Assembly: GCA_022820995.1 (NCBI GenBank)
Contig: JAJEEM010000062.1
Span: 1-64,000 of the forward strand
Length of the DNA stretch: 64,000 nucleotides
Source: Gemmatimonadota bacterium
GTDB taxonomy: Bacteria; Gemmatimonadota; Gemmatimonadetes; Palauibacterales; Palauibacteraceae
Direction: 5' to 3'
Below, one piece after another: positions 1-64,000 of the stretch. The notes below the pieces were generated by a model. It was not told the DNA's origin and ran no database searches. It worked only from the letters and a program-made list of their open reading frames with translations. Position 1 is the stretch's first letter. Each line of letters starts with the position of its first letter. The translations under genes and the position numbers were made by a program.

Positions 1-1
1 C

Positions 2-559
2 CGCGCGCGGCTCGCCGGCCAATGGGACCGGGCGGGCGAGGTCATCCTGCGGAGCCGCACCCTGGACGGGCGGGCCGGCGCGGAGGTGCTGACCCCCTTC
101 CTCGTCGGCGGCGACGCCGGACAGACCGTGATGGTCCTCCGCGGCTGGCTGCCCGCGCCCGACGGCCTCCGCCCCGACCTCGCGTCCGGGTGGCCGAACT
201 CGCCTGGGGACGCCCGCACTCGCACGGTGGTGGAGGGCGTCTTCGTGTCCTCGCGGGACGGCCGCGGCGGACAGCCGCTCCGGGCCGAGATCGCCGGGGC
301 GCGCCACCTCGCCATCGCGGGGCTCGACCTGGCCCTGATCCGCCAACAAACGGACCTCGAGCCTACTCCCCATGTTCTCCGGGCGGACGACCCTCCCCCG
401 GGCGGCGCCCTGCGTCCCGCCCGCGCACTCGAGACCGACGCCGGCCCACACCTCTCCTACGCGATCCAGTGGTTCGCGTTCGCCGTCATCGGGCTCGGCG
501 GAACGGCGATTCTGCTCCGCTCCGACGGAAAATCCTCCTCCGAAAGGAAGCGACGTTGA
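2..559 (+). CDS. SURF1 family protein, 3' part (cytochrome c oxidase assembly)
   Basis: The reading frame is open from the left window edge, so the N-terminus and true start lie outside. The visible 185 residues fit the C-terminal half of SURF1: an opening LAGQWDRAGEVIL-like strand, a GAEVLTPFLV segment, and near the end the family hallmark HLSYAIQWFAFAVIGL, which is the second membrane helix. SURF1 proteins sit in the cytoplasmic membrane and help insert heme a into cytochrome oxidase. That role is family knowledge; no oxidase genes are visible here. The stop overlaps the TTG start of the next ORF (TTGA), which suggests translational coupling. The ORF track's 86 start is only an internal codon. 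Confidence 0.8.
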   Translation, partial: RARLAGQWDRAGEVILRSRTLDGRAGAEVLTPFLVGGDAGQTVMVLRGWLPAPDGLRPDLASGWPNSPGDARTRTVVEGVFVSSRDGRGGQPLRAEIAGARHLAIAGLDLALIRQQTDLEPTPHVLRADDPPPGGALRPARALETDAGPHLSYAIQWFAFAVIGLGGTAILLRSDGKSSSERKRR

Positions 560-861
560 GCCATCGAAAGTTCTCCGACCGCCGGGGAAGCCGCTGGGAG
601 GTACGCGTGGCCTCCCGGTCCGAATGGCGGTTCGAGCCGCTGCCGGGCAACCCGGCCGCCCCGCGCCGCGTCCGCCCCCCGCTCTACGCCGGGGACGACC
701 CGTTCGAACTCAGCGAACAGGAACTCCAGTCCATACTCGGCAACGCGACGCCGGACGCGAACACGGGTCGCGGGACTCCGGGCGCCTCCCCCTTCGGGGA
801 CGTCCAGAAGCCGCGCAGGAAGAAGTCGCCCTTCCTCGACGACCTTGCAGGCGATGACTGA
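556..861 (+). CDS. small hypothetical protein coupled to SURF1 gene
   Basis: A 101-residue ORF that I do not recognise. The TTG start at 556 overlaps the TGA stop of the SURF1 gene and has an AGGAAG ribosome-binding site 5 bases upstream, so I prefer it over the longer in-frame ORF from position 22, which merely shadows SURF1. The protein has no signal peptide or membrane segment. It is rich in Arg and Pro, with a charged C-terminal tail (KPRRKKSPFLDDLAGDD). The coupling suggests a membrane or respiratory-assembly context, but no function can be assigned. Confidence 0.55.
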   Translation: MSHRKFSDRRGSRWEVRVASRSEWRFEPLPGNPAAPRRVRPPLYAGDDPFELSEQELQSILGNATPDANTGRGTPGASPFGDVQKPRRKKSPFLDDLAGDD

Positions 862-1006
862 TCGTTGACGGACCCCCGCCCTCGTGCGGCGTCGATGCCG
901 GCGCCTGCGAAACCGGGATGGGGATTCCGCCGTACGGGCCCGCATCTTTCCCCCGCCGGGCATGACCCGACCGCAGTCCCACCCGACATCTCTCAGGAGG
1001 CAGGCG

Positions 1007-1771
1007 ATGTCTGAAACGCCGCTCGGCCGCTTCTGCTGGTACGAGCTTCTCACCACGGACCTCGAAGGCGCGCAGGACTTCTACCGGCAGGTCGCCGGCT
1101 GGGAGACCGGAACATGGCAGGGCGAAGGCCCGCCCTACATCACCTGGAACAACGACGGCACCCCCATCGGCGGCGTGATGCAGCTGCCCGACGAAGCTCT
1201 CGCCGACGGGGCCCCGCCCCACTGGATGCCCTACCTGTCGACGCCCGACGTGGACGCGACGACGGCGCGGGCCGAGGAACTGGGAGGCGGCGTGATCCAC
1301 CGCATGGAGATTCCCGAAGTCGGCCATATCTCGGTCCTCAGGGACCCCGGCGGGGCGGTGTTCACGGCGTACCAGCCTTCCGAACACACGCCCGGGCACG
1401 ACGGGCCGCCGGCCCTCGGCGAGTTCTCCTGGCACGAGTTGATCGCGGGAGACCTCGAGGCGGCGTGGTCGTTCTACTCCGACCTGTTCGGCTGGGAGAA
1501 GACGACGCAGATGGACATGGGCGAAGCCGGCATCTACCAGATGTACGGGCGAGACGGCAAGGAACTGGGCGGCATGATGACGCGGGGCGACGACATGCCG
1601 CCGCCGTGCTGGTCGCTCTACATCCTCGTGCCCGACGTGCACGCGTCGGCGGAGGTCGTGAAGGAACTGGGCGGGTCGGTCGTGATGGGGCCGATGGAGG
1701 TCCCCGGCGGCGAGTTTATCCTCATGGGCCTCGACCCGCAGGGAGCCGGCTTCGCCCTGCATAGCAGGTAA
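1007..1771 (+). CDS. VOC family protein with two glyoxalase-like domains
   Basis: This 254-residue cytoplasmic protein contains two vicinal-oxygen-chelate units in tandem (about residues 5-120 and 130-250). Both open with a similar phrase: RFCWYELLTTDLEGAQDFY in the first and FSWHELIAGDLEAAWSFY in the second. Each ends with a DPxGA-type strand. Two fused VOC modules are the usual form of the CFP30/27-kDa-antigen-like group, whose substrates are mostly unknown. The ATG at 1007 is chosen over the ORF-track start at 884 because an AGGAGG site lies just upstream. The gene is monocistronic, with a GC-rich hairpin directly behind the stop. Confidence 0.85.
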   Translation: MSETPLGRFCWYELLTTDLEGAQDFYRQVAGWETGTWQGEGPPYITWNNDGTPIGGVMQLPDEALADGAPPHWMPYLSTPDVDATTARAEELGGGVIHRMEIPEVGHISVLRDPGGAVFTAYQPSEHTPGHDGPPALGEFSWHELIAGDLEAAWSFYSDLFGWEKTTQMDMGEAGIYQMYGRDGKELGGMMTRGDDMPPPCWSLYILVPDVHASAEVVKELGGSVVMGPMEVPGGEFILMGLDPQGAGFALHSR

Positions 1772-1778
1772 GGGCCGA

Positions 1779-1800
1779 GCCGGGCCCCGGCGGGCCCGGC
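1779..1800. terminator. GC-rich hairpin between convergent genes
   Basis: The arms GCCGGGCC and GGCCCGGC form a perfect 8-bp stem with a 6-base loop. It lies in the 45-base gap between the convergent VOC gene and the small membrane protein gene. There is no clear T-run on either side, so it is a possible weak bidirectional terminator and not a canonical one. Confidence 0.4.
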
Positions 1801-1816
1801 AGCGGGGCCGGGCGCG

Positions 1817-2461
1817 TCAGTTCCGCGACGCCGGTCCCTCGCGGTCGGACAGCCCCGGAGGGGTCCCGAGAATCTCCGAGAGGATCACGGCGCGAGCCAG
1901 CGAGGGGTAGCGCTCGAGACGTTCCAGCGGGCCGTCCCCCGGTGCGGAGGCACGCCGACTCGCCACGCCGGGCGGACGCGGTTCACCGAGCGGACGCGCC
2001 GCCGAGTGCCGAGATGGCTCGCGCGGCGGGCCCGCGCGGACGGAGTGCGCCGGAAGCGGTGCAGGGGTGGCCTGGGGTCGGGGTGAAGGTGCAGGCCGGA
2101 TGAACGGAGGAGGCTCCGGGGCCTCCTCCGGGTCCACGTGCCCGACCATGCTGCCCGGCCGGCCTTCCTCCGCGGCCTGCTGCATCTGCTGCTCGAGCTG
2201 ACGGCCCATGTCGCGCAGCTGTTCGCGCAGGCTCGGGCGCTTCGGCGGTCCGGTCGTCGCGACCCCCGCATCCGGCGGCAGGTTCGGCATCCCGGGCAGC
2301 TCCACGGGTCCGTCCCCGCTCCTCGTCGGGTCCGCTTCCGGCCCCTCCCCCAGCGCCTGTTCCTGCCGCTGCCGGTTCTTCTTCATCGCGGCGCCGATGC
2401 TGCGCACCCAGAGGAAGATCATCAGCAGGATGAGGGGCAGTGCCCCTTCGAGATCGGGCAT
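1817..2461 (-). CDS. hypothetical single-pass membrane protein downstream of floA
   Basis: This 214-residue protein is not recognised beyond its layout. It has one N-terminal hydrophobic helix (about residues 7-22, ALPLILLMIFLWVRSIG), then a basic stretch, then a long Pro/Ala/Arg-rich and probably disordered tail. Its ATG shares one base with the floA stop (TGATG), so it is the third gene of the nfeD-floA operon and should be translated with floA. The location suggests a role at flotillin-type membrane domains, by context only. Confidence 0.6.
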   Translation of the reverse strand: MPDLEGALPLILLMIFLWVRSIGAAMKKNRQRQEQALGEGPEADPTRSGDGPVELPGMPNLPPDAGVATTGPPKRPSLREQLRDMGRQLEQQMQQAAEEGRPGSMVGHVDPEEAPEPPPFIRPAPSPRPQATPAPLPAHSVRAGPPREPSRHSAARPLGEPRPPGVASRRASAPGDGPLERLERYPSLARAVILSEILGTPPGLSDREGPASRN

Positions 2462-3447
2462 CAGCCGTCCTTATCGCTCTCCGGCGGCTTCGCGATCGAC
2501 CTGCGCATCTGTGTGTCGCTCTGGATGTTGCGGTACTTCATATAATCCATGATCCCGAGGTTGCCCTCACGGAACGCCTCGGCCATTGCGAGGGGAACCT
2601 CCGCTTCCGCCTTCACGACCTCGGCCTGCATCTGCTCGACGAGCGCCCGGTTCTCCTGCTCCGACGCGACCGCCATGGCCCGGCGCTCCTCGGCCTTGGC
2701 CTGCGCGATCCGCTTGTCCGCTTCCGCCTGGTCGGTCTGAAGCTCGGCGCCGATGTTCTTCCCCACGTCGACGTCGGCGATGTCGATGGAGAGGATCTCG
2801 AACGCGGTCCCGGAGTCGAGCCCCTTGGCGAGCACGGTCTTCGAGATGTTGTCCGGGTTCTCGAGCACCGCCTTGTGGGATGCGGCCGACCCGATCGTCG
2901 ACACGATCCCTTCGCCGACGCGCGCCAGGATCGTCTCCTCCCCCGCCCCGCCGACGAGGCGGTTGATGTTCGCCCGCACCGTCACGCGCGCCGTCGCGAT
3001 GAGCTGGATCCCGTCCTTCGCCATCGCGGCGACCTTCGGCGTCTGGATGACCCGCGGGTTGACCGAAACCTGCACCGCGTCGAGCACATCCCGTCCCGCG
3101 AGGTCGATCGCGGCGGCCTGCCGAAACGGCAGTTCGATCTGTGCCTTGTCCGCCGAAATGAGCGCGTTCACGACCCGCTCCACGTCGCCCCCGGCCAGGA
3201 AGTGCGACTCCAGTTCGTTCGTATGGAGCGGCAGGCCCGCCTTGTAGGAACTGATGAGCGGGTAGACGATCCGCGGCGGAGGGATTTTCCTCAGGCGCAT
3301 TCCCACCAGACTGCCGAGGCCCACGCGAACTCCCGACGCGATCGCCGTAACCCAGAGTCGGATCGGTACGATCCACGACAGAATGAGAAGGCCGAGCGCG
3401 GCGGCGATGAGGAAGATGATCCCGCTTCCGGCAAGATCCTGCAGCAT
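2461..3447 (-). CDS. floA: flotillin-like protein FloA
   Basis: The 328-residue length and full sequence pattern match FloA/YqfA. An N-terminal hydrophobic hairpin (about residues 8-30) is followed by the SPFH-like core with [18 protein letters not shown], and then a C-terminal Glu/Ala-rich coiled coil ([17 protein letters not shown]). Flotillins form scaffolds in ordered membrane patches. The gene starts 2 bases after the stop of the nfeD-type protease gene and is coupled to the following small membrane protein gene. The nfeD-floA pairing is the classic arrangement and supports both calls. Confidence 0.93.
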
Positions 3448-3449
3448 AT

Positions 3450-4895
3450 TCAGACCTCGTTCCTGTTTTCGGATTCCGGCGCCCCTTTGGCGCGGCGCAC
3501 GAGAACCCGCCCGCTCGCGACCTCGAGGACCCGTATGGGGGTCCCGGCCTCGAGCCAGGGACCCTCGGTGACGACATGGATGCGTTCATCATTGACGATC
3601 GCGACCCCCGTGGGCCGCAGGTCGGTGGACGTGACGCCGCGTTGGCCGACGAGATCCTCGCGCGGGGGCGCGGAGAGGTACCCCGTCTCGCGGCTCGTCG
3701 AGTCGCGGAGGAAGAGCCCGGAGAATCGGTTGCTGCGGGGGAGGTGCCGCACGAGCGCCCACGTCGCCACCCCTACGAGAATGATGGAGAGCGAGACGAG
3801 ACCCGCCGCGTTGAACACCTGGTCGAAGGTCGGGACCTGGCCGACCATGCCCATGACGGCGGCCCCGAGTATCGCCGCCGTCCCGAGGATTCCCGCGATC
3901 CCGAAGCCGGGGATGACGAGGACTTCCAGCGCGATGAGCACCGCCCCCGCGCCGAACAGGAGGATCTCCTCGATCCCGGCGAGGTGAACGAGGTGGTGCG
4001 CGCCGAAGAACGCGCCCAGCGAGGCGAGTCCCACCGCGCCCGCCACCCCGAAGCTCGGCGTTCGCACCTCCACGATGAGTCCAAGGAAGCCGAGGCTCAG
4101 CAGCAGCGGCGCGACCGCCGGGTTCGTCAGGAAGCGGACGATCGCCTCCGCCCAGTTGGGCTGGACCTCCCGCACCGGGGCCGCCGGGAGCCGCGTGACC
4201 TCGAGGAGTTCGATGAGGTCCCGGACCTCGCCGTCCGCGACCCCGAGCTCCGTGGCCTCGTCCGTCGTGAGGGTGAGCAGCCGGCCGGCTTCGCTCACGC
4301 CCGGGACCTCGATGCTCTCGTCGACCATCGCCTCGGCGACGAGCGGATCCAGCCCCCGCTCCTCGGCCAGCGCCCGGAACTCGGAGCGCATCGCGCTCAC
4401 CATCTTCTCCGGAGCCTTCTCGCCCTCGCCGGTGACCGGCGTGGCGGCTCCCAGCGTGGAGCCCGGCCGCATGTAGATCCGGTCGGTCGCGAGCGCGATC
4501 ATCGCGCCCGCCGAGAGCGCGCGGCGGTTCACGTAGGCGTAGGTCGGGACCTCCGCGTCGCGCAGGTCGTCGATGATCTTCCAGGCCGCGTCGACCCGGC
4601 CGCCGGGCGTGTCGAGTTCGATGATCACGGCGGGCGCCCCGGACTCCGCCGCCTCCGAGAGCGCGCGAGCCACGAAGGGGGCCACGCCGAGTTCGATCGT
4701 GCCGGAGATCGGCACCCGCACCACCGTGGCCGCGGACTGCGCGACGGGGGCGGACGGCGAGAGGACGGCGCCGAGCCCCGGCGGCACGGGTCCGCCCGAC
4801 GCGGACGCCGCGACCACCGCCAGCCCGAGGGCGAGCAGCGGCGCCGGCAGCCCCGTGAGGCCCGGCTTCGTTCCCTGTCTCGTCATGGGTCGCAT
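3450..4895 (-). CDS. NfeD family membrane-bound serine protease (ClpP class)
   Basis: This is a long-form NfeD protein of about 481 residues. It has an N-terminal signal/anchor (about 15-33) and a ClpP-like protease domain with [12 protein letters not shown] and the nucleophile Ser of RALSAGAM (about residue 128), with a candidate Lys partner near 160-164. Four to five membrane helices follow (about 260-400), then a C-terminal OB-fold NfeD domain. Family members cleave or regulate membrane proteins together with flotillins. The start is ambiguous between ATG 4895 and ATG 4886. The ORF-track start at 5096 runs back into the next gene and is rejected. First gene of the floA operon. Confidence 0.88.
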
Positions 4896-4933
4896 GGGCC
4901 GCAATCTAACGGTGCGGTGCATCGGCCGCCCAT

Positions 4934-7900
4934 TCAGCCGCCCGGCCGGTCCGGCACCGCGATCGGCTCGCCCGCCGAGGGCCGCACGCCTTCCGCGTAC
5001 AGTTGGGCATTCAGCGCCGGCACGCGCGTCTCGATGAGCGCGTTGAGCCGGTCCAGCAACTCCGGCATCACGTTCCAGACCTCGTCGACCTGCCACAGGT
5101 GGTCCGCGGTCGGGACCGTGGACGAGCCCTGGATCGCGTTCGCGACGCCGGCGTTCCTGCGCGCATCCCCCAGCTCGTCGCGAATCTCCTCCACCTCCTC
5201 CTCGATCGCCTCAATCTCCTCATCGAGTCCGTCGGGCGCCTCGTCCGCGCCCTCGATCAGCTCCTCCGCCGCGGACAGCTGCTCCTCGATCGCGTCGAGG
5301 GCCTGCCCCGCCTCGTAGATCGGACCCGCCATGGCGTGGAGGCTCATCAGCGCCTCCTGCCGCGCCATCCGGTCCGCCCGGCTCATCGGCCGGCGGGGCT
5401 CCGCGACGACCTCGACCGTAGCCGAATACGTCTCGCCCCCCGCCTCCATGCTCACCGTGTACTCGCCGGGCAGGACGATCGGGCCCTGCGGCGCGCCGCC
5501 GAAGAAGCCGCCGCCTCCGCCGGGGCCGCCGCCCGCGCCGCCCTCGCGCTCGTAGGGCGCGTCGTGACGCCAGTCCCAGATGACCTCGTTGATGCCGACC
5601 TCCGCGGGCGCCTCCAGCGTACGCACATGTACCCCCGAGGCGTCTGAAATCGCCAATGAGAAGGAATCCGCGGCGTCCTCGGCGGCGTCCCCCGCACCAT
5701 CATCGTCCGAACCGTCGACGTCGTCATCCTCATCAGCGTCGCCGTCTCCGTTGTCGCCGTCGGCGTGCTCCTCCCCGTCGTCGTCCTCGGCCACGGCCTC
5801 CTCCGGGGCGTCGCGCAGGTAGTAGCGGATCCGGGCCCCGCGCGGCGGGTTCGGCGCGCTGTAGGTGGCGCCGTAGAAGGGCCAGTCCCCGCGCTCCGTC
5901 CACATGATCGAATGGTCGCCGAACACGCGGCCGGCCTCGGCGAGCATCCCCTCGGAGAGCGCCTCGAGCGGCGCCACGTCGGCGAGGATATAGAGGCTGC
6001 GCCCGTGCGTGCCGACGATGAGGTCGTTCTCGCGCGGGTGCACGAGGATGTCGTCCACCGGCACCGTGGGCAGGTTGTTCTTGAGCTGCACCCAGTTCTC
6101 CCCGCGGTCCACGGAGACGAAGACGCCGACCTCGTTCCCGATGAAGAGGAGGTTCGGCGCCCGGTGGTGCTCGACGATCACGTTCACCGACCACCCGTCC
6201 GGGAGCCCGTTCGCGATCGCCCGCCAGCTCTGCCCGTAGTCCTCGCTCACGTAGGCGTAGGCCGCGTAGTCGCCGTTCCGGTGCCCGTCGAAGGTCGCGT
6301 ACACCCGTCCCTCGACGTGGTGGGACGGCTCCACCCGGCTCACGTACGTCCGCTCCGGGAGGCCGGGGATGCGGTCGACGACGTTCTCCCACGTCTCTCC
6401 GTCATCGCGCGTCACCTGCAGGTTCCCGTCGTCCGTCCCCGCGTAGATGAGTCCCGGTACGAGCGACGATTCCTCCACCGAGGTGAGGTTGCCGTAGTTC
6501 GCGATCCCGTCGTTGAGCGACATCTGCGGCTCGGAGCCGGGGACGCCCATGATCTCGAGTTCCTCGCGGTCGATCTGCTTCGTGAGGTCGAGCCCCCCGA
6601 CCTCCTCCCACGACATCCCGTAGTCCCGCGAGCGCAGCAGGTAGTTCGCGCCCAGGTAGACCGTCGCCGGGTCGTGCGGCGAGAGGAGGAGCGGCGAGTT
6701 CCAGTTGTAGCGATAGGCCTTCGTCGTGTCGCCGTCCGCGCGCGGCCCGACGATCGGACGCATGGGAATCTTCTCTCCCGTCGTAAGGTCGTAGCGGTTC
6801 ATGTTCCCGCCCTGCGACTCCGAGTACACGATCGTGGAGTCGGTGGGGTCGACGATCGTGAAGAAGCCGTCGCCGTAGGCCGTCTCGTACCAGTCCTGGT
6901 GCCGGATGCCGTGGAACGAGCGCGTGTCCGACGGCCCGCACCACGCGTCGTTATCCTGCAGTCCCCCGCACACCGCGTAAGGCGTCCGCATGTCGAAGCC
7001 GATCGCGTAGAACTGGCCGAGCGGGATGTTGTCGAACATGCGCCAGTGCGCGGCCCCGTCCCACGAGGCCGCGACCCCGCCGTCGCTCCCCAGGATCAGG
7101 TGGTCCGGATCCTCCGGGTTGATCCACAGCTGGTGGTGGTCCACGTGAATCTGGACGGCGCCGTCGTTGCGGAACGTCCGTCCCCCGTCATCGGAGATCG
7201 CGAGCTGCGTCCCGAGGACGTAGATGCGGTCGGGGTTGCCGGGATCTATGCGGACCTGGGAGTAGTACATTGGGCGCGGATTCGTGTCCGACACCTTCTC
7301 CCATGTCTCGCCGCGGTCGGTGGAGCGGAAGAGCCCGCCCTGGCGCGGACCGCCGCCTCCGCCCCCGAAGCCCTGGCCGGGCCGCCGCGGATCCGCCTCG
7401 ACGAGCGCGTAGACGAGGTTCCCGTCCTGGCGGTAGATGTCGATGCCGATGCGCCCCTTGTCCCCGTCGGGGAGGCCCTCGGTGAGTTCCGTCCAGTTGT
7501 CGCCGCCGTCCACCGTGCGGTAGAGACCGCTCCCCGGCCCGCCGCCGTTGAATCCCCAGCCGGTCCGCTGCCGCTGGTACATCGCCGCGAAGATCGTGTT
7601 GGGGTCGGCGGGGTCCATCGCGAGGTCGATCGCGCCCGTGTGGTCGTCGACGTACAGCACGTTCTCCCACGTCTCCCCGCCGTCGCGGGTCCGGAAGACG
7701 CCGCGCTCGGGGTTCGAACCCCAGAGGTCCCCCATCGCGGCCACGTGCACGATGTCGGGGTTCCGCGGGTGAATGAGGATGCGGGCGATGTGCTTCGTCG
7801 CCTCCAGCCCCATGTGCATCCACGTGTTCCCGCCGTCCGTCGACTTGTAGACGCCGTTCCCCCACGGGGAGGACTGTCGGTTCTGCGGCTCCCCGGTGCC

Positions 7901-8233
7901 GACCCAGACGAGGTTCGGATTCGCCTGGTGGAGGGTCACGTCCCCGATCGAGCTCGTCGGCTGGTCGTCGAAGAGCGGCGTCCAGGACGTGCCGTGGTTC
8001 TCCGTCTTCCACAGCCCGCCGGTGGCGGTGCCGAGATAGAAGATCTGGGGCTTTGCCTCGACGACGTCGAGGTCGGCGATGCGGCCTCCCATGAGGGCGG
8101 GGCCGACCTCCCGGTACTCGAGGTGGGAGATCGCCGTCTCGAGCGCGGACTGGGCGACAGCGGCTGTCGCGCCGGTCGTGGCGCCGAAGAGGAGACCGGT
8201 CGCGGAGAGCGCGAGAACTCGGGCTGCTTTCAT
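4934..8233 (-). CDS. secreted Asp-box (sortilin/VPS10-like) beta-propeller protein
   Basis: A 1099-residue secreted protein. The signal peptide covers about residues 1-28 and ends AAVAQS. At least eight Asp-box repeats of the SxDxGxTW type are visible, such as STDGGNTW, TRDGGETW, SRDYGMSW and SVDRGENW. These are the hallmark of BNR/VPS10 beta-propellers. A C-terminal Ig-like/FlgD-like segment (EYTVSMEAGGETYSATVEV) and a helical tail follow. Between propeller and Ig-like segment lies a roughly 45-residue stretch of almost only Asp, Glu, Gly and Ala, and later a Gly-rich loop. Large families of this type are common in Gemmatimonadota and often annotated as glycosyl hydrolases; no catalytic site is evident. 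The ATG at 8233 is chosen because the signal peptide starts there. Confidence 0.85.
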   Translation of the reverse strand: MKAARVLALSATGLLFGATTGATAAVAQSALETAISHLEYREVGPALMGGRIADLDVVEAKPQIFYLGTATGGLWKTENHGTSWTPLFDDQPTSSIGDVTLHQANPNLVWVGTGEPQNRQSSPWGNGVYKSTDGGNTWMHMGLEATKHIARILIHPRNPDIVHVAAMGDLWGSNPERGVFRTRDGGETWENVLYVDDHTGAIDLAMDPADPNTIFAAMYQRQRTGWGFNGGGPGSGLYRTVDGGDNWTELTEGLPDGDKGRIGIDIYRQDGNLVYALVEADPRRPGQGFGGGGGGPRQGGLFRSTDRGETWEKVSDTNPRPMYYSQVRIDPGNPDRIYVLGTQLAISDDGGRTFRNDGAVQIHVDHHQLWINPEDPDHLILGSDGGVAASWDGAAHWRMFDNIPLGQFYAIGFDMRTPYAVCGGLQDNDAWCGPSDTRSFHGIRHQDWYETAYGDGFFTIVDPTDSTIVYSESQGGNMNRYDLTTGEKIPMRPIVGPRADGDTTKAYRYNWNSPLLLSPHDPATVYLGANYLLRSRDYGMSWEEVGGLDLTKQIDREELEIMGVPGSEPQMSLNDGIANYGNLTSVEESSLVPGLIYAGTDDGNLQVTRDDGETWENVVDRIPGLPERTYVSRVEPSHHVEGRVYATFDGHRNGDYAAYAYVSEDYGQSWRAIANGLPDGWSVNVIVEHHRAPNLLFIGNEVGVFVSVDRGENWVQLKNNLPTVPVDDILVHPRENDLIVGTHGRSLYILADVAPLEALSEGMLAEAGRVFGDHSIMWTERGDWPFYGATYSAPNPPRGARIRYYLRDAPEEAVAEDDDGEEHADGDNGDGDADEDDDVDGSDDDGAGDAAEDAADSFSLAISDASGVHVRTLEAPAEVGINEVIWDWRHDAPYEREGGAGGGPGGGGGFFGGAPQGPIVLPGEYTVSMEAGGETYSATVEVVAEPRRPMSRADRMARQEALMSLHAMAGPIYEAGQALDAIEEQLSAAEELIEGADEAPDGLDEEIEAIEEEVEEIRDELGDARRNAGVANAIQGSSTVPTADHLWQVDEVWNVMPELLDRLNALIETRVPALNAQLYAEGVRPSAGEPIAVPDRPGG

Positions 8234-8315
8234 CGTACTGCCTCGGAAACGGGGAGATGACGGGCTTCCGCCCGCAAACTGCACCGCGGAGATGCCCGCG
8301 CAATACGCCGGACGC

Positions 8316-9509
8316 CTATTCCCGGAACGAGCCCGGCTCCCGGGACGAAGCCTGTTCCCGGAACGAGGCCGAGCCCCCGGCCAGCGGCAGGACTTCCTCC
8401 ACCAGGGCCATGAGCAGCCGGCCCGGCTCCTCGAACATGATCATGTGCGAACTGCGCTCGAAGGTGACGAACCGTTTGCGGGGCGCCTCGATGCGGTCGA
8501 AATAGTCGCGGGCGCTTTCGTACGGAGTGTGCAGATCGAACCGTCCGTGGAGGATGACGACCGGCACCTCGAAGCGTTCCACGAGTCGCGTCGGCCGGGG
8601 TTCCGGCGCCCGGTCGATCAGATGGCGCTCGGCCCAGGACATCGCCGGCCGGAGGTTCGCCACCTCGGCCTCCGAATACTCCGGCCCCCACTCGGGCAGC
8701 GCGAAGTAGAGGTCGAACGTCGGCTTCCCGTACCAGCCGCCGTCGTATTCCCGGGCCCACCTCCGGGCGGCGAGCAGCTTGTCGACCGCACCCGGACCCG
8801 CAGGCGGAGGATAGGGCTGGAGAGCTTCCAGTTCGCGGATCGCCGTCGTGTCGTTCGCCGCGCGGACGCGCTCCATGAGCGTCGCGTACAGTTGGGTTTC
8901 GGCGTCGGGGCCTCCGGCCTGCCCGAGCCCGACGTAGGCCTGGAAGCGTTCGGGATGCTGTTCGACGAGCCGCGGCCCGATCCGTGTCCCGTAGGAGTAT
9001 CCGAGGACGACGAGCTTCTCTTGACCGAGCCTCGCGAGCAGGTGCTCGACGACCACCGCGGCGTCGTCCACGAGTTGCTGGAGCGTCATCGTCGGCCCCA
9101 GCCGGGCGGAGTCCGCGGGGGAGAAGCTCTTGCCCACGCCCCGCCGGTCCCAGTTCACGACCGTAAAGAAGTCCTCCCACGGCTTCTGGTAGGCCCAACT
9201 CGCCCCCATCACCGGGCTGCCGGGACCCCCGTGGAGCACGAGAAGGATCGGGTTGGCCCGGTTGAGCCCCCGGATCGAGACCCACTGGGTCGAACCGTTC
9301 ACCTCGATGGGCTCGAGGACTTCGATCCCCTCGGGCGTGTGGATGCGGCGAAGTTCGGCCAGGCGCCCGGTGATCGAATCCCTGGGGATGGCGCCGGCGG
9401 CGGCGCTCGGGGCAGAGACGCCCTGGGCAGAGGCGCTCTGGGCCGCGGTGCTCAGCGGCGTGCCGAGGAGCGCGACCGCCAGGATCGCGATGGTCTTCGA
9501 ATAGCGCAT
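8316..9509 (-). CDS. secreted alpha/beta hydrolase (peptidase S33, prolyl iminopeptidase-like)
   Basis: This 397-residue protein has a signal peptide (about 1-29) and a complete alpha/beta hydrolase fold. The oxyanion motif HGGPG is at about 93-97, the DRRGVGKS segment follows, and the nucleophile elbow is GYSYGT (Ser about 172). Late residues ILHGRFDLHTPY and FERSSHMIMFE carry the likely acid and His. HGGPG plus this spacing is typical of S33 proline iminopeptidases or tricorn-interacting factors. The ATG at 9509 has a GGAGGG site upstream. The C-terminus ends with an odd short repeat of the FRE/SREPG type that follows repeated DNA at the 3' end. Confidence 0.82.
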   Translation of the reverse strand: MRYSKTIAILAVALLGTPLSTAAQSASAQGVSAPSAAAGAIPRDSITGRLAELRRIHTPEGIEVLEPIEVNGSTQWVSIRGLNRANPILLVLHGGPGSPVMGASWAYQKPWEDFFTVVNWDRRGVGKSFSPADSARLGPTMTLQQLVDDAAVVVEHLLARLGQEKLVVLGYSYGTRIGPRLVEQHPERFQAYVGLGQAGGPDAETQLYATLMERVRAANDTTAIRELEALQPYPPPAGPGAVDKLLAARRWAREYDGGWYGKPTFDLYFALPEWGPEYSEAEVANLRPAMSWAERHLIDRAPEPRPTRLVERFEVPVVILHGRFDLHTPYESARDYFDRIEAPRKRFVTFERSSHMIMFEEPGRLLMALVEEVLPLAGGSASFREQASSREPGSFRE

Positions 9510-9557
9510 GATCACGTCCCTCCGTCGCCGACCCGCACGTTCGGGCCGACCACCGTC

Positions 9558-9595
9558 GAAAATCTGTCTCCGGAAGCGTTGAAAATCTGTCTCCG
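9558..9595. repeat. two 15-bp direct repeats in a divergent promoter region
   Basis: GAAAATCTGTCTCCG occurs at 9558-9572 and again at 9581-9595, with 23 bp between starts. The pair sits in the 101-base gap between the divergent S33-type hydrolase and serine hydrolase genes. It may be a regulator binding site or a repetitive extragenic element. Confidence 0.6.
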
Positions 9596-9610
9596 CCCCG
9601 CCAGTGTTCC

Positions 9611-10864
9611 ATGATGAACGCTGCCCGACTCTTCGACCCGCACCTGGCCGTCCCGGGCGTCTGCCTCGCTCTGGCGTGCGGCCCGGGGCCGGACTCGACT
9701 TCGGACGCGGCGGCCGGAGCCGAGGCCGAACCTTCACTGTCTCCACAGGCGACGGCCGCGCTCGTGGAGGCCTTCCAGGCGGAACTCGACGCGGCGTGGG
9801 CGCAGGCGCAGGAGACCGACGAGAACTTCCCGGGCGCGACGGCGGCGTTCATCCTCCCCGACGGACGGGTGTTCGGTTTCGCGACGGGCCTTTCGGATGT
9901 GGACGACGAGATCCCGATGACGCCGGACATGCGCATGGGATCGGGCAGCATCGGGAAGACGTACGTCGCGGCCGTCGCCCTGCAGTTGGCGATGAACGGG
10001 GATCTGGACCTCGATGCGCCGATCTCGACCTGGCTCGGCGACGAGGCGTGGTTCCCTCGGGTCCCCAATCACCCGGACCTCACGGTGCGCAACCTCCTCA
10101 ACCACTCGGCCGGCATGATCCAGCCGTACTTCGAGGACCCCGGCTTCGCCGTGCGGCTGGGCGAGGTGTTCCGCGATCCCGACGCCTACATGACCCCGGA
10201 GGAGTTCATCGCCGAGACGGTGCTGGACGCCGAGCCGCTCTTCCCCGCCGGCCAGGGGTACCACTACAGCGACGTGCACTACACCCTGGCGGGGCTGGCG
10301 ATCGAGGAGGCGACGGGCCGGGCCTACTATGACCTGCTGGACGAGTTCTTCCTCGACCCCTTCGGCCTCGACCTGACGCTGGCGGCCGACCGGCGCGACC
10401 TGCCCGGCCTCGCCCAGGGCTACGCGCACGCGAGTTCACGGCTCTACGGCACGCCGCTCGAAGTCGTCGTGGACGGCCGGTTCATCCTCCACCCACTCCA
10501 GGAGTGGACGGGGGGCGGCCTCGTGAACAACCCGCAGGCGATGGTGCGCTGGGCGAAGCTCCTCTACGAGGGCGACGCGATCGCGGGCGACGACCTTCCC
10601 CAGTTGCTCGAGGTCGGGTTTCCGGCCGACAGCGCGAAGCCGCACCTGGGCTACGGCCTCGCGGTGTCCGTCGCGGAGAGCGAACACGGGCTGACGTACG
10701 GCCACGGGGGCTTCTGGCCCGGATACAACTCGCTCCTCGCCTATTACCCGGACCACGGCACGGCCGTCTCGATTCAGATCAACTCCGACGAGTCACGGAT
10801 GCGCGACCACCTGCCGAACCTGGCGGGCGTCGTGCTCGAGGCGCTGGAGAACGCCGGGAGTTAG
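9611..10864 (+). CDS. serine hydrolase lipoprotein, beta-lactamase/class C-like
   Basis: This 417-residue protein carries a lipobox-like LALAC-G at residue 23, so it is probably a lipoprotein. It has the class C beta-lactamase/DD-peptidase-type motif set: SIGK (Ser about 113, Lys about 116), a YSD triad element in GYHYSDVHYTLAG, and an HGG near the C-terminus (YGHGGFWPGYNS). Such proteins are D-amino-acid peptidases or esterases acting in the periplasm, and true beta-lactam resistance is uncommon among them. It is divergent from the S33-type hydrolase and convergent with the PLP enzyme gene, 3 bases away. The MM start could shift by one codon. Confidence 0.83.
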   Translation: MMNAARLFDPHLAVPGVCLALACGPGPDSTSDAAAGAEAEPSLSPQATAALVEAFQAELDAAWAQAQETDENFPGATAAFILPDGRVFGFATGLSDVDDEIPMTPDMRMGSGSIGKTYVAAVALQLAMNGDLDLDAPISTWLGDEAWFPRVPNHPDLTVRNLLNHSAGMIQPYFEDPGFAVRLGEVFRDPDAYMTPEEFIAETVLDAEPLFPAGQGYHYSDVHYTLAGLAIEEATGRAYYDLLDEFFLDPFGLDLTLAADRRDLPGLAQGYAHASSRLYGTPLEVVVDGRFILHPLQEWTGGGLVNNPQAMVRWAKLLYEGDAIAGDDLPQLLEVGFPADSAKPHLGYGLAVSVAESEHGLTYGHGGFWPGYNSLLAYYPDHGTAVSIQINSDESRMRDHLPNLAGVVLEALENAGS

Positions 10865-10867
10865 CGG

Positions 10868-12106
10868 TCAGCCGCGTCGCGCAACGGATCGCCATCGCCG
10901 GACAACGGTTTCGCCGGCTACCCCAGCGACCGCTTCCGCGCGGGAGAGTGCACGCTTCAGATCGGCTTCCAGGTCCTCGCAGGCCTCGATCCCGACCGAC
11001 AACCGGAGCAGCCCCTCGCCGATCCCCGCCGCCAGGCGTGCGGGTTCATCCATGGACGCGTGCGTCATCGTCCAGGGGTGCGCGACGAGGCTCTCCACAC
11101 CGCCCAGCGATTCGGCGAGCGCGAAGTGCTCGATCCGGTCCACGAAGGCATCCACCGCCGCCCGCCCGCCGCGCAGTTCGAACGAAACGAGGCTGCCCCA
11201 CCCCATCTGCTGCCGCCGCGCGATCTCGTGCCCGGGATTCTCGGGCAGGCTCGGATGATGAACCCGGGCGACGACGTCGCTGCGGTTCAGCAGATCGACG
11301 ATGCAGACCGCGTTCTCCTCGTGCACGCGGCTGCGCGCGTGAAGGGTTCGCATCCCTCGGAGCGTCAGATACGAGTCGAACGGAGCCCCCGACGCGCCCA
11401 TGGCGTTGGTCCACCAGGCGACTTCTTCGAGCAGACCCTCGTCCGCCGCGACCACCGCCCCGCCCACCACGTCGCCGTGCCCGTTCAGGAACTTCGTCGT
11501 CGAGTGCACGACGAGATCGGCGCCGAACTCCAGCGGGCGCTGGTTGACGGGCGAGAGGAAGGTGTTGTCCGTCACGCAGACCGCCCCGACGTCGCGCGCC
11601 ACCCGTGCCCACGCCGCAATGTCGGTGATCCTCAGGTGTGGGTTGCTCGGCGTCTCGATCCAGATCATCCGGGGACGGAGCCGGCGGGCGAGTTCGAGCG
11701 ACCCGGGATCCCGCAGGTCGACGAACTCGACGCGATACGCGCCGCGGTTCGCCTCGACGGAGAAGAGGCGGTAGCTGCCGCCGTAGCAGTCGCGGGGCGC
11801 CAGGAGCAGATCGCCCGCGGACAGCAGGCGCGTCGACACGGCGATCGCCGACATTCCGGACGAGGTGACGACCGCACCGCATCCTCCCTCGAGTTCGGCG
11901 ATGGTTTCGGCCGCGAGATCCCGGGTCGGGTTGGCCGTGCGGGTGTAGTCGTACTTCGCGTACACGCCCGGCGCATCGAAGAAGAAGTTCGTGGAGAGAT
12001 GGATCGGCGGCATGACCGCCCGATGGGCAGTATCGGCGCCGAGCCCCGCCCGCACTGCGCGTGTGACGGGGGACGAGGCAACGCGAGGGGCAGAGCGGTT
12101 GGCCAT
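10868..12106 (-). CDS. PLP-dependent trans-sulfuration enzyme (cystathionine gamma-synthase/-lyase family)
   Basis: This 412-residue cytoplasmic enzyme belongs to the Cys/Met metabolism PLP family. It shows the phosphate-binding TSSGMSAI, the PLP-contacting ETPSNPHLRI and VTDNTFLSP, and the Schiff-base Lys in HSTTKFLNGHGD (about residue 205). Family members make cystathionine or homocysteine from activated homoserine, or cleave cystathionine. The start ATG at 12106 follows a GGAGAGG site. The upstream leader contains a SAM-I riboswitch and a sigma70-like promoter, so a methionine biosynthetic (MetB/MetZ-like) role is favoured over cystathionine lyase. Sequence alone does not settle the substrate. 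Confidence 0.87.
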   Translation of the reverse strand: MANRSAPRVASSPVTRAVRAGLGADTAHRAVMPPIHLSTNFFFDAPGVYAKYDYTRTANPTRDLAAETIAELEGGCGAVVTSSGMSAIAVSTRLLSAGDLLLAPRDCYGGSYRLFSVEANRGAYRVEFVDLRDPGSLELARRLRPRMIWIETPSNPHLRITDIAAWARVARDVGAVCVTDNTFLSPVNQRPLEFGADLVVHSTTKFLNGHGDVVGGAVVAADEGLLEEVAWWTNAMGASGAPFDSYLTLRGMRTLHARSRVHEENAVCIVDLLNRSDVVARVHHPSLPENPGHEIARRQQMGWGSLVSFELRGGRAAVDAFVDRIEHFALAESLGGVESLVAHPWTMTHASMDEPARLAAGIGEGLLRLSVGIEACEDLEADLKRALSRAEAVAGVAGETVVRRWRSVARRG

Positions 12107-12176
12107 GGGGACCTCTCCGAGTCTCGAGTTTACCTCATCGGACTCCGGAGATTCGACACCCTGTTCCGTACGGCTC

Positions 12177-12192
12177 CCGCCCCGAAGGGCGG
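12177..12192 (-). terminator. hairpin following the SAM riboswitch
   Basis: On the minus strand CCGCCC-TTCG-GGGCGG is a perfect 6-bp stem with a stable UUCG loop, about 8 bases after the riboswitch P1. It is a plausible expression-platform hairpin. No U-run follows, so the control may be through translation or a factor-dependent mechanism and not classical attenuation. Confidence 0.45.
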
Positions 12193-12199
12193 CGGGCGG

Positions 12200-12315
12200 T
12201 TCATCTTCACGGCGGACGCGAGTCCACCGCAGGAGTTGGCACCTTTGCGGGAATGCCACTTCCCACAGGTTGCCCCGGCATCAACGGGCCTTTCCCTCAG
12301 CCGGTCTCGATGAGT
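12200..12315 (-). ncRNA. SAM-I riboswitch upstream of the trans-sulfuration gene
   Basis: Read on the minus strand, the leader carries the conserved SAM-I blocks in order. There is a P1 5' strand CTCATC, then AGACCGG..GAGGGA, then GGCCCGTTGATGCC, then GGGCAACC, a P3 hairpin around GGGAAGTGGCATTCCC, the GGTGCCAACTCCTGC block, and a P1 3' strand GATGA. The aptamer starts about 7 bases after the predicted transcription start and lies about 90 bases before the ATG. Binding of S-adenosylmethionine would shut the gene off when methionine is plentiful. The motif order and sequence are specific enough to be confident without a covariance search. Confidence 0.9.
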
Positions 12316-12328
12316 TGTCGTGCGGGCA

Positions 12329-12357
12329 GTTCTACGGAAGCGGCCGTCGAATGTCAA
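12329..12357 (-). promoter_or_regulatory. sigma70-like promoter for the SAM riboswitch transcript
   Basis: On the minus strand a perfect TTGACA (12357-12352) is followed by a 17-base spacer and TAGAAC (12334-12329). Predicted transcription would begin near 12322, just before the riboswitch P1 stem. The fit of spacing and position makes this one of the better promoter calls in the window. The rest of the 12358-12603 gap shows nothing convincing to me. Confidence 0.6.
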
Positions 12358-12603
12358 ACCGCGCGACGGCGGCACCTTGGAGAATGCATGGCTCCCGGTC
12401 AACGTCGATCCGCGCACCGGGCGTCGCGAAGCGGGGGCGACCCCGGGCAACGCGACCCCAGGCCGACCATCACTTTTGTTACATCCGGCCATCGGTTTTG
12501 ACATTGTTCCGAGCCTCATGTGGCCGTCGGTTGGTTCCTGCGTGCGAAACGATCCAGTCCAAGGTGGATCGCAATGCCATGACGGGGAGCGGGTTAACGG
12601 GAC

Positions 12604-13500
12604 ATGCACCGACCACGGGCAGCGTCACATACAGGTCTGATCGCCCTCTTCTTCACGGCGTGGATCGCGGCAAACGGGCCCGTGTCCGCGCAGGAGAGCC
12701 GTCTGGTGATGACGGAGTCCGGTAGGCACGTACTGCCCGCACATGTCGTCGTTCGCGGCGGCGCGCTGTCTCCGCGAGGGGACGCCAGCCTGTTCTGGAG
12801 TGGCGATACCGTCTGGATCGCATCGACGCGCCACGCGGAGGTGCGCGCCGTGTGCCCGGAGAGGGTCCGCGCGCCGCTCGGAGCCGCGTTCGTCGGCGCC
12901 CCGGCGGCCGGACGGGCGCCCGCCATCGAGATCATCGACGGAGGGATTGAGGGCGAGGAAGAGCCGCGGCTCATCCGCTTCGCGGACGGGCAATGCCGCG
13001 ACACCGCCTGGAGCGGCCCCGACCCGAGCCTGCCCATTGCCCGCGACGCGAGCGGCTGGGTGTCGGACTTTGAGGTGCCGATCGCATGGTCCGACAGCGC
13101 GGTCATATCCGTGTCGAGCGGGCCGCGCGGCATCATCGTCTCGTCCCGCCGCTTTCCGTTCGCCTGGGCGACCGCGGCGGACGGCGACAGCCGGTCGGCG
13201 GCGGGGCGCGTGCCGGCCGGGAACGAGTCGTACTACGGGAACGACCCGTGGATCGGGACGGGGGTGTTCGCGCTCGACTCGGGCTTCGTACAGGTGCTGG
13301 CCGACCTCGCGTCGGACCGGCGCGACCTCGTCTTCTACGACTCGTCGGGCGCGTTCAAACGCCGACGGGTCATCGACGTTCCTTTCGGGATCCTCGACAC
13401 CGCGCCGGACCGGCGGCAACTGCTGGCCCTCCGCCGGACGGACCGCGTCGAGATCCTCACCTACGAATGGACTTGGCAACCACACCGGGCCGGGAAGTGA
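12604..13500 (+). CDS. secreted hypothetical protein, probably beta-propeller-like
   Basis: This 298-residue protein has a signal peptide (about 1-30, ending GPVSAQES). The remainder is rich in short beta-like segments such as FVQVLADLASDRRDLVFYDSSG and LDTAPDRRQLLALRRTDRVEILTYEW. These resemble blades of the 6-bladed TolB/NHL-type propellers encoded two genes downstream, although the GxGPGE motif is absent. It is the first gene of a four-gene block of exported proteins. The start ATG follows a GGGGAGC-like site. Function unknown; surface binding or sensing is a guess from the fold. Confidence 0.65.
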   Translation: MHRPRAASHTGLIALFFTAWIAANGPVSAQESRLVMTESGRHVLPAHVVVRGGALSPRGDASLFWSGDTVWIASTRHAEVRAVCPERVRAPLGAAFVGAPAAGRAPAIEIIDGGIEGEEEPRLIRFADGQCRDTAWSGPDPSLPIARDASGWVSDFEVPIAWSDSAVISVSSGPRGIIVSSRRFPFAWATAADGDSRSAAGRVPAGNESYYGNDPWIGTGVFALDSGFVQVLADLASDRRDLVFYDSSGAFKRRRVIDVPFGILDTAPDRRQLLALRRTDRVEILTYEWTWQPHRAGK

Positions 13501-13522
13501 ACCCAAAACCAGGAGCAAAGGT

Positions 13523-13969
13523 ATGCTGACGAAGAAGATCTCCAACTGGATGATCGCCGCCGCGATCATCTTCGGCGTCGCGGCCCTGACGCCCGACAAC
13601 GCGCAGGCGCAGGATACTGGAATAGATTTCTGCGTAAGCTGTGGCATGTTCTCGGGTGAGTGCGACGAGGGAGGGCCGGGCGTAAACGACATATGCGTCT
13701 GGGGCGAGTGGGGGGGAGTGGATTGGTGCGTTTCGTGGGGCCGCGATTTCTGTGATCCTCGCTTCCCGCGCACCCGGTCCGCTTCGATCGGCGCGGACGG
13801 TGCGATTGTGCAGGAGCGGACATTCGCAGCGGCAACGTCCGACGCTACCGAGATGCCGCAGTCGATGTCCAACCACATTCGTGACTGCAGCAGCCGGATC
13901 GTTGCGAGAGCATACAGCGCGGATGAGGCAGAGCACATGCGTCGCAGGACCGAATCGATCGTGATCTGA
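13523..13969 (+). CDS. small secreted Cys/Trp-rich protein
   Basis: A 148-residue ORF hidden inside a longer ORF-track entry. The ATG at 13523 is preceded by AGGAGCAAAG, and its first 30 residues form a clean signal peptide (MLTKKISNW...NAQAQ). The mature part begins with a Cys- and Trp-rich segment: six Cys within about 45 residues, with FCVSCGMF, ICVWGEWGGVDWCVSW and FCDP. A polar tail containing RDCSS follows. I know no named family for it. Its position between two propeller-type genes recalls the NVEALA-type small exported peptides next to 6-bladed propeller lipoproteins in Bacteroidota. That is an analogy of layout, not shown homology. Confidence 0.65.
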   Translation: MLTKKISNWMIAAAIIFGVAALTPDNAQAQDTGIDFCVSCGMFSGECDEGGPGVNDICVWGEWGGVDWCVSWGRDFCDPRFPRTRSASIGADGAIVQERTFAAATSDATEMPQSMSNHIRDCSSRIVARAYSADEAEHMRRRTESIVI

Positions 13970-13984
13970 GATCGGGCGGGCGTT

Positions 13985-14034
13985 GCCGATGATCGGGGGA
14001 AATTCAGCCCCCGGTGCATCCCCCGATCATCGGC
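13985..14034. repeat. 15-bp perfect inverted repeat (long hairpin) inside the secreted-protein block
   Basis: GCCGATGATCGGGGG (13985-13999) and its exact reverse complement (14020-14034) form a 15-bp stem around a 20-base loop. The loop can itself compete for pairing through its CCCCC run. The hairpin begins 15 bases after the Cys-rich gene stop and ends 33 bases before the next gene's ATG. It has no T-run, so it may stabilise or partly terminate the upstream mRNA, or be a protein site. Confidence 0.7.
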
Positions 14035-14066
14035 GGCCCGCAAAATACAAGACAGGAGATCGGATC

Positions 14067-15260
14067 ATGTTCAACGTGGTACTTGCCGCCGTGGTTGTTC
14101 TTGCCGCGGTTGCGGACCTCCCGGCCCAGGAGCGTCGCGACACGCTCGTCGCGGTCTCTCGCCTGGCGGTCCCCGACAGCGTACCTCTCAGCGACGTCGA
14201 GCAGTTGGTTCCGGCGACGGACGGGTCGATGTTCATGCTCGATAGCCGGACGGAGAGCGTGTTGGCGTTCGGCCCGGATGGGGTCTTCCGGCGGCAAATC
14301 GGTCGGCGGGGCGAAGGTCCGGGCGAGTTGCTCTCGCCGTGGCGTCTCGGGATGCTGGGGCGCGACACGCTGTGGGTCGTGGATGCGCGGCGCCGCGTCA
14401 ACCTCTACGATGCGTCGACCGGGGAAAGTCTGGCGGACTTCGGCCCGGATACGTGGGATGCCGCGACGGCGGGCGGCGAGATCGTGCGACCGTTCGCGGC
14501 GCTGGCAGACCACAGCATCATGGCCTTCAGATGGGCCGAGAGGGATCTGCTGGCGGAAGTGCTCGCATTTCGCGTCGAGCGCGGGGCCGCTCCGGAAGGC
14601 GCTTCGCTTGCGCTGCTGGACCTCCGGGACCGGTCCGTCGCGGCCCCGGTACCGACGGGCGATGGCAGCCTGCAGTTGCGCAATCCGTTTTCTCACAGCG
14701 ATATGATTGCAGTGGGCCCCGGCGGAAGGCGCATCGCGGTCATACGGCGACCACGGCCGGAGGGCTCGCCCGCGTTCTTCGTGGCGGAACGGCATGACGT
14801 GTTGCAAGGTATCGTGGACACGGTTCGGGTCTCGTACGAGCCGCGCCCCCTCGACGCCCGCGAGATCCGGGCGTGGGCGGAGGAACTCGGACCCGTGGAG
14901 CGAGTGGTCGAACTCGGCGTGTTCCCCAGCCGGGCGGCGGGGGTTGAAGCGGTGCTGGGGGCACTCGATGCGCCCGGCCACCATCCGCCGGTCGAGAACC
15001 GGGGGCGGGGCATCGTGGACGAGGGCGTGCTGATGGACCCGGAGGGCGTAATGTGGTTTCAGCTCTACGACGCGTCCGGACGGTCGAACGAGTGGATCGT
15101 CGTCTCCGGCGAGGGAGGCGCGAGGGAGGTGTCGCGCGTGGCGGCTGCGGCGGGTGCCCGGCTGCTGGCCGTGAGCGGAGACCGGGTATGGGCGGAGGTG
15201 CGCGACGCGTTCGGAGTGCCTGCGGTTCAGGTGCTGCGGATCCAACGCGCCTGCGGATGA
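14067..15260 (+). CDS. secreted 6-bladed beta-propeller protein
   Basis: A 397-residue exported protein with a signal peptide (about 1-20, MFNVVLAAVVVLAAVADLPAQ). It has propeller-type strands, including ATDGSMFMLDSRTESVLAFG followed by the characteristic GRRGEGPGEL. That GxGPGE phrase is common to 6-bladed beta-propeller (BF3164/NHL-like) proteins of Gemmatimonadota and Bacteroidota. The ATG at 14067 with a GGAG site is preferred over the TTG at 13983, which would place the signal peptide internally. It is likely co-transcribed with the Cys-rich gene upstream and with the CarboxypepD_reg gene 4 bases downstream. Ligand unknown. Confidence 0.8.
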   Translation: MFNVVLAAVVVLAAVADLPAQERRDTLVAVSRLAVPDSVPLSDVEQLVPATDGSMFMLDSRTESVLAFGPDGVFRRQIGRRGEGPGELLSPWRLGMLGRDTLWVVDARRRVNLYDASTGESLADFGPDTWDAATAGGEIVRPFAALADHSIMAFRWAERDLLAEVLAFRVERGAAPEGASLALLDLRDRSVAAPVPTGDGSLQLRNPFSHSDMIAVGPGGRRIAVIRRPRPEGSPAFFVAERHDVLQGIVDTVRVSYEPRPLDAREIRAWAEELGPVERVVELGVFPSRAAGVEAVLGALDAPGHHPPVENRGRGIVDEGVLMDPEGVMWFQLYDASGRSNEWIVVSGEGGAREVSRVAAAAGARLLAVSGDRVWAEVRDAFGVPAVQVLRIQRACG

Positions 15261-15264
15261 CGGC

Positions 15265-16449
15265 GTGACTCGACACACCCGCGTCGGCGCGCGCGCGATG
15301 CTGGCCGCAACCCTCGCGTTCGCCCTGATTGCGCCCGTCGTCGCCGCGCAGGACCCGGGCGCTCGGATGACGGGCGTCCTCGTGTCCGAGGGCGACGGCA
15401 CGCCGGTGGACGGGGCGGTCGTGGCGCTCGTGGACGGCGAAGGCGTCGTCGCGTGGGAGACGCTGTCGAACGCCAGCGGCGCGTTCAGCCTGCCGCTGCC
15501 GCCGGTGGGCACGTACCGCGTTCGGGTATCGCGCATCGGCTACGATTCGTGGACCTCCGGCCCGATCCGCATCGACTCCGCGCAGGCGCCCGGCCCGCTG
15601 CGCCTCGAGATCCCGGTGCGGCCGATCCCGCTCCCGGAGTTGATGGTCACGGAACAGAACGACTGTCCGACGACGCCCGAGCAGCGGCGGCGCGCGTTCG
15701 AACTCTACGAGTCCGTCCTCCCGATCCTGGCCTCGATGTCCACCGCGGCGACTGGCGACTCTCTGCTTGTGCGGATGGAGCGGCCGGTCCGGATCTGGAA
15801 ACGAGGCAGGTTCCGCTATACACAGGACACCGTGACCGTCATGGTCACGGAGGCGCTGAGCAACGCGTCGCCGGGACACCTGGAGGCGTACGGATACGGG
15901 GACATCGTTGGCGATTCCATGACGACCTTCTACGCGCCGGACGGTGCCGCGCTGGCGTCGCCGGGGTTCCTCGCGACTCACTGCCTGAGCACAACCGAGG
16001 CCGAGACCGGGGCTGACGTCACGACCGGGCTGGCGTTCGAGCCGAGGCCCGGCCGGGAGGTCGTCGACGTGACCGGCGTGCTGTGGATCGACACTGTCGC
16101 CAACGAACCCCGGGAACTGGCGTTCCACTACACGTCGCTGCGACCGTTCCTCCGGCGACATCTGGTTGAGCCGCTACGGGATGACCACGAGCGTCGTTTG
16201 CCTGGCCGCCGCGCCAGCATTGGCACCATCCGCATCCAGGAGTCTCGTTTCGGGGGGCAACTTCGCTTCGAGCGTGTTGCCAGTGATCGTTGGCTGATCC
16301 GCGAGTGGCGAATGCTCACGCCGCGCCTCGCTTCTCGCTCCTTCTCGCACCCGCGCACGGGGACCAACGTCTTGCCCATTGCAGTGCCCCTTGAGTCCCG
16401 AGGCGAGGTGCTTGCGTTGTTCCGCCGCTCCGACCGTTCCCCGCGATGA
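15265..16449 (+). CDS. secreted protein with N-terminal CarboxypepD_reg domain
   Basis: This 394-residue exported protein has a basic n-region and hydrophobic signal (about 1-29, ending APVVAAQD). An Ig-like carboxypeptidase-regulatory-type domain follows (about 32-125), with the usual GTPVDGAVVAL, NASGAFSLPLPPVGTYRVRVSRIGY layout. The remaining 270 residues are an all-beta-looking region I do not recognise. No TonB-plug or barrel follows, so it is not a SusC-type receptor. The start is a GTG at 15265; ATG 15298 is possible but would remove the basic n-region. Last gene of the four-gene secreted block. Confidence 0.72.
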   Translation: MTRHTRVGARAMLAATLAFALIAPVVAAQDPGARMTGVLVSEGDGTPVDGAVVALVDGEGVVAWETLSNASGAFSLPLPPVGTYRVRVSRIGYDSWTSGPIRIDSAQAPGPLRLEIPVRPIPLPELMVTEQNDCPTTPEQRRRAFELYESVLPILASMSTAATGDSLLVRMERPVRIWKRGRFRYTQDTVTVMVTEALSNASPGHLEAYGYGDIVGDSMTTFYAPDGAALASPGFLATHCLSTTEAETGADVTTGLAFEPRPGREVVDVTGVLWIDTVANEPRELAFHYTSLRPFLRRHLVEPLRDDHERRLPGRRASIGTIRIQESRFGGQLRFERVASDRWLIREWRMLTPRLASRSFSHPRTGTNVLPIAVPLESRGEVLALFRRSDRSPR

Positions 16450-16921
16450 CCGGCGATCCGTCGTTCCCCCGCGCGGATTCCGGAAGGCGCCCGAGGCCGA
16501 CGGGTTGCTGCTGTCACGGCATGCTTCGCTTCGACAACGCCATCCGCGCCTGATGGATCGTCTCCACGTGGCGCAAGGCCCGGCCCGTCTCCCTTTACGA
16601 ACTCTCAACCGAATGGTACATTACGATATCCGTGAGCCCGGTCGTTCGTTCATAGACCCCAACAGACCCCAGCGGGGAGACGCCCTGGATCGAGCCGCCA
16701 TGAGCAAGAACCAGCCGGGATGGGCTGAAACGCAACAATCGCACACTCTTTTCGACACGATCAACTCTGGGTTTGAACAATAAGTTATTGATGTACTGTC
16801 TTTGAGAGTCACTACTCAATATATGACATCCAAACAAACCCCACTGTAGCGCCAGGTTCGACTTTCGTCGAAGCCGGTCGCCGGCCGGTCCGCGAAAGGA
16901 AGCCCCCGTTCGGAGTTCGGA
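16450..16921. other. intergenic region, no confident gene
   Basis: This 472-base gap has a GC-rich half continuing from the previous gene and an AT-rich island around 16770-16850, markedly lower in GC than its surroundings. A 56-codon ORF from ATG 16613 (ending at 16783) has no ribosome-binding site or recognisable features. A small hairpin (TTCGAC/GTCGAA) lies near 16858-16873. The AT-rich part probably contains the promoter of the regulator gene that begins at 16922, but I cannot pick a convincing -35/-10 pair. Confidence 0.4.
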
Positions 16922-17689
16922 ATGATCAAGATCATAGTGGAATCCTCGCACGACGCCACCCTGATCGAGGATGCAGTCGATAACTGGCCCGTCCGCATAG
17001 TCAATGATGTCGAGCGTCTGCCAGGCGACGACGATGTCGAGTGCCTGATCCTGGGTTCCCGCGCGCGAAATCTGGCGCGGTGGGTCGGGCCGTTGGGGAA
17101 GATCGAGCGGGATTGGGCCGGAGTTCCCATCATCGTCGTGACGGATTCCGAACCCGAGGTGGCGCTCCAGCTAAGCGGCATCAAGGTGTCCGCCGTCGTC
17201 TGGTTCGAGGATCTCCAGAGCGAGCTCGGCCCCGCGATCCGCGCCGCGCGCGGAGTGGATCATATTCTCCGCCTGGCCGGGGAGATAGAGGAATCGACGC
17301 TGCCCCCCTCTCTTCGGTTAGCCGTGGCGCACGGACTCCGGGTGGCTACGGACCGACCGATTCGCCGCGTACGGAAGCTGGCGTCGGTGGTTGGCTCCTC
17401 CCCCGTTACGCTGTCTCAGCAGTTTCGGGAGAGTGTGGGGGGCCGCACGACCTTGGCGCGGTTCCTTCGCGCGCTTGTCATACTCCGGGGCCACCAGCTG
17501 CGGTCGTCCGGTCTCGGCTGGGACCGGGTGGCCGGAGAGTTGCGAGTCTCTCGTCAGACGCTCCACCGCCAATCGAAGGAGTGGCCGGGCCGCAGGCTCG
17601 GTCCGCTGGCGGCCATGTCGCGCGGACAGCTTCTCGCACGGTTCGTGTCCGACTTTGTGCGTCCCCTCCTCGCTGACAGGACCGACTAA
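16922..17689 (+). CDS. putative transcriptional regulator with AraC-like C-terminal HTH
   Basis: A 255-residue cytoplasmic protein. The N-terminal ~115 residues alternate strands and helices as in a response-regulator receiver (MIKIIVESSHDATLIEDAV, VPIIVVTDSEPE), but the receiver Asp/Lys pattern is not clear, so phosphorylation is doubtful. The C-terminal ~110 residues resemble two helix-turn-helix units of AraC type: RPIRRVRKLASVVGSSPVTLSQQF, then LGWDRVAGELRVSRQTLHRQ. It probably binds DNA. Its targets are unknown; the upstream block of secreted proteins is the nearest candidate. The 3' end overlaps the convergent deaminase gene by 4 bases. Confidence 0.6.
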   Translation: MIKIIVESSHDATLIEDAVDNWPVRIVNDVERLPGDDDVECLILGSRARNLARWVGPLGKIERDWAGVPIIVVTDSEPEVALQLSGIKVSAVVWFEDLQSELGPAIRAARGVDHILRLAGEIEESTLPPSLRLAVAHGLRVATDRPIRRVRKLASVVGSSPVTLSQQFRESVGGRTTLARFLRALVILRGHQLRSSGLGWDRVAGELRVSRQTLHRQSKEWPGRRLGPLAAMSRGQLLARFVSDFVRPLLADRTD

Positions 17690-18162
17690 TACGGGGTCCT
17701 GTCCCGCTTTCGGATCCAGCGGTCGAAGACGTCGCGCGCTCTGTCGGAGGGGACCCGCACGAGTGACACGATGCTGCGCGCGCTCGGGGGTCGCGAGAAT
17801 TCGTCGTAGATGTCTTCGTCGCTGAACCGGATGCGAGCCGCGTCCTCACGGGTGTTCGCGTAGTACACGCGGCGGATCCGGCTCCAGTAGATCGCTCCCA
17901 GGCACATCGGACACGGTTCGCAGCTCGCATGGATCTCGCACCCGCCGAGGTCGAACGTGCCCAGCAGCTCGCAGGCCTTTCGAATCGCCTGGATTTCGGC
18001 GTGGGCCGTGGGATCGTTGTCCAGCGTGACCCGGTTCGTCCCCTCCGCCACGATCTCGCCGTCCTTCACGACGACGGCGCCGAACGGGCCGCCGCCCGCG
18101 TCCATGCTGCGCTCGGACAGGTCGATGGCCCGCTGCATAAGATCCATGAATTTCTCACCCAT
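17686..18162 (-). CDS. nucleoside/guanine deaminase (CDA superfamily)
   Basis: This 158-residue zinc deaminase shows the two catalytic blocks of the cytidine deaminase-like superfamily: HAE (His about 54, Glu about 56) and PCPMC (Cys about 84 and 87). The C-terminal part, with DDEFSRPPS-like residues (YDEFSRPPSARSI), is closer to guanine deaminase (GuaD/YfhC-type) than to the tRNA editing enzyme TadA. It would convert guanine to xanthine. The start is ATG 18162; ATG 18146 with a GGTGAG site is an alternative. The ORF-track start at 18252 runs through repeated DNA. Confidence 0.8.
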   Translation of the reverse strand: MGEKFMDLMQRAIDLSERSMDAGGGPFGAVVVKDGEIVAEGTNRVTLDNDPTAHAEIQAIRKACELLGTFDLGGCEIHASCEPCPMCLGAIYWSRIRRVYYANTREDAARIRFSDEDIYDEFSRPPSARSIVSLVRVPSDRARDVFDRWIRKRDRTPY

Positions 18163-18206
18163 CACGACGCTCGTTTCGCCAGGGCGTGTGCGCTCGATTC
18201 CGGCCG

Positions 18207-18247
18207 GTCGACTCCCGGCCCGTCGACTCCCGGCGGTCGACTCCCGG
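18207..18247. repeat. three 12-bp direct repeats
   Basis: GTCGACTCCCGG is present at 18207-18218, 18222-18233 and 18236-18247, spaced 15 and 14 bp. The array lies between the divergent deaminase and EamA transporter genes. Each unit contains a SalI-type palindrome. It could be a short tandem repeat by slippage or a regulator binding array. Confidence 0.6.
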
Positions 18248-18332
18248 AGCACACCCGGAATATACTCAGCCGGTCCCGTCCCCGGCTTTCGGCAGGGGGC
18301 CCCCTCGTTCTCAAGCCCCGCGGCGAGCGCGA

Positions 18333-19265
18333 TTGACGAACTCTTCCAGTAGCCAGCCCTCCCGGCGGCGTCCGGGAGACCTCACGGTCGACCTCGGGCT
18401 CATGGCGACCGCAATCATCTGGGGCATCAACTTCTCCGTCGTGAAGGTCGTCCTGCGGGAGTTCGAGCCGCTTGCGTTAAACGCCCTTCGCTTCCCCTTC
18501 GCGGCGGTCGCGGTCTGGTTGCTCCTCCGGGCCACGGGGCGCCCGGTGCTCCCGCCGCGGAGCGAGTGGGTGCGGATCGCGGGACTCGGTGTGGTGGGGC
18601 ACGTGATCTTCCAGGCCACCTTCATCTACGGGATCGACCTGACGCTGACCGGGAACGCCGCCCTGCTCCTTTCCACGAGTCCGGTGTGGGTGCTGCTGAT
18701 CGCGTCCGCGCTCGGACGGGAGCGGTTCAGCCCCGCGATCCTCCTGGGCGTCGTCGCGACGCTCGCCGGCATGGCGATCCTCATCACCGGCGGGACGCAG
18801 GAGGTCGGAGGCGCCGGTCTCGGCGATCTGCTCGTCCTCGCGGGCGCGCTCTCCTGGGCGTCCTTCACGGTCTTCGGACGGCGCATCACGAAGCGCCGCG
18901 GGGCGCTGGAAGTGACGGCGTGGACGCTCTGGGCCGCCCTTCCCGTCATCGTCGTCATGGGGATCCCGGATCTGATGCGCGCCGACTGGAGTTCGGCCCC
19001 GCCGGGGATCTGGTTCGCGACGGCCTACACCGGGGTCTTCGGGATCGCCATCGCCTACCTGCTCTGGTCGCGGGGCATGAAGACGATCGGACAGAGCCGC
19101 ACGGCGGTGTACCAGAACCTCGTCCCGGTGATCGCGCTGGCGACGGCGTGGATGTGGCTGGGAGAGACGCCCACGCCGCAGCAACTGGGGGGCGCCGCCG
19201 TCATCCTCTCGGGCGTCGCCGTGGCGCGTGGCCTCGCCGGACGCCGGCGCCGTCGCGCCCCGTAA
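18333..19265 (+). CDS. EamA (DMT superfamily) transporter
   Basis: A roughly 310-residue permease with about ten membrane helices and two EamA repeats. It opens with the family-type IIWGINFSVVKVVLREFEPLALNALRF, and the second half has a matching LLVLAGALSWASFTVFGR. The late signature VYQNLVPVIALATAWMWLGE is typical. DMT permeases export metabolites or amino acids. The start is uncertain: TTG 18333 keeps the first helix intact, ATG 18402 cuts into it, and the ORF-track start at 18186 lies in the repeat array. It may lead into the CO dehydrogenase accessory genes 65 bases downstream. Confidence 0.8.
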   Translation: MTNSSSSQPSRRRPGDLTVDLGLMATAIIWGINFSVVKVVLREFEPLALNALRFPFAAVAVWLLLRATGRPVLPPRSEWVRIAGLGVVGHVIFQATFIYGIDLTLTGNAALLLSTSPVWVLLIASALGRERFSPAILLGVVATLAGMAILITGGTQEVGGAGLGDLLVLAGALSWASFTVFGRRITKRRGALEVTAWTLWAALPVIVVMGIPDLMRADWSSAPPGIWFATAYTGVFGIAIAYLLWSRGMKTIGQSRTAVYQNLVPVIALATAWMWLGETPTPQQLGGAAVILSGVAVARGLAGRRRRRAP

Positions 19266-19329
19266 GCCGGCTTCTCGCGCCGGACGCCGGTCTCGCGACG
19301 GGCTCCGGCGGCGGCCTACCTTGGAGGGC

Positions 19330-19956
19330 ATGTCCGACGAGCGCGGAGTCGCGGGGATCGTGCTGGCCGCCGGTTCGTCGACCCGCATGGGGCGCAACAA
19401 GCTCCTGCTGGACGTCGACGGGGAGACGCTCGTGCGCCGTGCCGTCCGCCTCGCGGGTGAGGCGGGCCTCGACCCCGTCATCCTCGTCACGGGACGTTTC
19501 CGGGAGGCCGTCGAACGGGAGGTTGAGGATCTCGGCTGCAAGCCGACCTTCAATCCCGATCACGAGACCGGCATCCAGACGTCCGTGGCCCGCGGAGTGG
19601 CGGCGGTGCCGGCGGATTGCGGGGCAGCCGTCGTGATGCTGCCCGACATGCCCTTCATGACCGGGCGCATGGTGCGGACGCTGATGGAACGCCACGCGGA
19701 GACGGGCGCACCGCTCGTCGTGTCGCGCTACGGCGAGGTGAACGCGCCGCCCATCCTGTACGGCCGCGGCCTCTTCGCCGAGATCTCCCGCATGCGGGCG
19801 GGATGCGGGCGCGAGGTCGTCCGCCGACACCACGAGCGGGCGGTCCATGTGGAGTGGCCGGCCGACCGGCTGCGCGACGTCGACCGGCCCGACGAATACG
19901 AGGCCGTGCGGCGGGAACTCGCGGCGGTCGGCCCCCGCTCTGGTGATCCCGCGTGA
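19330..19956 (+). CDS. MocA-like nucleotidyltransferase (molybdenum cofactor maturation)
   Basis: A 208-residue GT-A-fold nucleotidyltransferase with the signature GIVLAAGSSTRMGRNKLLL near the N-terminus, the metal-binding region VVMLPDMPFM, and a HxxGxxR-like late part replaced by GCGREVVRRHH. MocA/MobA-type proteins cytidylate molybdopterin to MCD, which is the cofactor form used by CO dehydrogenase. The ATG at 19330 sits behind TTGGAGGGC. Its TGA overlaps the GTG of the xdhC-type gene by 4 bases, placing it in the CODH maturation set. Confidence 0.85.
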   Translation: MSDERGVAGIVLAAGSSTRMGRNKLLLDVDGETLVRRAVRLAGEAGLDPVILVTGRFREAVEREVEDLGCKPTFNPDHETGIQTSVARGVAAVPADCGAAVVMLPDMPFMTGRMVRTLMERHAETGAPLVVSRYGEVNAPPILYGRGLFAEISRMRAGCGREVVRRHHERAVHVEWPADRLRDVDRPDEYEAVRRELAAVGPRSGDPA

Positions 19957-20975
19957 AACGCGACCTGCTCGATCTCGCGGCGCGGTTGACGGCCGAACGA
20001 CAGCCGTACGCGCTCGCCACGGTCGTGCGGAGCGAACGCCCCACGAGCGGCAAGCCGGGAAACATGGCGCTGATCTCGGCCGACGGCGCCATGCACGGCT
20101 GGATCGGCGGCAGCTGCACGCGGTCGGAGGTGATCCGCCACGCGCTGGAGACCCTGAATGAGGGCGAACCCCGGCTCCTCGCCTTCGGGTCGAGTCCCGG
20201 ACGGCCCGACGACCTGGTCCCCGTCCCCATGTCCTGCAGCAGCGGAGGGAAGGTGGAAGTGCACGTGAATCCGGTTCTTCCGGCTCCCGTCCTCGTCGTG
20301 GCGGGAAGTTCGCCCGTCGCCGTCGCGCTCGTGCGTCTCGGCGGCGCGATGGGATACACGACCGTGGCCGAAGCCCCCGCGGACGGAGCTCCGGATGGGA
20401 CGCTGGCCGAGGTGGCCGATGAAGTCGTCGACGACCTGCCCCAGACGGCGGCGCGTTACGCCGAACGCCCCCGCGGCTGGAAGCTTTACGGCGTCGTCGC
20501 CACCATGGGGCGGCGTGACGAGCGCTCGCTGGCCGAGTTGGCGGCCGCCGCCCCGGACTATCTCGGCGTGATCGCCTCCCCCACCCGGATGGAAGAAGTC
20601 CGTCGCGTCCTGGCCGCGCAGGGGCTCGACGCCGACCAGATCGCCCGCGTGCACGGCCCGGCCGGCCTCGATATCGGAGCCGAAAGCCCCGAGGAGATCG
20701 CGGTGAGCATCCTCGCCGAGATCGTCCAACTCGAGGCGCAACCGGACGAGCAGGAGGCCGAGTCCGGCGACGCACCCGCGGACGACACTGGGTCCGACGC
20801 CGGGACCGACGAACAGGCAACGGATCCCGTGTGCGGGATGACCGTCCCGGTGGCCGGATCCCCCTCGTCCATCTTCGAAGGGGAACCCGTCTACTTCTGC
20901 TGCGAGGGCTGCCGCAGCCGCTTCGACGCAACGCCCGAACTCTATCTGTCTCGCCCCGTAGCGGATCACTCGTGA
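19953..20975 (+). CDS. XdhC/CoxF-type maturation protein with C-terminal YHS domain
   Basis: A 340-residue protein. The N-terminal XdhC/CoxI block (about 1-110) includes [20 protein letters not shown] and [12 protein letters not shown] with its conserved Cys. A Rossmann-like XdhC C domain follows (about 112-270: [43 protein letters not shown]). After an acidic linker comes a YHS metal-binding domain ([19 protein letters not shown]). XdhC-type proteins sulfurate and insert the molybdenum cofactor. The GTG start overlaps the mocA-like stop. The YHS fusion suggests metal or sulfur handling. Confidence 0.87.
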
Positions 20976-21010
20976 GAACCCGGGTCCGCCGTACCGTCAG
21001 GTTGATCATC

Positions 21011-21027
21011 GTACCGCTACGCGGTAC
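21011..21027 (+). promoter_or_regulatory. palindromic operator candidate for higBA
   Basis: GTACCGC-TAC-GCGGTAC is a perfect 7-bp inverted repeat with a 3-base spacer. It ends 8 bases before the higB ATG, the usual place for HigA autorepression. Confidence 0.6.
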
Positions 21028-21035
21028 ACTTCCAC

Positions 21036-21314
21036 ATGATTCGGAGCTTTCGCCATCGTGGGCTCAGGCGGTTCTACGAGCGTGGCGATCCGAGCCGGTT
21101 GCGGGCAGACCAAGCGGATCGAATCGCCATCGCCCTGGCGGACCTCGATGCAGCCCGCAAGCCCTCGGATCTCGACTTGCCCGGCTACCGGCTTCATCCG
21201 CTGAGAGGCGATTTGAAGGGGTTCTGGAGCATTTCGATTTCCGCCAACTGGCGAATCGTCTTTCGCTTCGAAGATGGCGACGTCAGTCATGTCGACCTGG
21301 TCGACTACCACTAA
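21036..21314 (+). CDS. higB: HigB-type toxin (RelE/ParE superfamily mRNA interferase)
   Basis: The 92-residue length and sequence match Hig[19 protein letters not shown] at the start, a central [22 protein letters not shown], and the closing strand [23 protein letters not shown]. HigB cleaves ribosome-bound mRNA and is neutralised by HigA, encoded 14 bases downstream. The toxin-first order is the normal one for higBA. The module lies between the xdhC-YHS gene and coxG, breaking up the CO dehydrogenase locus. Confidence 0.92.
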
Positions 21315-21328
21315 CGGAGGCAGTGGAC

Positions 21329-21625
21329 ATGGCGATGAAGAATCCCCCGCATCCCGGTCGCAGCATCCGGGAGAACTGCCTGGACCCTCTCGGCTTGAAC
21401 GTCACCGAGGCGGCCCGGGTGCTCGGCGTCGCCCGTCACACGCTCTCTCGCGTCCTGAACGGCCACGCCGCGATTTCGCCGGAGATGGCCATCCGGCTGG
21501 AGAAGGCGGGCTGGTCCGATGCCGAGTTCTGGCTGCGGCGGCAGAGCAGCTACGACCTCGTGCAGGCGCGCAAAGGCGAAGACCGCATCGACGTCGAACG
21601 GTACCAACCCCAGCCGACGGCATAA
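21329..21625 (+). CDS. higA: HigA-type antitoxin (XRE family)
   Basis: A 98-residue protein lost inside a longer ORF-track entry; the ATG at 21329 follows a GGAGG site. It begins with the HigA-typical [29 protein letters not shown] and contains an XRE helix-turn-helix ([20 protein letters not shown]). Antitoxin and repressor of the operon. Its stop is only 5 bases before the coxG ATG, so the higBA promoter could also drive the CODH structural genes. Confidence 0.92.
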
Positions 21626-21630
21626 GGCCA

Positions 21631-22083
21631 ATGAAGATCGAGGAAGGGTTCACGATCGACGCTCCCGCCGCGGAGGTGTGGGCGATTCTCTCCGACCCGC
21701 GGCAGCTCTCGGAACTCCTGCCCGGAGCGGAAATCTCGGAGCAGATCGACGACACCACGTGGGAGGGCGGCATGACCGTCAAGGTGGGACCCCTCGTGGC
21801 GGCCTATACCGGGACCGTATCCTTCATGCTGAACGAAGAGGAGCGGTCCGCGGTCATCCGGGCGCTGGGCCAGGGCAAGGCCGGAATGGGCACCGCCGAA
21901 ATGACGATGAAGAGCCGGGTGGCGGCGCTTGCCGATGGCGGTTCCGAGGTCACGATGGACTCGGAGGTGACGGTCACCGGGATCCTCGCCCAACTCGGCC
22001 GCGGCATGACTCAGGTCGTGTCGAAACGGATGCTGCAGGAGTTCGTCGGAAGACTCACCCGCGCGCTTGAAAATCAGGCATAG
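21631..22083 (+). CDS. coxG: CoxG-like SRPBCC protein
   Basis: A 150-residue START/SRPBCC fold protein, with IEEGFTIDAPAAEVWAILSDPRQLSELLPGAEI at the N-terminus and the CoxG pattern GMTVKVGPLVAAYTGTVSF in the middle. CoxG assists membrane attachment of CO dehydrogenase. It lacks the long C-terminal anchor present in some CoxG proteins. It starts right behind higA, 12 bases before coxM, and opens the structural gene set G-M-S-L. Confidence 0.85.
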   Translation: MKIEEGFTIDAPAAEVWAILSDPRQLSELLPGAEISEQIDDTTWEGGMTVKVGPLVAAYTGTVSFMLNEEERSAVIRALGQGKAGMGTAEMTMKSRVAALADGGSEVTMDSEVTVTGILAQLGRGMTQVVSKRMLQEFVGRLTRALENQA

Positions 22084-22094
22084 GAGGCAGAGCC

Positions 22095-23033
22095 ATGATC
22101 CCCCCGCAGTTCGACTACCACGCGCCGGGCGGACTGGACGAAGCACTCGGCCTGCTCGGCGAACTCGACGACGCGAAGGTGATGTCGGGCGGCCAGAGCC
22201 TCCTTCCGATGCTCAAGCTTCGCCTCGCCGGGCCCGCGAACATCATCGACATCGGCCGCATCCCCGGGCTCGACACGATCGAGGAGCGGGACGGCTGCCT
22301 CCGGATCGGCGCGCTCGTGACCGAGACACAGCTCGAGGAATCCGCGGCCGTGGCGGAGCGCTATCCGATCCTGCTCGACACCGCCCGCGTGATCGCCGAC
22401 CCGCTCGTGCGGAACCGCGCTACCGTGTGCGGCAACATCGCGCACGGCGACCCCGCGAACGACCACCCGGCGACGATGCTCGCGCTGCGCGCCCACGTGA
22501 TCGCGACCGGGCCGAGCGGCGAGCGCACGATCGACATCGACGACTTCTTCCACGGCCTCTTCATGACCGCCCTGGGAGAGGACGAGATCCTCACCGAACT
22601 CCACATCCCCGTGCCGCCCGCGGGCAGCGGGGGCGCCTACGTCAAGCTGGAGCGCAAGGTGGGCGACTACGCCGTGGCGGGCGCCGCCGTGCAGCTCACG
22701 CTGGACGACGACGGGAAGGTGACGAAGGCCGGCGTCGGGCTCACGAACCTGGGCTTCGCCCCCATCCGGGCGACCGCCGCCGAAGAGACGCTCCTCGGGG
22801 CGGACTTCGTGCCGGCGGGCGGGCTGCGGGGCGCCATCGAGAAGATCCGCGACGCGATCACGAGCGCGCCCGACGCGGACGAGGTCATCGCGGCCGCCGC
22901 CCAGGCCGCCGCCGACATGACGGAACCGGTGGAAGACCGGCGCGGCTCCGTCGAATACAAGAGGAACATGGCTCGCGTGCTCACGGCGAGGGCCATCCGC
23001 AAGGCGCTCGCGCGCGCCGGGGCCGGAGGGTAG
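22095..23033 (+). CDS. coxM: aerobic CO dehydrogenase medium (FAD) subunit
   Basis: A 312-residue FAD-binding protein of the xanthine-dehydrogenase/CoxM family. The flavin motifs appear as [15 protein letters not shown] (about 33-47) and [14 protein letters not shown] (about 112-125). A family C-terminal domain ends in [11 protein letters not shown]. It transfers electrons from the iron-sulfur subunit to the quinone pool. The order coxM-coxS-coxL is canonical, and coxS follows after 4 bases. Confidence 0.92.
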
Positions 23034-23037
23034 AGCG

Positions 23038-23556
23038 ATGGCGACACATCAGATCAACGTCACCGTGAACGGCGAGGCGCACGCGGCCGAGGTCGAGTCG
23101 CGCACGCTCCTCGTCCACCTGATCCGCGACGAGCTGCGGCTCACCGGCACCCACATCGGGTGCGACACGACCCACTGCGGCGCCTGCACCGTGCTGCTCG
23201 ACGGACAGCCGACGAAATCGTGCACCGTTCTCGCCGTACAAGCCGACGGGGCCGAGATCGGGACCGTGGAGGGACTCGCCGGCGCCGACGGCATGCACGC
23301 GCTCCAGGAGGGCTTCTGGGAGAAGCACGGCCTCCAGTGCGGCTTCTGCACGCCCGGCATGCTGATGACCGGCGCGGCCCTCCTCGAGGAGAACCCGAAC
23401 CCGAGCGAGGCCGAGATCCGCGAGGCCATCTCCGGCAATCTCTGCCGCTGCACCGGCTACGTGAACATCGTCAAGGCGGTCCAGTACGCCGCCGACAAGC
23501 TGGGCGCGGCCGCCGCCGAAACCGCAAACGCCGCGACCGACGGGGAGGACAGCTGA
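23038..23556 (+). CDS. coxS: aerobic CO dehydrogenase small (2Fe-2S) subunit
   Basis: A 172-residue protein with both cluster sites. The plant-type ferredoxin Cys set is in [16 protein letters not shown], and the second, helical cluster is in CGFCTPGML and [12 protein letters not shown]. It is the electron relay between the Mo site and FAD. Its TGA shares one base with the coxL ATG (TGATG), a translational coupling. The C-terminal ~20 residues are Ala-rich and variable. Confidence 0.95.
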
Positions 23557-25922
23557 TGGCACCGAAGACTTCCGCCGACATCTGCGGCATGGGGCACTCC
23601 ATGAAGCGCAAGGAGGATCCGCGCTTCCTGCAGGGCAAGGGCAACTACATCGACGACATCGTCCTCCCCGGCATGCTGTGGCTCGACATCGTCCGCAGCC
23701 CGATCGCCTACGGGAAGATCAAGAGCATCGACTCGAGCAAGGCGCTGGAGGTCCCCGGCGTCCTCGCCGTCCTCACCGGCAAGGACCTCGAGGCGTACAA
23801 CCTGCACTGGATGCCGACGCTGATGTCGGACACCCAGATGGTGCTCCCCACGGACACCGTCATGTACCAGGCGCAGGAGGTCGCCGCCGTCATCGCCACC
23901 TCGCGCTACGCGGCCGCCGACGGCGTCGCCGCGGTCGAGGTCGACTACGAGCCGATGAAGCCCGTCATCGACCCCTTCAAGGCGCTCGAGGAGGACGCGC
24001 CCGTTCTCCGCACGGACAAGGAGGGCCAGACCGACAACCGCATCTGGCACTGGGAGGCGGGAGACAAGGAGGCGACCGACAAGGTGTTCGAGGAGGCGGA
24101 CATCGTCGTGCGCGAGAGCATGCACGTGCAGCGCATCCACGTGGCCTCGATCGAGACGTGCGGCTGCGTGGCCGACTTCAACCCCGTCGAGGGCCATCTC
24201 ACCGTCTACATGACGACGCAGGCCCCGCACGCGATCCGCACCGTGCTCGCGCTGGTGGCGGGACACGTCGGGCTCTCCGAGGAGAAGATCCGCGTCGTGT
24301 CGCCGGACATCGGGGGCGGCTTCGGCGGCAAGGTGCCGGTCTATCCTGGCTACGTCGTCGCGATCGCGGCATCCGTCGTCCTCGGCAAGCCGGTGAAGTG
24401 GATCGAGGACCGGATGGAGAACCTCCAGGCGGACTCCTTCGCGCGCGACTACCACATGGACGCCGAGATCGCGGCCGACGCCGACGGGAAGATCCGGGGC
24501 CTCCGCATCAAGACGCTCGCCGACCACGGCTACTCCGACGCCCAGGCCGCGCCGTCCAAGTTCCCGGCCGGTCTCTTCTCCATCTGCACCGGCTCCTACG
24601 ACATGGAGCAGGCCTACGCCGAGGTGGACGCGGTCTACACGAACAAGCCGCCGGGGGGCGTCGCCTACCGCTGCTCCTTCCGCGTGACCGAGGCCGTGCA
24701 CTGCATGGAACGCGTCGTGGACACGCTGGCGCACAAGATCGGGAAGGATCCGGCGCAGTTGCGCGAGGAGAACTTCATCCCGAAGGAGGCCTTCCCCTAC
24801 GAGTCGCCGCTCGGCTGGGAGTACGACAGCGGCGACTACCAGGCCGCGATGGACAAGGCGAAGGAGATGATCGGCTACGACGACCTCCGCCGGGAGCAGG
24901 CGGAAAAGCGCGAGCGCGGCGAACTGATGGGGATCGGCGTGTGCAGCTTCACCGAGGTGCTGGGCGCGGGTCCGTCCAGGGACTTCGACATCCTCGGCAT
25001 CAAGATGTTCGACTCCGCCGAGGTGCGCGTGCATCCCACGGGGAAGGCGATCGCCCGCTTCGGCACGAAGTCGCAGGGCCAGGGTCACGAGACGACGTAC
25101 GCGCAGATCATCGCCGAGGAACTCGGACTCCCCGCCGCGCACGTGCAGGTGGAGGAGGGCGACACCGACACCGCCCCGTACGGGCTGGGCACCTACGCCA
25201 GCCGCTCGACCCCCACCGCCGGGGCCGCGGGCGCGATGGCCGCCCGCCAGATCCGCGACAAGGCCGCCAAGATCGCCGCCCACCTGATGGAGGTGAGCGA
25301 AGAGGACCTCGAGTGGGAGCCCGGGAAGTTCTCCGTGAAGGGCGCGCCCGACCGGTCCGTCACGATCCAGGACTGCGCCTTCGCCGCCTACACGAACCTC
25401 CCCGAGGGGATGGAGCCGGGGATGGAGGCGACGAACTACTACGACCCGCCCAACCTCACCTTCCCCTTCGGCACGTACATCTGCGTCGTGGACATCGACC
25501 GCGGCACGGGAGAGGTCACCGTGCGCCGCTTCGTGGCGGTGGACGACTGAGGCAACATCATCAACCCGATGATCGTGCAGGGGCAGATCCACGGCGGCCT
25601 CACGCAGGGCATCGGCCCCGCCCTCTTCGAGGAGATCCCCTACGACGAGGACGGCAACAACCTCGCCGGCTCGTTCATGGACTACCTCGTCCCGACCTCC
25701 ATGGAGACCCCCGCGTGGGAAACCGGCCACACGATCACGCCGTCACCGCACCACCCGCTCGGCGCCAAGGGCGTCGGCGAGTCGGCCACGGTCGGCGCAC
25801 CGCCCGCGATCGCGAACGCGGTCGTGGACGCGCTCGCGCACCTGGGCGTGACGCACCTCGACATCCCGATCACGCCCGACAAGGTGTGGGAGGTCCTGAA
25901 CGAGAAGGGGGTCGCCGAGTAG
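23556..25922 (+). CDS. coxL: form I CO dehydrogenase large (Mo) subunit, interrupted by in-frame TGA
   Basis: If read through, this is 788 residues, the normal CoxL size. The form I signature AYRCSFR is present with its catalytic Cys at about residue 373, and GGGFGGK precedes it. At codon 665 (25548-25550) the frame meets TGA in ...AVDD-TGA-GNIINPM, exactly where relatives have Cys in DDCG. Downstream the same frame runs on with QIHGGLTQG, TPSPHHPLGAKGVGES (containing the active-site Glu) and VTHLDIP to a TAG at 25920. Both halves look well conserved and there is no frameshift. Options are a fresh nonsense mutation or base error (TGC/TGT to TGA), or UGA recoding. The ORF track splits it at 25550 and 25569. 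No ribosome site supports separate translation of the second part. Confidence 0.9.
25548..25578 (+). other. in-frame TGA at conserved Cys codon with downstream stem-loop
   Basis: The TGA at 25548-25550 replaces a conserved Cys. It is followed at once by a foldable stretch: GCA, 2x2 internal loop, ATCATC, loop AACCC, GATGAT, internal loop, TGC. Bacterial SECIS elements also sit just 3' of UGA. However, the loop here lacks the expected early G and is closer to the UGA than usual, and the pairing follows from ATC/ATG codons, so this is weak support for selenocysteine. Confidence 0.5.
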
Positions 25923-26010
25923 CGAAACGGGAGCTGGCCGAGTGCGAGTTCGCGGTGGCTGAAGAGTACAGGTGTGCCCTCCGGTATCGTGCAGCGGCAA
26001 CCTCATCGAG

Positions 26011-26034
26011 TTGTCAACAGATCCGTTGTCAACA
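26011..26034 (+). repeat. two 9-bp direct repeats upstream of DUF2283 gene
   Basis: TTGTCAACA occurs at 26011-26019 and 26026-26034 with a 15-bp period, about 50 bases before the ATG of the small DUF2283 gene. It is a possible operator. The rest of the 25923-26085 gap shows nothing else. Confidence 0.45.
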
Positions 26035-26085
26035 ATTCTGTTGGCGAGCGTGTGGAGCCACGGGAAGGACCGTCAGGGGAACACG

Positions 26086-26301
26086 ATGAAACTGCACTAC
26101 TACCCCGAAACCGACAGCCTTTACGTCGAGTTCCGGGAGAGTCCGGGCGCCGAGACGCGTGAAGTGGCCGACGGAGTCCGCGTCGATTTGGATGCTCGCG
26201 GTCACGTCGTCGGATTCGATATCGACCACGCCTCAATTCGCCTGGATCTCTTCACACTGGAAGCCAACGGTCTGCCGCTGCGTTCCTATCGCATCGCCTG
26301 A
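26086..26301 (+). CDS. DUF2283 family protein
   Basis: A 71-residue protein with the family pattern MKLHYYPETDSLYVEFRESPGAETREVADGVRVDLDARGHVVGFDIDHAS. DUF2283 proteins are small beta-rich proteins often found beside DUF4258/RelE-like toxins and are thought to be antitoxin-like. No toxin partner is adjacent here, so it may be an orphan. The ATG at 26086 follows AGGGGAA. The 3' end overlaps the convergent HTH gene by 16 bases. It lies in the toxin-antitoxin-rich stretch. Confidence 0.8.
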   Translation: MKLHYYPETDSLYVEFRESPGAETREVADGVRVDLDARGHVVGFDIDHASIRLDLFTLEANGLPLRSYRIA

Positions 26302-26696
26302 CGCGTGCCGATGGCGTCGCTCGGGCCGCTTCCCGTCCCCGTCAACGAGACGTCGAGCCGCACCTGATCGTAGGGCACGCGCGGCACCAGCTTGCCGCGC
26401 TCCCCCGACCGCAGTTCCACGAGCCCGTATCGCGACATCGCTTTCAGCGTGCGCGACAGGTTCGACTTGCTTCGCCCCGCCAGATCCGCGAGTTCCGTGA
26501 GCGAACGCGGCCGCTCACGAGCAATCAATTCCAGGAGATGTCGATTGTGCTCGGACAGCAACTTCGCGAAGCTCTCGATCGATGTGAACCACACCTTCGG
26601 CTCACCCCTCGCAGGCGTGTGCTCGCCGCGGGCAATCGCGAGGGTGCGCGCTTTCATCTGGTCGTAGCTGGCGATGCCGATCTCCAGTGTTTTCAT
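26286..26696 (-). CDS. HTH transcriptional regulator, antitoxin partner of TumE-like toxin
   Basis: A 136-residue protein with a winged-helix/ArsR-MarR-like DNA-binding segment in the middle: LLELIARERPRSLTELADLAGRSKSNLSRTLKAMSRYGLVEL. This matches the HVO_A0114-type regulators that pair with DUF6516 proteins. Its ATG overlaps the stop of the upstream toxin gene by 4 bases (ATGA). It probably acts as antitoxin and as repressor at the palindrome upstream of the pair. The toxin-antitoxin role is inferred from partner and layout. Confidence 0.78.
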   Translation of the reverse strand: MKTLEIGIASYDQMKARTLAIARGEHTPARGEPKVWFTSIESFAKLLSEHNRHLLELIARERPRSLTELADLAGRSKSNLSRTLKAMSRYGLVELRSGERGKLVPRVPYDQVRLDVSLTGTGSGPSDAIGTRQAMR

Positions 26697-27064
26697 GGAA
26701 CCGAACCTCCCTCTCCTAGTACCTGGTCCACTTCCCTCCAGAAATCCTCCAGCAGCGCGGCAGCGTCCCTGTACTCATAAGGCCGGATTGTCCGCAGGCG
26801 ATGCCGATGATCGTGCGGCGCACGTTGTCCCCCGCCCGGACCTCGTCTCTCCCCTCCCGGGTGCGCGTTATCGAAGCCAACCAGCCTGGCGCCATCCGGC
26901 GCATGCAGCGTCAACGAGTAGCTGAGACCATGCGGTCGCTCCGGCGTCACCTCGGTCCGCACCACGACGAACTTCACCCAGTGCCCGGTGTCGTCCACGA
27001 ACATCGTCTCGCCGTGCAGCTCGAGCAGTGCTTCCAACCCGGGATCGCGGTTCGGCTCCGTCAT
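26693..27064 (-). CDS. DUF6516/TumE-like toxin
   Basis: A 123-residue protein whose first half follows the DUF6516 (TumE-like) pattern: GETMFVDDTGHWVKFVVVRTEVTPERPHGLSYSLTLHAPDGARLVGFDNAH. A His/Arg-rich middle and the tail YRDAAALLEDFWREVDQVL complete it. TumE-like proteins are toxins of two-gene modules with an HTH antitoxin, and the downstream overlapping gene fits. The ATG lies 8 bases from a perfect palindrome and a TATGAT -10-like box, so the mRNA may be leaderless or nearly so. Confidence 0.75.
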   Translation of the reverse strand: MTEPNRDPGLEALLELHGETMFVDDTGHWVKFVVVRTEVTPERPHGLSYSLTLHAPDGARLVGFDNAHPGGERRGPGGGQRAPHDHRHRLRTIRPYEYRDAAALLEDFWREVDQVLGEGGSVP

Positions 27065-27072
27065 CGCGACGA

Positions 27073-27091
27073 GTTATCATAATCTGATAAC
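27073..27091 (-). promoter_or_regulatory. palindromic operator/-10 region of the TumE-like module
   Basis: GTTATCA-TAATC-TGATAAC is a perfect 7-bp inverted repeat with a 5-base spacer. On the minus strand it contains a TATGAT -10-like box about 12 bases before the toxin ATG. Binding there would block the promoter, as expected for autoregulation. Confidence 0.55.
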
Positions 27092-27137
27092 CCAAGCAAG
27101 AACAACCGAGCAACCTCGAAGTTGCCCCACGGCACAC

Positions 27138-27287
27138 ATGCCGACATCTTCTCGCGCCATGATTCGCGCGTCCGACATCCGATCCCTCCGCGCCCTCGGG
27201 GCGAGCTGCGACGGGAGCACCCCTGCCGGCAGCACCTGCGCCTGTATGTGTTCGTGTCCCCACGACGCGTGGATCCGGGTGTGTTGA
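27138..27287 (+). CDS. Cys-rich mini-ORF (RiPP precursor or leader peptide candidate)
   Basis: An ORF of 49 codons from ATG 27138, or 42 from ATG 27159. The peptide has a helical, basic N-terminal part (MIRASDIRSLRALGAS) and then a Cys-dense end, with CDG, TCACMCSC and a final VC: six Cys in 28 residues. Neither ATG has a good ribosome-binding site. A strong intrinsic terminator follows 33 bases after the stop, and then comes an ATP-grasp ligase gene. It could be a ribosomally made peptide substrate of that ligase, a Cys-sensing leader peptide controlling it, or chance. I do not recognise the sequence. The ORF-track start at 26988 is antisense to the toxin gene. Confidence 0.35.
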   Translation: MPTSSRAMIRASDIRSLRALGASCDGSTPAGSTCACMCSCPHDAWIRVC

Positions 27288-27320
27288 TGCGCTGAGCCCA
27301 AGCTCAAACCGTCTTTTCGA

Positions 27321-27356
27321 GCCGCCCCGGTCCGCCGACCCGGGCGGCTTTTTTTT
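27321..27356 (+). terminator. strong intrinsic terminator before the ATP-grasp gene
   Basis: GCCGCCC and GGGCGGC pair (extendable through CGG/CCG with a bulge) and are followed by eight T residues. It is the best canonical terminator in the window. It ends a plus-strand transcript covering the Cys-rich mini-ORF and lies only 38 bases before the ATP-grasp ATG. A CGGGGCG at 27197-27203 could pair with CGCCCCG in the left arm, an antiterminator possibility. Confidence 0.85.
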
Positions 27357-27394
27357 GTGCCCCCGTTCAACCGGCTTCGACCCGAGAGAAGATC

Positions 27395-28393
27395 ATGATT
27401 CGTCCCGTTTTGCCGCAGATACATGTCCTGTACGAGAATCCGGCCTGGATTCCGCCCCTTCAGGAGGCGCTCGCGAGGGAGGGTTTCCGGGTCCGCCTCG
27501 TGCACGTGAACGAGGGGCTCGTCGACCCGTCCGTCCCTCCCCCCGAGGGCATCTGGATCAACCGCATCAGCCCGTCGTCGCACACGCGGGGCCACGTCCA
27601 CACGGTGGAACTTGCCCGGCAACTCCTGTATTGGCTGGAGTCCCACGGCCGCCGGGTGATCAACGGGCTCGGCGCCTTCGAGCTGGAGATGAGCAAGCTC
27701 CGGCAGGATCTCGTCCTGCGCCGGCACGGGATCCGCACGCCCCGCACGGTGCTGGCCGTGGGGAGGGAGCATTTGCTCGAAGCGGCCGCCACCTTCGACG
27801 GCCCGTTCATCACGAAGCACGACCAGGGCGGCAAGGGGCTGGGGATCCGTCTCTTCCGCAACGCGCGGGAACTCGAGCGGCACCTCGACGGAGACGGCTT
27901 CGACGCGGGGCCCGGCGCGAGGATGATCCTGCAGCAGTACATCGACGCCCCGGAGCCGTTCATCACGCGGGTGGAGATCGTGGGCGGCCGCTTCGTGTTC
28001 GCCATGCGGAGTTCCACTGCCGGGGGGTTCGAACTCTGCCCCTCGGATGCGTGCAATCCGATGCCCTCCGGGAAGGACGAGGAGGAGGTCGAGGAAGGGG
28101 GGCTCCAGGTGTGCCCGACGGGTCCCGGGCTCTTCAGCCCCTCTCCGGTCGCGGAGGACGACCCGCTGGTGCAGCGGTACATCCGGCTCTGCAACAGGGA
28201 GGGAATCGAGATCGCCGGCATCGAATACGTGCGGGACGCGTGGGGCCACCGCTACACGTACGACATCAACGGCACGACGAACTACAACCAGACGCTGGGT
28301 GTCCGGATCGGCGTGGACGGCATGGGCGAGGTGGCCCGGTACATACGCCGAACGGCGACCCCGGACCGACGGCGGCAGCGAATCGCGAGCTGA
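27395..28393 (+). CDS. ATP-grasp ligase (RimK/glutathione synthetase-like)
   Basis: A 332-residue cytoplasmic enzyme of the ATP-grasp fold. An N-terminal preATP-grasp region (IHVLYENPAWIPPLQEAL) is followed by the nucleotide-binding lobe (GPFITKHDQGGKGLGIRLF) and the substrate/ATP lobe (ILQQYIDAPEPFITRVEIVGGRF). The late metal-binding Glu/Asn region is GIEIAGIEYVRD...YDINGTTNYN. Enzymes of this fold join a carboxylate to an amine with ATP. The substrate is unknown; it is related to, but not clearly, RimK-type peptide ligases. It is expressed just downstream of a terminator and a Cys-rich mini-ORF. Confidence 0.8.
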   Translation: MIRPVLPQIHVLYENPAWIPPLQEALAREGFRVRLVHVNEGLVDPSVPPPEGIWINRISPSSHTRGHVHTVELARQLLYWLESHGRRVINGLGAFELEMSKLRQDLVLRRHGIRTPRTVLAVGREHLLEAAATFDGPFITKHDQGGKGLGIRLFRNARELERHLDGDGFDAGPGARMILQQYIDAPEPFITRVEIVGGRFVFAMRSSTAGGFELCPSDACNPMPSGKDEEEVEEGGLQVCPTGPGLFSPSPVAEDDPLVQRYIRLCNREGIEIAGIEYVRDAWGHRYTYDINGTTNYNQTLGVRIGVDGMGEVARYIRRTATPDRRRQRIAS

Positions 28394-28438
28394 AGGCGGA
28401 ATCGGGAGGCGGCGGGTTCCGTCCAGCCCGCGCGGGTG

Positions 28439-28858
28439 CTACGCCTCGCCGCCCATCACGTGCGGATACACGGCCTCGACCGTTCGGCGCACGGCGGCGC
28501 GGGCGCCCTCCGCGTCCTCCCTCGAGTAGAATCCGGTCGGCGTCAGGTCCTCCGCTCCGTAGAACGCGAGCTCCCGGTCACGGCGGAGGTGGCGGGACGC
28601 GGCCGCCAGCGCCTCGGCTTCGCGGGCCAACTCCGGAGGCAGGCGGTCCTTCTCCGCGAGCAGCACGTCCGAAACGTCGTGGATCCGGGGCGGGTCGACA
28701 CCGCACCAGCGTAAGAGGCCCTTGAGCGCCAGCTCCAGGATCTCCTGCGACTCTCGAACCACATCCGGCCAGCCCCCGCCCTCGAACAACACGTCCAGGG
28801 CCTTGAGCCGGAGTTTCGCGCGCCGGAGATAGTCCTCGGCAAGCTCGACGTTGCGCAT
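28439..28858 (-). CDS. HEPN domain toxin of a HEPN/MNT module
   Basis: A 139-residue all-helical protein of HEPN type: MRNVELAEDYLRRAKLRLKALDVLF, then ESQEILELALKGLLRWCGVDPPRIHDVSDVLL, then the late YPHVMGG. The RxxxxH ribonuclease motif is not evident in the usual position, as in the substrate-binding subgroup that pairs with MNT proteins. Its ATG shares a base with the stop of the upstream MNT gene (TGATG). HEPN/MNT pairs act as toxin-antitoxin systems in which MNT AMPylates HEPN. Confidence 0.8.
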   Translation of the reverse strand: MRNVELAEDYLRRAKLRLKALDVLFEGGGWPDVVRESQEILELALKGLLRWCGVDPPRIHDVSDVLLAEKDRLPPELAREAEALAAASRHLRRDRELAFYGAEDLTPTGFYSREDAEGARAAVRRTVEAVYPHVMGGEA

Positions 28859-29436
28859 CAACCGGCCCGAACCCAATACGGCTGCCCGTGGAGGAGGCGG
28901 CGAGAGATCCGGCCCGCCGAGATCATGCGGCGGATATCCGCGAGCCGCTCCGACACCGCCCAGCCCCGTTCGTGGAGGAGGAGTCCGTCGATTGCCACCT
29001 CCGCCCACGTACCGGAAGGCACGATCCCCTCGGGCGGCAGGTGAACGAAATGAGGCTCGACCTCGTGGCCGCGCCAATGAAGCGCCGGCTCGCGGTCCCA
29101 CCGCCCATACAACTCTCTCGTGATCGGGACACGCTCCTCGGCGATCAGCAGGACATCGAAATCCGAGGCCGCTGCGCTCTCTCCGCGGACCCAGGAGCCG
29201 AAGGCGGCGACGCCCACCAGCGACTCGCCGAGCAGCCGTGCCGCGCGCTCGACCAGCGCGGCAGCCTCTGCGTCCGGAGGCGCGCCGGGAGACGCCAGCT
29301 TTCGCGCACAGTATTCATTGAGCGACATGGATGCGGCCCGCGCAGCCGTGCGCAACGTCCCGTGCAGGCCGGGGTCGATGCGCAGGACGAAGCGGCCCGA
29401 GGGACTGGATTCTCTACTGGTAGTATCACGCAGCAT
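28858..29436 (-). CDS. RHH-MNT fusion: nucleotidyltransferase antitoxin with N-terminal HicB-like domain
   Basis: A 192-residue protein. Residues about 14-50 (GRFVLRIDPGLHGTLRTAARAASMSLNEYCARKL) form a ribbon-helix-helix of HicB/Arc type. Residues about 65-190 are a minimal nucleotidyltransferase with GSWVRGESAAASDFDVLLI, the GSxxRG...SDxD catalytic site. MNT proteins modify their HEPN partner. The fused RHH probably lets the antitoxin bind its own promoter, next to a perfect palindrome. The fusion is unusual for a module of this size. Confidence 0.8.
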   Translation of the reverse strand: MLRDTTSRESSPSGRFVLRIDPGLHGTLRTAARAASMSLNEYCARKLASPGAPPDAEAAALVERAARLLGESLVGVAAFGSWVRGESAAASDFDVLLIAEERVPITRELYGRWDREPALHWRGHEVEPHFVHLPPEGIVPSGTWAEVAIDGLLLHERGWAVSERLADIRRMISAGRISRRLLHGQPYWVRAG

Positions 29437-29442
29437 CTTCTG

Positions 29443-29452
29443 ATGATATCAT
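29443..29452 (-). promoter_or_regulatory. palindrome upstream of the RHH-MNT gene
   Basis: ATGATATCAT is a perfect 10-bp palindrome 7 bases upstream of the RHH-MNT start codon. It is a candidate operator for the ribbon-helix-helix domain of that protein. Confidence 0.45.
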
Positions 29453-29509
29453 ATCCAGCTCGCTGTGTCGACTGTTGCGCGGGGATTCCGCGACCCGGTA
29501 GGTCATCGC

Positions 29510-30349
29510 ATGCCACGCTTATGGGCGTTGTCCGACCTGCACCTCTCCCACCCGGGAAACCGGGCGGCGCTGGAGGATTTTCCGGCCCATCCCGACGACT
29601 GGCTGATCCTGGCGGGGGACGTGACCCACGGGGCGCAGCGGCTCGATTCGTGCCTTGCGCGACTGACTCCGAAGTTCCGGCAGGTCGTCTGGGTCCCCGG
29701 GAACCACGAACTCTGGACGATACCGGACCGGGCTCCCGGCCTCCGCGGCGTAGCGCTCTACGAACATCTCGTCGAAGTCGCCCGCTCCCACGGCGTCCTC
29801 ACGCCGGAGGACCCCTATCCCGTGGTCGAACATCGGGACGGGCCGGTGCTGATCGCACCACTGTTCCTGCTCTACGACTACAGCTTTCGGCCCCGGCAGA
29901 TCCGGCGCGAACAGGTGATTCAGTGGGCCCGGGAAACCCGCGTCGTCTGCGGGGACGAAATGATGCTGCATCCCGACCCGTTTCCGGATCGGGACTCGTG
30001 GTGCGCGGCGCGCTGCGAGGACGCGGTGGCCCGGCTCGCGTCGGCTCCTCCCGATCTTCCCAAGGTCCTCGTGAATCACTTTCCGCTCGAGGAACGGCAC
30101 GCCGTGCTGCCGAGGATTCCGCGATTCACGCCGTGGTGCGGAACCCGCCGAACCGAAGGTTGGCACCGCCGGTTCAACGCGGGCGCGGTGGTGTACGGCC
30201 ACCTCCACATCCCGGACACGCACTGGCTCGACGGCGTGCCCTTCCAGGAGGTCTCCCTGGGTTATCCGCAGCAGTGGAACCGACAGCGGGGGATCGGCGC
30301 CTACCTGCGGGAAGTCACCCTGGCGCCCCGGGGCGCGACGATCCGCTGA
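29510..30349 (+). CDS. metallophosphoesterase
   Basis: A 279-residue calcineurin-like phosphoesterase with the full metal-binding set: SDLHLSHPGN (D, H), LAGDVTHG (D), VPGNHELW (N, H), NHFP (H) and YGHLHIP (H). Substrate unknown; the family includes nucleotidases, cyclic nucleotide phosphodiesterases and phosphoprotein phosphatases. The ATG at 29510 is chosen because the first metal motif is 7 residues in; an upstream GTG at 29465 is possible. The gene is convergent with the SDR gene, 17 bases apart. Confidence 0.85.
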   Translation: MPRLWALSDLHLSHPGNRAALEDFPAHPDDWLILAGDVTHGAQRLDSCLARLTPKFRQVVWVPGNHELWTIPDRAPGLRGVALYEHLVEVARSHGVLTPEDPYPVVEHRDGPVLIAPLFLLYDYSFRPRQIRREQVIQWARETRVVCGDEMMLHPDPFPDRDSWCAARCEDAVARLASAPPDLPKVLVNHFPLEERHAVLPRIPRFTPWCGTRRTEGWHRRFNAGAVVYGHLHIPDTHWLDGVPFQEVSLGYPQQWNRQRGIGAYLREVTLAPRGATIR

Positions 30350-30366
30350 CCGCCGCCGGGACCCGG

Positions 30367-31185
30367 TCAGCGGAAGGAGCGGCGCAGCAGGAACTCGTAG
30401 GCCCCGTCGCCGAGCCACTTCCTGATGAAGAGCGCGGGCCGCGCCAGGTGGCCCTTGACGTATCTGCGGCGGGGCCTGGGGGTCGTGGCGGCCTCGACCA
30501 GCACCGCGCCGAGTACGCGGGCTTCGGTGCTCCGGGCCCTGGCCTTCGGATCTTCGAACATCCTGAGGAACGGTTCGAACTGCGCCTCGTACGCGGTGTC
30601 GTCGCGGTACTCCTTCAATCGGCCGCGGGTCACGTCGAAGAACTCGGTCCGGATCGCGCCCGGTTCGACGAGGACGACCTGGATGTTGAAGGGCGCGGTC
30701 TCGAGGCGGAGGCAGTCCGACCACCCCTCCAGCGCGTGCTTGGTGGCGACGTACCAGGCCCCGAGCGGCACGAAGATCTTTCCCACCACGGACGAGACGT
30801 TGATGATCCGGCCCGAGCGCTGCGCCCGCATGTGCGGCAGGACGAGTCGGGTGAGGTGGGCGAGGCCGAACAGGTTCACGTCGAACTGGTACCGCGCGTC
30901 GTCGAGCGGGATTTCCTCGACGGGTCCGTAAAGGCCGAAGCCCGCGTTGTTGATGAGGACGTCGATGCGCCGCTCGCGTTCGATGATCCGGCTCAAGGCC
31001 CGCTCGTTGTCCTCCTCGCTTGTGACGTCCATTTCGACGGGCGCAATGCCGTGTTCGGTCAACTCCTCCAGCCGATCCAGGCGGCGTGCGCCGGCGTAGA
31101 CCGTGTGGCCTTCCCGGGCCAGAAGAATCGCGGCCTCCCGGCCGATGCCGGCCGAGGCTCCGGTGACCAGTATCACCTTGCGCAT
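30367..31185 (-). CDS. short-chain dehydrogenase/reductase
   Basis: A 272-residue classical SDR with the cofactor motif TGASAGIG (about 8-15), the NNAG motif in VLINNAGFGLYG, the catalytic Ser of VSSVVGK and YxxxK in WYVATKHALEG. The EMDVTS stretch suggests NADP(H). The C-terminus AYEFLLRRSFR is distinctive and recurs in the internally deleted copy at 34978-35127. The ATG at 31185 follows a GGAAGG site. Substrate not predictable. Confidence 0.87.
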   Translation of the reverse strand: MRKVILVTGASAGIGREAAILLAREGHTVYAGARRLDRLEELTEHGIAPVEMDVTSEEDNERALSRIIERERRIDVLINNAGFGLYGPVEEIPLDDARYQFDVNLFGLAHLTRLVLPHMRAQRSGRIINVSSVVGKIFVPLGAWYVATKHALEGWSDCLRLETAPFNIQVVLVEPGAIRTEFFDVTRGRLKEYRDDTAYEAQFEPFLRMFEDPKARARSTEARVLGAVLVEAATTPRPRRRYVKGHLARPALFIRKWLGDGAYEFLLRRSFR

Positions 31186-31326
31186 GGTGCTCTTCCTTCC
31201 CCCGTGGTCTTCCATCGGGGGTGTGGGGGCGTTCCCGCGGGAACGTCCGCGTGAGGCTTCGAGGACGGACACGATGTTAGCATGGAGGGGGTTCCGGAAG
31301 GACTCGGACACGGAGGAGCACGAGCG

Positions 31327-31368
31327 ATGACCCGACCCCCCTGGGTCGACAGGCCATCCGGAAGTTGA
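31327..31368 (+). CDS. 13-codon upstream ORF coupled to the BCCT transporter
   Basis: ATG 31327 has an ideal GGAGGAG site 8 bases upstream and encodes a 13-residue peptide ending in TGA at 31366-31368. That stop overlaps the TTG start of the transporter (TTGA). The TTG itself has no good ribosome-binding site, so translation probably reaches it by re-initiation from this mini-ORF. It is too short for the ORF track. Alternatively the true start of the transporter is elsewhere. Confidence 0.4.
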   Translation: MTRPPWVDRPSGS

Positions 31369-32954
31369 GCCGACTGCACAGGCGAACCACGGCGCAGGGC
31401 GGGCTGTGGAAGGGGCTGAATCCCGGGATGGCGCTCGCCGCCAAGGGCGTCGTGCTGGTCTTCGTCCTCGCCACGGTCTGGGACGTGGACGCCGCCGGCG
31501 CCGCCTTCGGTCGCCTCCGCGCCTGGATCGAGGGCACGCTCGACTGGTTCTACGTCCTGACGGTCTGCGCGACCCTGTTCACCTGCGTGCTCCTGGCGTG
31601 CAGCCGGTTCGGGAGGATTCGGCTCGGCGATGAGGACGCCGCACCCGAGTTCAGCCGGTTCTCCTGGCTGGCCATGCTGTTCTCGGCGGCGGTCGGGATC
31701 GGACTGCTGTTCTTCTCCATCGCCGAACCGATCTTCTATTTCGACAACAGCCAGGCCGCGGGCTATCCCAACAACCCGATCGCCGACCTGGCGGGCGCCA
31801 CGACGCTGGACGAGCGGCGGGCCGTGCACGCCATGCGCGTCACCTACCTCCACTGGGGCGTCCACGGATGGTCCGCGTACGTGCTGGTCGGGCTGTGCCT
31901 CGCCTACTTCGGGTTCCGCAAGAAGCTGCCGCTGACGCTGCGCTCCGCTCTGTACCCGCTCATCGGCGACCGGATCTACGGCCCGATCGGCGACTTGGTG
32001 GACCTGCTGGCGGTGTTCGGCGGGGTCTTCGGCATTGCGACCTCCCTGGGCCTCGGGGCGAGCCAGATGGCCGCGGGACTCGACGTGCTGTTCGGGGTGG
32101 ACCCGGGTCTCGTCACGCAGGTTGCGCTCATCGCCGGCATCTCGCTGGCGGCCACGCTGTCGGCGGTGTCCGGCGTGAAGCGCGGGATCCGCATCCTGTC
32201 CGAGTGGAACATCGGCGTGAGCGTGCTCCTGCTGGGGTGCTTCCTGCTGCTGGGCCCCTTCGCGTGGCTCATCCGGTTCATCGCCACATCCGCCGGCGAA
32301 TACCTGTGGCGCGCGGTGCCCATGGGATTCTGGATCGCCGATGGTCCGGGGCCGAGCGCGTGGCAGAACGCCTGGACGATCTTCTACTGGGGATGGTGGA
32401 TCTCGTGGGCGCCCTTCGTCGGCACGTTCATCGCCCGCATCTCGCGCGGGCGCACGCTGCGCGAGTTCGTTCTCGGCGTGCTCGTCGTCCCGACCGGCCT
32501 GGCGCTCGTGTGGTTCGGCATCTTCGGCGGCAACGCGATCCACCTCGAACTCAACGCACCGGGCGGCGTCGGGACGGCGGGAATCATCGAACTGGTGCGC
32601 GGCGGGAACTACGAGGGCGCGCTCTACGCGACGATCGACCGGATGAGCGACGCCGACTGGCTCGCCTGGGCCATGTCCGCCATGGCCACGCTCCTGCTCG
32701 CGACGTGGTTCATCACGTCTTCGGACTCCGGCACGCTGGTGATCACCACGCTCCTGAGCATGGGCGATCCTCACCCCCCTCGGCGTTTCCGCATCGTCTG
32801 GGGGCTCGGCGTGGGCGCGGTGGCCGCCGTGCTGCTGCTCGCCGATGGCCTCCAGGCCCTCCAGACCGCCGCCATCGCCGCCGCCCTGCCCGTGAGCGTC
32901 GTGCTGCTGTTCATGATCGCCGGGCTGCTCAGGTCTCTCGCGCGCGACCCTTAG
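31365..32954 (+). CDS. BCCT family transporter (betaine/carnitine/choline type)
   Basis: A 529-residue membrane protein with 12 predicted helices. The BCCT signature is complete: GWWISWAPFVGTFIARISRGRTLREFVLGV, preceded by TIFYW. The N-terminal helix region and FSAAVGIGLLFFSIAEP also match. Members take up glycine betaine, choline or carnitine with Na+ or H+, mostly for osmoprotection. The start is a TTG overlapping a mini-ORF stop. The C-terminus is short, without the long osmosensing tail of BetP. It is convergent with a VOC gene. Confidence 0.9.
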   Translation: MSRLHRRTTAQGGLWKGLNPGMALAAKGVVLVFVLATVWDVDAAGAAFGRLRAWIEGTLDWFYVLTVCATLFTCVLLACSRFGRIRLGDEDAAPEFSRFSWLAMLFSAAVGIGLLFFSIAEPIFYFDNSQAAGYPNNPIADLAGATTLDERRAVHAMRVTYLHWGVHGWSAYVLVGLCLAYFGFRKKLPLTLRSALYPLIGDRIYGPIGDLVDLLAVFGGVFGIATSLGLGASQMAAGLDVLFGVDPGLVTQVALIAGISLAATLSAVSGVKRGIRILSEWNIGVSVLLLGCFLLLGPFAWLIRFIATSAGEYLWRAVPMGFWIADGPGPSAWQNAWTIFYWGWWISWAPFVGTFIARISRGRTLREFVLGVLVVPTGLALVWFGIFGGNAIHLELNAPGGVGTAGIIELVRGGNYEGALYATIDRMSDADWLAWAMSAMATLLLATWFITSSDSGTLVITTLLSMGDPHPPRRFRIVWGLGVGAVAAVLLLADGLQALQTAAIAAALPVSVVLLFMIAGLLRSLARDP

Positions 32955-32997
32955 CGAGGATGACGCTCGCCAGCGAAGATGCCGCGGGCGCGCGGTC

Positions 32998-33360
32998 TCA
33001 CGACGCGGGTTCCCAGAGCTCGATCGCGTTTCCTTCGGGGTCGTGGATGCGGGCGAAGCGGCCGACGCCCCCCATCTCGCTCTCGTGGGTGACCTCGATA
33101 TCCGCGGACTTCAGTTGCGCGATCATCGCGTCCAGGTCGGCGACGCGGAAGTTCAGCATGAACGTCTTCTCCGCCGCGAAATAGTCCGTGTCGGCGGCGA
33201 AGGGCGCGAACACCGTCACCCCGGACTCCGTCACCCACGGCTCCATCTCCATGTTCGTCGGAGCGGGATTGATGCCGAGGTGATCCTCATACCATTTCGT
33301 GAGTCCTGCCGGATCCTTCGCCCGAAAGAAGAACCCGCCGAATCCCTGAACGGTTTGCAC
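32998..33360 (-). CDS. single-domain VOC family protein
   Basis: A 120-residue glyoxalase-fold protein with the typical start VQGFGGFFFRAKDPAGLTKWYEDHLGI and the end GRFARIHDPEGNAIELWEP, whose Glu is a usual metal ligand. Reaction unknown. A GTG at 33360 with AAAGGA upstream is chosen. The ORF track extends it to 34014 across the neighbouring peptidase gene, which is a shadow. It is one of two VOC genes in the window. Confidence 0.82.
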   Translation of the reverse strand: MQTVQGFGGFFFRAKDPAGLTKWYEDHLGINPAPTNMEMEPWVTESGVTVFAPFAADTDYFAAEKTFMLNFRVADLDAMIAQLKSADIEVTHESEMGGVGRFARIHDPEGNAIELWEPAS

Positions 33361-33403
33361 GCTATGTCCTTTCGATGATGGGCTGCACGATCGACGCCCG
33401 GGT

Positions 33404-34981
33404 TCAGTGTCCCGGGACGCGCAGGATGGGATACGCCTCGCCGGGGCGCACCCGGTCCGCGAGGAACCCCCAGTTCGCGAAGCCGTCGTCCGACTTCGGC
33501 TCGAGCAGGCTGAACAGGAGGCGTCCGAGCGGCTGGTCGGTCCGCGCGAGCATGTCCCCTGGGGCCGGCGTGACCCGGTCCGGCTCGTGGCGGCCGAAGA
33601 GCGCCTGCTCGTTGCGGCCCTGAAACGGCTGTTCGGCGGTGCGCACCGAGTCGATGCGGAACGCCTCCACGTCGACGGGTGTCGACCCGGCGGGTTCGAG
33701 CGCGATCCCGTGCGCCGCGAGCCGGACCAGAACGTCCGACAGGTCCGCCGGGATGAGGTAGGCCTCGGGCACGCGTCCGCGCAGCGTCGGCGCGAACGTC
33801 CCGTACTCGTACATCGTCTCGACGTACTGGGTGTCCGCGCGCAGGAGGAGCGGGCGCCCGGTAAGGGGGTGCGCTTCCTCGGTGGTGGCCCCCATGAGGA
33901 TGTCGACGGGCGCGGCGGACCGCTCGGGAACGGCGCGCAGCGCGAGCGAATCGCCCGCCACATCGGCGGCATCGGCATCGGCGACGATGCGCCGGACCTC
34001 CGCCGCGTGCTCATGGACGTAGTCGAGAATCTCCTCGACGAAGTAGAGAGTCGCGAGCACGCGCTCCTCGAATGTCGCGTAGGAGTAGGCCTCGCTCAGG
34101 ATCGCGATCCGGTTGCGGAGGCCGAGGTAGTTGTTGTTGAAGCGCGGACGGTGGTCGAAGGTGTACCAGCCGGGCGCGTCCCCGCCTCGCGCAAACGCGT
34201 TCCCGTAGTAGTAGTACTCCCAGCCGTACTTCTCCCGGATCTCCCCCGTGACGTGTGGGAAGATCCCCTCCCGGAGGAAATCGTCGATCTCCGCCGGCGT
34301 GTTGGGGTGGAGCGGCGGCGAGTAGGTGAGGTGGTAGGCGTGCCGCGTCCCGTTCGTCGTGTGCAGGTCGACAGCGACGTGCGGATCGTATTCGCTGAAC
34401 AGCCGCGCCACCGATCGCGCCTCGGGCGAGTCGAGCTTCATGTGGTCGCGGTTCAGGTCGTAGCCCTGGGCGTTCGGCCGCTGGCCCATCCCCCCGACCG
34501 GGCCGTGCTGCCGGCCGCGGTTCACGAGGTTCACCCGTTCGTTGCCGTCCGCGTTGTAGATGGGGGCGATGAGGAGGACCATCGACTCCCGCCACCCGCC
34601 GTGGCGGCCGGCCAGGAGGTCGCGCAGCAGCATCTGGAGCGCCTCCTTTCCGCATACTTCGCCGGCGTGGATGTTGCCCTGCAGGTAGACGACCGTCTTC
34701 CCGGAAGCCCGGACCGACGCCGGATCCGGACCCTCGACATCACCCACCACCACCAGGGGAAGCGCCCGCCCCTCGTTCGTGTAGCCGTACGTCGTGTAGT
34801 GAACCGACGCATCGCTCGCCGCCGCGCGCTGCATAAAATCCAGGACATCGGCGTACGAACTCGTCTCGCGGTACGCCGTCCTCTCGGCGCGGGTGAGGAA
34901 CGCATCGTCCGACGGCGGGGGTCCGCCGCACCCCGTCAGTGCAGCCGCGAACGCCACGAGTCGCCAAGCCCGCGCGGTCAT
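33404..34981 (-). CDS. M14 family zinc carboxypeptidase, lipoprotein
   Basis: A 525-residue protein with a lipobox (ALTGC, Cys about 18). The M14 peptidase domain shows the zinc motif HAGEVCGKE (HxxE) and a later zinc His in DLHTTNGTRHAYHLTY. GYDLNRDHMKLDSPEA provides the conserved Asn-Arg substrate pocket, and SEAYSYATFEERV carries the likely catalytic Glu. A C-terminal beta-rich region follows. It trims C-terminal residues from peptides at the cell surface. Its ATG overlaps the stop of the SDR remnant (ATGA), so that vestigial ORF now leads into it. The ORF-track start at 35167 is out of family. Confidence 0.85.
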   Translation of the reverse strand: MTARAWRLVAFAAALTGCGGPPPSDDAFLTRAERTAYRETSSYADVLDFMQRAAASDASVHYTTYGYTNEGRALPLVVVGDVEGPDPASVRASGKTVVYLQGNIHAGEVCGKEALQMLLRDLLAGRHGGWRESMVLLIAPIYNADGNERVNLVNRGRQHGPVGGMGQRPNAQGYDLNRDHMKLDSPEARSVARLFSEYDPHVAVDLHTTNGTRHAYHLTYSPPLHPNTPAEIDDFLREGIFPHVTGEIREKYGWEYYYYGNAFARGGDAPGWYTFDHRPRFNNNYLGLRNRIAILSEAYSYATFEERVLATLYFVEEILDYVHEHAAEVRRIVADADAADVAGDSLALRAVPERSAAPVDILMGATTEEAHPLTGRPLLLRADTQYVETMYEYGTFAPTLRGRVPEAYLIPADLSDVLVRLAAHGIALEPAGSTPVDVEAFRIDSVRTAEQPFQGRNEQALFGRHEPDRVTPAPGDMLARTDQPLGRLLFSLLEPKSDDGFANWGFLADRVRPGEAYPILRVPGH

Positions 34982-35127
34982 CGGAACGCCCTGCGCAGCA
35001 CGAATTCGTAGACCCCGTCCAGCCGGCGGACGCCGGCGTACACCGCGTGGCCCTCGCGAGCCAGCAGGATGGCCACCTCCCGCCGGATCCCAGCCGAAGC
35101 TCCGGTGATCAGCATCACTCTGCACCT
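34978..35127 (-). pseudogene. internally deleted SDR remnant
   Basis: The frame encodes VMLITGASAGIRREVAILL and AREGHAVYAGVRRLD, then jumps directly to GVYEFVLRRAFR and stop. Compared with the full SDR at 30367-31185, the N-terminal ~37 residues and the last ~12 are kept and about 223 codons between them are missing, in frame. The position matching the paralogue's ATG reads AGG, preceded by an intact GGAGGAG site, so the start codon is also lost. It cannot be a working dehydrogenase. An internal ATG at 35115 overlaps the stop of the upstream antitoxin-like gene, and its own stop overlaps the M14 start. Confidence 0.85.
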
Positions 35128-35327
35128 GGCGCCGCTCCTCCGATCGCGGGGGATACGATGTCGCCAACGATTTTTCCTGTGTCTCTCATTGCCCCCAACC
35201 ACGCTCCGGTATGAGTGACCAGGAGATGACGCACCTCGGCCTCGAGCGATCGACCGTTAGCCTCCGCCCGCCTCGTGAGCGCGGCAATCACTTCGTCGTC
35301 CACATTCCGAATGGTGAGTACTCCCAA
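35115..35327 (-). CDS. FitA/VapB-like ribbon-helix-helix antitoxin, no toxin partner
   Basis: A 70-residue protein starting MGVLTIRNVDDEVIAALTRRAEANGRSLEAEVRHLL, the standard FitA-type RHH DNA-binding domain. The C-terminal part (GKIVGDIVSPAIGG) departs from the usual toxin-wrapping tail, probably because this DNA belonged to the leader of the deleted SDR copy. A PIN toxin should follow, but the next frame is the SDR remnant, so it looks orphaned. The neighbouring PIN gene at 35450-35854 has its own different antitoxin. Confidence 0.75.
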   Translation of the reverse strand: MGVLTIRNVDDEVIAALTRRAEANGRSLEAEVRHLLVTHTGAWLGAMRDTGKIVGDIVSPAIGGAAPGAE

Positions 35328-35449
35328 GCTATCCTCCTCTCGCGTCAGAGTCGCGACGATCGCGCATCCGTGGAATCGATCTCATGGTGCCGGGCACCGG
35401 TCGATTGCCAGGCGCGGCAGGCGTTTCCGCGGGACATCAAGATCGGATC

Positions 35450-35854
35450 TCAGAACAGGGTGTCGAGGGCGTCTCTCGGCATCAGCGCGGGAATCGGGGA
35501 GCGCCGGAAGTCCGACACATTCCTGGTGATGATGTACCGCGCGCCGCAAGCGCGCGCTGCAGCCACCTGCATCGCGTCCTCGAAGTCGGCCATCGGGAGT
35601 TCCGCGGCGTACTTGATGGCGTCGGTGCCTGAAGGAGTCACGGCCACGAAGCGGGTCAGGTGCTCGACGAAATCACGTGCATGGATGCCGCTGCGACGGG
35701 GAGCCACGATGTAATAGAAGTTCGACAGCGTATGCCAAGCGACGAAAGCCTTCTTCGGCCCCTTCTGAAGTCGGTCCAGCAGTTCCGCCGCGTCATCAGA
35801 ATGTGGACGACGATCGAGCGCGACATCGATAAGAATGTCCGTATCCAGAAGCAT
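35450..35854 (-). CDS. PIN domain ribonuclease toxin
   Basis: A 134-residue PIN-domain protein. The acidic sites are in MLLDTDILIDVALDRRP, SNFYYIVAPR, DFEDAMQVAAARACGARYIITRNVSDF and the final PxxxMP stretch. This is the pattern of VapC-like toxins, closest to the group annotated as PIN with DUF6364 partner. It would cleave RNA. Its ATG shares one base with the stop of the upstream antitoxin (TGATG). The ORF track starts it 75 bases too early. Confidence 0.87.
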   Translation of the reverse strand: MLLDTDILIDVALDRRPHSDDAAELLDRLQKGPKKAFVAWHTLSNFYYIVAPRRSGIHARDFVEHLTRFVAVTPSGTDAIKYAAELPMADFEDAMQVAAARACGARYIITRNVSDFRRSPIPALMPRDALDTLF

Positions 35855-36078
35855 CAGAGGTATTTCCGGGCCAGCGCGTCGTACCGGGAATCGCCGGGAT
35901 TCGCGGCGGCCCGGAACTCTCCTCTCCACCGCTCCGTGAAGGAGGGACCCTGGTCCCGTACCATCTCCTTCAGTGACGCCTCGATGAGCGACGAGAGGGA
36001 GACGCCCCGGCCGCGCGCATGCTGCTTCGCGGCAGGGACCAGGTCCGAATCCACCGTGATCGTGAGCTTGGTTTTCAT
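35854..36078 (-). CDS. DUF6364/RHH-type antitoxin of the PIN toxin
   Basis: A 74-residue protein: MKTKLTITVDSDLVPAAKQHARGRGVSLSSLIEASLKEMV is a ribbon-helix-helix domain as in DUF6364 antitoxins, and RYDALARKYL forms the toxin-contacting tail. The start is ATG 36078, downstream of GGAGG; the ORF-track start at 36123 would read through the operator. It should repress the operon through the paired 12-bp sites located 17 bases upstream. Confidence 0.83.
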   Translation of the reverse strand: MKTKLTITVDSDLVPAAKQHARGRGVSLSSLIEASLKEMVRDQGPSFTERWRGEFRAAANPGDSRYDALARKYL

Positions 36079-36094
36079 CCTCCGCCCCCAGTAT

Positions 36095-36127
36095 AACGTA
36101 TACGTTCTATTGATAGCGTACACGTAT
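36095..36127 (-). promoter_or_regulatory. two operator-like 12-bp sites spaced 21 bp, PIN/DUF6364 module
   Basis: AACGTATACGTT (36095-36106) is a perfect palindrome. AGCGTACACGTA (36116-36127) is an imperfect copy on the same face of the helix, 21 bp or two turns away. This is a typical binding array for a ribbon-helix-helix antitoxin. The rest of the 36079-36233 gap shows no gene. Confidence 0.6.
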
Positions 36128-36233
36128 ATTCCTGGTCAACAGGTAACGATCAGAAGACTCGCTTGCTCACCGTCATCGACCGCGATCCCGAGGCGGTCAT
36201 ACGTGCCCTCGGAAAATAGGGTGCGACCTCCTC

Positions 36234-36983
36234 CTATTCCTCCCGGCCGAGTCGGTCGGTCCAGGCAGCCACGCGCGCGGTCATCTCATCGGCGACCTCC
36301 CCGTTGGTGCGGCCGCTGCGCTTGAGGACGCGGAAGGAGTGGTCGGCGCCCTCCAGTTTGTGGAGCGTGGCGAGCGGGCCGAGCGAGGCGCAGGTGTCCT
36401 CGATGAGGTCGAGGCGGGCGAGGGCGTCGCGGGTCCCCTGCAGGAAGAGCATCGGGACGGTGACTCCGCTCAGGCGGGCCGCGCGCTCGGTGGCGCGCTC
36501 GGGGCGTCCGGGGGCGTGCAGCGGGAACCCGAAGAAGACGAGGCCGGCGACGCCGGGGAGCGGCGCCTCGGCGGCGGCGGTCGACGTCATGCGGCCGCCC
36601 ATCGACTTGCCGCCCGCGAACAGCGGCAGCCCGCCGGCCAGGGCGGCGGCCTTCGCGACGGCGGCGCGTACCGTTTCCACGAGGACGTGAGGTCGGTCGG
36701 GAGGGCGGCGGCGCCCGGAGAGCGCCCGCGCCTCCATGTAGGGGAAGTGGTAGCGGAAGGTCGCGATCCCCTGCCCCGCCAGCCGCTGCGCCATGTCCGA
36801 CATGAACGGGTGCTCGATCCCCGCCCCCGCCCCGTGCGCGAAGGCGAGCATCGCCCGCGCCCCGGGAGGATGGACGAGCAGCGCCGACACCTCGCCCCAC
36901 CGCAGCGACACGAACTGCGCCTGCTCGGCGAAGCGGTCCGCCTCCCCGACTTCGGCGGCGGCGCGAGGGGGCTGCGGCTTCAT
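36234..36983 (-). CDS. alpha/beta hydrolase of the Tex30/KANL3-like family
   Basis: A 249-residue hydrolase with AFAHGAGAGIEHPFM (oxyanion-type HGAG) and the nucleophile elbow GGKSMGGRM. LFLQGTRDALARLD supplies the acid and LEGADHSFRV the His. The GKSMGGR elbow is the signature of the Tex30/KANL3-like dienelactone-hydrolase-type family, whose natural substrates are not established. Cytoplasmic, with no signal peptide. It may be co-transcribed with the MFS exporter gene upstream, 30 bases away. Confidence 0.83.
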   Translation of the reverse strand: MKPQPPRAAAEVGEADRFAEQAQFVSLRWGEVSALLVHPPGARAMLAFAHGAGAGIEHPFMSDMAQRLAGQGIATFRYHFPYMEARALSGRRRPPDRPHVLVETVRAAVAKAAALAGGLPLFAGGKSMGGRMTSTAAAEAPLPGVAGLVFFGFPLHAPGRPERATERAARLSGVTVPMLFLQGTRDALARLDLIEDTCASLGPLATLHKLEGADHSFRVLKRSGRTNGEVADEMTARVAAWTDRLGREE

Positions 36984-37013
36984 GACGCCCGCGGGCTCAC
37001 GACGCCTCCAAGG

Positions 37014-38279
37014 TCACGGCGACCGCGCGTCCGGTTGGTCGCGGGGCTCGTGCGCGGCGACCGGGCCCGTCCAGCGGTCCGTGGGATCGAGTGCTTCCTT
37101 CGCCTTGGGATCGCGCGCCGCAGGGACCCGGAGCGCCAGCCAGAGCGCGATGGCGGATGCCGCGGCCCCGACGAGGAACGGGCTCTCGATCGAATACAGC
37201 TCGAACAGGTGGCCCGCCGCCAGCGGCGCCAGGACCCGGCCCGCTCCGCCGGCGACCTGGCTGCCGCCAAACACCGAGCCCTGCGAGTGCTCGTCCGTCG
37301 CCCGCGAGATCAGGGCGTGCAGGGCCGGGAAGATGAGCCCCGTCGCCGACGCCCAGATCGGGACGAGCACCCATAGCTGCCAGCCCTCTTCGATGAAGGG
37401 AATGGCCCCCACGCCGAGGGCGAGGAGCGCGCAACCGGCGCGCATGGTGCGAGGCTCGCCGAACCGCTCCACGATCCGCCCCACGAGGCCGCCGCGAACG
37501 ATCACGGTGCAGCCCCCCGCGAGCGTGAAGACGAGGCCCATGTCCGCCGCCGTCATCGCGAACACGCGCTCCGCGTAGAGGGCGAGAACCGATGTCATCG
37601 ACGTGAAGCAGGCGAGCGTCAGGAAATACACGAGGAGGAGCACCCGCAGCGGGAAGCGGGTGAGCGACCGCAGCCAGAGCCACACCGTTGCGGCCTCCCC
37701 TCTCGAGGCGTCGGCCCGCCCGGAGCGGAAGTGGCGCGACTCCGGCAGCAGCACCATCGCCGCCATCAGGTTGAGCAGACACAGGCCGGCGGCGACGTAG
37801 CCCGGCACCCCCAGCCCGAAGCTGCTGAAGGCCCCTCCGATCGCCGGGCCGAGCATGATGCCGAGGCCCGAAGCCGCTCCGATGAGCCCGAGTCCCTTGG
37901 CCCTCTCCTCCCCCTCCGTGGAGTCCGCGACGTAGGCCTGGGCGATCCCGACGGTCCCGCCGGCGGCGCCCGCCGTCGCACGGGAGAGCAGAAGCACCCA
38001 GAGGTTGTCCGCGAGCGCGAACAGGAGGTAGGAGAGCGCCGAGGCGAACAGTCCGATGAGGAGGAGGCGCCGGCGCCCCACCCGGTCGGAGAACCGTCCC
38101 CAGATCGGCGCCGACAGGAGTTGCGTGATGGAGAACGAAGCGATGATGAGGGTGACCCAGCGCGGCGAGGCGCCCATTTCCTCGGCGTAGAAGGGGAGCA
38201 GCGGGAGGACGATGCCGAAGCCCATCATGTCCACCATCACCGCCCCGAACAGGACGCCGAGGCCGGCGCGTCTCAGCAT
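37014..38279 (-). CDS. MFS transporter (TetA-like drug/metabolite exporter)
   Basis: A 421-residue permease with 12 predicted helices. The first-loop motif A is GRFSDRVGRRRLLLIGLF, with PIWG before it. The antiporter-type motif C region has GLIGAASGLGIMLGPAIGG, characteristic of proton-driven exporters of the TetA/multidrug (DHA1) group. Helix 1 begins VLFGAVMVDMMGFGIVLPLLPFY. The ATG at 38279 is preferred to the 64-residue upstream extension, which has no family match. The C-terminal 35 residues are a charged tail. Confidence 0.85.
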   Translation of the reverse strand: MLRRAGLGVLFGAVMVDMMGFGIVLPLLPFYAEEMGASPRWVTLIIASFSITQLLSAPIWGRFSDRVGRRRLLLIGLFASALSYLLFALADNLWVLLLSRATAGAAGGTVGIAQAYVADSTEGEERAKGLGLIGAASGLGIMLGPAIGGAFSSFGLGVPGYVAAGLCLLNLMAAMVLLPESRHFRSGRADASRGEAATVWLWLRSLTRFPLRVLLLVYFLTLACFTSMTSVLALYAERVFAMTAADMGLVFTLAGGCTVIVRGGLVGRIVERFGEPRTMRAGCALLALGVGAIPFIEEGWQLWVLVPIWASATGLIFPALHALISRATDEHSQGSVFGGSQVAGGAGRVLAPLAAGHLFELYSIESPFLVGAAASAIALWLALRVPAARDPKAKEALDPTDRWTGPVAAHEPRDQPDARSP

Positions 38280-38506
38280 GCGGGCAAGATCCGTCGTCGC
38301 GGGAGCACTCTGGTCACGACACCCCGGGCCGACTCCGCGTTGTGCCCCGAATCGCGTCCGCGCCACGGAGAGGAACTCCCGGAGAAACTCACTGTACGCC
38401 GCGCGGGAGCCGGGATAGTTTGACCGTCCGCCGCAAGCCGGGGAAAGCCCCGGCGCGGCACCCTCTCGCACGTCATCTTTGAGCGCTTCTCAGAGGAAGG
38501 ACTCCC

Positions 38507-39313
38507 ATGGTTGATACACGACCCGACACGCTGATTCGATACGCGGCCGAGGACGGCGTCGCGGTCTTCACGATCGACGACCCTCCCGCGAACACATACA
38601 CGTACGAGATGATGCGCGACCTGGACGACGCGATCCTGCGCGCGCGCTTCGACGAGAACGTCCACGTCATCGTCATCCGGGGCGCGGGAGACAGGTTCTT
38701 CTCCGCCGGGGCGAACATCAAGATGCTCCAGACCTCGGACCCCTACTTCAAGTACTTCTTCTGCCTCCACGCGAACGAGACGCTGACGCGGCTCGAGCAC
38801 ACGCCGAAGCTCGTGATCGGCGCCCTGAACGGGCATACGGTCGGCGGCGGACTCGAGATCGCGCTCGCCTGCGACATCCGGATCGCCCGCCGGGACGCGG
38901 GGAAGATCGGGCTGCCGGAGGTGAACCTCGGCGTCCTCCCGGGGACGGGCGGGACGCAGCGGCTCGGCCGGCTGCTCGGGAAGCCGAAGGCCATCGAGCT
39001 GATGGCGGAGGGCCGCACGTTCGGGTTCGAGGAGGCGCTGGAACTCGGGCTCGTGAACAAGGTGTTCGAGGGGGATGACGAGGCGTTCCACGCGCAGGTG
39101 ATGGAGTACGCGCGGCAGTTCACGCCTCCCCACAAGGCGTCGCGCGCCGTGGGCCGCATCAAGCGGTCGGTGTGCAGCGGGGTCGAGGTGCCCTTCTCCG
39201 AGGGCCTCGCGATCGAGCGCGAACTGCAGCAGCTCCTCTTCCAGGGGGACGACGCGCGCGAGGGCCTCGCGGCCTACGTCGAGCGGCGCGCCCCCGAGTT
39301 TGCCGGTCGCTAG
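38507..39313 (+). CDS. enoyl-CoA hydratase/isomerase family protein
   Basis: A 268-residue crotonase. The oxyanion segment is SAGANIKML, and both hydratase Glu positions appear present (GGGLEIALACD and GLPEVNLGVLPGTGGTQRL). It should therefore hydrate 2-enoyl-CoA esters. It opens a plus-strand operon of acyl-CoA genes and resembles PaaF/FadB-type hydratases. The ATG at 38507 follows AGAGGAAGGA. The gap 38280-38506 before it shows no gene and presumably holds the operon promoter. Confidence 0.88.
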   Translation: MVDTRPDTLIRYAAEDGVAVFTIDDPPANTYTYEMMRDLDDAILRARFDENVHVIVIRGAGDRFFSAGANIKMLQTSDPYFKYFFCLHANETLTRLEHTPKLVIGALNGHTVGGGLEIALACDIRIARRDAGKIGLPEVNLGVLPGTGGTQRLGRLLGKPKAIELMAEGRTFGFEEALELGLVNKVFEGDDEAFHAQVMEYARQFTPPHKASRAVGRIKRSVCSGVEVPFSEGLAIERELQQLLFQGDDAREGLAAYVERRAPEFAGR

Positions 39314-39367
39314 GACTCCCGGGGCGCCGGAGAAGCGGATGGAACGGCGGAAGCCGGAGGGGACGCG

Positions 39368-40588
39368 GTGAGCGGCGCGGATCGCACGCCGGTCATCATC
39401 GACGCCGTCCGCACGCCGGTGGGGCGCGCGGGCGGCGCGCTCTCGTCGATTCGGGCCGACGACCTCCTGGCGCACGCGATCCGCGCCCTCGTGGAGCGGA
39501 CCGGCGTCCCGGCCGGCCGCGTCGAGGACGTGATCGCCGGGTGTACGAACCAGGCCGGAGAGGACAACCGCAACGTGGCCCGGATGGCCGGGCTCCTGGC
39601 CGGACTCCCCGTCGAGGTCGCGGGCCAGACCGTGAACCGGCTCTGCGGGTCGGGGCTGCAGGCGGTCGTCACCGCGGCGCACGCGATCCGGGCCGGCGAG
39701 GGCGACGTGTTCATCGCGGGCGGGGTGGAGAGCATGTCGCGGGCGCCGTGGGTCATGCTCAAGACGGACCGGGCCTTCTCGCGCGTCCCGCCGAAGATCG
39801 CGGATACGACCGTCGGATGGCGCTTCGCGAACCCCGCCATGCCGGAGCCGTGGACGATCCCGCTCGCCGAGACCGCGGAGGTCGTGGCGGAGGATCACGG
39901 CGTCGGACGCGGGGAGCAGGACGCCTTCGCGGTGGAGAGCCAGCGCCGCGCCGCCGCCGCGATCGAGGCGGATCGGTTCGCCGACGAGATCGTGCCCGTC
40001 GAGGTTCCGCAGCGGAAGGGCGACCCGCTGCGCGTGAGGGGCGATGAACACCCCCGCCCCGGCACGACCCCGGAGCAGCTCGCCCGTCTGCGCGCCGCCT
40101 TCCGGACCGAGGGCACGGTGACGGCGGGAAACGCCTCCGGCATCAACGACGGGGCGGCCGCGGTCCTCATCGCCAGCCGGGGCGCCGCGAACGAACTCGG
40201 CCTCGAGCCGCTGGCGACGGTGGGGGCCTCCGCCGTGGCCGGCGTGGAGCCGCAGCGGATGGGCATCGGACCCGTTCCCGCTACCCGTAAAGCTCTGCAG
40301 AGAGATGGACTTACTGTCGATGACCTCGACCTGATTGAACTCAACGAAGCGTTCGCGGCGCAGGCGCTGCCCTGCATCGCCGAACTCGGCCTCGATCCGG
40401 ACCGCGTGAACGTGAACGGGGGCGCGATCGCGCTCGGCCATCCCCTCGGCTGCACCGGCGCCAAGATCCTCACGACGCTCGTCCACGAGATGCGGCGGCG
40501 GGACGCATCCCACGGGCTCGTTACGATGTGTATCGGCGTCGGCCAGGGAATCGCCCTTCTCGTGCACCGCGACGCGGAGACGGCATGA
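39368..40588 (+). CDS. thiolase (acetyl-CoA acyltransferase)
   Basis: A 406-residue thiolase with the nucleophile Cys in NRLCGSGLQAV (about 94), the His in NVNGGAIALGHPLGCTGAK and the second Cys in CIGVGQGIA. The TPVGRAGGALSSIRADDLLAHAI start is like degradative PcaF/PaaJ thiolases. It cleaves 3-ketoacyl-CoA to acetyl-CoA plus a shortened acyl-CoA. The start codon is GTG at 39368 with GGAGG nearby. It lies 16 bases before the PaaG-like gene. Confidence 0.92.
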   Translation: MSGADRTPVIIDAVRTPVGRAGGALSSIRADDLLAHAIRALVERTGVPAGRVEDVIAGCTNQAGEDNRNVARMAGLLAGLPVEVAGQTVNRLCGSGLQAVVTAAHAIRAGEGDVFIAGGVESMSRAPWVMLKTDRAFSRVPPKIADTTVGWRFANPAMPEPWTIPLAETAEVVAEDHGVGRGEQDAFAVESQRRAAAAIEADRFADEIVPVEVPQRKGDPLRVRGDEHPRPGTTPEQLARLRAAFRTEGTVTAGNASGINDGAAAVLIASRGAANELGLEPLATVGASAVAGVEPQRMGIGPVPATRKALQRDGLTVDDLDLIELNEAFAAQALPCIAELGLDPDRVNVNGGAIALGHPLGCTGAKILTTLVHEMRRRDASHGLVTMCIGVGQGIALLVHRDAETA

Positions 40589-40604
40589 GGCGGGCGGGTT
40601 CGGC

Positions 40605-41438
40605 ATGAGCGCGGCACGCGTCCTGATCGAGATCGAGGACGGCGTGGGCACGCTCACGCTCAACCGGCCGGACAAGCTCAACGCGTTCATCGGGGAGATG
40701 CGGAGCGAGATTGCCCGCGGGATCGAGACGCTCGGCGCGGACGACGGGGTGCGCGCGGTCATCATCACCGGAACCGGGCGGGCATTCTGCGCGGGCGCCG
40801 ACGTCAGGTACCTCACCCGCCTCATCGAAACGCGGGCCGTCGACGAGGCCGTCGCGCTCGTCGAAGCGGGGCGCCGGGTAGCGGCGGCGATACGGGGAAT
40901 GCCGAAGCCCGTGATCGCCGCGGTGAACGGGCCCGCGGCGGGCGGCGGCGCGAACCTCGCCCTCGCCTGCGACCTCCGGCTCGCCTCCGAGACGGCGTCG
41001 ATCGGCCAGACCTTCAACCGCATCGGCCTCCACCCGGACTGGGGCGGGACCTACGCCGTGCCCCGCCTCGTGGGTCCGGCGCGCGCCGCGGAGCTTTTCT
41101 TCTTCGCGGAGATGGTGCCGGCCGCCGAGTGCGAGCGAATCGGCCTCGTGAACCGCGTGGTCCCCGCGGAGGAACTCATGCCGCTGGCCCGCGACTGGGC
41201 GCGCAGGCTGGCGCGCAAGCCGACACTGCCCCTCCGGCTCGCGAAGCAGGCGGTGCAGCGCTCCCTCTCGTCCAGCTTCGAGGAGATGCTCGACTACGAG
41301 ACGGCCGCGCAGAAGGCCTGCTTCGAGTCCGCGGACGCGCTCGAGGGCGTCCGGGCGTTCGTCGAGAAGCGGCCGCCCCGGTTCGGGAGCGGCGAGGTTG
41401 ATAACCCCCCAGCGAAGGAGGCGGGCACGCGTGTCTGA
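40605..41438 (+). CDS. PaaG-like enoyl-CoA hydratase/isomerase
   Basis: A 277-residue crotonase in which the hydratase Glu residues are missing (AAGGGANLALACD, and FNRIGLHPDWGGTYAVPRLVG). The latter carries the Asp that replaces the second Glu in PaaG, the ring 1,2-epoxyphenylacetyl-CoA isomerase. It is therefore more likely an isomerase than a hydratase. It is located between thiolase and GNAT genes; its last 8 bases overlap the GNAT gene. Confidence 0.82.
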   Translation: MSAARVLIEIEDGVGTLTLNRPDKLNAFIGEMRSEIARGIETLGADDGVRAVIITGTGRAFCAGADVRYLTRLIETRAVDEAVALVEAGRRVAAAIRGMPKPVIAAVNGPAAGGGANLALACDLRLASETASIGQTFNRIGLHPDWGGTYAVPRLVGPARAAELFFFAEMVPAAECERIGLVNRVVPAEELMPLARDWARRLARKPTLPLRLAKQAVQRSLSSSFEEMLDYETAAQKACFESADALEGVRAFVEKRPPRFGSGEVDNPPAKEAGTRV

Positions 41439-41949
41439 CACCGTCACGGTTCGACAGGCCCGGGTCGGCGACATCGATGAACTCGTCGCCATGTGGACCC
41501 GGTACATGCGGATTCATGCCCTCAATCCCGCCTACCGGCGGCTCCGCACGGACGCGATCGAGACGCGCGCGGGCATGTTCCGCCGCCACATCGAAGAGGC
41601 GACGAGCGTCGTCTTCGTCCTGGAAGCGGAAGACGGCGGCCTCGACGGCATGCTCGTCTGCTTCGTGGAGGAGAACGAACCGCTGTTCGACCCGCCCCGC
41701 TACGTGCGCATCCAGACCCCGTTCGTGCGACGGGAGGAGCGGCGCAAGGGGAACCTGGGGCGTCTGCTGCGCGCCGCCTTCGAGTGGGCGGCGGACTGGG
41801 ACATCCACGAGGTGCGCCTCTTCACCGGAGCGGACAACCTGATCGCGAACGCGCTCGCCGACGACCTCGGCTTCGAGGCCATCGAGGTCGTGCGCCGGTA
41901 CTCGCTCCGCCCCGAGCCGGAGATGAACCCGGAGGACTGGATCGAATGA
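41431..41949 (+). CDS. GNAT family N-acetyltransferase
   Basis: A 172-residue acyltransferase with GNAT strands. It has VRQARVGDIDELVAMWTRYM at the start, the acyl-CoA pyrophosphate-binding loop VRREERRKGNLGRLLRAAFEWA, and VRLFTGADNLIANALADDLGFEAIEVVRRYSL at the end. The GTG at 41431 sits behind AAGGAGG. Substrate unknown. It overlaps genes on both sides (8 and 4 bases), so it is translated as part of the acyl-CoA operon, which hints at a CoA-related substrate. Confidence 0.82.
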   Translation: MSDTVTVRQARVGDIDELVAMWTRYMRIHALNPAYRRLRTDAIETRAGMFRRHIEEATSVVFVLEAEDGGLDGMLVCFVEENEPLFDPPRYVRIQTPFVRREERRKGNLGRLLRAAFEWAADWDIHEVRLFTGADNLIANALADDLGFEAIEVVRRYSLRPEPEMNPEDWIE

Positions 41950-42803
41950 CGGCTCGTCCGGCGCTGGCCGTGCTCGGGGCCGGCACGATGGGACACGGGA
42001 TCGCCCAGGTCGCGGCGATGGCCGGCTACGACACCCGCCTCTTTGACGTCATGCCGGACGTGCTGGAGACGGCGCGCGAGCGTATCGAGGCCAACCTCCG
42101 CAAGGGGATCCAGCGCGGGAAGGTCACGCCCGAAGAGCGCGACCGTGCCCTCGAGGGGTTGTCCTACAGCCGGTACCTCGGCGAGGCGGCCGACGGGGTC
42201 GGGATCGCGATCGAAGCCGTGCCGGAGAAGCTCGACCTAAAGCAGAAGGTGCTCGCGCGGTGCGGGGAGGCCGCCGCCGACGGCGCGCTGCTCGCCACGA
42301 ACACCTCTTCCCTCTCCATCACCACCCTCGCGGAGGGACTCCCGTCGCCCGACCGCGTGATCGGGATGCACTTCTTCAACCCCGTCCACATCATGGCGCT
42401 CGTCGAGATCGTGCGCGGGGCGGAGACGTCCGACGAAACCGTGGCGAAGGCCCGCGAGGTCGCCGAACGCCTCGGGAAGACGCCGATCGTCATCGCCGAC
42501 TCGCCCGGGTTCGCCTCCTCGCGGCTCGGGCTCGCCCTCGGGCTGGAGGCGATCCGCATGGTGGAGGAGGGCGTGGCGAGCCCCGAGGACATCGACACGG
42601 CGATGATGCTCGGCTACCGCCACCCCATGGGACCGCTGAAGCTTGGAGATCTCGTCGGACTCGACGTCCGGCTCGACATCGCCCGCTACCTGCACGAGGC
42701 GCTGGGGTCGCCGGTGTTCGAACCCCCCGCCCTGCTCGAGCGGATGGTGGCGGCGGGCCGCCTGGGCCGGAAGAGCGGACGCGGCTTCTACCGCTGGGAT
42801 TGA
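41946..42803 (+). CDS. 3-hydroxyacyl-CoA dehydrogenase
   Basis: A 285-residue NAD-dependent enzyme with the Rossmann motif LGAGTMGHGIAQVAAMAGY, TNTSSLSIT, the catalytic His in MHFFNPVHIMALVEI and the C-terminal GYRHPMGPLKLGDLVGLD. It oxidises 3-hydroxyacyl-CoA to 3-ketoacyl-CoA, the substrate of the thiolase two genes upstream (PaaH/FadB2-like). The ATG at 41946 overlaps the GNAT stop (ATGA); the ORF-track start at 41493 is a shadow of the GNAT gene. Confidence 0.92.
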   Translation: MTARPALAVLGAGTMGHGIAQVAAMAGYDTRLFDVMPDVLETARERIEANLRKGIQRGKVTPEERDRALEGLSYSRYLGEAADGVGIAIEAVPEKLDLKQKVLARCGEAAADGALLATNTSSLSITTLAEGLPSPDRVIGMHFFNPVHIMALVEIVRGAETSDETVAKAREVAERLGKTPIVIADSPGFASSRLGLALGLEAIRMVEEGVASPEDIDTAMMLGYRHPMGPLKLGDLVGLDVRLDIARYLHEALGSPVFEPPALLERMVAAGRLGRKSGRGFYRWD

Positions 42804-42825
42804 CGCCTACCGTCAGGAGACACTC

Positions 42826-44181
42826 GTGAGCAACGTACGGACCGCCCCGCAGACACCCTCGACCCACGCCGCCGGCACCACGACGGCGGCGGAATCCCGA
42901 ACGCGGACGCTGACCGACGCTCAGGGCGACTACCTCTATCCCTGGGTCCGTCCCTACTACGGCGACCCGCTGGCCCTCGCCGAAGGAGAAGGCGTCTGGG
43001 TCCGTGACGTGGAGGGCGATGAGTACCTGGATCTGTTCGCAGGCATCCTCACGACCTCGGTCGGCCACTGCAACCCGGCGGTCGTGGAGGCGGCGCGCAC
43101 GCAGATGGAGCGGCTCGGGCACACCTCGGCGCTCTACGTAACGGAGGGCCAGATCGAGGCCGCGCGGTCGCTGGCGGAGATCACGCCGGGCGCCCTCCGG
43201 ACGACGTGTTTCACGAACAGCGGCACGGAGGCGGTGGAGTCCGCGGTCGCGACCGCGCGCCTGTACACGGGACGGCACGAGATCGTCGCGCTGCGGCTCT
43301 CCTATTCCGGCAGGAGCACGCTCACGAGCCACATGACGGCGCAGGGCGCCTGGCGTCTCCCGGGCGGGGGCGTCGATGGGATCGTCCACGCGCGATCGCC
43401 GTACCTCTACCGGTCTCCGGTCGGCGGGGGTCCCGAAGCGACGGATTTCTTCATCGACGACCTCGTGGAGGTCATCGAGACGACCACGGGCGGGAAGCCG
43501 GCCGCCTTCTTCGCCGAGACGATCCAGGGCGTGGCCGGCGTCATCGTGCCGCCTCCCGACTATTTCCGGAGGGCGGCGGAGGTGATCCGAAGCTACGGCG
43601 GCCTGTTCATCATCGACGAGGTGCAGGCCGGATTCGGCCGGACGGGGGACCGCTGGTTCGGGATCGAGCACTGGGGCGTCGAGCCGGACATCATGGTGAT
43701 GGCCAAGGGGATCGCGAACGGCTTCCCCGTGGGGGCGACCGTCACGCGGCCCGAGATCGCCGAGGCCTGGCAGGGGCCGTCGATCTCGACGTACGGGGGC
43801 AACTCGATCTCGATGGCGGCGATGGGCGCCACGCTGGGCGTGATGAAGAGCGAGAACGTGCCGGCCCGCGCCGCCGAGCGGGGGGCGCAGCTTCGCGCCG
43901 GGCTGGAAGCGCTGAAGAGCGCGCACGACTGGATCGGCGAGGTGCGCGGCATGGGGCTGATGCAGGGCATCGAGATGGTCGAGGACCGCGCCGGGAGAGC
44001 GCCGGACGGCGACCGGGCCGGCGCGCTGCTCGAAGCCGCCCGCGAGGAGCGCCTGCTCATCGGCCGCGGCGGGCTGAACGGGCACGTGATCCGGATCGGG
44101 CCGTCCCTCCTCATCGCGGAGGACGAGATGGCGGAGGGCATCCGCCGCCTCGCCGCCGCCTGCCGGCGGATCGACGGCTGA
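42826..44181 (+). CDS. class III aminotransferase (AGXT2-like)
   Basis: A 451-residue PLP enzyme with the fold-type I markers of class III: FTNSGTEAVESAVATARLYTG, FIIDEVQAGFGRTG (PLP Asp) and MVMAKGIANGFPVGA (Schiff-base Lys). Overall it resembles alanine-glyoxylate/beta-alanine-pyruvate aminotransferases. It transfers amino groups from omega- or alpha-amino acids to keto acids. A GTG at 42826 with AGGAGA upstream is used because the first ~30 residues are a variable tail. It lies downstream of the acyl-CoA genes, 22 bases after the dehydrogenase. Confidence 0.87.
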   Translation: MSNVRTAPQTPSTHAAGTTTAAESRTRTLTDAQGDYLYPWVRPYYGDPLALAEGEGVWVRDVEGDEYLDLFAGILTTSVGHCNPAVVEAARTQMERLGHTSALYVTEGQIEAARSLAEITPGALRTTCFTNSGTEAVESAVATARLYTGRHEIVALRLSYSGRSTLTSHMTAQGAWRLPGGGVDGIVHARSPYLYRSPVGGGPEATDFFIDDLVEVIETTTGGKPAAFFAETIQGVAGVIVPPPDYFRRAAEVIRSYGGLFIIDEVQAGFGRTGDRWFGIEHWGVEPDIMVMAKGIANGFPVGATVTRPEIAEAWQGPSISTYGGNSISMAAMGATLGVMKSENVPARAAERGAQLRAGLEALKSAHDWIGEVRGMGLMQGIEMVEDRAGRAPDGDRAGALLEAAREERLLIGRGGLNGHVIRIGPSLLIAEDEMAEGIRRLAAACRRIDG

Positions 44182-44212
44182 CCCGGCGGATCGCGGGGGA
44201 GGGCCTCCGGGC

Positions 44213-45118
44213 GTGAGCCGCCTGGCCGGACGCGTTGCGATTGTGACGGGCGCCGGCCGCGGCATCGGCCGGGCCCACGCGCTCGCCCTGGCGGCCGGCG
44301 GGGCGAGCGTCGTCGTCAACGACCTCGGCACGGGCGTCGGCGGCGACGGCGCGGATGCCGGCCCCGCCGAATCCGTCTGCGACGAGATCCGGGCCGGCGG
44401 CGGCCGGGCCGTGGCCAGCCGTCACGACGTCTCCGACTGGACCGCCGCCCGCAACCTCATCGCCCTCGCGGTCGAATCCTTCGGCGGCCTCGACGTGCTC
44501 GTGAACAACGCCGGCATCCTCCGCGACCGGGCCTTCTTCAACATGTCCGAGGACGAGTGGGACGCGGTCGTCGCCGTCCACCTCAAGGGCCACGCGGCCC
44601 CGAGCCGCCACGCGCTCGCCTGGTGGCGCGCCGAGGCGAAGGCCGGCCGCCCCCGCTCCGCCTCCGTCATCCATACGACTTCCTCCTCCGGACTCTGCGG
44701 CAACTTCGGACAGGCGAACTACGGAGCCGCGAAGATGGGCATCGTCGGCCTCTCGAAGGTCCTCTCCATCGAGGGTGCCCCGTACGGCGTGCGCTCGAAC
44801 GTGATCTCGCCCTCGGCGCGGACGCGCATGGTCGCCGGTATGACGGGCGCCGATCAGTTGGGAGAGCCGGACGAGACGGGATACGACCCCTTCGGACCCG
44901 AACACATCGCCGTGCTGGCGGCGTGGCTGGCCGAAGCCGACTGCCCTGCGAACAACCAGGTGTTCCACGTGTCCGGGCGGCGAATCCGCGTGCTGGAAGT
45001 TCCCCGCATCGCGTCCGAGGCCCGCTCGGAGCGCGATTTCACGCCATCGGCGCTCGCCGAGGCCCTGAACGATCGCCTCGTTGTCCCACTCGGCGCGTTT
45101 GATCTCATCCTCGGCTGA
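44213..45118 (+). CDS. SDR oxidoreductase, MFE-2-like
   Basis: A 301-residue SDR: TGAGRGIGRAHALALAAGGASVVVND cofactor site, NNAGILRDRAFFNMSEDEW, and the catalytic YxxxK in ANYGAAKMG with IHTTSSSG Ser. The NAGILRD phrase with the length is typical of 3-hydroxyacyl-CoA dehydrogenases of the peroxisomal MFE-2/HSD17B4 group. It probably works on acyl-CoA substrates. The GTG start follows GGGCCTCCGGGC, not an ideal site. Last gene of the operon, 141 bases before the PKS. Confidence 0.82.
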   Translation: MSRLAGRVAIVTGAGRGIGRAHALALAAGGASVVVNDLGTGVGGDGADAGPAESVCDEIRAGGGRAVASRHDVSDWTAARNLIALAVESFGGLDVLVNNAGILRDRAFFNMSEDEWDAVVAVHLKGHAAPSRHALAWWRAEAKAGRPRSASVIHTTSSSGLCGNFGQANYGAAKMGIVGLSKVLSIEGAPYGVRSNVISPSARTRMVAGMTGADQLGEPDETGYDPFGPEHIAVLAAWLAEADCPANNQVFHVSGRRIRVLEVPRIASEARSERDFTPSALAEALNDRLVVPLGAFDLILG

Positions 45119-45259
45119 AGTCGGCCCGTTGGGCTTCGCCGCGGCGCGCGCCTACCGATTGGCGCCGGCAGAAAGCTCGCTCGCCTGGCGTTTCCGTCCG
45201 CCGCCGGCCTGAGCCGCCCTGTTCTCTTTCAACGGCAACGAGACACGCTACCTTACGGG

Positions 45260-48200
45260 ATGTTCAGAAAAAACTCGGAGCCCATTGCAATCGTGGGCAT
45301 GGCGTGCCGGTTCCCCGGCGCGGATGACATCGAGGCCTTCTGGCGCCTGCTCCATTCCGGCCGCAACGCCGTTACGGAGGGAGTCCTGGGCTCCGGAGCC
45401 GGGCGCGTAGGCCAGCTCTTCCCCGACGGCAAGGTCAACAGCGCCTGTCGGTTCGCCGGCTTCCTCGACCGTCTCGACGAGTTCGACGCCTCGTTCTTCC
45501 GCATCTCGCCGGTCGAGGCGCAGCGCCTGGACCCGCAGCAGCGCATGATGCTCGAAACGAGCTGGCAGGCGCTCGAGGACGCCGGGATCGACCCGGATCG
45601 TTTGAAGGGCAGTCGCACCGGCGTCTACGCCGGGATCAGCAACTACGACTATCGGGCGCTGGTCCTGGACGCGGGAGAGCCGACGGAGCCGGCCGCCAGC
45701 CTCTACTCGGTCACGGGAACGTCGTTCAACACCGCCATCGGGCGGGTTGCCTTCGCGTTGGGGCTGAACGGGCCCGCCATGGCCCTCGACACCGCCTGTT
45801 CCTCCTCGCTCGTGGCGATTCATCAAGCGGTGTCGGGGCTGCAGCGGGAAGAGGCGGACCTGGCGCTGGCCGGCGGCGTGCATGTGATCCTGTCGGCCCA
45901 GCTGTTCGAAATGCGCGCGAACGCCGGGATGCTGTCGCCGGATGGGCGGTGCGCCACCTTCGACGCCGGAGCCAACGGCTACGTGCGAGGCGAAGGATGC
46001 GGCATCCTGGTCCTGAAGCGGCTCAGCGAGGCCGTGGCCGACGGCGACCGGATCTGGGCCGTAATCCGCAGCACCGCGGTGAACCAGGACGGCGCGACCC
46101 CGGGCCTGACGGTGCCGAGCCAGGACGCGCAGGAACGTTGTATCGAGGACGCGCTCCTCCGGGCCGGGCTCGAGCCTTCGGACGTGGACTACGTGGAGGC
46201 GCACGGCACGGGAACGGAAGTCGGGGACCCCATCGAGGCGCGCGCAACCGCGGCCGCCTACGGGAAGGGTCGCGAACCGGACGACCCCATCCTGATCGGC
46301 TCGGTGAAGACGAACATCGGCCACCTGGAGGCCGCGGCGGGCGTGGCCGGTGTGATCAAGGCCGTCCTGTCGATAGAACGGCGCACGATCCCGAAACACC
46401 TGCATTTCGAGAACCCGAATCCGGAGGTGGACTGGGACCGGATTCCCCTGCGGGTGACGGGAGACCGCATGGAATGGCCGCTTCATTCGGGACGGGCGCC
46501 GCGGGCGGGGGTGAGCGGCTTCGGGTGGTCCGGCACGAACGCTCACGTCCTGCTCGAGGGGTACGAAACGGCCGATCGCACCCCGGGGGACGGCGACCCG
46601 AACGGCCGGCGGGGGCCGGTGGGTTCCGCTCTGCCCGTCGCCGTTTCGCCGGCGGAGGCGGGCGCGGATCCGGCGTCTCTCCCCGCGCTGCGAAAAGAGG
46701 AACTCTCGGCCCGCGTGACACGCGTCCTGCCACTTTCCGGGAGGTCCGACGAGGCGCTGCGCGAGCTGGCGGAACGGTATCTCGACTGGGTCGACGAGGG
46801 CGTCGAGGAGGCTCCCGCCGGCGACGGTGTCGGCGACTCGCTGCTCGCGGACATGGCGTGGACCGCGGGCGTGGGGCGAAGCCACTTCGACCACCGGGCC
46901 GGCGTGCTGTTCCGGGACGCCGCGTCGTTGCGCGAGGGACTGCGGAAGATCGCCGGGACGGAGGAGAAGGGGGCGCCGCGCGGGGCTTCGACCGTCGCGT
47001 TCGCCTACGCCGGACAGGCGAGCCAGTGGCCGGGCATGGGCGAGACGCTCTACGCGAGCGAGCCGGTGGTGCGGGCGGTGCTCGACCGGTGCGACGATTG
47101 GCTCCGGGAAGAGCGTGACGCCTCGCTGCTCGACGTGATGTTCGGTCGCCCCGGTGCCTCGGGAGACCTGGACGATCCGCAGTGGAAGCAGCCCGCGATC
47201 TACGCGCTCGAATGCGCCCTCGGCGCGCTGTGGTCGAGCCTCGGCATCCGCCCCGGCGTGGTGTTGGGACACAGCCTGGGCGAGATCGCGGCGGCCCGGG
47301 CCGCGGGCGTGTTCGGCCTGGAGGATGGCCTGCGCCTTGCGGCGGTGAGAGGCTCGCTGATCGGCGCTCTGCCGGGCGAGGGCGCGATGGCGGCGGTGTT
47401 CGCGCCGGCCGCCCGGGTGGCGGAGGCACTCGAGGCGCACAATGCGGCCTCGCAGGGCATCGGCCTCTGCATCGCCGCCGACAATGGCGCGCATCAGGTC
47501 ATCAGCGGTCCGGCGGCGGATGTCGACGCGATCCTCGAGCGTCTGGAGGCGGCGGGGATTCGGGTCGCGCGCTTGCGGAAGAGCCCCGCCTACCACAGCG
47601 CCATGATCGAGCCGGCGCTGGACGACCTGGAGGTAGCCCTCTCGCAGCTTTCCTTCGCGTCGCCGTCGCTCCCCTTCGTCAGCAATCTCACCGGACGGGT
47701 AGTCGGTTCGGACGAGGCGTTGGACGCGGCGTACTGGCGGCGGCAGATGCGCGCGCCGGTGGCGTTCCGCGCCTGCGTCGAGACCCTGGCGGGGCTCGGG
47801 GTGGACGCGGTCGTGGAGATCGGTCCGCACTCGGTGCTCGGGCCGATGACCACGCTCGCCTGGCCCGAATCGGCGGGGACCCCCTCGCCGCCCGCAGCAC
47901 TGTCGAGCCTCATGCGGCCCGGACGAAACGTTTCGGCGGCGGAGGCCGAAGACGCGTTCTTCGCGGCGGTCGCGGGAGCGTACGAGGCCGGACTGCCGCT
48001 ACGCTTCGACGGTCTCTTCGCCGGTGAATCGCGGCGCAGGATCTCGCTGCCGGGGTATCCGTTCCGCCGCGACCGCCATTGGATCGACGCGCCGAGACGG
48101 CGGCGCTCGAGTGCCGATCACCCGCTCCTCGGCAGCCGCCACGAGGCCGCCACCGGCGAGATCAGTTACGATACCGAGTTGTTCCCGTCCGACCCGGCAT

Positions 48201-51200
48201 GGCTCGGTGACCACCGCGTGTTCGACCGGGTCGTGGCGCCCGGTGCGCTCTACGGCGCCATGGCGGCATCGGCCTCCACCATCGAGGACCCCGGCCCGGC
48301 GGTCGTCGAGGACTTCCAGATGCACAGCGCGCTCGTCTTCCCGGCGAGCGCCGATGGAGATGAAGGCGCGGAGGAGGGTCGTCGGCTGCAACTGCTGCTG
48401 AACGGCGCCGAGGAGGGCGGTTCGCGCCGCGTCCGGATGCTGAGCAGGGGACCGGCCGACGAGGAGTGGACGCTGCATGCCGAGGGCCGGGTCTCCGCAG
48501 GCGCCGCTTCTGATCTGCCTCCGGTCGGCGCGTCGCCGGATCCGGCACGGCTCAGGTCGGACCTGGCGCCGGTGGATCTCGCGGCCTACTACCGCGCCAA
48601 GGCGGAGGTCGGGATCGGCCTCGGCCCCTCGTTCCGCACGGTGGGGGCGCTTTGGGCCGGGCCGGGCGAGGCGCTGGGCGAGATCTCCCTCCCGGACTCC
48701 GCCGACCGTGGCGGACTGGCGTTCCACCCGCTCGTGCTGGACGGTTGCTTCCAGGTGATGGGCGCGGCCCGCGGCGCCATCGGATCCGACGACTCCGATA
48801 GCGATGTCACCTATCTGCCCTTTGGGTGGGAGCGGCTCTCGGTGCCGGAACGGCTGCCGGAGCGGCTGCTCTGTCATGTCCGCATGAGGGAGGCGCCGGA
48901 TGTCGCGGACGCCGAACTGCCGGAGGTGCTGAGCGCGGACATTGCCCTCTGCGACCTCGACGGATCCCCGATCGGCACGCTGGACGGATACACGGTGAAG
49001 CGGGCGACGCGGAGTGCGCTGCTCCCCGCCGTGGAAGGGGTCGAAGAGCTCCTCTACGAAATCGTCTGGCGTGACCGTGCCCTGCCGCCGGGCATGCCCG
49101 CGGCCGACTTCCTCCCGAGTCCGTCCGCCGCGGCGTCCCGCTCGCAGCCGTTCTCCCGGTACCTGGCCGCCGAGGGCGTCAGGGTCGAAGACGAGGTCGA
49201 CCTGCAGGAAGTGATGGAGCGGGCGGCCTGGTGCTACGCGCTGTCGGCCCTGGAAACGCTGGGGTGGGAGCGCAAGGCAGGCGCCGCCGTGGACCCGGAG
49301 GAGCTGCGCGAGCGCCTCGAAGTTGCGCCGGAGCACGGGAATCTGTTGCGACGGATGCTCGAGATACTGGCTCGCTCAGGCGTGTTGCGGGCGAAGGACG
49401 ATGGCTTTGTCGTGACGGTCGGAGCGGAAGATCCGTTGCCGGATCGAATGCCGGGCGATTCCGGGGCGTTTCTGACCGAGGTGACGGAGCGCTTCCCGCA
49501 CGCGGCGAACGAGATCGGGCTGTTTCGGCGCTGTGCCGGGGCCCTGCCCGAGGTGCTCCGCGGCAATGAGGACCCGCTGTCGCTGCTGTTCGGCGATGCG
49601 GCGCCGACCGCCGGCGATCTGTATCGGCTGGCGCCGGTCTGGCGGGCCGCGAACCGGATGATCGGCGAGGTGGTTCGCACGCTCGTGGACGAACTGCCGG
49701 ACGGCCGCCAGCTTCGCGTGCTGGAGGTGGGCGCCGGGATCGGCTCGGCCACCGAGTACGTCCTGCCCGAGCTTCCGGCGGGACGGTTCGACTACATGTA
49801 CACCGACATCTCCGCGGGCTTCTTCGCGGAGGCGGAGACGCGCTTCAGCACCGGCGACACCTCGATCGACTACCGGGTGCTGGACATCGAGAAGGACCCG
49901 CTGGACCAGGACTTCGATCCCCACGGCTACGATCTGGTCATCGCGGCCAACGTCCTGCACGCCACCCGCCATCTGGACGAGACACTCGCCCACTGCGGGG
50001 CGCTCCTGGCGCCCTCGGGGCTGCTCGTGGCGCTCGAAAACCAGCGCGGCCGGGGCTGGATGGACCTGATCTTCGGGCAGCTGGACGGATGGTGGCGCTT
50101 CAACGACCGCTACCGCTCGAACCACGCCCTCGCCGGACCGGAGGTGTGGCGTCGGGCGCTCGCCGACATGGGGTTCGCGGAATCCGAGGTTCTCGGCCTG
50201 GACGTGCAGGAGGTGGCCGGTTTGCCCGATCGCGGCGTGATCGTGGCTCAGAGTCCGGCGGAGATCGCCTTGCCGGAGGGCGTGTGGATTCTGGCCGCCG
50301 ACCGGGGCGGGATGGCGGCGGCGCTGGCGGCGGAACTGGCGGCGCAAAACCAGCGCGTGGTGCTGGCGGGCGACGATCCGGAGGGCGCGAGGCCGGCGGC
50401 GGAGAGCGAGGCCGGGATCGTTGCGGCCGCGGTCGAGATGGACCGGCGCGAATCGTGGCAGGCGCTCGTTGAAGGCCTGCCCTCCGATGTGCCGTTCGCC
50501 GGCGCGGTGCATCTCGTCGCCCAGGACGGCTGCGGGGCGGCGGCGACAACGGCGGAGATGGCGGGGGACGCGAAACGGGCGGCGGCGAGCGCGCTCGCGC
50601 TCGTTCAGGGCATCGCGGACGCCGATGCCGCGCCCGAGAAGGGCGTGTGGTTCGTCACCCGGGGTGCGCAGGTGCTGGAACGGGAACGGACCGGCCAACT
50701 GGCCGGCTCCCCCCTGTGGGGTTTCGGCAGGGTCGTGGCGCGGGAGGCGCCTCAGCTGCAACCGCGCATGCTCGATCTCGATCCCGAGGCGGCGGCACCT
50801 CAAGCGGTCCTGGCGGACGAATTGCTGTTCCCCGATGCGGAGAACCACATCGCGTATCGCGGCGAGCGCCGCCAGGTGCCCCGGCTCGTCCGGACCGGCG
50901 ACGGCGTGGAACGCCTCGCCCTGCCGGAGGAGACGAACTGGGTGTTGGCCCCGCACGAGGGAGGGGCGATCGAAACGCTGCGCGTGCAACCGCTGGCGCC
51001 GCGCGCCCTGGCGCCGAGAGAAGTGCGCGCCGAGGTCGAGGCCTGCGGGCTCAACTTCCTGGACGTGTTCCGGGCCATGGGCCTGGTCGAGGACGAGGGG
51101 ATGCTCGGCGAGGAGTTCTGCGGCCGGATCGCGGAGATCGGCGCCGATGTCACCTCCGTCTCCGTTGGCGATCGCGTGGCCGGCTTCGCGTTCGGCACCT

Positions 51201-54200
51201 TCGGGCCGGAGGTCGTGACGCGGGAGGAACTGGTTGCGCCAGCGCCGCCGGACGTGTCGGCGACGGCGCTCGCCACGATCCCCTCGGTCTTCGTGACATG
51301 CGTGCTGTCCTATGAGCTTGCCGGGCTCGAAGCCGGAGACCGGGTGCTGATTCACGCCGGCGCGGGCGGCGTGGGGCTCGCGGCAATCCAGTTGGCCCAG
51401 GCTGCGGGCGCGGACGTGTTCGCGACGGCCAGCGCCCCCAAGCGGGATTTTCTCCGCTCGCTCGGCGTGGAGCATGTGTTCGACAGCCGCTCGACCGCGT
51501 TCGACCAGGATATCCTCGACACGACGGGCGGCGCCGGGATCGACGTCGTGCTGAACAGCCTCACCGGTGAGGGCTTCATCGAGGCGAGCCTGGCCTGCCT
51601 CGCGCAGGGCGGCCGCTTCGTGGAACTCGCCCGGCGGGACATCCTGAGCCACGAAGAGATGGCGGCGCTGCGGCCGGATGTCGCCTATTCGATCCTCGAC
51701 CTCTACACGCTGAAGGAACAGGCTCCGGCGGGGCCCGGCGGGGCCCTGAGAGACGTGCTCGCGCGCATGGCGACCGGCGAGTTGGCGCCGCTCAGGCACA
51801 CCACCTGGCCGTTGGCCGAAACGAGCGCCGCGATGGACTACATGCGCGCGGCCCGGCACATCGGCAAAATCGTGTTGACGACGCCTCCGCTCGCCGCAGG
51901 GAGATTGCGGCGGGATGGGACCTATCTCGTGACGGGCGGACTGGGCGGCATCGGCCTGGCGCTCGCGGAATGGCTCGCGGAGCGCGGCGCCGGAACGGTC
52001 GTGCTGAACGGACGAAGGGCGCCGGACGCGGCGGCGGAACGGGCGATCGAGACGCTGCGCGCCCGGGGATTCAGGATCGAGGTCGAGCTTGCGGACGTGA
52101 CCGACACGGCCGCGCTCGATGCCATGCTGGAGCGGATGGACGGGACCCTGCCGCCGCTCTCCGGCGTGATCCACAGTGTCGGCGTGCTGTCGGACGCCGC
52201 CCTCGGGAATCAGAGCTGGGAGAGCTTCGAGACCGTGCTGTGGCCGAAGATGCTGGGGGCCTGGCACCTGCACCGGGCGACGGCGGAACGCGATCTGGAC
52301 ATGTTCGTCCTGTACTCGAGCGTAGCCGGGGTCCTGGGCAATCCGGGTCAGGCCAATCATGCGGCGGCCAACGCGTTTCTGGATCAGCTTGCCGCGCACC
52401 GCCGCGCGCTGGGGCTCCCTGGGCAATCCATAGCCTGGGGCGCCTGGTCGGGACTCGGCGAGGCGGAGGAGCAGCGCGAGCGGATCGCCGGACGGCGCGA
52501 GGCATCGGGCACCGGCTGGTTCCCGCCGGAGCAGGGCTTCCTGGCGTTCGAGCGCCTGCTGCGGGAGGATGCGACGGGCGGCGTGGTGGCTGTGGTGAAC
52601 TGGCCCGTGTTCGGCGAATCCATCGGAGGCCGTCCGCCCCTCCTGGAGGACCTGCTCGCCGTCGCCACCGACGATGACGATGCGTCCTCCTCCGAAGACC
52701 TGCTTGGGCAGCTCGGCGCGACGCCAGCGGCGGAGCGCGAAAACCTGCTCGTGTCCTTCGTGCAGGGGGAAGTACAGGCGGTCCTGAGGCTGCCGTCGGC
52801 GCCGGCGCCCACCGTCGGCTTCTTCGACCTGGGGATGGATTCTCTCATGGCGGTCGAACTGCGCAACCGCCTCAACCGGGCCTTCTCCGACACCTATGTC
52901 GCGCCGAATACGCTGGTATTCGACTACCCGACGATCGCCGATCTCGCCTCCCACCTGGTGGACGCGCTGGGGGAGTCGGCCTCCGAGCCCGGCGAGTCGG
53001 CCCCCGCTGCGGGGTCGACTCCCGAGCCGGCCCCGCAGCCGGTGGCGCGGAAGAACGATGGGATCGCGGTCGTCGGCATGGCGTGCCGTTTCCCGGGCGC
53101 CCCGGATCTGCAGGCGTTCTGGAGCCAGCTCGAAGCAGGTCGCGATGCCGTGACGAACGGGCGGCAGGACAACGGATCGTGGACCGGGATCGCGGGCGAC
53201 CCTGCGGCGGGCGACGACGCGTGGGGCCGTGGCGGGTTCGTCGAGGAGATCGACCGTTTCGACGCGCGGTTCTTCGGCATGACGCCGATCGGCACCCGCA
53301 TGATGGACCCGCAGCAGCGGCTCCTCCTGGAGACGAGTTGGCAGGCGCTCGAAGATGCCGGAATCGATCTCGAGAGCCTGAGGGGGAGCGGCACCGGGGT
53401 TTACGCGGGCATCTCCACCAGCGAGTACCGCGATCTGATGATGACGGCGGGCGGGGAAGGCCTGAACTATCTGGGCACCGCGAGTTCCATGGCGCTCGGC
53501 GGGGTTGCATTCAAGCTGGGGCTCATGGGGCCCACCATGCCGGTCGTCCTCAACTGCGCGGCGTCCCTGGTCGCCGTGCACCACGCCGTAACCGCCCTGC
53601 AACAGGGTGAAGTGGATCTGGCGCTGGTCGGAGGCGTAAACGCCCTCTTTTCGCTCGGGCTGACCCGGGAGATGGTAGAGTTGGGGCTGCTGTCGCCGGA
53701 GGGCCGCTGCAAGACTTTCGACGCTTCGGCGGACGGCTTCGTGCGGAGCGAAGGTTGCGGGATGGTCGTCCTCAAGCGGCTTCACGACGCGGAGGCCGAC
53801 GGTGATCGGATCTGGGGCGTGGTGCGCGGCACGGCAGTCAACCAGAACGGGGCCACCGCCGGACCCACGGTGCCGAACGGGCGAGCGCAGCAGCGAGTGA
53901 TCCGGGAGGCGCTCGGGCGGGCGGGCGTCGCGCCCGGGCAGGTTGACTATTTGGAAGCCCATGGCGGGGCATCCACGTTGGGGGATCCCATAGAGGTGCA
54001 GGCGGCGGCCGCCGTGTACGGCGAGGGACGCGAGGCAGGCCGTCCGCTCCTGATCGGGTCCGTAAAGACCAACCTCGGCCATCTCGAGTCGGCTGCGGGC
54101 ATTGCCGGACTGATCAAGGTCATGCTGTCGATGAAGCAGGGCGTGATCCCGAAGCACCTCCATTTCACGAAGCCGAACGAGCACGTGGACTGGGATGCGC

Positions 54201-55534
54201 TCCCCGTGCAGGTGACGTCGGAGTCGATGCGCTGGCCGCGGGATCCCGATCGGCCGCCATCTGCCGGCGTGAGTGCTTTCGGGATATCGGGGACCAACGC
54301 GCATGTCGTCGTGGAGGGCTACCGGTCGCCCGACGACGTCGCCCGCGCGAACGGCGCTGCGGGTCAGCCCGCCGGAGCCGCGCAGGCCATCGGCATCGCG
54401 ATGCCGGACTCGCTGACGGCACTGCCGCCTCCATCGGGCGACTTCGACCCCCGCACGGCCCGCGTCCTGCCCCTGTCCGGCAAGTCGGACAAAGCGCTGC
54501 GCCAGTTGGCGGAACGGTACCTCGCCTGGCTCGACACCCACGCCGACGATCTCGACGCTGCGAGCGGGGCTGCGGACTCCCTGTTATCGGATATGGCGTG
54601 GACGGCGGGAGTGGGGCGCGACCACTTCCCGTACCGGGCGGGTGTCGCATTTCAGGAGATCGGCTCGCTCCGCGAGGGGTTACACGCGGTCGCAACTGCG
54701 GACGGGACGATGTCATCACAGACGGCTGGCGCTGCCGCGACGCCACCGAAGCTGGCCTTCTCCTACGCCGGCGAAGACACCGAGTGGACGGAAATGGGGA
54801 AGGTGCTGCACCGGACGGAGCCCGTGGTGCGCGCGATCCTTGACCGGTGCGATGAGATTCTGCGGGACGAACGTGGGGGCGCTTCCCTGCTGGATGTGAT
54901 GTTCGAACCGGCCGGCGCGAATGCGGACGCACATGACCCGGCCTGGAGTCGACCGGCGACCTTCGCCCTCGAGTGCGCCGTCACCGCGCTCTGGTCCAGC
55001 GTGGGTGTCCGGCCCGGCGTGGTGTCGGGGCGCGGGGTCGGGAAGTTGGCCGCGGCATGGACCGCGGGGGTCGTCGACCTCGAAGACGGGCTGCGCATCT
55101 CGTCTCAACAGGGGATGGACGGTATGCGGGCAGCCGCCTCCGGAACCACACTCTCGCCACCCGCGCTATCGCTCCTGAATCAGGAAACAGGACGAGTCGT
55201 CGGCCTCGAAGAGATCGTGGACGGGGCGTACTGGCCCGACCCGGCACACTCGCTGGACGCACCGCGCCGTCGGGCCGAGGGGCTGGCGGGCCTCGATGTT
55301 GATCTCATCCTCGAAATCGGTCCCGGATTGAGGCGGGGTCCCACGCCGCTCGAGGCTTGGCCGAACGGCGCGGATCGGGTCGCCGACACACTCGAGGAGT
55401 GGGTGGCGCGCGTCTATGCCGCGGGTATTCCTGTTTCCTTCGCCGGGCTGTTCGCCGGTGAATCGCGGCGAAGGATCTCGATCCCCGGGTACCCGTTCCA
55501 ACGCAAACGCTATTGGTTGGACGCGCTACCGTAA
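45260..55534 (+). CDS. type I polyketide synthase, KS-AT-DH-cMT-ER-KR-ACP-KS-(degenerate AT)
   Basis: A 3424-residue cytosolic megasynthase. Module 1: KS (~9-430; Cys180 in DTACSSS, His315 in HGTGT, His355 in KTNIGH); AT (~580-880; Ser672 in GHSLGE, PAYHS at ~777, a malonyl-like selector); DH (~950-1230; His985 and Asp1161 in DGCFQ); C-methyltransferase (LEVGAGIGS at ~1488); ER (GAGGVG ~2034); KR (GGLGGIG ~2224); ACP (Ser2528 in GMDSL). Module 2: KS (~2600-3030; Cys2766, His2901, His2941 present, but the motifs read NCAAS and HGGAS), then an AT whose GHSLG has become GRGVG and which lacks about 100 residues. No ACP or thioesterase is in cis. A reduced, methyl-branched chain is predicted for module 1. 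The KR Tyr position reads His (QANHAAAN, ~2367). Start ATG 45260 has no strong ribosome-binding site. Confidence 0.93.
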   Translation: MFRKNSEPIAIVGMACRFPGADDIEAFWRLLHSGRNAVTEGVLGSGAGRVGQLFPDGKVNSACRFAGFLDRLDEFDASFFRISPVEAQRLDPQQRMMLETSWQALEDAGIDPDRLKGSRTGVYAGISNYDYRALVLDAGEPTEPAASLYSVTGTSFNTAIGRVAFALGLNGPAMALDTACSSSLVAIHQAVSGLQREEADLALAGGVHVILSAQLFEMRANAGMLSPDGRCATFDAGANGYVRGEGCGILVLKRLSEAVADGDRIWAVIRSTAVNQDGATPGLTVPSQDAQERCIEDALLRAGLEPSDVDYVEAHGTGTEVGDPIEARATAAAYGKGREPDDPILIGSVKTNIGHLEAAAGVAGVIKAVLSIERRTIPKHLHFENPNPEVDWDRIPLRVTGDRMEWPLHSGRAPRAGVSGFGWSGTNAHVLLEGYETADRTPGDGDPNGRRGPVGSALPVAVSPAEAGADPASLPALRKEELSARVTRVLPLSGRSDEALRELAERYLDWVDEGVEEAPAGDGVGDSLLADMAWTAGVGRSHFDHRAGVLFRDAASLREGLRKIAGTEEKGAPRGASTVAFAYAGQASQWPGMGETLYASEPVVRAVLDRCDDWLREERDASLLDVMFGRPGASGDLDDPQWKQPAIYALECALGALWSSLGIRPGVVLGHSLGEIAAARAAGVFGLEDGLRLAAVRGSLIGALPGEGAMAAVFAPAARVAEALEAHNAASQGIGLCIAADNGAHQVISGPAADVDAILERLEAAGIRVARLRKSPAYHSAMIEPALDDLEVALSQLSFASPSLPFVSNLTGRVVGSDEALDAAYWRRQMRAPVAFRACVETLAGLGVDAVVEIGPHSVLGPMTTLAWPESAGTPSPPAALSSLMRPGRNVSAAEAEDAFFAAVAGAYEAGLPLRFDGLFAGESRRRISLPGYPFRRDRHWIDAPRRRRSSADHPLLGSRHEAATGEISYDTELFPSDPAWLGDHRVFDRVVAPGALYGAMAASASTIEDPGPAVVEDFQMHSALVFPASADGDEGAEEGRRLQLLLNGAEEGGSRRVRMLSRGPADEEWTLHAEGRVSAGAASDLPPVGASPDPARLRSDLAPVDLAAYYRAKAEVGIGLGPSFRTVGALWAGPGEALGEISLPDSADRGGLAFHPLVLDGCFQVMGAARGAIGSDDSDSDVTYLPFGWERLSVPERLPERLLCHVRMREAPDVADAELPEVLSADIALCDLDGSPIGTLDGYTVKRATRSALLPAVEGVEELLYEIVWRDRALPPGMPAADFLPSPSAAASRSQPFSRYLAAEGVRVEDEVDLQEVMERAAWCYALSALETLGWERKAGAAVDPEELRERLEVAPEHGNLLRRMLEILARSGVLRAKDDGFVVTVGAEDPLPDRMPGDSGAFLTEVTERFPHAANEIGLFRRCAGALPEVLRGNEDPLSLLFGDAAPTAGDLYRLAPVWRAANRMIGEVVRTLVDELPDGRQLRVLEVGAGIGSATEYVLPELPAGRFDYMYTDISAGFFAEAETRFSTGDTSIDYRVLDIEKDPLDQDFDPHGYDLVIAANVLHATRHLDETLAHCGALLAPSGLLVALENQRGRGWMDLIFGQLDGWWRFNDRYRSNHALAGPEVWRRALADMGFAESEVLGLDVQEVAGLPDRGVIVAQSPAEIALPEGVWILAADRGGMAAALAAELAAQNQRVVLAGDDPEGARPAAESEAGIVAAAVEMDRRESWQALVEGLPSDVPFAGAVHLVAQDGCGAAATTAEMAGDAKRAAASALALVQGIADADAAPEKGVWFVTRGAQVLERERTGQLAGSPLWGFGRVVAREAPQLQPRMLDLDPEAAAPQAVLADELLFPDAENHIAYRGERRQVPRLVRTGDGVERLALPEETNWVLAPHEGGAIETLRVQPLAPRALAPREVRAEVEACGLNFLDVFRAMGLVEDEGMLGEEFCGRIAEIGADVTSVSVGDRVAGFAFGTFGPEVVTREELVAPAPPDVSATALATIPSVFVTCVLSYELAGLEAGDRVLIHAGAGGVGLAAIQLAQAAGADVFATASAPKRDFLRSLGVEHVFDSRSTAFDQDILDTTGGAGIDVVLNSLTGEGFIEASLACLAQGGRFVELARRDILSHEEMAALRPDVAYSILDLYTLKEQAPAGPGGALRDVLARMATGELAPLRHTTWPLAETSAAMDYMRAARHIGKIVLTTPPLAAGRLRRDGTYLVTGGLGGIGLALAEWLAERGAGTVVLNGRRAPDAAAERAIETLRARGFRIEVELADVTDTAALDAMLERMDGTLPPLSGVIHSVGVLSDAALGNQSWESFETVLWPKMLGAWHLHRATAERDLDMFVLYSSVAGVLGNPGQANHAAANAFLDQLAAHRRALGLPGQSIAWGAWSGLGEAEEQRERIAGRREASGTGWFPPEQGFLAFERLLREDATGGVVAVVNWPVFGESIGGRPPLLEDLLAVATDDDDASSSEDLLGQLGATPAAERENLLVSFVQGEVQAVLRLPSAPAPTVGFFDLGMDSLMAVELRNRLNRAFSDTYVAPNTLVFDYPTIADLASHLVDALGESASEPGESAPAAGSTPEPAPQPVARKNDGIAVVGMACRFPGAPDLQAFWSQLEAGRDAVTNGRQDNGSWTGIAGDPAAGDDAWGRGGFVEEIDRFDARFFGMTPIGTRMMDPQQRLLLETSWQALEDAGIDLESLRGSGTGVYAGISTSEYRDLMMTAGGEGLNYLGTASSMALGGVAFKLGLMGPTMPVVLNCAASLVAVHHAVTALQQGEVDLALVGGVNALFSLGLTREMVELGLLSPEGRCKTFDASADGFVRSEGCGMVVLKRLHDAEADGDRIWGVVRGTAVNQNGATAGPTVPNGRAQQRVIREALGRAGVAPGQVDYLEAHGGASTLGDPIEVQAAAAVYGEGREAGRPLLIGSVKTNLGHLESAAGIAGLIKVMLSMKQGVIPKHLHFTKPNEHVDWDALPVQVTSESMRWPRDPDRPPSAGVSAFGISGTNAHVVVEGYRSPDDVARANGAAGQPAGAAQAIGIAMPDSLTALPPPSGDFDPRTARVLPLSGKSDKALRQLAERYLAWLDTHADDLDAASGAADSLLSDMAWTAGVGRDHFPYRAGVAFQEIGSLREGLHAVATADGTMSSQTAGAAATPPKLAFSYAGEDTEWTEMGKVLHRTEPVVRAILDRCDEILRDERGGASLLDVMFEPAGANADAHDPAWSRPATFALECAVTALWSSVGVRPGVVSGRGVGKLAAAWTAGVVDLEDGLRISSQQGMDGMRAAASGTTLSPPALSLLNQETGRVVGLEEIVDGAYWPDPAHSLDAPRRRAEGLAGLDVDLILEIGPGLRRGPTPLEAWPNGADRVADTLEEWVARVYAAGIPVSFAGLFAGESRRRISIPGYPFQRKRYWLDALP

Positions 55535-55662
55535 GGGCCGGCGGCCGGCTTGACTCCTTGACGATTCCGGCCGGGGGATGAAGTATCCCGCTCGGACGCA
55601 AACGAAGTGATCGCCGTCCCTGATCGGACAGCCGTACCAACCCTCTGCGAAAGGCCCTGCAA

Positions 55663-55881
55663 ATGTCATGTGAAGCTCGCCTCAGGGAACTCATCGACGA
55701 ACACCTCGATCTGGGCCGCGAGCCCAGCTGGGATACCGAGACGGGGCAGTCGGGCGTTTCATCGCTCGATGCGGTCGCCTTCAAGAAGGTCGTCGAGAAG
55801 GAGTTCGGCGTCACGATCCCCCCGGAGTGCTTCAGCACTCTGCGGAAGCTGGTCGAATTCATCGACGCCAAGGCTGGCTGA
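55663..55881 (+). CDS. free-standing acyl carrier protein
   Basis: A 72-residue helical carrier protein: MSCEARLRELIDEHLDL, then SGVSSLDAVAFKKVVEKEFGV, with Ser34 as the likely phosphopantetheine site (SSL in place of the usual DSL), and ECFSTLRKLVEFI. It is encoded 128 bases downstream of a PKS whose last module has no ACP, so it probably serves that KS in trans. An AAAGG site precedes ATG 55663; the ORF-track start at 55607 belongs to another frame. Confidence 0.85.
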   Translation: MSCEARLRELIDEHLDLGREPSWDTETGQSGVSSLDAVAFKKVVEKEFGVTIPPECFSTLRKLVEFIDAKAG

Positions 55882-55942
55882 ACGCGTCGCTGGACTTTGA
55901 CGGCGCCCCCCGGGTCGGCTACGCGGGGGCGCGCGGCTTGAC

Positions 55943-56899
55943 ATGACTTCCGGCGCTGTCTGGAAGATCCCGGAGCCACGATCCGTGTACGACGTGCGGC
56001 ACGGCGACGGGAGCGTCACCAGAGTACGGCGACACGGAATTCCCGAGGGGCGTCGGTTGATCGTGGGGCATGGCAACGGCCTCGCGGCCGACCTCTACTA
56101 TCCGTTCTGGTCCCGGTTCACGGACGACTTCGATGTGTTCGTCTACGATCTGAGGAACCACGGGTGGAACCCCATCGGCCCGCGCAACGCGCACAACATC
56201 CCCAACCTGATTCAGGACCAGGAAGACGTCGTCGAGGCCATCGCCGAACGCTACGGTCGGACGCGCTCCGTCGGCGTCTTCCATTCCCTTTCGGCGCTGA
56301 CCGCTCTCCTGTCGCGGTCGCTCGGCACGGGTCGAACCGGCGACCTCTCGGCCTGGATTCTCTTCGACCCACCCCTGTTTAGGCCGCGGCTGGCCGAGCA
56401 GGAAACCGACGAGGCCGCCGACCGGCTGGCGGAGATCGCGCGACGCCGAATGGACCGCTTCCGCGAGGCGGGCGAACTCGCGGAACTCTTCCACCACCTG
56501 CTGCTCACGAGGGCCGTGCCGGGCGCCGCGGAGTTGATGGCCCGCACCGTGCTCCGGGAATCCCCCGACGGACAGGGCCTCGTGCTTCGGTGTCCCCGCG
56601 ACTACGAGGCTCAGATCTTCGCGTACGCCCGTACCTACGCCTTCCTCGTTGACCTCGGCGACCTTCCGTGTCCGACCAAGGTCATCGGATCGGACCCCAC
56701 CACGTCGTTTGCGTACCTGCCGACGTTCAATCTGAGTCACATGAATACGGTCGACTACGACTTCATCCCGGAATCCACGCACTTCCTGCAGATCGAACAA
56801 CCTGAGGAGTGCGCGCAGTTGACGTGCCGGTTCCTCGAGGACCACGGGCTGGCGCAGCGCCCTAATCCGGGGCGGCGGAGATCTCCACCCGCACCGTGA
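55943..56899 (+). CDS. alpha/beta hydrolase next to PKS, possible chain-release enzyme
   Basis: A 318-residue hydrolase with a VGHGNGLAADLYYPF oxyanion segment, DLRNHGWNPIG and a nucleophile elbow FHSLSA (a Ser between His and Leu, with the terminal Gly replaced by Ser). The late ESTHFLQIEQPEE supplies the His. There is no signal peptide. With the PKS lacking a thioesterase and the ACP directly upstream, release of the polyketide is a reasonable role but unproven. The 3' end overlaps the convergent permease gene by 38 bases. Confidence 0.78.
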   Translation: MTSGAVWKIPEPRSVYDVRHGDGSVTRVRRHGIPEGRRLIVGHGNGLAADLYYPFWSRFTDDFDVFVYDLRNHGWNPIGPRNAHNIPNLIQDQEDVVEAIAERYGRTRSVGVFHSLSALTALLSRSLGTGRTGDLSAWILFDPPLFRPRLAEQETDEAADRLAEIARRRMDRFREAGELAELFHHLLLTRAVPGAAELMARTVLRESPDGQGLVLRCPRDYEAQIFAYARTYAFLVDLGDLPCPTKVIGSDPTTSFAYLPTFNLSHMNTVDYDFIPESTHFLQIEQPEECAQLTCRFLEDHGLAQRPNPGRRRSPPAP

Positions 56900-58787
56900 G
56901 GATATCGGTGTCGCGGTATTGCCGGTGGTGAACCGACGAGGCGAGGTGACGCAGGAGACGGAGCGAGAACTCGCCCTCGGCAGAGGTCTCCCCGGCCTCT
57001 CCGCGCAGTAGCGCAAGGCGATTCTGGAGGTTCTCTCCGCCCGGGGCGATCACGAACTCCACCACAACGTCCCCCTTGTCCCGATGCACGGCGAGGGCGA
57101 GTCGCCGCCGGGAAGAGCGGTCTCCGGGCGCCTCCGGCCGGGTGAGCGAGAGGAGCGCCTCCTCGGTGGCTCCCTCCACGCGGTCCGCGGCGCCCGCGGC
57201 CAAGCCCGCTCGCGCGGCGAAGTTCGCGAGAAACTCCCGGATCCGCGGCAGTTCCGAGAGGTCGAACTCCGTTTCGATTCGGGCTGGACGGGGCTCGGTG
57301 AGGCGCAGCAAGAGGGTCAGGAGGATCGCAGTGAACCCGCCCGCGTTCATCCCGTTGGCGAACAGACCGCCGGCGAACGCCGACACCTGATCGGGCAGGA
57401 TGAGCCCGTACTGGCAGCTGACTCCGGCCAGGAAGGCAAGGCCGACGACGATGCCGTCACGATATTCGAGCCCGCCCTGCAGGACGATCTTGAGGCCGAT
57501 CGCGAACAACATCGCGAGCAGGACGGCGAGATAGCCGGCGAACACCGGGTCCGGGATCGCGAGCAGGACGGCGAAAGCCTTGGGAAGGAACGCGAAGCCG
57601 ATGAACGCGGCGCCGGCCACCAGCCCCACACCCCGCGCGGCAACTCCGGTGAGTTGCGTGAGCGGCACGCTCGTCGTGGTCGCGCTGCCCGGCACCGTGC
57701 CGGCGCACCCGGCCATGAGGTTCCCTACGGCGTCGACGGCGACCGCGCCCTGCACGGCCCGGAAGTCGATCGCGCGGCTCGCGCTGCGCCACGACACCCG
57801 CTGGACGGCGACGGCGCTGCTCATCGTGCGGATGGCCGCGATCACCGCAACGAGCAGGAACGAGGGCAGCAGCGACCAGAACGCCGGCCCGAAGGCTAGG
57901 TCGAAGCCGGGCGCGCGCGGGCGAGGAGGGCCGATCCAGGAAGCCTCCGCGACGCGCTCCGGATCGTAGAGGCCGTAGGCGGCCGCGATCATCGTCCCGA
58001 CGACGACGCCGATCACGGGGGCCCATTGCCGGAGCGCCCCCCTGCCCCGCAACGCGATGCACCCGATGACGAGCAGCGTAACGAAAAAGCTGAGAGGAAC
58101 GCCCGGAAGTGCGGAACCATCGGATCCGGGCGTGAGCAGCCCCGACAGGAAGGGGAGCACGGTCACCGGGATGAGCATGATCACCGTGCCCGAGACGGAG
58201 GGCGTCAGGACCCGCTGGAAGAGCGACAGCCGCCAGGAGAGGAGGAGCGGGACAAGCGCGGCGAGCACGGTGAGGGTGGCCAGGAGGGCCGGACCTCCTT
58301 CGGTGAGCGCCATGATGCTCACCGGGAGGAAGGCGCCGGACGTTCCCATCACGAGAACATGTCCCATGCCCAGGGGCCCCACCCGCAAAGCCTGCAGCAT
58401 CGTCGTCAGGCCGCAGACGATGACCGAAGCGAGCACGGCCCAGCCGAGGTAATCCTCGCTCATGCCCGCGCCCCGCATCACAACCATCGGGATCAGGATG
58501 ATCGCTGTGATGTTGAGCCCCGCGAGCTGGAGCCCGACACCGAGGGTCAGGGCCGCGGAAGGCTTCTCGCCAGGCTCGTAGCGCAGCCCGGAACGGCCGC
58601 CCGTCCCTCCGCCGCTCAAGCGACCGACGCGATCTCGAGGCGCGGGCCCGACCGCCCGTTCCCGTATCTTGTCACCCGGGGTCCCCTTGCCGTTCGGTTT
58701 GGGCCTGCCGGAGATTGATCCTCCGGCGACGTCGCGCTCGACCGCCGCCTGGCCGCCCGCGACCCTGCCACAACCTTGGAATATCAC
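56862..58787 (-). CDS. NCS2-family permease fused to RsbW-like HATPase domain
   Basis: The N-terminal ~500 residues form a 12-14 helix nucleobase/ascorbate (UraA/XanQ, NCS2) transporter: ALTLGVGLQLAGLNITAIILIP, NLMAGCAGTVPGSATTTSVPLTQLTGVAARGVG and QYGLILPDQVSAF. The last ~150 residues are cytosolic and look like a GHKL ATPase of RsbW type: IREFLANFAARAGLAAGAADRVEGATEEALLSL, then DVVVEFVIAPGG and SLRLLRHLASSVHH. A permease with a built-in anti-sigma-like ATPase is unusual. The start is uncertain: the first ~56 residues are Gly/Arg-rich, and TTG 58619 is a good alternative. Confidence 0.8.
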   Translation of the reverse strand: MIFQGCGRVAGGQAAVERDVAGGSISGRPKPNGKGTPGDKIRERAVGPAPRDRVGRLSGGGTGGRSGLRYEPGEKPSAALTLGVGLQLAGLNITAIILIPMVVMRGAGMSEDYLGWAVLASVIVCGLTTMLQALRVGPLGMGHVLVMGTSGAFLPVSIMALTEGGPALLATLTVLAALVPLLLSWRLSLFQRVLTPSVSGTVIMLIPVTVLPFLSGLLTPGSDGSALPGVPLSFFVTLLVIGCIALRGRGALRQWAPVIGVVVGTMIAAAYGLYDPERVAEASWIGPPRPRAPGFDLAFGPAFWSLLPSFLLVAVIAAIRTMSSAVAVQRVSWRSASRAIDFRAVQGAVAVDAVGNLMAGCAGTVPGSATTTSVPLTQLTGVAARGVGLVAGAAFIGFAFLPKAFAVLLAIPDPVFAGYLAVLLAMLFAIGLKIVLQGGLEYRDGIVVGLAFLAGVSCQYGLILPDQVSAFAGGLFANGMNAGGFTAILLTLLLRLTEPRPARIETEFDLSELPRIREFLANFAARAGLAAGAADRVEGATEEALLSLTRPEAPGDRSSRRRLALAVHRDKGDVVVEFVIAPGGENLQNRLALLRGEAGETSAEGEFSLRLLRHLASSVHHRQYRDTDILTVRVEISAAPD

Positions 58788-58846
58788 TCATTCGTTCCGA
58801 GACGAACAGTTACGCGCGACACGAAAGACACCGGAGGAGTAGGACC

Positions 58847-59758
58847 ATGCGAAACGCCCGCTCGACGTTGACCGCTCTGATTGCGCTGCTGGCGATCCCC
58901 CTCGCGGTTCCGGCCGGAGCCGCCGGCCAGAACCGGGAGATGACGCCCGAGGAGCGCGCCCGCCTCATGGCGGAATACGAGGCCCGGATCGACGCCGAAC
59001 TCGTCTCGGAGCGGCCGATCGAGATGTTCGACTCGATCTGGATCGAAGAACTCACGTGGATGGAAGTCCGCGACATGATGGCCGATGGGTACAACATCGC
59101 CATCATCTCCACGGGCGGAATCGAGCAGAACGGGCCCTACGTCGCCACGGGAAAGCACAACTACGTCCTGCAGGGCACGTGCGAGGCCATCGCCCGGGAG
59201 CTGGGCACGGCGCTCTGTGCCCCGATCATGAAGCTCGTCCCCGAGGGGAACATCGACGAACCCTCCGGCCACATGCGCTACCCCGGGACGATCTCGCTCC
59301 GTCAGGAGACCTTCGAGGCGGTGCTCGATGACGTCGCTTCCAGCCTCCGGGCACACGGCTTCGAGCACATCGTCTTCATCGGCGACAGCGGCGGGAACGT
59401 GCAGGGGATGGCGAACGTTGCGGCCCGCCTCAACGAGCGCTGGGACGACGCCCACGCGCATCACATCCCCGAGTACTACCGGTACGGAGGCGGGGATTTC
59501 CTCGAATCCGAGCTGGGGATCGTGGAGACGGAGAACGACGGCATCCACGACAGCTTCGGCATCACGAGTCTGATGATGACCGTCGACCCCACCGTCGTCC
59601 GCTACGACCAGCGCGTGAAGGCGGGGCTCGCGAAGATCAACGGCGTCCCGATCGCCCCGAAGGAGAAGACGATCGAGACCGGCTTGAAGCTGAGGGCCTA
59701 CCGGACCGCGCTCACCGTCGAGAAAATCCGCGAGTCGATCGCCAACGCCGGCACGTAG
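58847..59758 (+). CDS. secreted creatininase family protein
   Basis: A 303-residue protein with a signal peptide (about 1-27, LTALIALLAIPLAVPAGAAGQ). A creatininase-type amidohydrolase domain follows: ISTGGIEQNGPYVATGKHN, with metal-binding Glu and His, then VFIGDSGGN and the late GIHDSFGITSLMM. Cytoplasmic members act on creatinine or formamide-type pyrimidine intermediates. The exported version is a common but uncharacterised Gemmatimonadota-type protein. The ATG at 58847 has GGAGGAG upstream. Confidence 0.87.
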   Translation: MRNARSTLTALIALLAIPLAVPAGAAGQNREMTPEERARLMAEYEARIDAELVSERPIEMFDSIWIEELTWMEVRDMMADGYNIAIISTGGIEQNGPYVATGKHNYVLQGTCEAIARELGTALCAPIMKLVPEGNIDEPSGHMRYPGTISLRQETFEAVLDDVASSLRAHGFEHIVFIGDSGGNVQGMANVAARLNERWDDAHAHHIPEYYRYGGGDFLESELGIVETENDGIHDSFGITSLMMTVDPTVVRYDQRVKAGLAKINGVPIAPKEKTIETGLKLRAYRTALTVEKIRESIANAGT

Positions 59759-59778
59759 CCCGCGCTTTCCCATCTCCC

Positions 59779-59808
59779 GGCCCGCGCGGCTCTCGGTCCG
59801 CGCGGGCC
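59779..59808 (+). terminator. 11-bp hairpin after creatininase gene
   Basis: GGCCCGCGCGG and CCGCGCGGGCC form a perfect 11-bp stem with an 8-base loop, 20 bases after the stop. It is followed by a T-poor GTTGAATCT, so termination may need a factor. Confidence 0.6.
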
Positions 59809-59876
59809 CGTTGAATCTCACCGCCCCCCGCGAGGCGTAACACTTCCTTTCGGCCGGCTCCACGAAAGAAGGACGA

Positions 59877-60953
59877 GTGGCGAGTCCCCAACCGAGTTCC
59901 CCCATCCCCGCGCGAGGCAAGCTGGTCATCGGCGCGCTCGCGTTCGCGGGACTCACGGCGCTCGGACTCGTGGCGCTCATCCGGTGGCGCCCTCCGTCGG
60001 AACTCGACAACATCCTCACCCGCGTCACGCCGGGGTTCGCCATCGCCCTCCTCGCCCTGCTCGCGCTGGACTTCACGCTGGGCGGCCTCCGGTATCGACT
60101 GCTCCTCGACGGCCGCGTCTTCTCGCGCGTTTCGCTGTGGCACTGCATGCGCGCGAACTGGGCGAACATGCTCCTGGGCGCGATCACGCCGGCGCAGACG
60201 GGGGGCGGGGCCGCGCAGCTCTATGTGCTGTGCCGGCGCGGGGCGCGGCTGTCCGAGGCCATTCTCTGTTCGCTGCTGACGTTCGTCGCCACGCTGATCT
60301 TCTTCGCGCTCGGCGGCCTCGGCGCCCTGGCGTTCCTGCCGGGCGAGGCCCTGTCGCGAGGCGTGCTGGTCGCGCTCGTCATCGCGGTGGTGGCCATTAC
60401 GGGCCTGGCGGGCCTGCTCGGCCTGGCCGTTGTCGCCCGGCGGCGCACCGTTCGGGTGATCCGGCGCGCCCTCAACGCGGGTTCGAGGCGGGGGACGCGG
60501 GTGCGCCGCTGGGCGGCGGCGGGCCGGCGTCTGCTGAGCCGCGAGATCGAGCGGCTCGCCGCGGGGATCCGGGCGGTCGCGGCGCGCGGAAAGGTGACGC
60601 TCATCTGGGTGTGCGCCGGCACCGCCCTCCTCTACTTCAACAAGTATTTCATGGGCTACGTCCTCGCGGCAGCCCTGCAGGGGCCGGTCGACGGCTCCTT
60701 CATCGGACTCCAGCTTCTTCAGCACATCGTCCTCTACTTCGCGCCGACGCCGGGCGCCTCGGGCGTCGCGGAGGCCTCGACCGGACTGTTGATGAACCGG
60801 GTTCTCCTCGCGGAAGTCACAGTCCTTTGGGTCGTCGGCTGGCGCCTTCTCACGACCTTCTTCGGGACGATCCTGGGCGTGTTCGTGCTGCTCGGAGAGG
60901 CGCGGCGACACGTCGGCGAGGTTCGGGCCGACGAGACCGGGGCGACCGCATGA
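59877..60953 (+). CDS. flippase-like/lysylphosphatidylglycerol synthase TM family protein
   Basis: A 358-residue integral membrane protein with about eight helices in the UPF0104/AglD/MprF-N family. The typical region is LGGLRYRLLLDGRVFSRVSLWHCMRANWANMLLGAITPAQTGGG, and late PTPGASGVAEASTGL. Proteins of this family move or modify lipid-linked compounds. The GTG start at 59877 has AAGGA upstream. Its TGA overlaps the ATG of the phospholipase D-like gene (ATGA), which points to joint work on phospholipids. Confidence 0.83.
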   Translation: MASPQPSSPIPARGKLVIGALAFAGLTALGLVALIRWRPPSELDNILTRVTPGFAIALLALLALDFTLGGLRYRLLLDGRVFSRVSLWHCMRANWANMLLGAITPAQTGGGAAQLYVLCRRGARLSEAILCSLLTFVATLIFFALGGLGALAFLPGEALSRGVLVALVIAVVAITGLAGLLGLAVVARRRTVRVIRRALNAGSRRGTRVRRWAAAGRRLLSREIERLAAGIRAVAARGKVTLIWVCAGTALLYFNKYFMGYVLAAALQGPVDGSFIGLQLLQHIVLYFAPTPGASGVAEASTGLLMNRVLLAEVTVLWVVGWRLLTTFFGTILGVFVLLGEARRHVGEVRADETGATA

Positions 60954-62107
60954 GCGGCAACGGAAACGCAAGACTCTGCCTCGGAGGTGCGGAGTTCTGG
61001 GAGCACCTCGAGCGCGACATCCGCAGCGCGCGGGACTACGTGTACGTACAGACGCTCTCGTTCGAGGGCGACGCCGCCGGGCTGGGCCTGGCCGAGGCCC
61101 TGCTCGCCTGCGAGGCGCCCCGGCGGCGCATCGTCGTGGACGCGGTGACGAAGTACCTGATCAACGACCGCTTCATCGGCCTGCCATCGGCGCGGCGCGA
61201 CGCGGGTCTCCAGCGCGAGGTCGCGGCCACCGGCGAAATGTGCGACCGGCTGGAACGCGGCGGCGTGCCCGTGCGTTTCGCCTGGCCCGTGGGCCGGCGC
61301 TTTCACCGGCTCATCGCCCGCAACCACAAGAAACTCATCGCGATCGACGACCGGGTCGCCTACCTGGGCGGGATCAACTTCAGCGACCACAACTTCGCCT
61401 GGCACGACTTCATGATCCGCATCGAAAGCCCGGGAATCGCCGAGTTTCTGCGCGAGGACTTCGAGCACACGTGGCGGGGACACGACCGGGCGGCCGCCGC
61501 GGAGATCGACGGCGATGAGATCGTGGTCGGCGAAGGCCGGGGCAACGCCGGACTGCGCGACGCCGTCTCCCGCGCGCTCGACCGGGCCGCGCGCCGGATC
61601 GTCATCCAGTGCCCGTATGTGAGCGAGCCGTTCTGGAGCGCACTCGGACGCGCGCACCGCCGCGGCGTTCACGTCACCGTGATGATGCCGGAGGCGCACA
61701 ACCGGGCCGTGATGAAATGGGGCACGCTCGACGCTTCGCGACGCGAGGGCTTCGAGGTCCTCATGTTGCCCGGTCCGATGACGCACGCGAAGGTGATGCG
61801 GATCGACGACTCGGTCGTCCTCGGTTCGGCAAACTTCGACTACGTGAGCTTTCGCATGCAGCCGGAAGTCGTGCTCATCACGAGCGCACCCGGGCTCGTC
61901 CGCGAGATCGGAGAGCGCATACTCGAGCCCGATCTCGCGCGCTGCCGGGAGCCGGACGAGGAGCGCCGCCAGCGCTGGCGCGAACGCCTGGGCGGCATCT
62001 CGATGCGCGTGCTGGAGATGCTCTCCTCTTCGATCCGCGAGCGCCGGCCCGGTCCGATCCCGCTCGCCACCTGGCGCGACGGACACGCCATCCCAAGGTC
62101 GCGCTAG
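60950..62107 (+). CDS. phospholipase D-like/cardiolipin synthase-type protein
   Basis: A 385-residue protein with two HKD motifs, NHKKLIAIDDRVAYLGGIN and THAKVMRIDDSVVLGSANFD, as in cardiolipin synthases and PLD enzymes. It lacks the N-terminal membrane helices of Cls A-type enzymes, so it is closer to ClsB/ClsC-like forms. It transfers phosphatidyl groups. It is translated from an ATG overlapping the flippase-like gene stop. The ORF-track start at 59984 shadows that gene. Confidence 0.87.
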   Translation: MSGNGNARLCLGGAEFWEHLERDIRSARDYVYVQTLSFEGDAAGLGLAEALLACEAPRRRIVVDAVTKYLINDRFIGLPSARRDAGLQREVAATGEMCDRLERGGVPVRFAWPVGRRFHRLIARNHKKLIAIDDRVAYLGGINFSDHNFAWHDFMIRIESPGIAEFLREDFEHTWRGHDRAAAAEIDGDEIVVGEGRGNAGLRDAVSRALDRAARRIVIQCPYVSEPFWSALGRAHRRGVHVTVMMPEAHNRAVMKWGTLDASRREGFEVLMLPGPMTHAKVMRIDDSVVLGSANFDYVSFRMQPEVVLITSAPGLVREIGERILEPDLARCREPDEERRQRWRERLGGISMRVLEMLSSSIRERRPGPIPLATWRDGHAIPRSR

Positions 62108-62214
62108 CCGCTCCGCGCGATCCGAAGTTGCGTTGGCTACCCCCTCGCCGTAAATCTAGGGTAATTCAACATCTAAAATTGATATAGCTTGATTTCTCAG
62201 GGCGGAGACGGGGC
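62108..62214 (+). promoter_or_regulatory. AT-rich promoter-like island before the AAA_14 gene
   Basis: About 50 bases (62150-62200: CTAGGGTAATTCAACATC..AAATTGATATAGCTTGATTT) are much richer in A+T than anything around them and precede a GGAG site and GTG start. They are likely the promoter. A single -35/-10 choice is not clear. The base composition may also mark a junction of acquired DNA. Confidence 0.35.
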
Positions 62215-63930
62215 GTGATCCATCGAAATCTTGAGCCTGCCCTCATCAGGTCGGCAGGCGAGATGCCTGTTGTCACGGTCACCGGTCCCCGGCAAAGCGG
62301 TAAGACCACGCTGTGCCGGACGCTATTCGGGGACCACCCCTATCGTACGATGGAGGATCCTGACGTACGAGACTTCGCGCTGCAGGATCCGCGCGGCTTC
62401 CTGGCGGAACTTCCGGACGGAGCGATAATCGACGAGGTGCAGCGCGCCCCCGACATCCTCTCCTATCTCCAGGGCATCGTCGATGACAACCCTCTGCCGG
62501 GACGGTGGATTCTCACGGGCTCGCAGAATCTCGCGTTGCTTCATTCGGTAAGCCAGTCGCTGGCCGGACGTACGGCTCTTCACGAGTTGCTACCGTTGAC
62601 CTGGGGTGAGATACGGGAGTTCTCAGCCTATCCGGAGACGCTGGGAGAGGCTCTCGTCAAGGGTGGCTTTCCTCGAATCTTCGATCGTCGAATCGAAGCG
62701 TCTCGGTGGCTGCGTTCGTACGTAGGCACCTATCTGGAGCGGGACGTCCGGACGATCCTCAACATCGGGGACCTTGTGACGTTCCAGCGATTCGTACAGC
62801 TGTGCGCGGGCCGTACCGGCCAATTGCTCGACTATTCCGCGCTAGCGGGCGACTGCGGGATCTCGCAACCGACGGCCCGGCGGTGGTTCAGCGTGCTCGA
62901 GGCGAGCTTCATCGCTTTCCAGCTTCCCGCTTTCCACAGCAACATTCGCAAACGGCTCGTGAAGCGCCCCAAGGTGTACTTCTACGACACGGGTCTCGTT
63001 TGCTGCCTCCTCGGAATTCGCGAACCCGCCCATCTCCGGTCCCACCCCTTGCGCGGCTCGATCTTCGAGACCTGGGTTGTTTCGGAAATCACGAAACACG
63101 TTGCTAACCGGGGAGAATCCGGCGGCTTGACGTTCTATCGCGACCACAACGGCGCCGAGGTCGATCTCATCATCGAGCGCCCTACGAGCCGCCTCCTGCT
63201 CGAAGTCAAGTCGTCAGCCACGCCTTCGTCTCACATGTTCCGCGCCGGCCGTCGGGTGCGGCGACATCTTGGCGAGGTTGAACTGGCCGTTGCGTATGGG
63301 GGCGATCACTACCAGCAGCGCTCGGATGGCGAATTCCTGCCTTGGAGAAACGTGAGAGCTGCCGCCATGAGCGATCCGGGGGTTGCGGTGCGTACCGGTT
63401 CCGGCGGTCGGCCGGTCGCACAGGCCCATGTCCTTGCACTTCTTCCAAACAAGACTTGGCAATCCGCAGAGACCGACGCACAGGGGATGGCAATCCTCGA
63501 CCTGGACTCCCTTCATGTGCCGATGACGGTCTTCGTAGCCGCCCCCGGCTTCGAGGCGCGACTGGAGCGCGAGTGGGTCCCGGCCGAACGGGCACTCGTG
63601 ATCGACCTCAAGCCCCTGCCGAGCGGCGGAGCAGTCGTCTTCCCGGAGGGTTCGGGCGACATTCCGGGCCTGACGGGGCGGGTCACCGTCACCGGCGGCG
63701 CCTTCTCGTCAGGATTTGGCGCGGCGTTCGACACGACACGCATGCAAGCGGAGACTGTCGCGATAAACGGCGTCGCATCGCAGCCCGTTGCCTTTCGTCC
63801 GGACGAGGAGCTGCACCTGGAGAACTCCGATGGTCACGAGCGCTGGGTGCGCGTCGTCGCGATCGCCGGCCCGTCTGCGCTGGTCGAGTATCGTGCCGAG
63901 CTTTCTGGCGACTCCCCTCGCCGGCGTTAG
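62215..63930 (+). CDS. AAA_14/DUF4143 ATPase with CarboxypepD_reg-like C-terminal extension
   Basis: A 571-residue protein. Residues about 1-130 form an AAA_14 ATPase: Walker A GPRQSGKTT, Walker B AIIDEVQRAPD, sensor LTGSQN. DUF4143 follows (to about 385) with a PD-(D/E)xK-like signature, GAEVDLIIE...LLEVKSS. These two make the usual ~390-residue protein. A further ~185 residues follow, starting VRTGSGGRPVAQAHVLALLP...ETDAQGMAILDLDSL, which resembles a carboxypeptidase-regulatory-type beta domain and then an unassigned beta-rich part. The extension is uncommon. The biological role of the family is unknown. GTG start at 62215. Confidence 0.8.
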   Translation: MIHRNLEPALIRSAGEMPVVTVTGPRQSGKTTLCRTLFGDHPYRTMEDPDVRDFALQDPRGFLAELPDGAIIDEVQRAPDILSYLQGIVDDNPLPGRWILTGSQNLALLHSVSQSLAGRTALHELLPLTWGEIREFSAYPETLGEALVKGGFPRIFDRRIEASRWLRSYVGTYLERDVRTILNIGDLVTFQRFVQLCAGRTGQLLDYSALAGDCGISQPTARRWFSVLEASFIAFQLPAFHSNIRKRLVKRPKVYFYDTGLVCCLLGIREPAHLRSHPLRGSIFETWVVSEITKHVANRGESGGLTFYRDHNGAEVDLIIERPTSRLLLEVKSSATPSSHMFRAGRRVRRHLGEVELAVAYGGDHYQQRSDGEFLPWRNVRAAAMSDPGVAVRTGSGGRPVAQAHVLALLPNKTWQSAETDAQGMAILDLDSLHVPMTVFVAAPGFEARLEREWVPAERALVIDLKPLPSGGAVVFPEGSGDIPGLTGRVTVTGGAFSSGFGAAFDTTRMQAETVAINGVASQPVAFRPDEELHLENSDGHERWVRVVAIAGPSALVEYRAELSGDSPRRR

Positions 63931-63939
63931 GATGAGTCC

Positions 63940-64000
63940 ATGACTTTGTGGTTTCGGCGGTATCTGCTGCCCGGGTTCGTCTTCCAGTCCATCATCATCG
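63940..64000 (+). CDS. membrane protein, first 20 codons (YkvI-like permease start)
   Basis: ATG 63940 begins MTLWFRRYLLPGFVFQSIII and runs off the window end. The basic start followed by LPGFVFQS(I/V)(I/V)I is the opening I associate with YkvI-type permeases (APC-like membrane proteins). It lies 9 bases after the AAA_14 gene stop. Too short for the ORF track and for a firm call. Confidence 0.5.
   Translation, partial: MTLWFRRYLLPGFVFQSIII

Follow-up and report, generated by a model that had tools for sequence, protein, structure and literature searches.

The block of genes at positions 12604-16449 of the window (the whole 64,000-nucleotide stretch analysed here) raises the question of whether a small Cys/Trp-rich exported protein and the beta-propeller encoded beside it belong together, and, if they do, which genes make up the unit and what it might do for the cell.

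Organization of the block and its products

The block lies on contig C13 of a 3.7-Mb genome (G000) and comprises four plus-strand open reading frames, P1 to P4, separated by gaps of 22, 97 and 4 bp. Its closest relatives are found in assemblies annotated as Candidatus Palauibacter and in other Gemmatimonadota. A Sec/SPase I signal ending in ...AQ is predicted at each of the four N-termini, the calls being made with a crude hydropathy score and inspection by eye. The initial annotation had described four co-directional, closely spaced genes with export signals, which coded for a propeller-like protein, a small Cys/Trp-rich protein, a six-bladed propeller with the motif GRRGEGPGEL and a CarboxypepD_reg protein. 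The coordinates, gaps and N-termini agree with this picture, and only the nature of the first product has to be restated. In comparisons with relatives, dN/dS amounted to 0.26-0.36 for P1, 0.29-0.36 for P2, 0.24-0.27 for P3 and 0.37-0.62 for P4; because purifying selection is seen on all four, the genes are not spurious.

P2 (13523-13969) encodes a small secreted protein of 148 aa. Its signal peptide (13523-13612, residues 1-30) ends in ...NAQA before the first Q of the mature chain, and the AQ site is aligned in A1, in A3 and in a 20-member alignment. The mature protein is 118 residues long, 7 of them Cys and 5 Trp. It begins with a variable Cys/Trp-rich domain (13613-13762) of the pattern CxxC...C...C...C...C and closes with a conserved C-terminus (13874-13966), RDCxxRIVARxY...RRRTESIVI, which in the family takes the form RxCxGxIVxRxY...LxL. 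No Pfam or NCBIfam model matched P2 above its cut-off.

P3 (14067-15260, 397 aa) is an exported six-bladed beta-propeller: it matches PF17170 with 34.1 bits (E = 2.2e-8, cut-off 22.9 bits) and solved NHL propeller structures with E = 2e-9. P4 (15265-16449, 394 aa; GTG start, alternative ATG at 15298) is an exported protein that scores 55.1 bits against PF13620, CarboxypepD_reg (E = 1e-14, cut-off 32.3 bits).

P1 (12604-13500, 298 aa) belongs to an exported family without a name. Neither Pfam nor NCBIfam gave a match above cut-off, and no Pfam match was obtained for the type-2 P1 (see below) or for the P1 of the more distant genome G202. A weak link to propellers runs solely through the G202 relative (25 bits), and profile-profile comparison with hhalign returned a probability of 6%. 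The description of P1 as propeller-like therefore stays plausible on the strength of this weak similarity, and we reject for now the view that P1 is a proven propeller. AlphaFold2 models built from shallow alignments had pLDDT values of 37 for P1 and 35 for P2, a confidence too low for structural conclusions. Compared with G021, G026 and G020 (alignment A7), the P1 of the window has lost about 30 residues in frame from the middle of the protein.

Cassettes within Palauibacter

With an E-value limit of 0.01, BLAST with P2 gave hits in 13 of the family's 35 genomes, the last three listed being weak or spurious. The order P1-P2-P3-P4 is kept in G021, G026, G019 and G023, followed in several of them by a homologue of the window gene at 16922-17689 (plus strand), a putative HTH regulator with a weak HTH_23/HTH_18 match below cut-off. 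The same four genes occur without the HTH gene in G020 and in the assembly of locus L017, while in G024 P1 is relocated behind P4.

The genome of the window itself contains three P2 genes: the one described above and one each on contigs C47 and C57. An earlier reading based on a gene-caller scan, by which the window propeller was the only one in its genome with a Cys-rich partner, proved wrong once reading frames and profiles revealed the C47 and C57 copies. On C47 the order is an HTH gene, a P1-like gene, a second type of P2 (type 2), a propeller and two genes for CarboxypepD_reg proteins, one of them with a TonB plug; on C57 it is a short P1, P2 and a propeller. Type-2 cassettes were also found in G027, G025, G032, G023 and G022. 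The type-1 and type-2 forms of P2 have in common the CxxC, further cysteines, a DG and the C-terminal Cys motif. Homologues of the HTH gene sit before P1 in the type-2 and in some type-3 Palauibacter cassettes. They form a family of about 260 aa with a weak HTH end, present beside P1-P2-P3 in Palauibacter (window 16922-17689, L076:5981-6865, L137:6616-7656 and L175:6687-7571), and possibly act as cassette regulators.

Two further loci show altered P2 genes. In G022 (L020:5998-6783) a deletion joins the start of P1 in frame to P2, leaving a single open frame of 268 aa. In G031 (L023:5998-6186) P2 has decayed to the conserved C-terminus alone, and the adjoining P3 is intact.

Recurrence of the P1-P2-P3 unit across the class

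A profile built from Palauibacter-type P2s only (A3) matched P2 in other families of the class, and with a wider profile (A5) matches were obtained in 35 of 394 class genomes, representing 15 of 143 genera. Some A5 seeds were picked after their neighbourhoods had been viewed, a mild circularity that does not touch the other-family matches of A3 or the new matches of A5, as these were found by P2 sequence alone. Because most class genomes are devoid of P2, the protein is not essential. Outside the class no match was obtained at E<=1e-5 in a sample of the phylum, most of which may belong to the same class. Weak matches at E around 1e-3 (G250, G297, G153, G018, G223 and G387) were discarded as false, reflecting mainly signal-peptide similarity and having no propeller nearby.

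The neighbourhoods showed a recurrent arrangement. P1-P2-propeller was found in G202 (a single-contig genome), in G198, twice in tandem in G155 and at second loci of G024 and G027; P2-propeller was found in G292, G334, G097 and G286. A propeller gene lies directly 3' of P2 in 44 of the 46 cases with P2 at E<1e-6 and at least 600 bp downstream (48 P2 genes in total), as against about 1% expected from propeller density (roughly 40 propellers in some 3440 genes). The two exceptions are an intact type-1 P2 in G032 and the copy in G191. Directly upstream of P2, a P1-family gene is present in 35 of 48 cases, that is, 32 plus G000, G023 and G020, which were added as the P2 envelope was merged there. 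In the tandem P1-P2-P3-P2-P3 arrays of G240 and G136 the 1:1 pairing of P2 with P3 is preserved. Thus the expectation that small Cys-rich frames recur beside GxGPGE propellers in Gemmatimonadota was confirmed, within one class.

The four genes did not hold up as a single unit. In the neighbourhoods read, most modules of other families lack P4 and the HTH gene; the conserved core unit is P1-P2-P3, with P4 and the HTH gene as lineage-specific neighbours. That the P1-P2-P3 module is real we regard as virtually certain.

Pairing of P2 with its propeller

In genomes carrying two or more modules, the distances among P2 proteins and among their P3 neighbours were correlated with r = 0.91. When partners were exchanged within genomes, so that the species tree was kept, the mean fell to 0.28, and none of 5000 trials reached the observed value (p = 0.0002). 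Furthermore, in a tree of propellers that included 22 others from the genome of the window, the P2-linked propellers clustered: 4 label changes were counted vs. 16.8 after shuffling, and none of 500 shuffles was as low as 4, some long branches being unsure. Most P2-linked propellers fall into a single subgroup, distinct from the remaining propellers of that genome. Taken together, the correlation, the clustering and the 1:1 tandem order show common inheritance as dedicated P2-P3 pairs. Inheritance as a block, even if the proteins did not bind each other, would equally yield the correlation, and on balance a dedicated P2-P3 partnership appears likely.

Cysteines in the module

The number of cysteines in mature P2 is odd (7 or 9) in 41 of 44 distinct proteins; the remaining three, with 6 Cys, are the unpaired G032 copy, one P2 of G024 (G024a) and a frame-broken copy in G025. 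P2 cysteines are thus gained and lost in pairs, a pattern suggestive of disulfide bonds with one Cys left over. P3 is Cys-free in 35 of 41 cases and P1 in 10 of 31. Since P3 usually and P1 often lack cysteine, a disulfide from P2 to either of them is disfavoured as the general role of the odd Cys, and a P2-P2 disulfide dimer is the simplest reading. We nevertheless put forward the covalent dimer tentatively, as a suggestion that may well prove wrong.

Exchange of P2 alleles between Palauibacter species

Comparison of G026 and G019 in nucleotide identity windows showed mostly 97-100% in P1 and 99-100% in the middle of P3, vs. 59-76% in mature P2; the ends of P3 are divergent as well, a pattern that recombination would leave behind. 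Informative sites in P1 group G026 with G019 by 26:1, whereas those in mature P2 pair G026 with G021 and G019 with G020 by 90:0 against that grouping. The dS values follow the same pattern, being 0.07, 0.88 and 0.17 (P1, P2 and P3) between G026 and G019, and 0.17, 0.05 and 0.14 between G019 and G020. The window P2 is itself a mosaic, its first half G021-like (89-95%) and its middle closer to G019. The opposite species groupings, with near-identical flanks, allow us to conclude that alleles have been exchanged locally at P2, the replacement being sited in the variable Cys/Trp-rich domain. Misassembly is unlikely because each allele is present in several independent assemblies. The alleles are old and exchanged; with dN/dS below 1, P2 bears no sign of positive selection driving them.

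Proposed function and its alternatives

We consider that P2 is best explained as a secreted recognition protein whose C-terminus docks on its propeller P3, and we give this reading a probability of about 0.6. According to it, P1, P2 and P3 would probably be co-transcribed, and P2 would be exported and oxidised to a small disulfide-rich protein. At the cell surface or in the periplasm, its partner would be the exported P3, with an accessory role for P1. The conserved RxCxGxIVxRxY...LxL segment would be the docking part, and the variable domain would face outward as the recognition part, diversified via allele exchange; the unpaired Cys of each chain would link two P2 molecules. Where an exported protein shows localised exchange of alleles, this is usually a sign that something extracellular is recognised, and we put outward recognition by the variable domain at roughly even odds. 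In its fullest form the proposal would be an undescribed Gemmatimonadota recognition system in which a covalently dimerised P2 is presented by the propeller, strains exchange balanced alleles of its outward domain and up to four differently specific copies are kept per genome. We hold this fullest form to be rather unlikely; such a system may serve, for example, to recognise kin, to evade phages or to interact with a host.

P2 might instead help the propeller to fold or serve it structurally, as a periplasmic assembly factor that recognises nothing outside, its variation being due to drift and recombination hitch-hiking. The strict 1:1 order, the co-divergence of P2 with P3 and the purifying selection would all suit this role, but a sharp divergence peak inside mature P2, the near-identical flanks and the opposite groupings exceed what drift in a folding factor is expected to produce, and most propellers of the window's own genome manage without a P2. 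We therefore hold it to be unlikely. The allele data bear likewise on a secreted antagonistic, bacteriocin-like P2, with the propeller and P1 as maturation or self-protection factors: a small, secreted, Cys-rich protein whose alleles vary between relatives while its neighbours stay conserved, with several modules per genome, is what would be expected. However, the gene next to a toxin should vary with the toxin allele if it provides specific immunity, and the middle of P3 is 99-100% identical across both P2 forms; moreover, P2 matched no toxin, defence or phage family and no exporter gene was seen in the neighbourhoods read, which makes this explanation improbable. A phage or defence origin was rejected, neither PADLOC nor PHROGs giving a match for five window proteins. 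Least probable is a nutrient-sensing or uptake cassette spanning the whole neighbourhood, including P4 and the HTH gene, with P2 as a substrate-binding subunit: the Palauibacter type-2 cassettes do add an HTH gene upstream and CarboxypepD_reg and TonB-plug proteins downstream, but the cassettes read contained neither a transporter nor a barrel nor a degradative enzyme, and P4 and the HTH gene seldom accompany the modules of other families.

Relation to known systems

In Bacteroidota, the small exported NVEALA proteins adjoin six-bladed propellers, and the layout of a small exported protein gene beside a propeller gene, as in 44 of 46 P2 loci, is much alike. P2 differs in having 7-9 Cys, the C-terminal CxGxIVxRxY motif and the upstream P1 gene; the window propeller, moreover, resembles an SPase I-exported protein and not a lipoprotein. 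P2 had no match to NVEALA (PF14055) at E<=1, the cut-off being 27 bits, nor did any of 20 P2 members belong to that family; in the window's own genome no NVEALA protein passed the cut-off, the Bacteroides ihuae control being positive. We thus rejected P2 as an NVEALA member, in line with the initial view of a different and unnamed small protein, although by analogy P2 may work like NVEALA. P3 is a member of the PF17170 (DUF5128)/NHL propellers. P4 is one of the PF13620 exported proteins, some of which carry a TonB plug, as do plug versions in the type-2 cassettes; it differs in being merely a lineage-specific neighbour outside the module core.

The literature searched contained no paper on such a module, none on NVEALA, none joining six-bladed beta-propellers with Gemmatimonad, and nothing on recognition outside the cell in Gemmatimonadota, a largely uncultured phylum. 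As far as sequence comparison can tell, the P2 and P1 families are undescribed, and so is the set of three exported-protein genes. Six-bladed propellers are abundant in this phylum, mostly with no known role; the window's own genome alone yields no fewer than 33 hits to PF17170 (E<=0.01), and several of these lie in tandem pairs. The P2-linked subgroup would provide a first testable function for them, so that the block offers two new protein families, P1 and P2, and one testable pair, P2-P3.

Other small exported proteins

On contig C27 of the window's own genome (L068:3084-3338 and 4617-4964), two small exported proteins similar to each other (QSECGEYISGGPN...) are encoded near a propeller match; they are not related to P2. 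At L142, L145 and L131 (G126, G188 and G097) there are remoter Cys-containing secreted proteins of small size whose C-termini carry motifs resembling CSGYTVARY or CGEHVIAHI; some of them are encoded beside propellers, and they are perhaps further P2 families.
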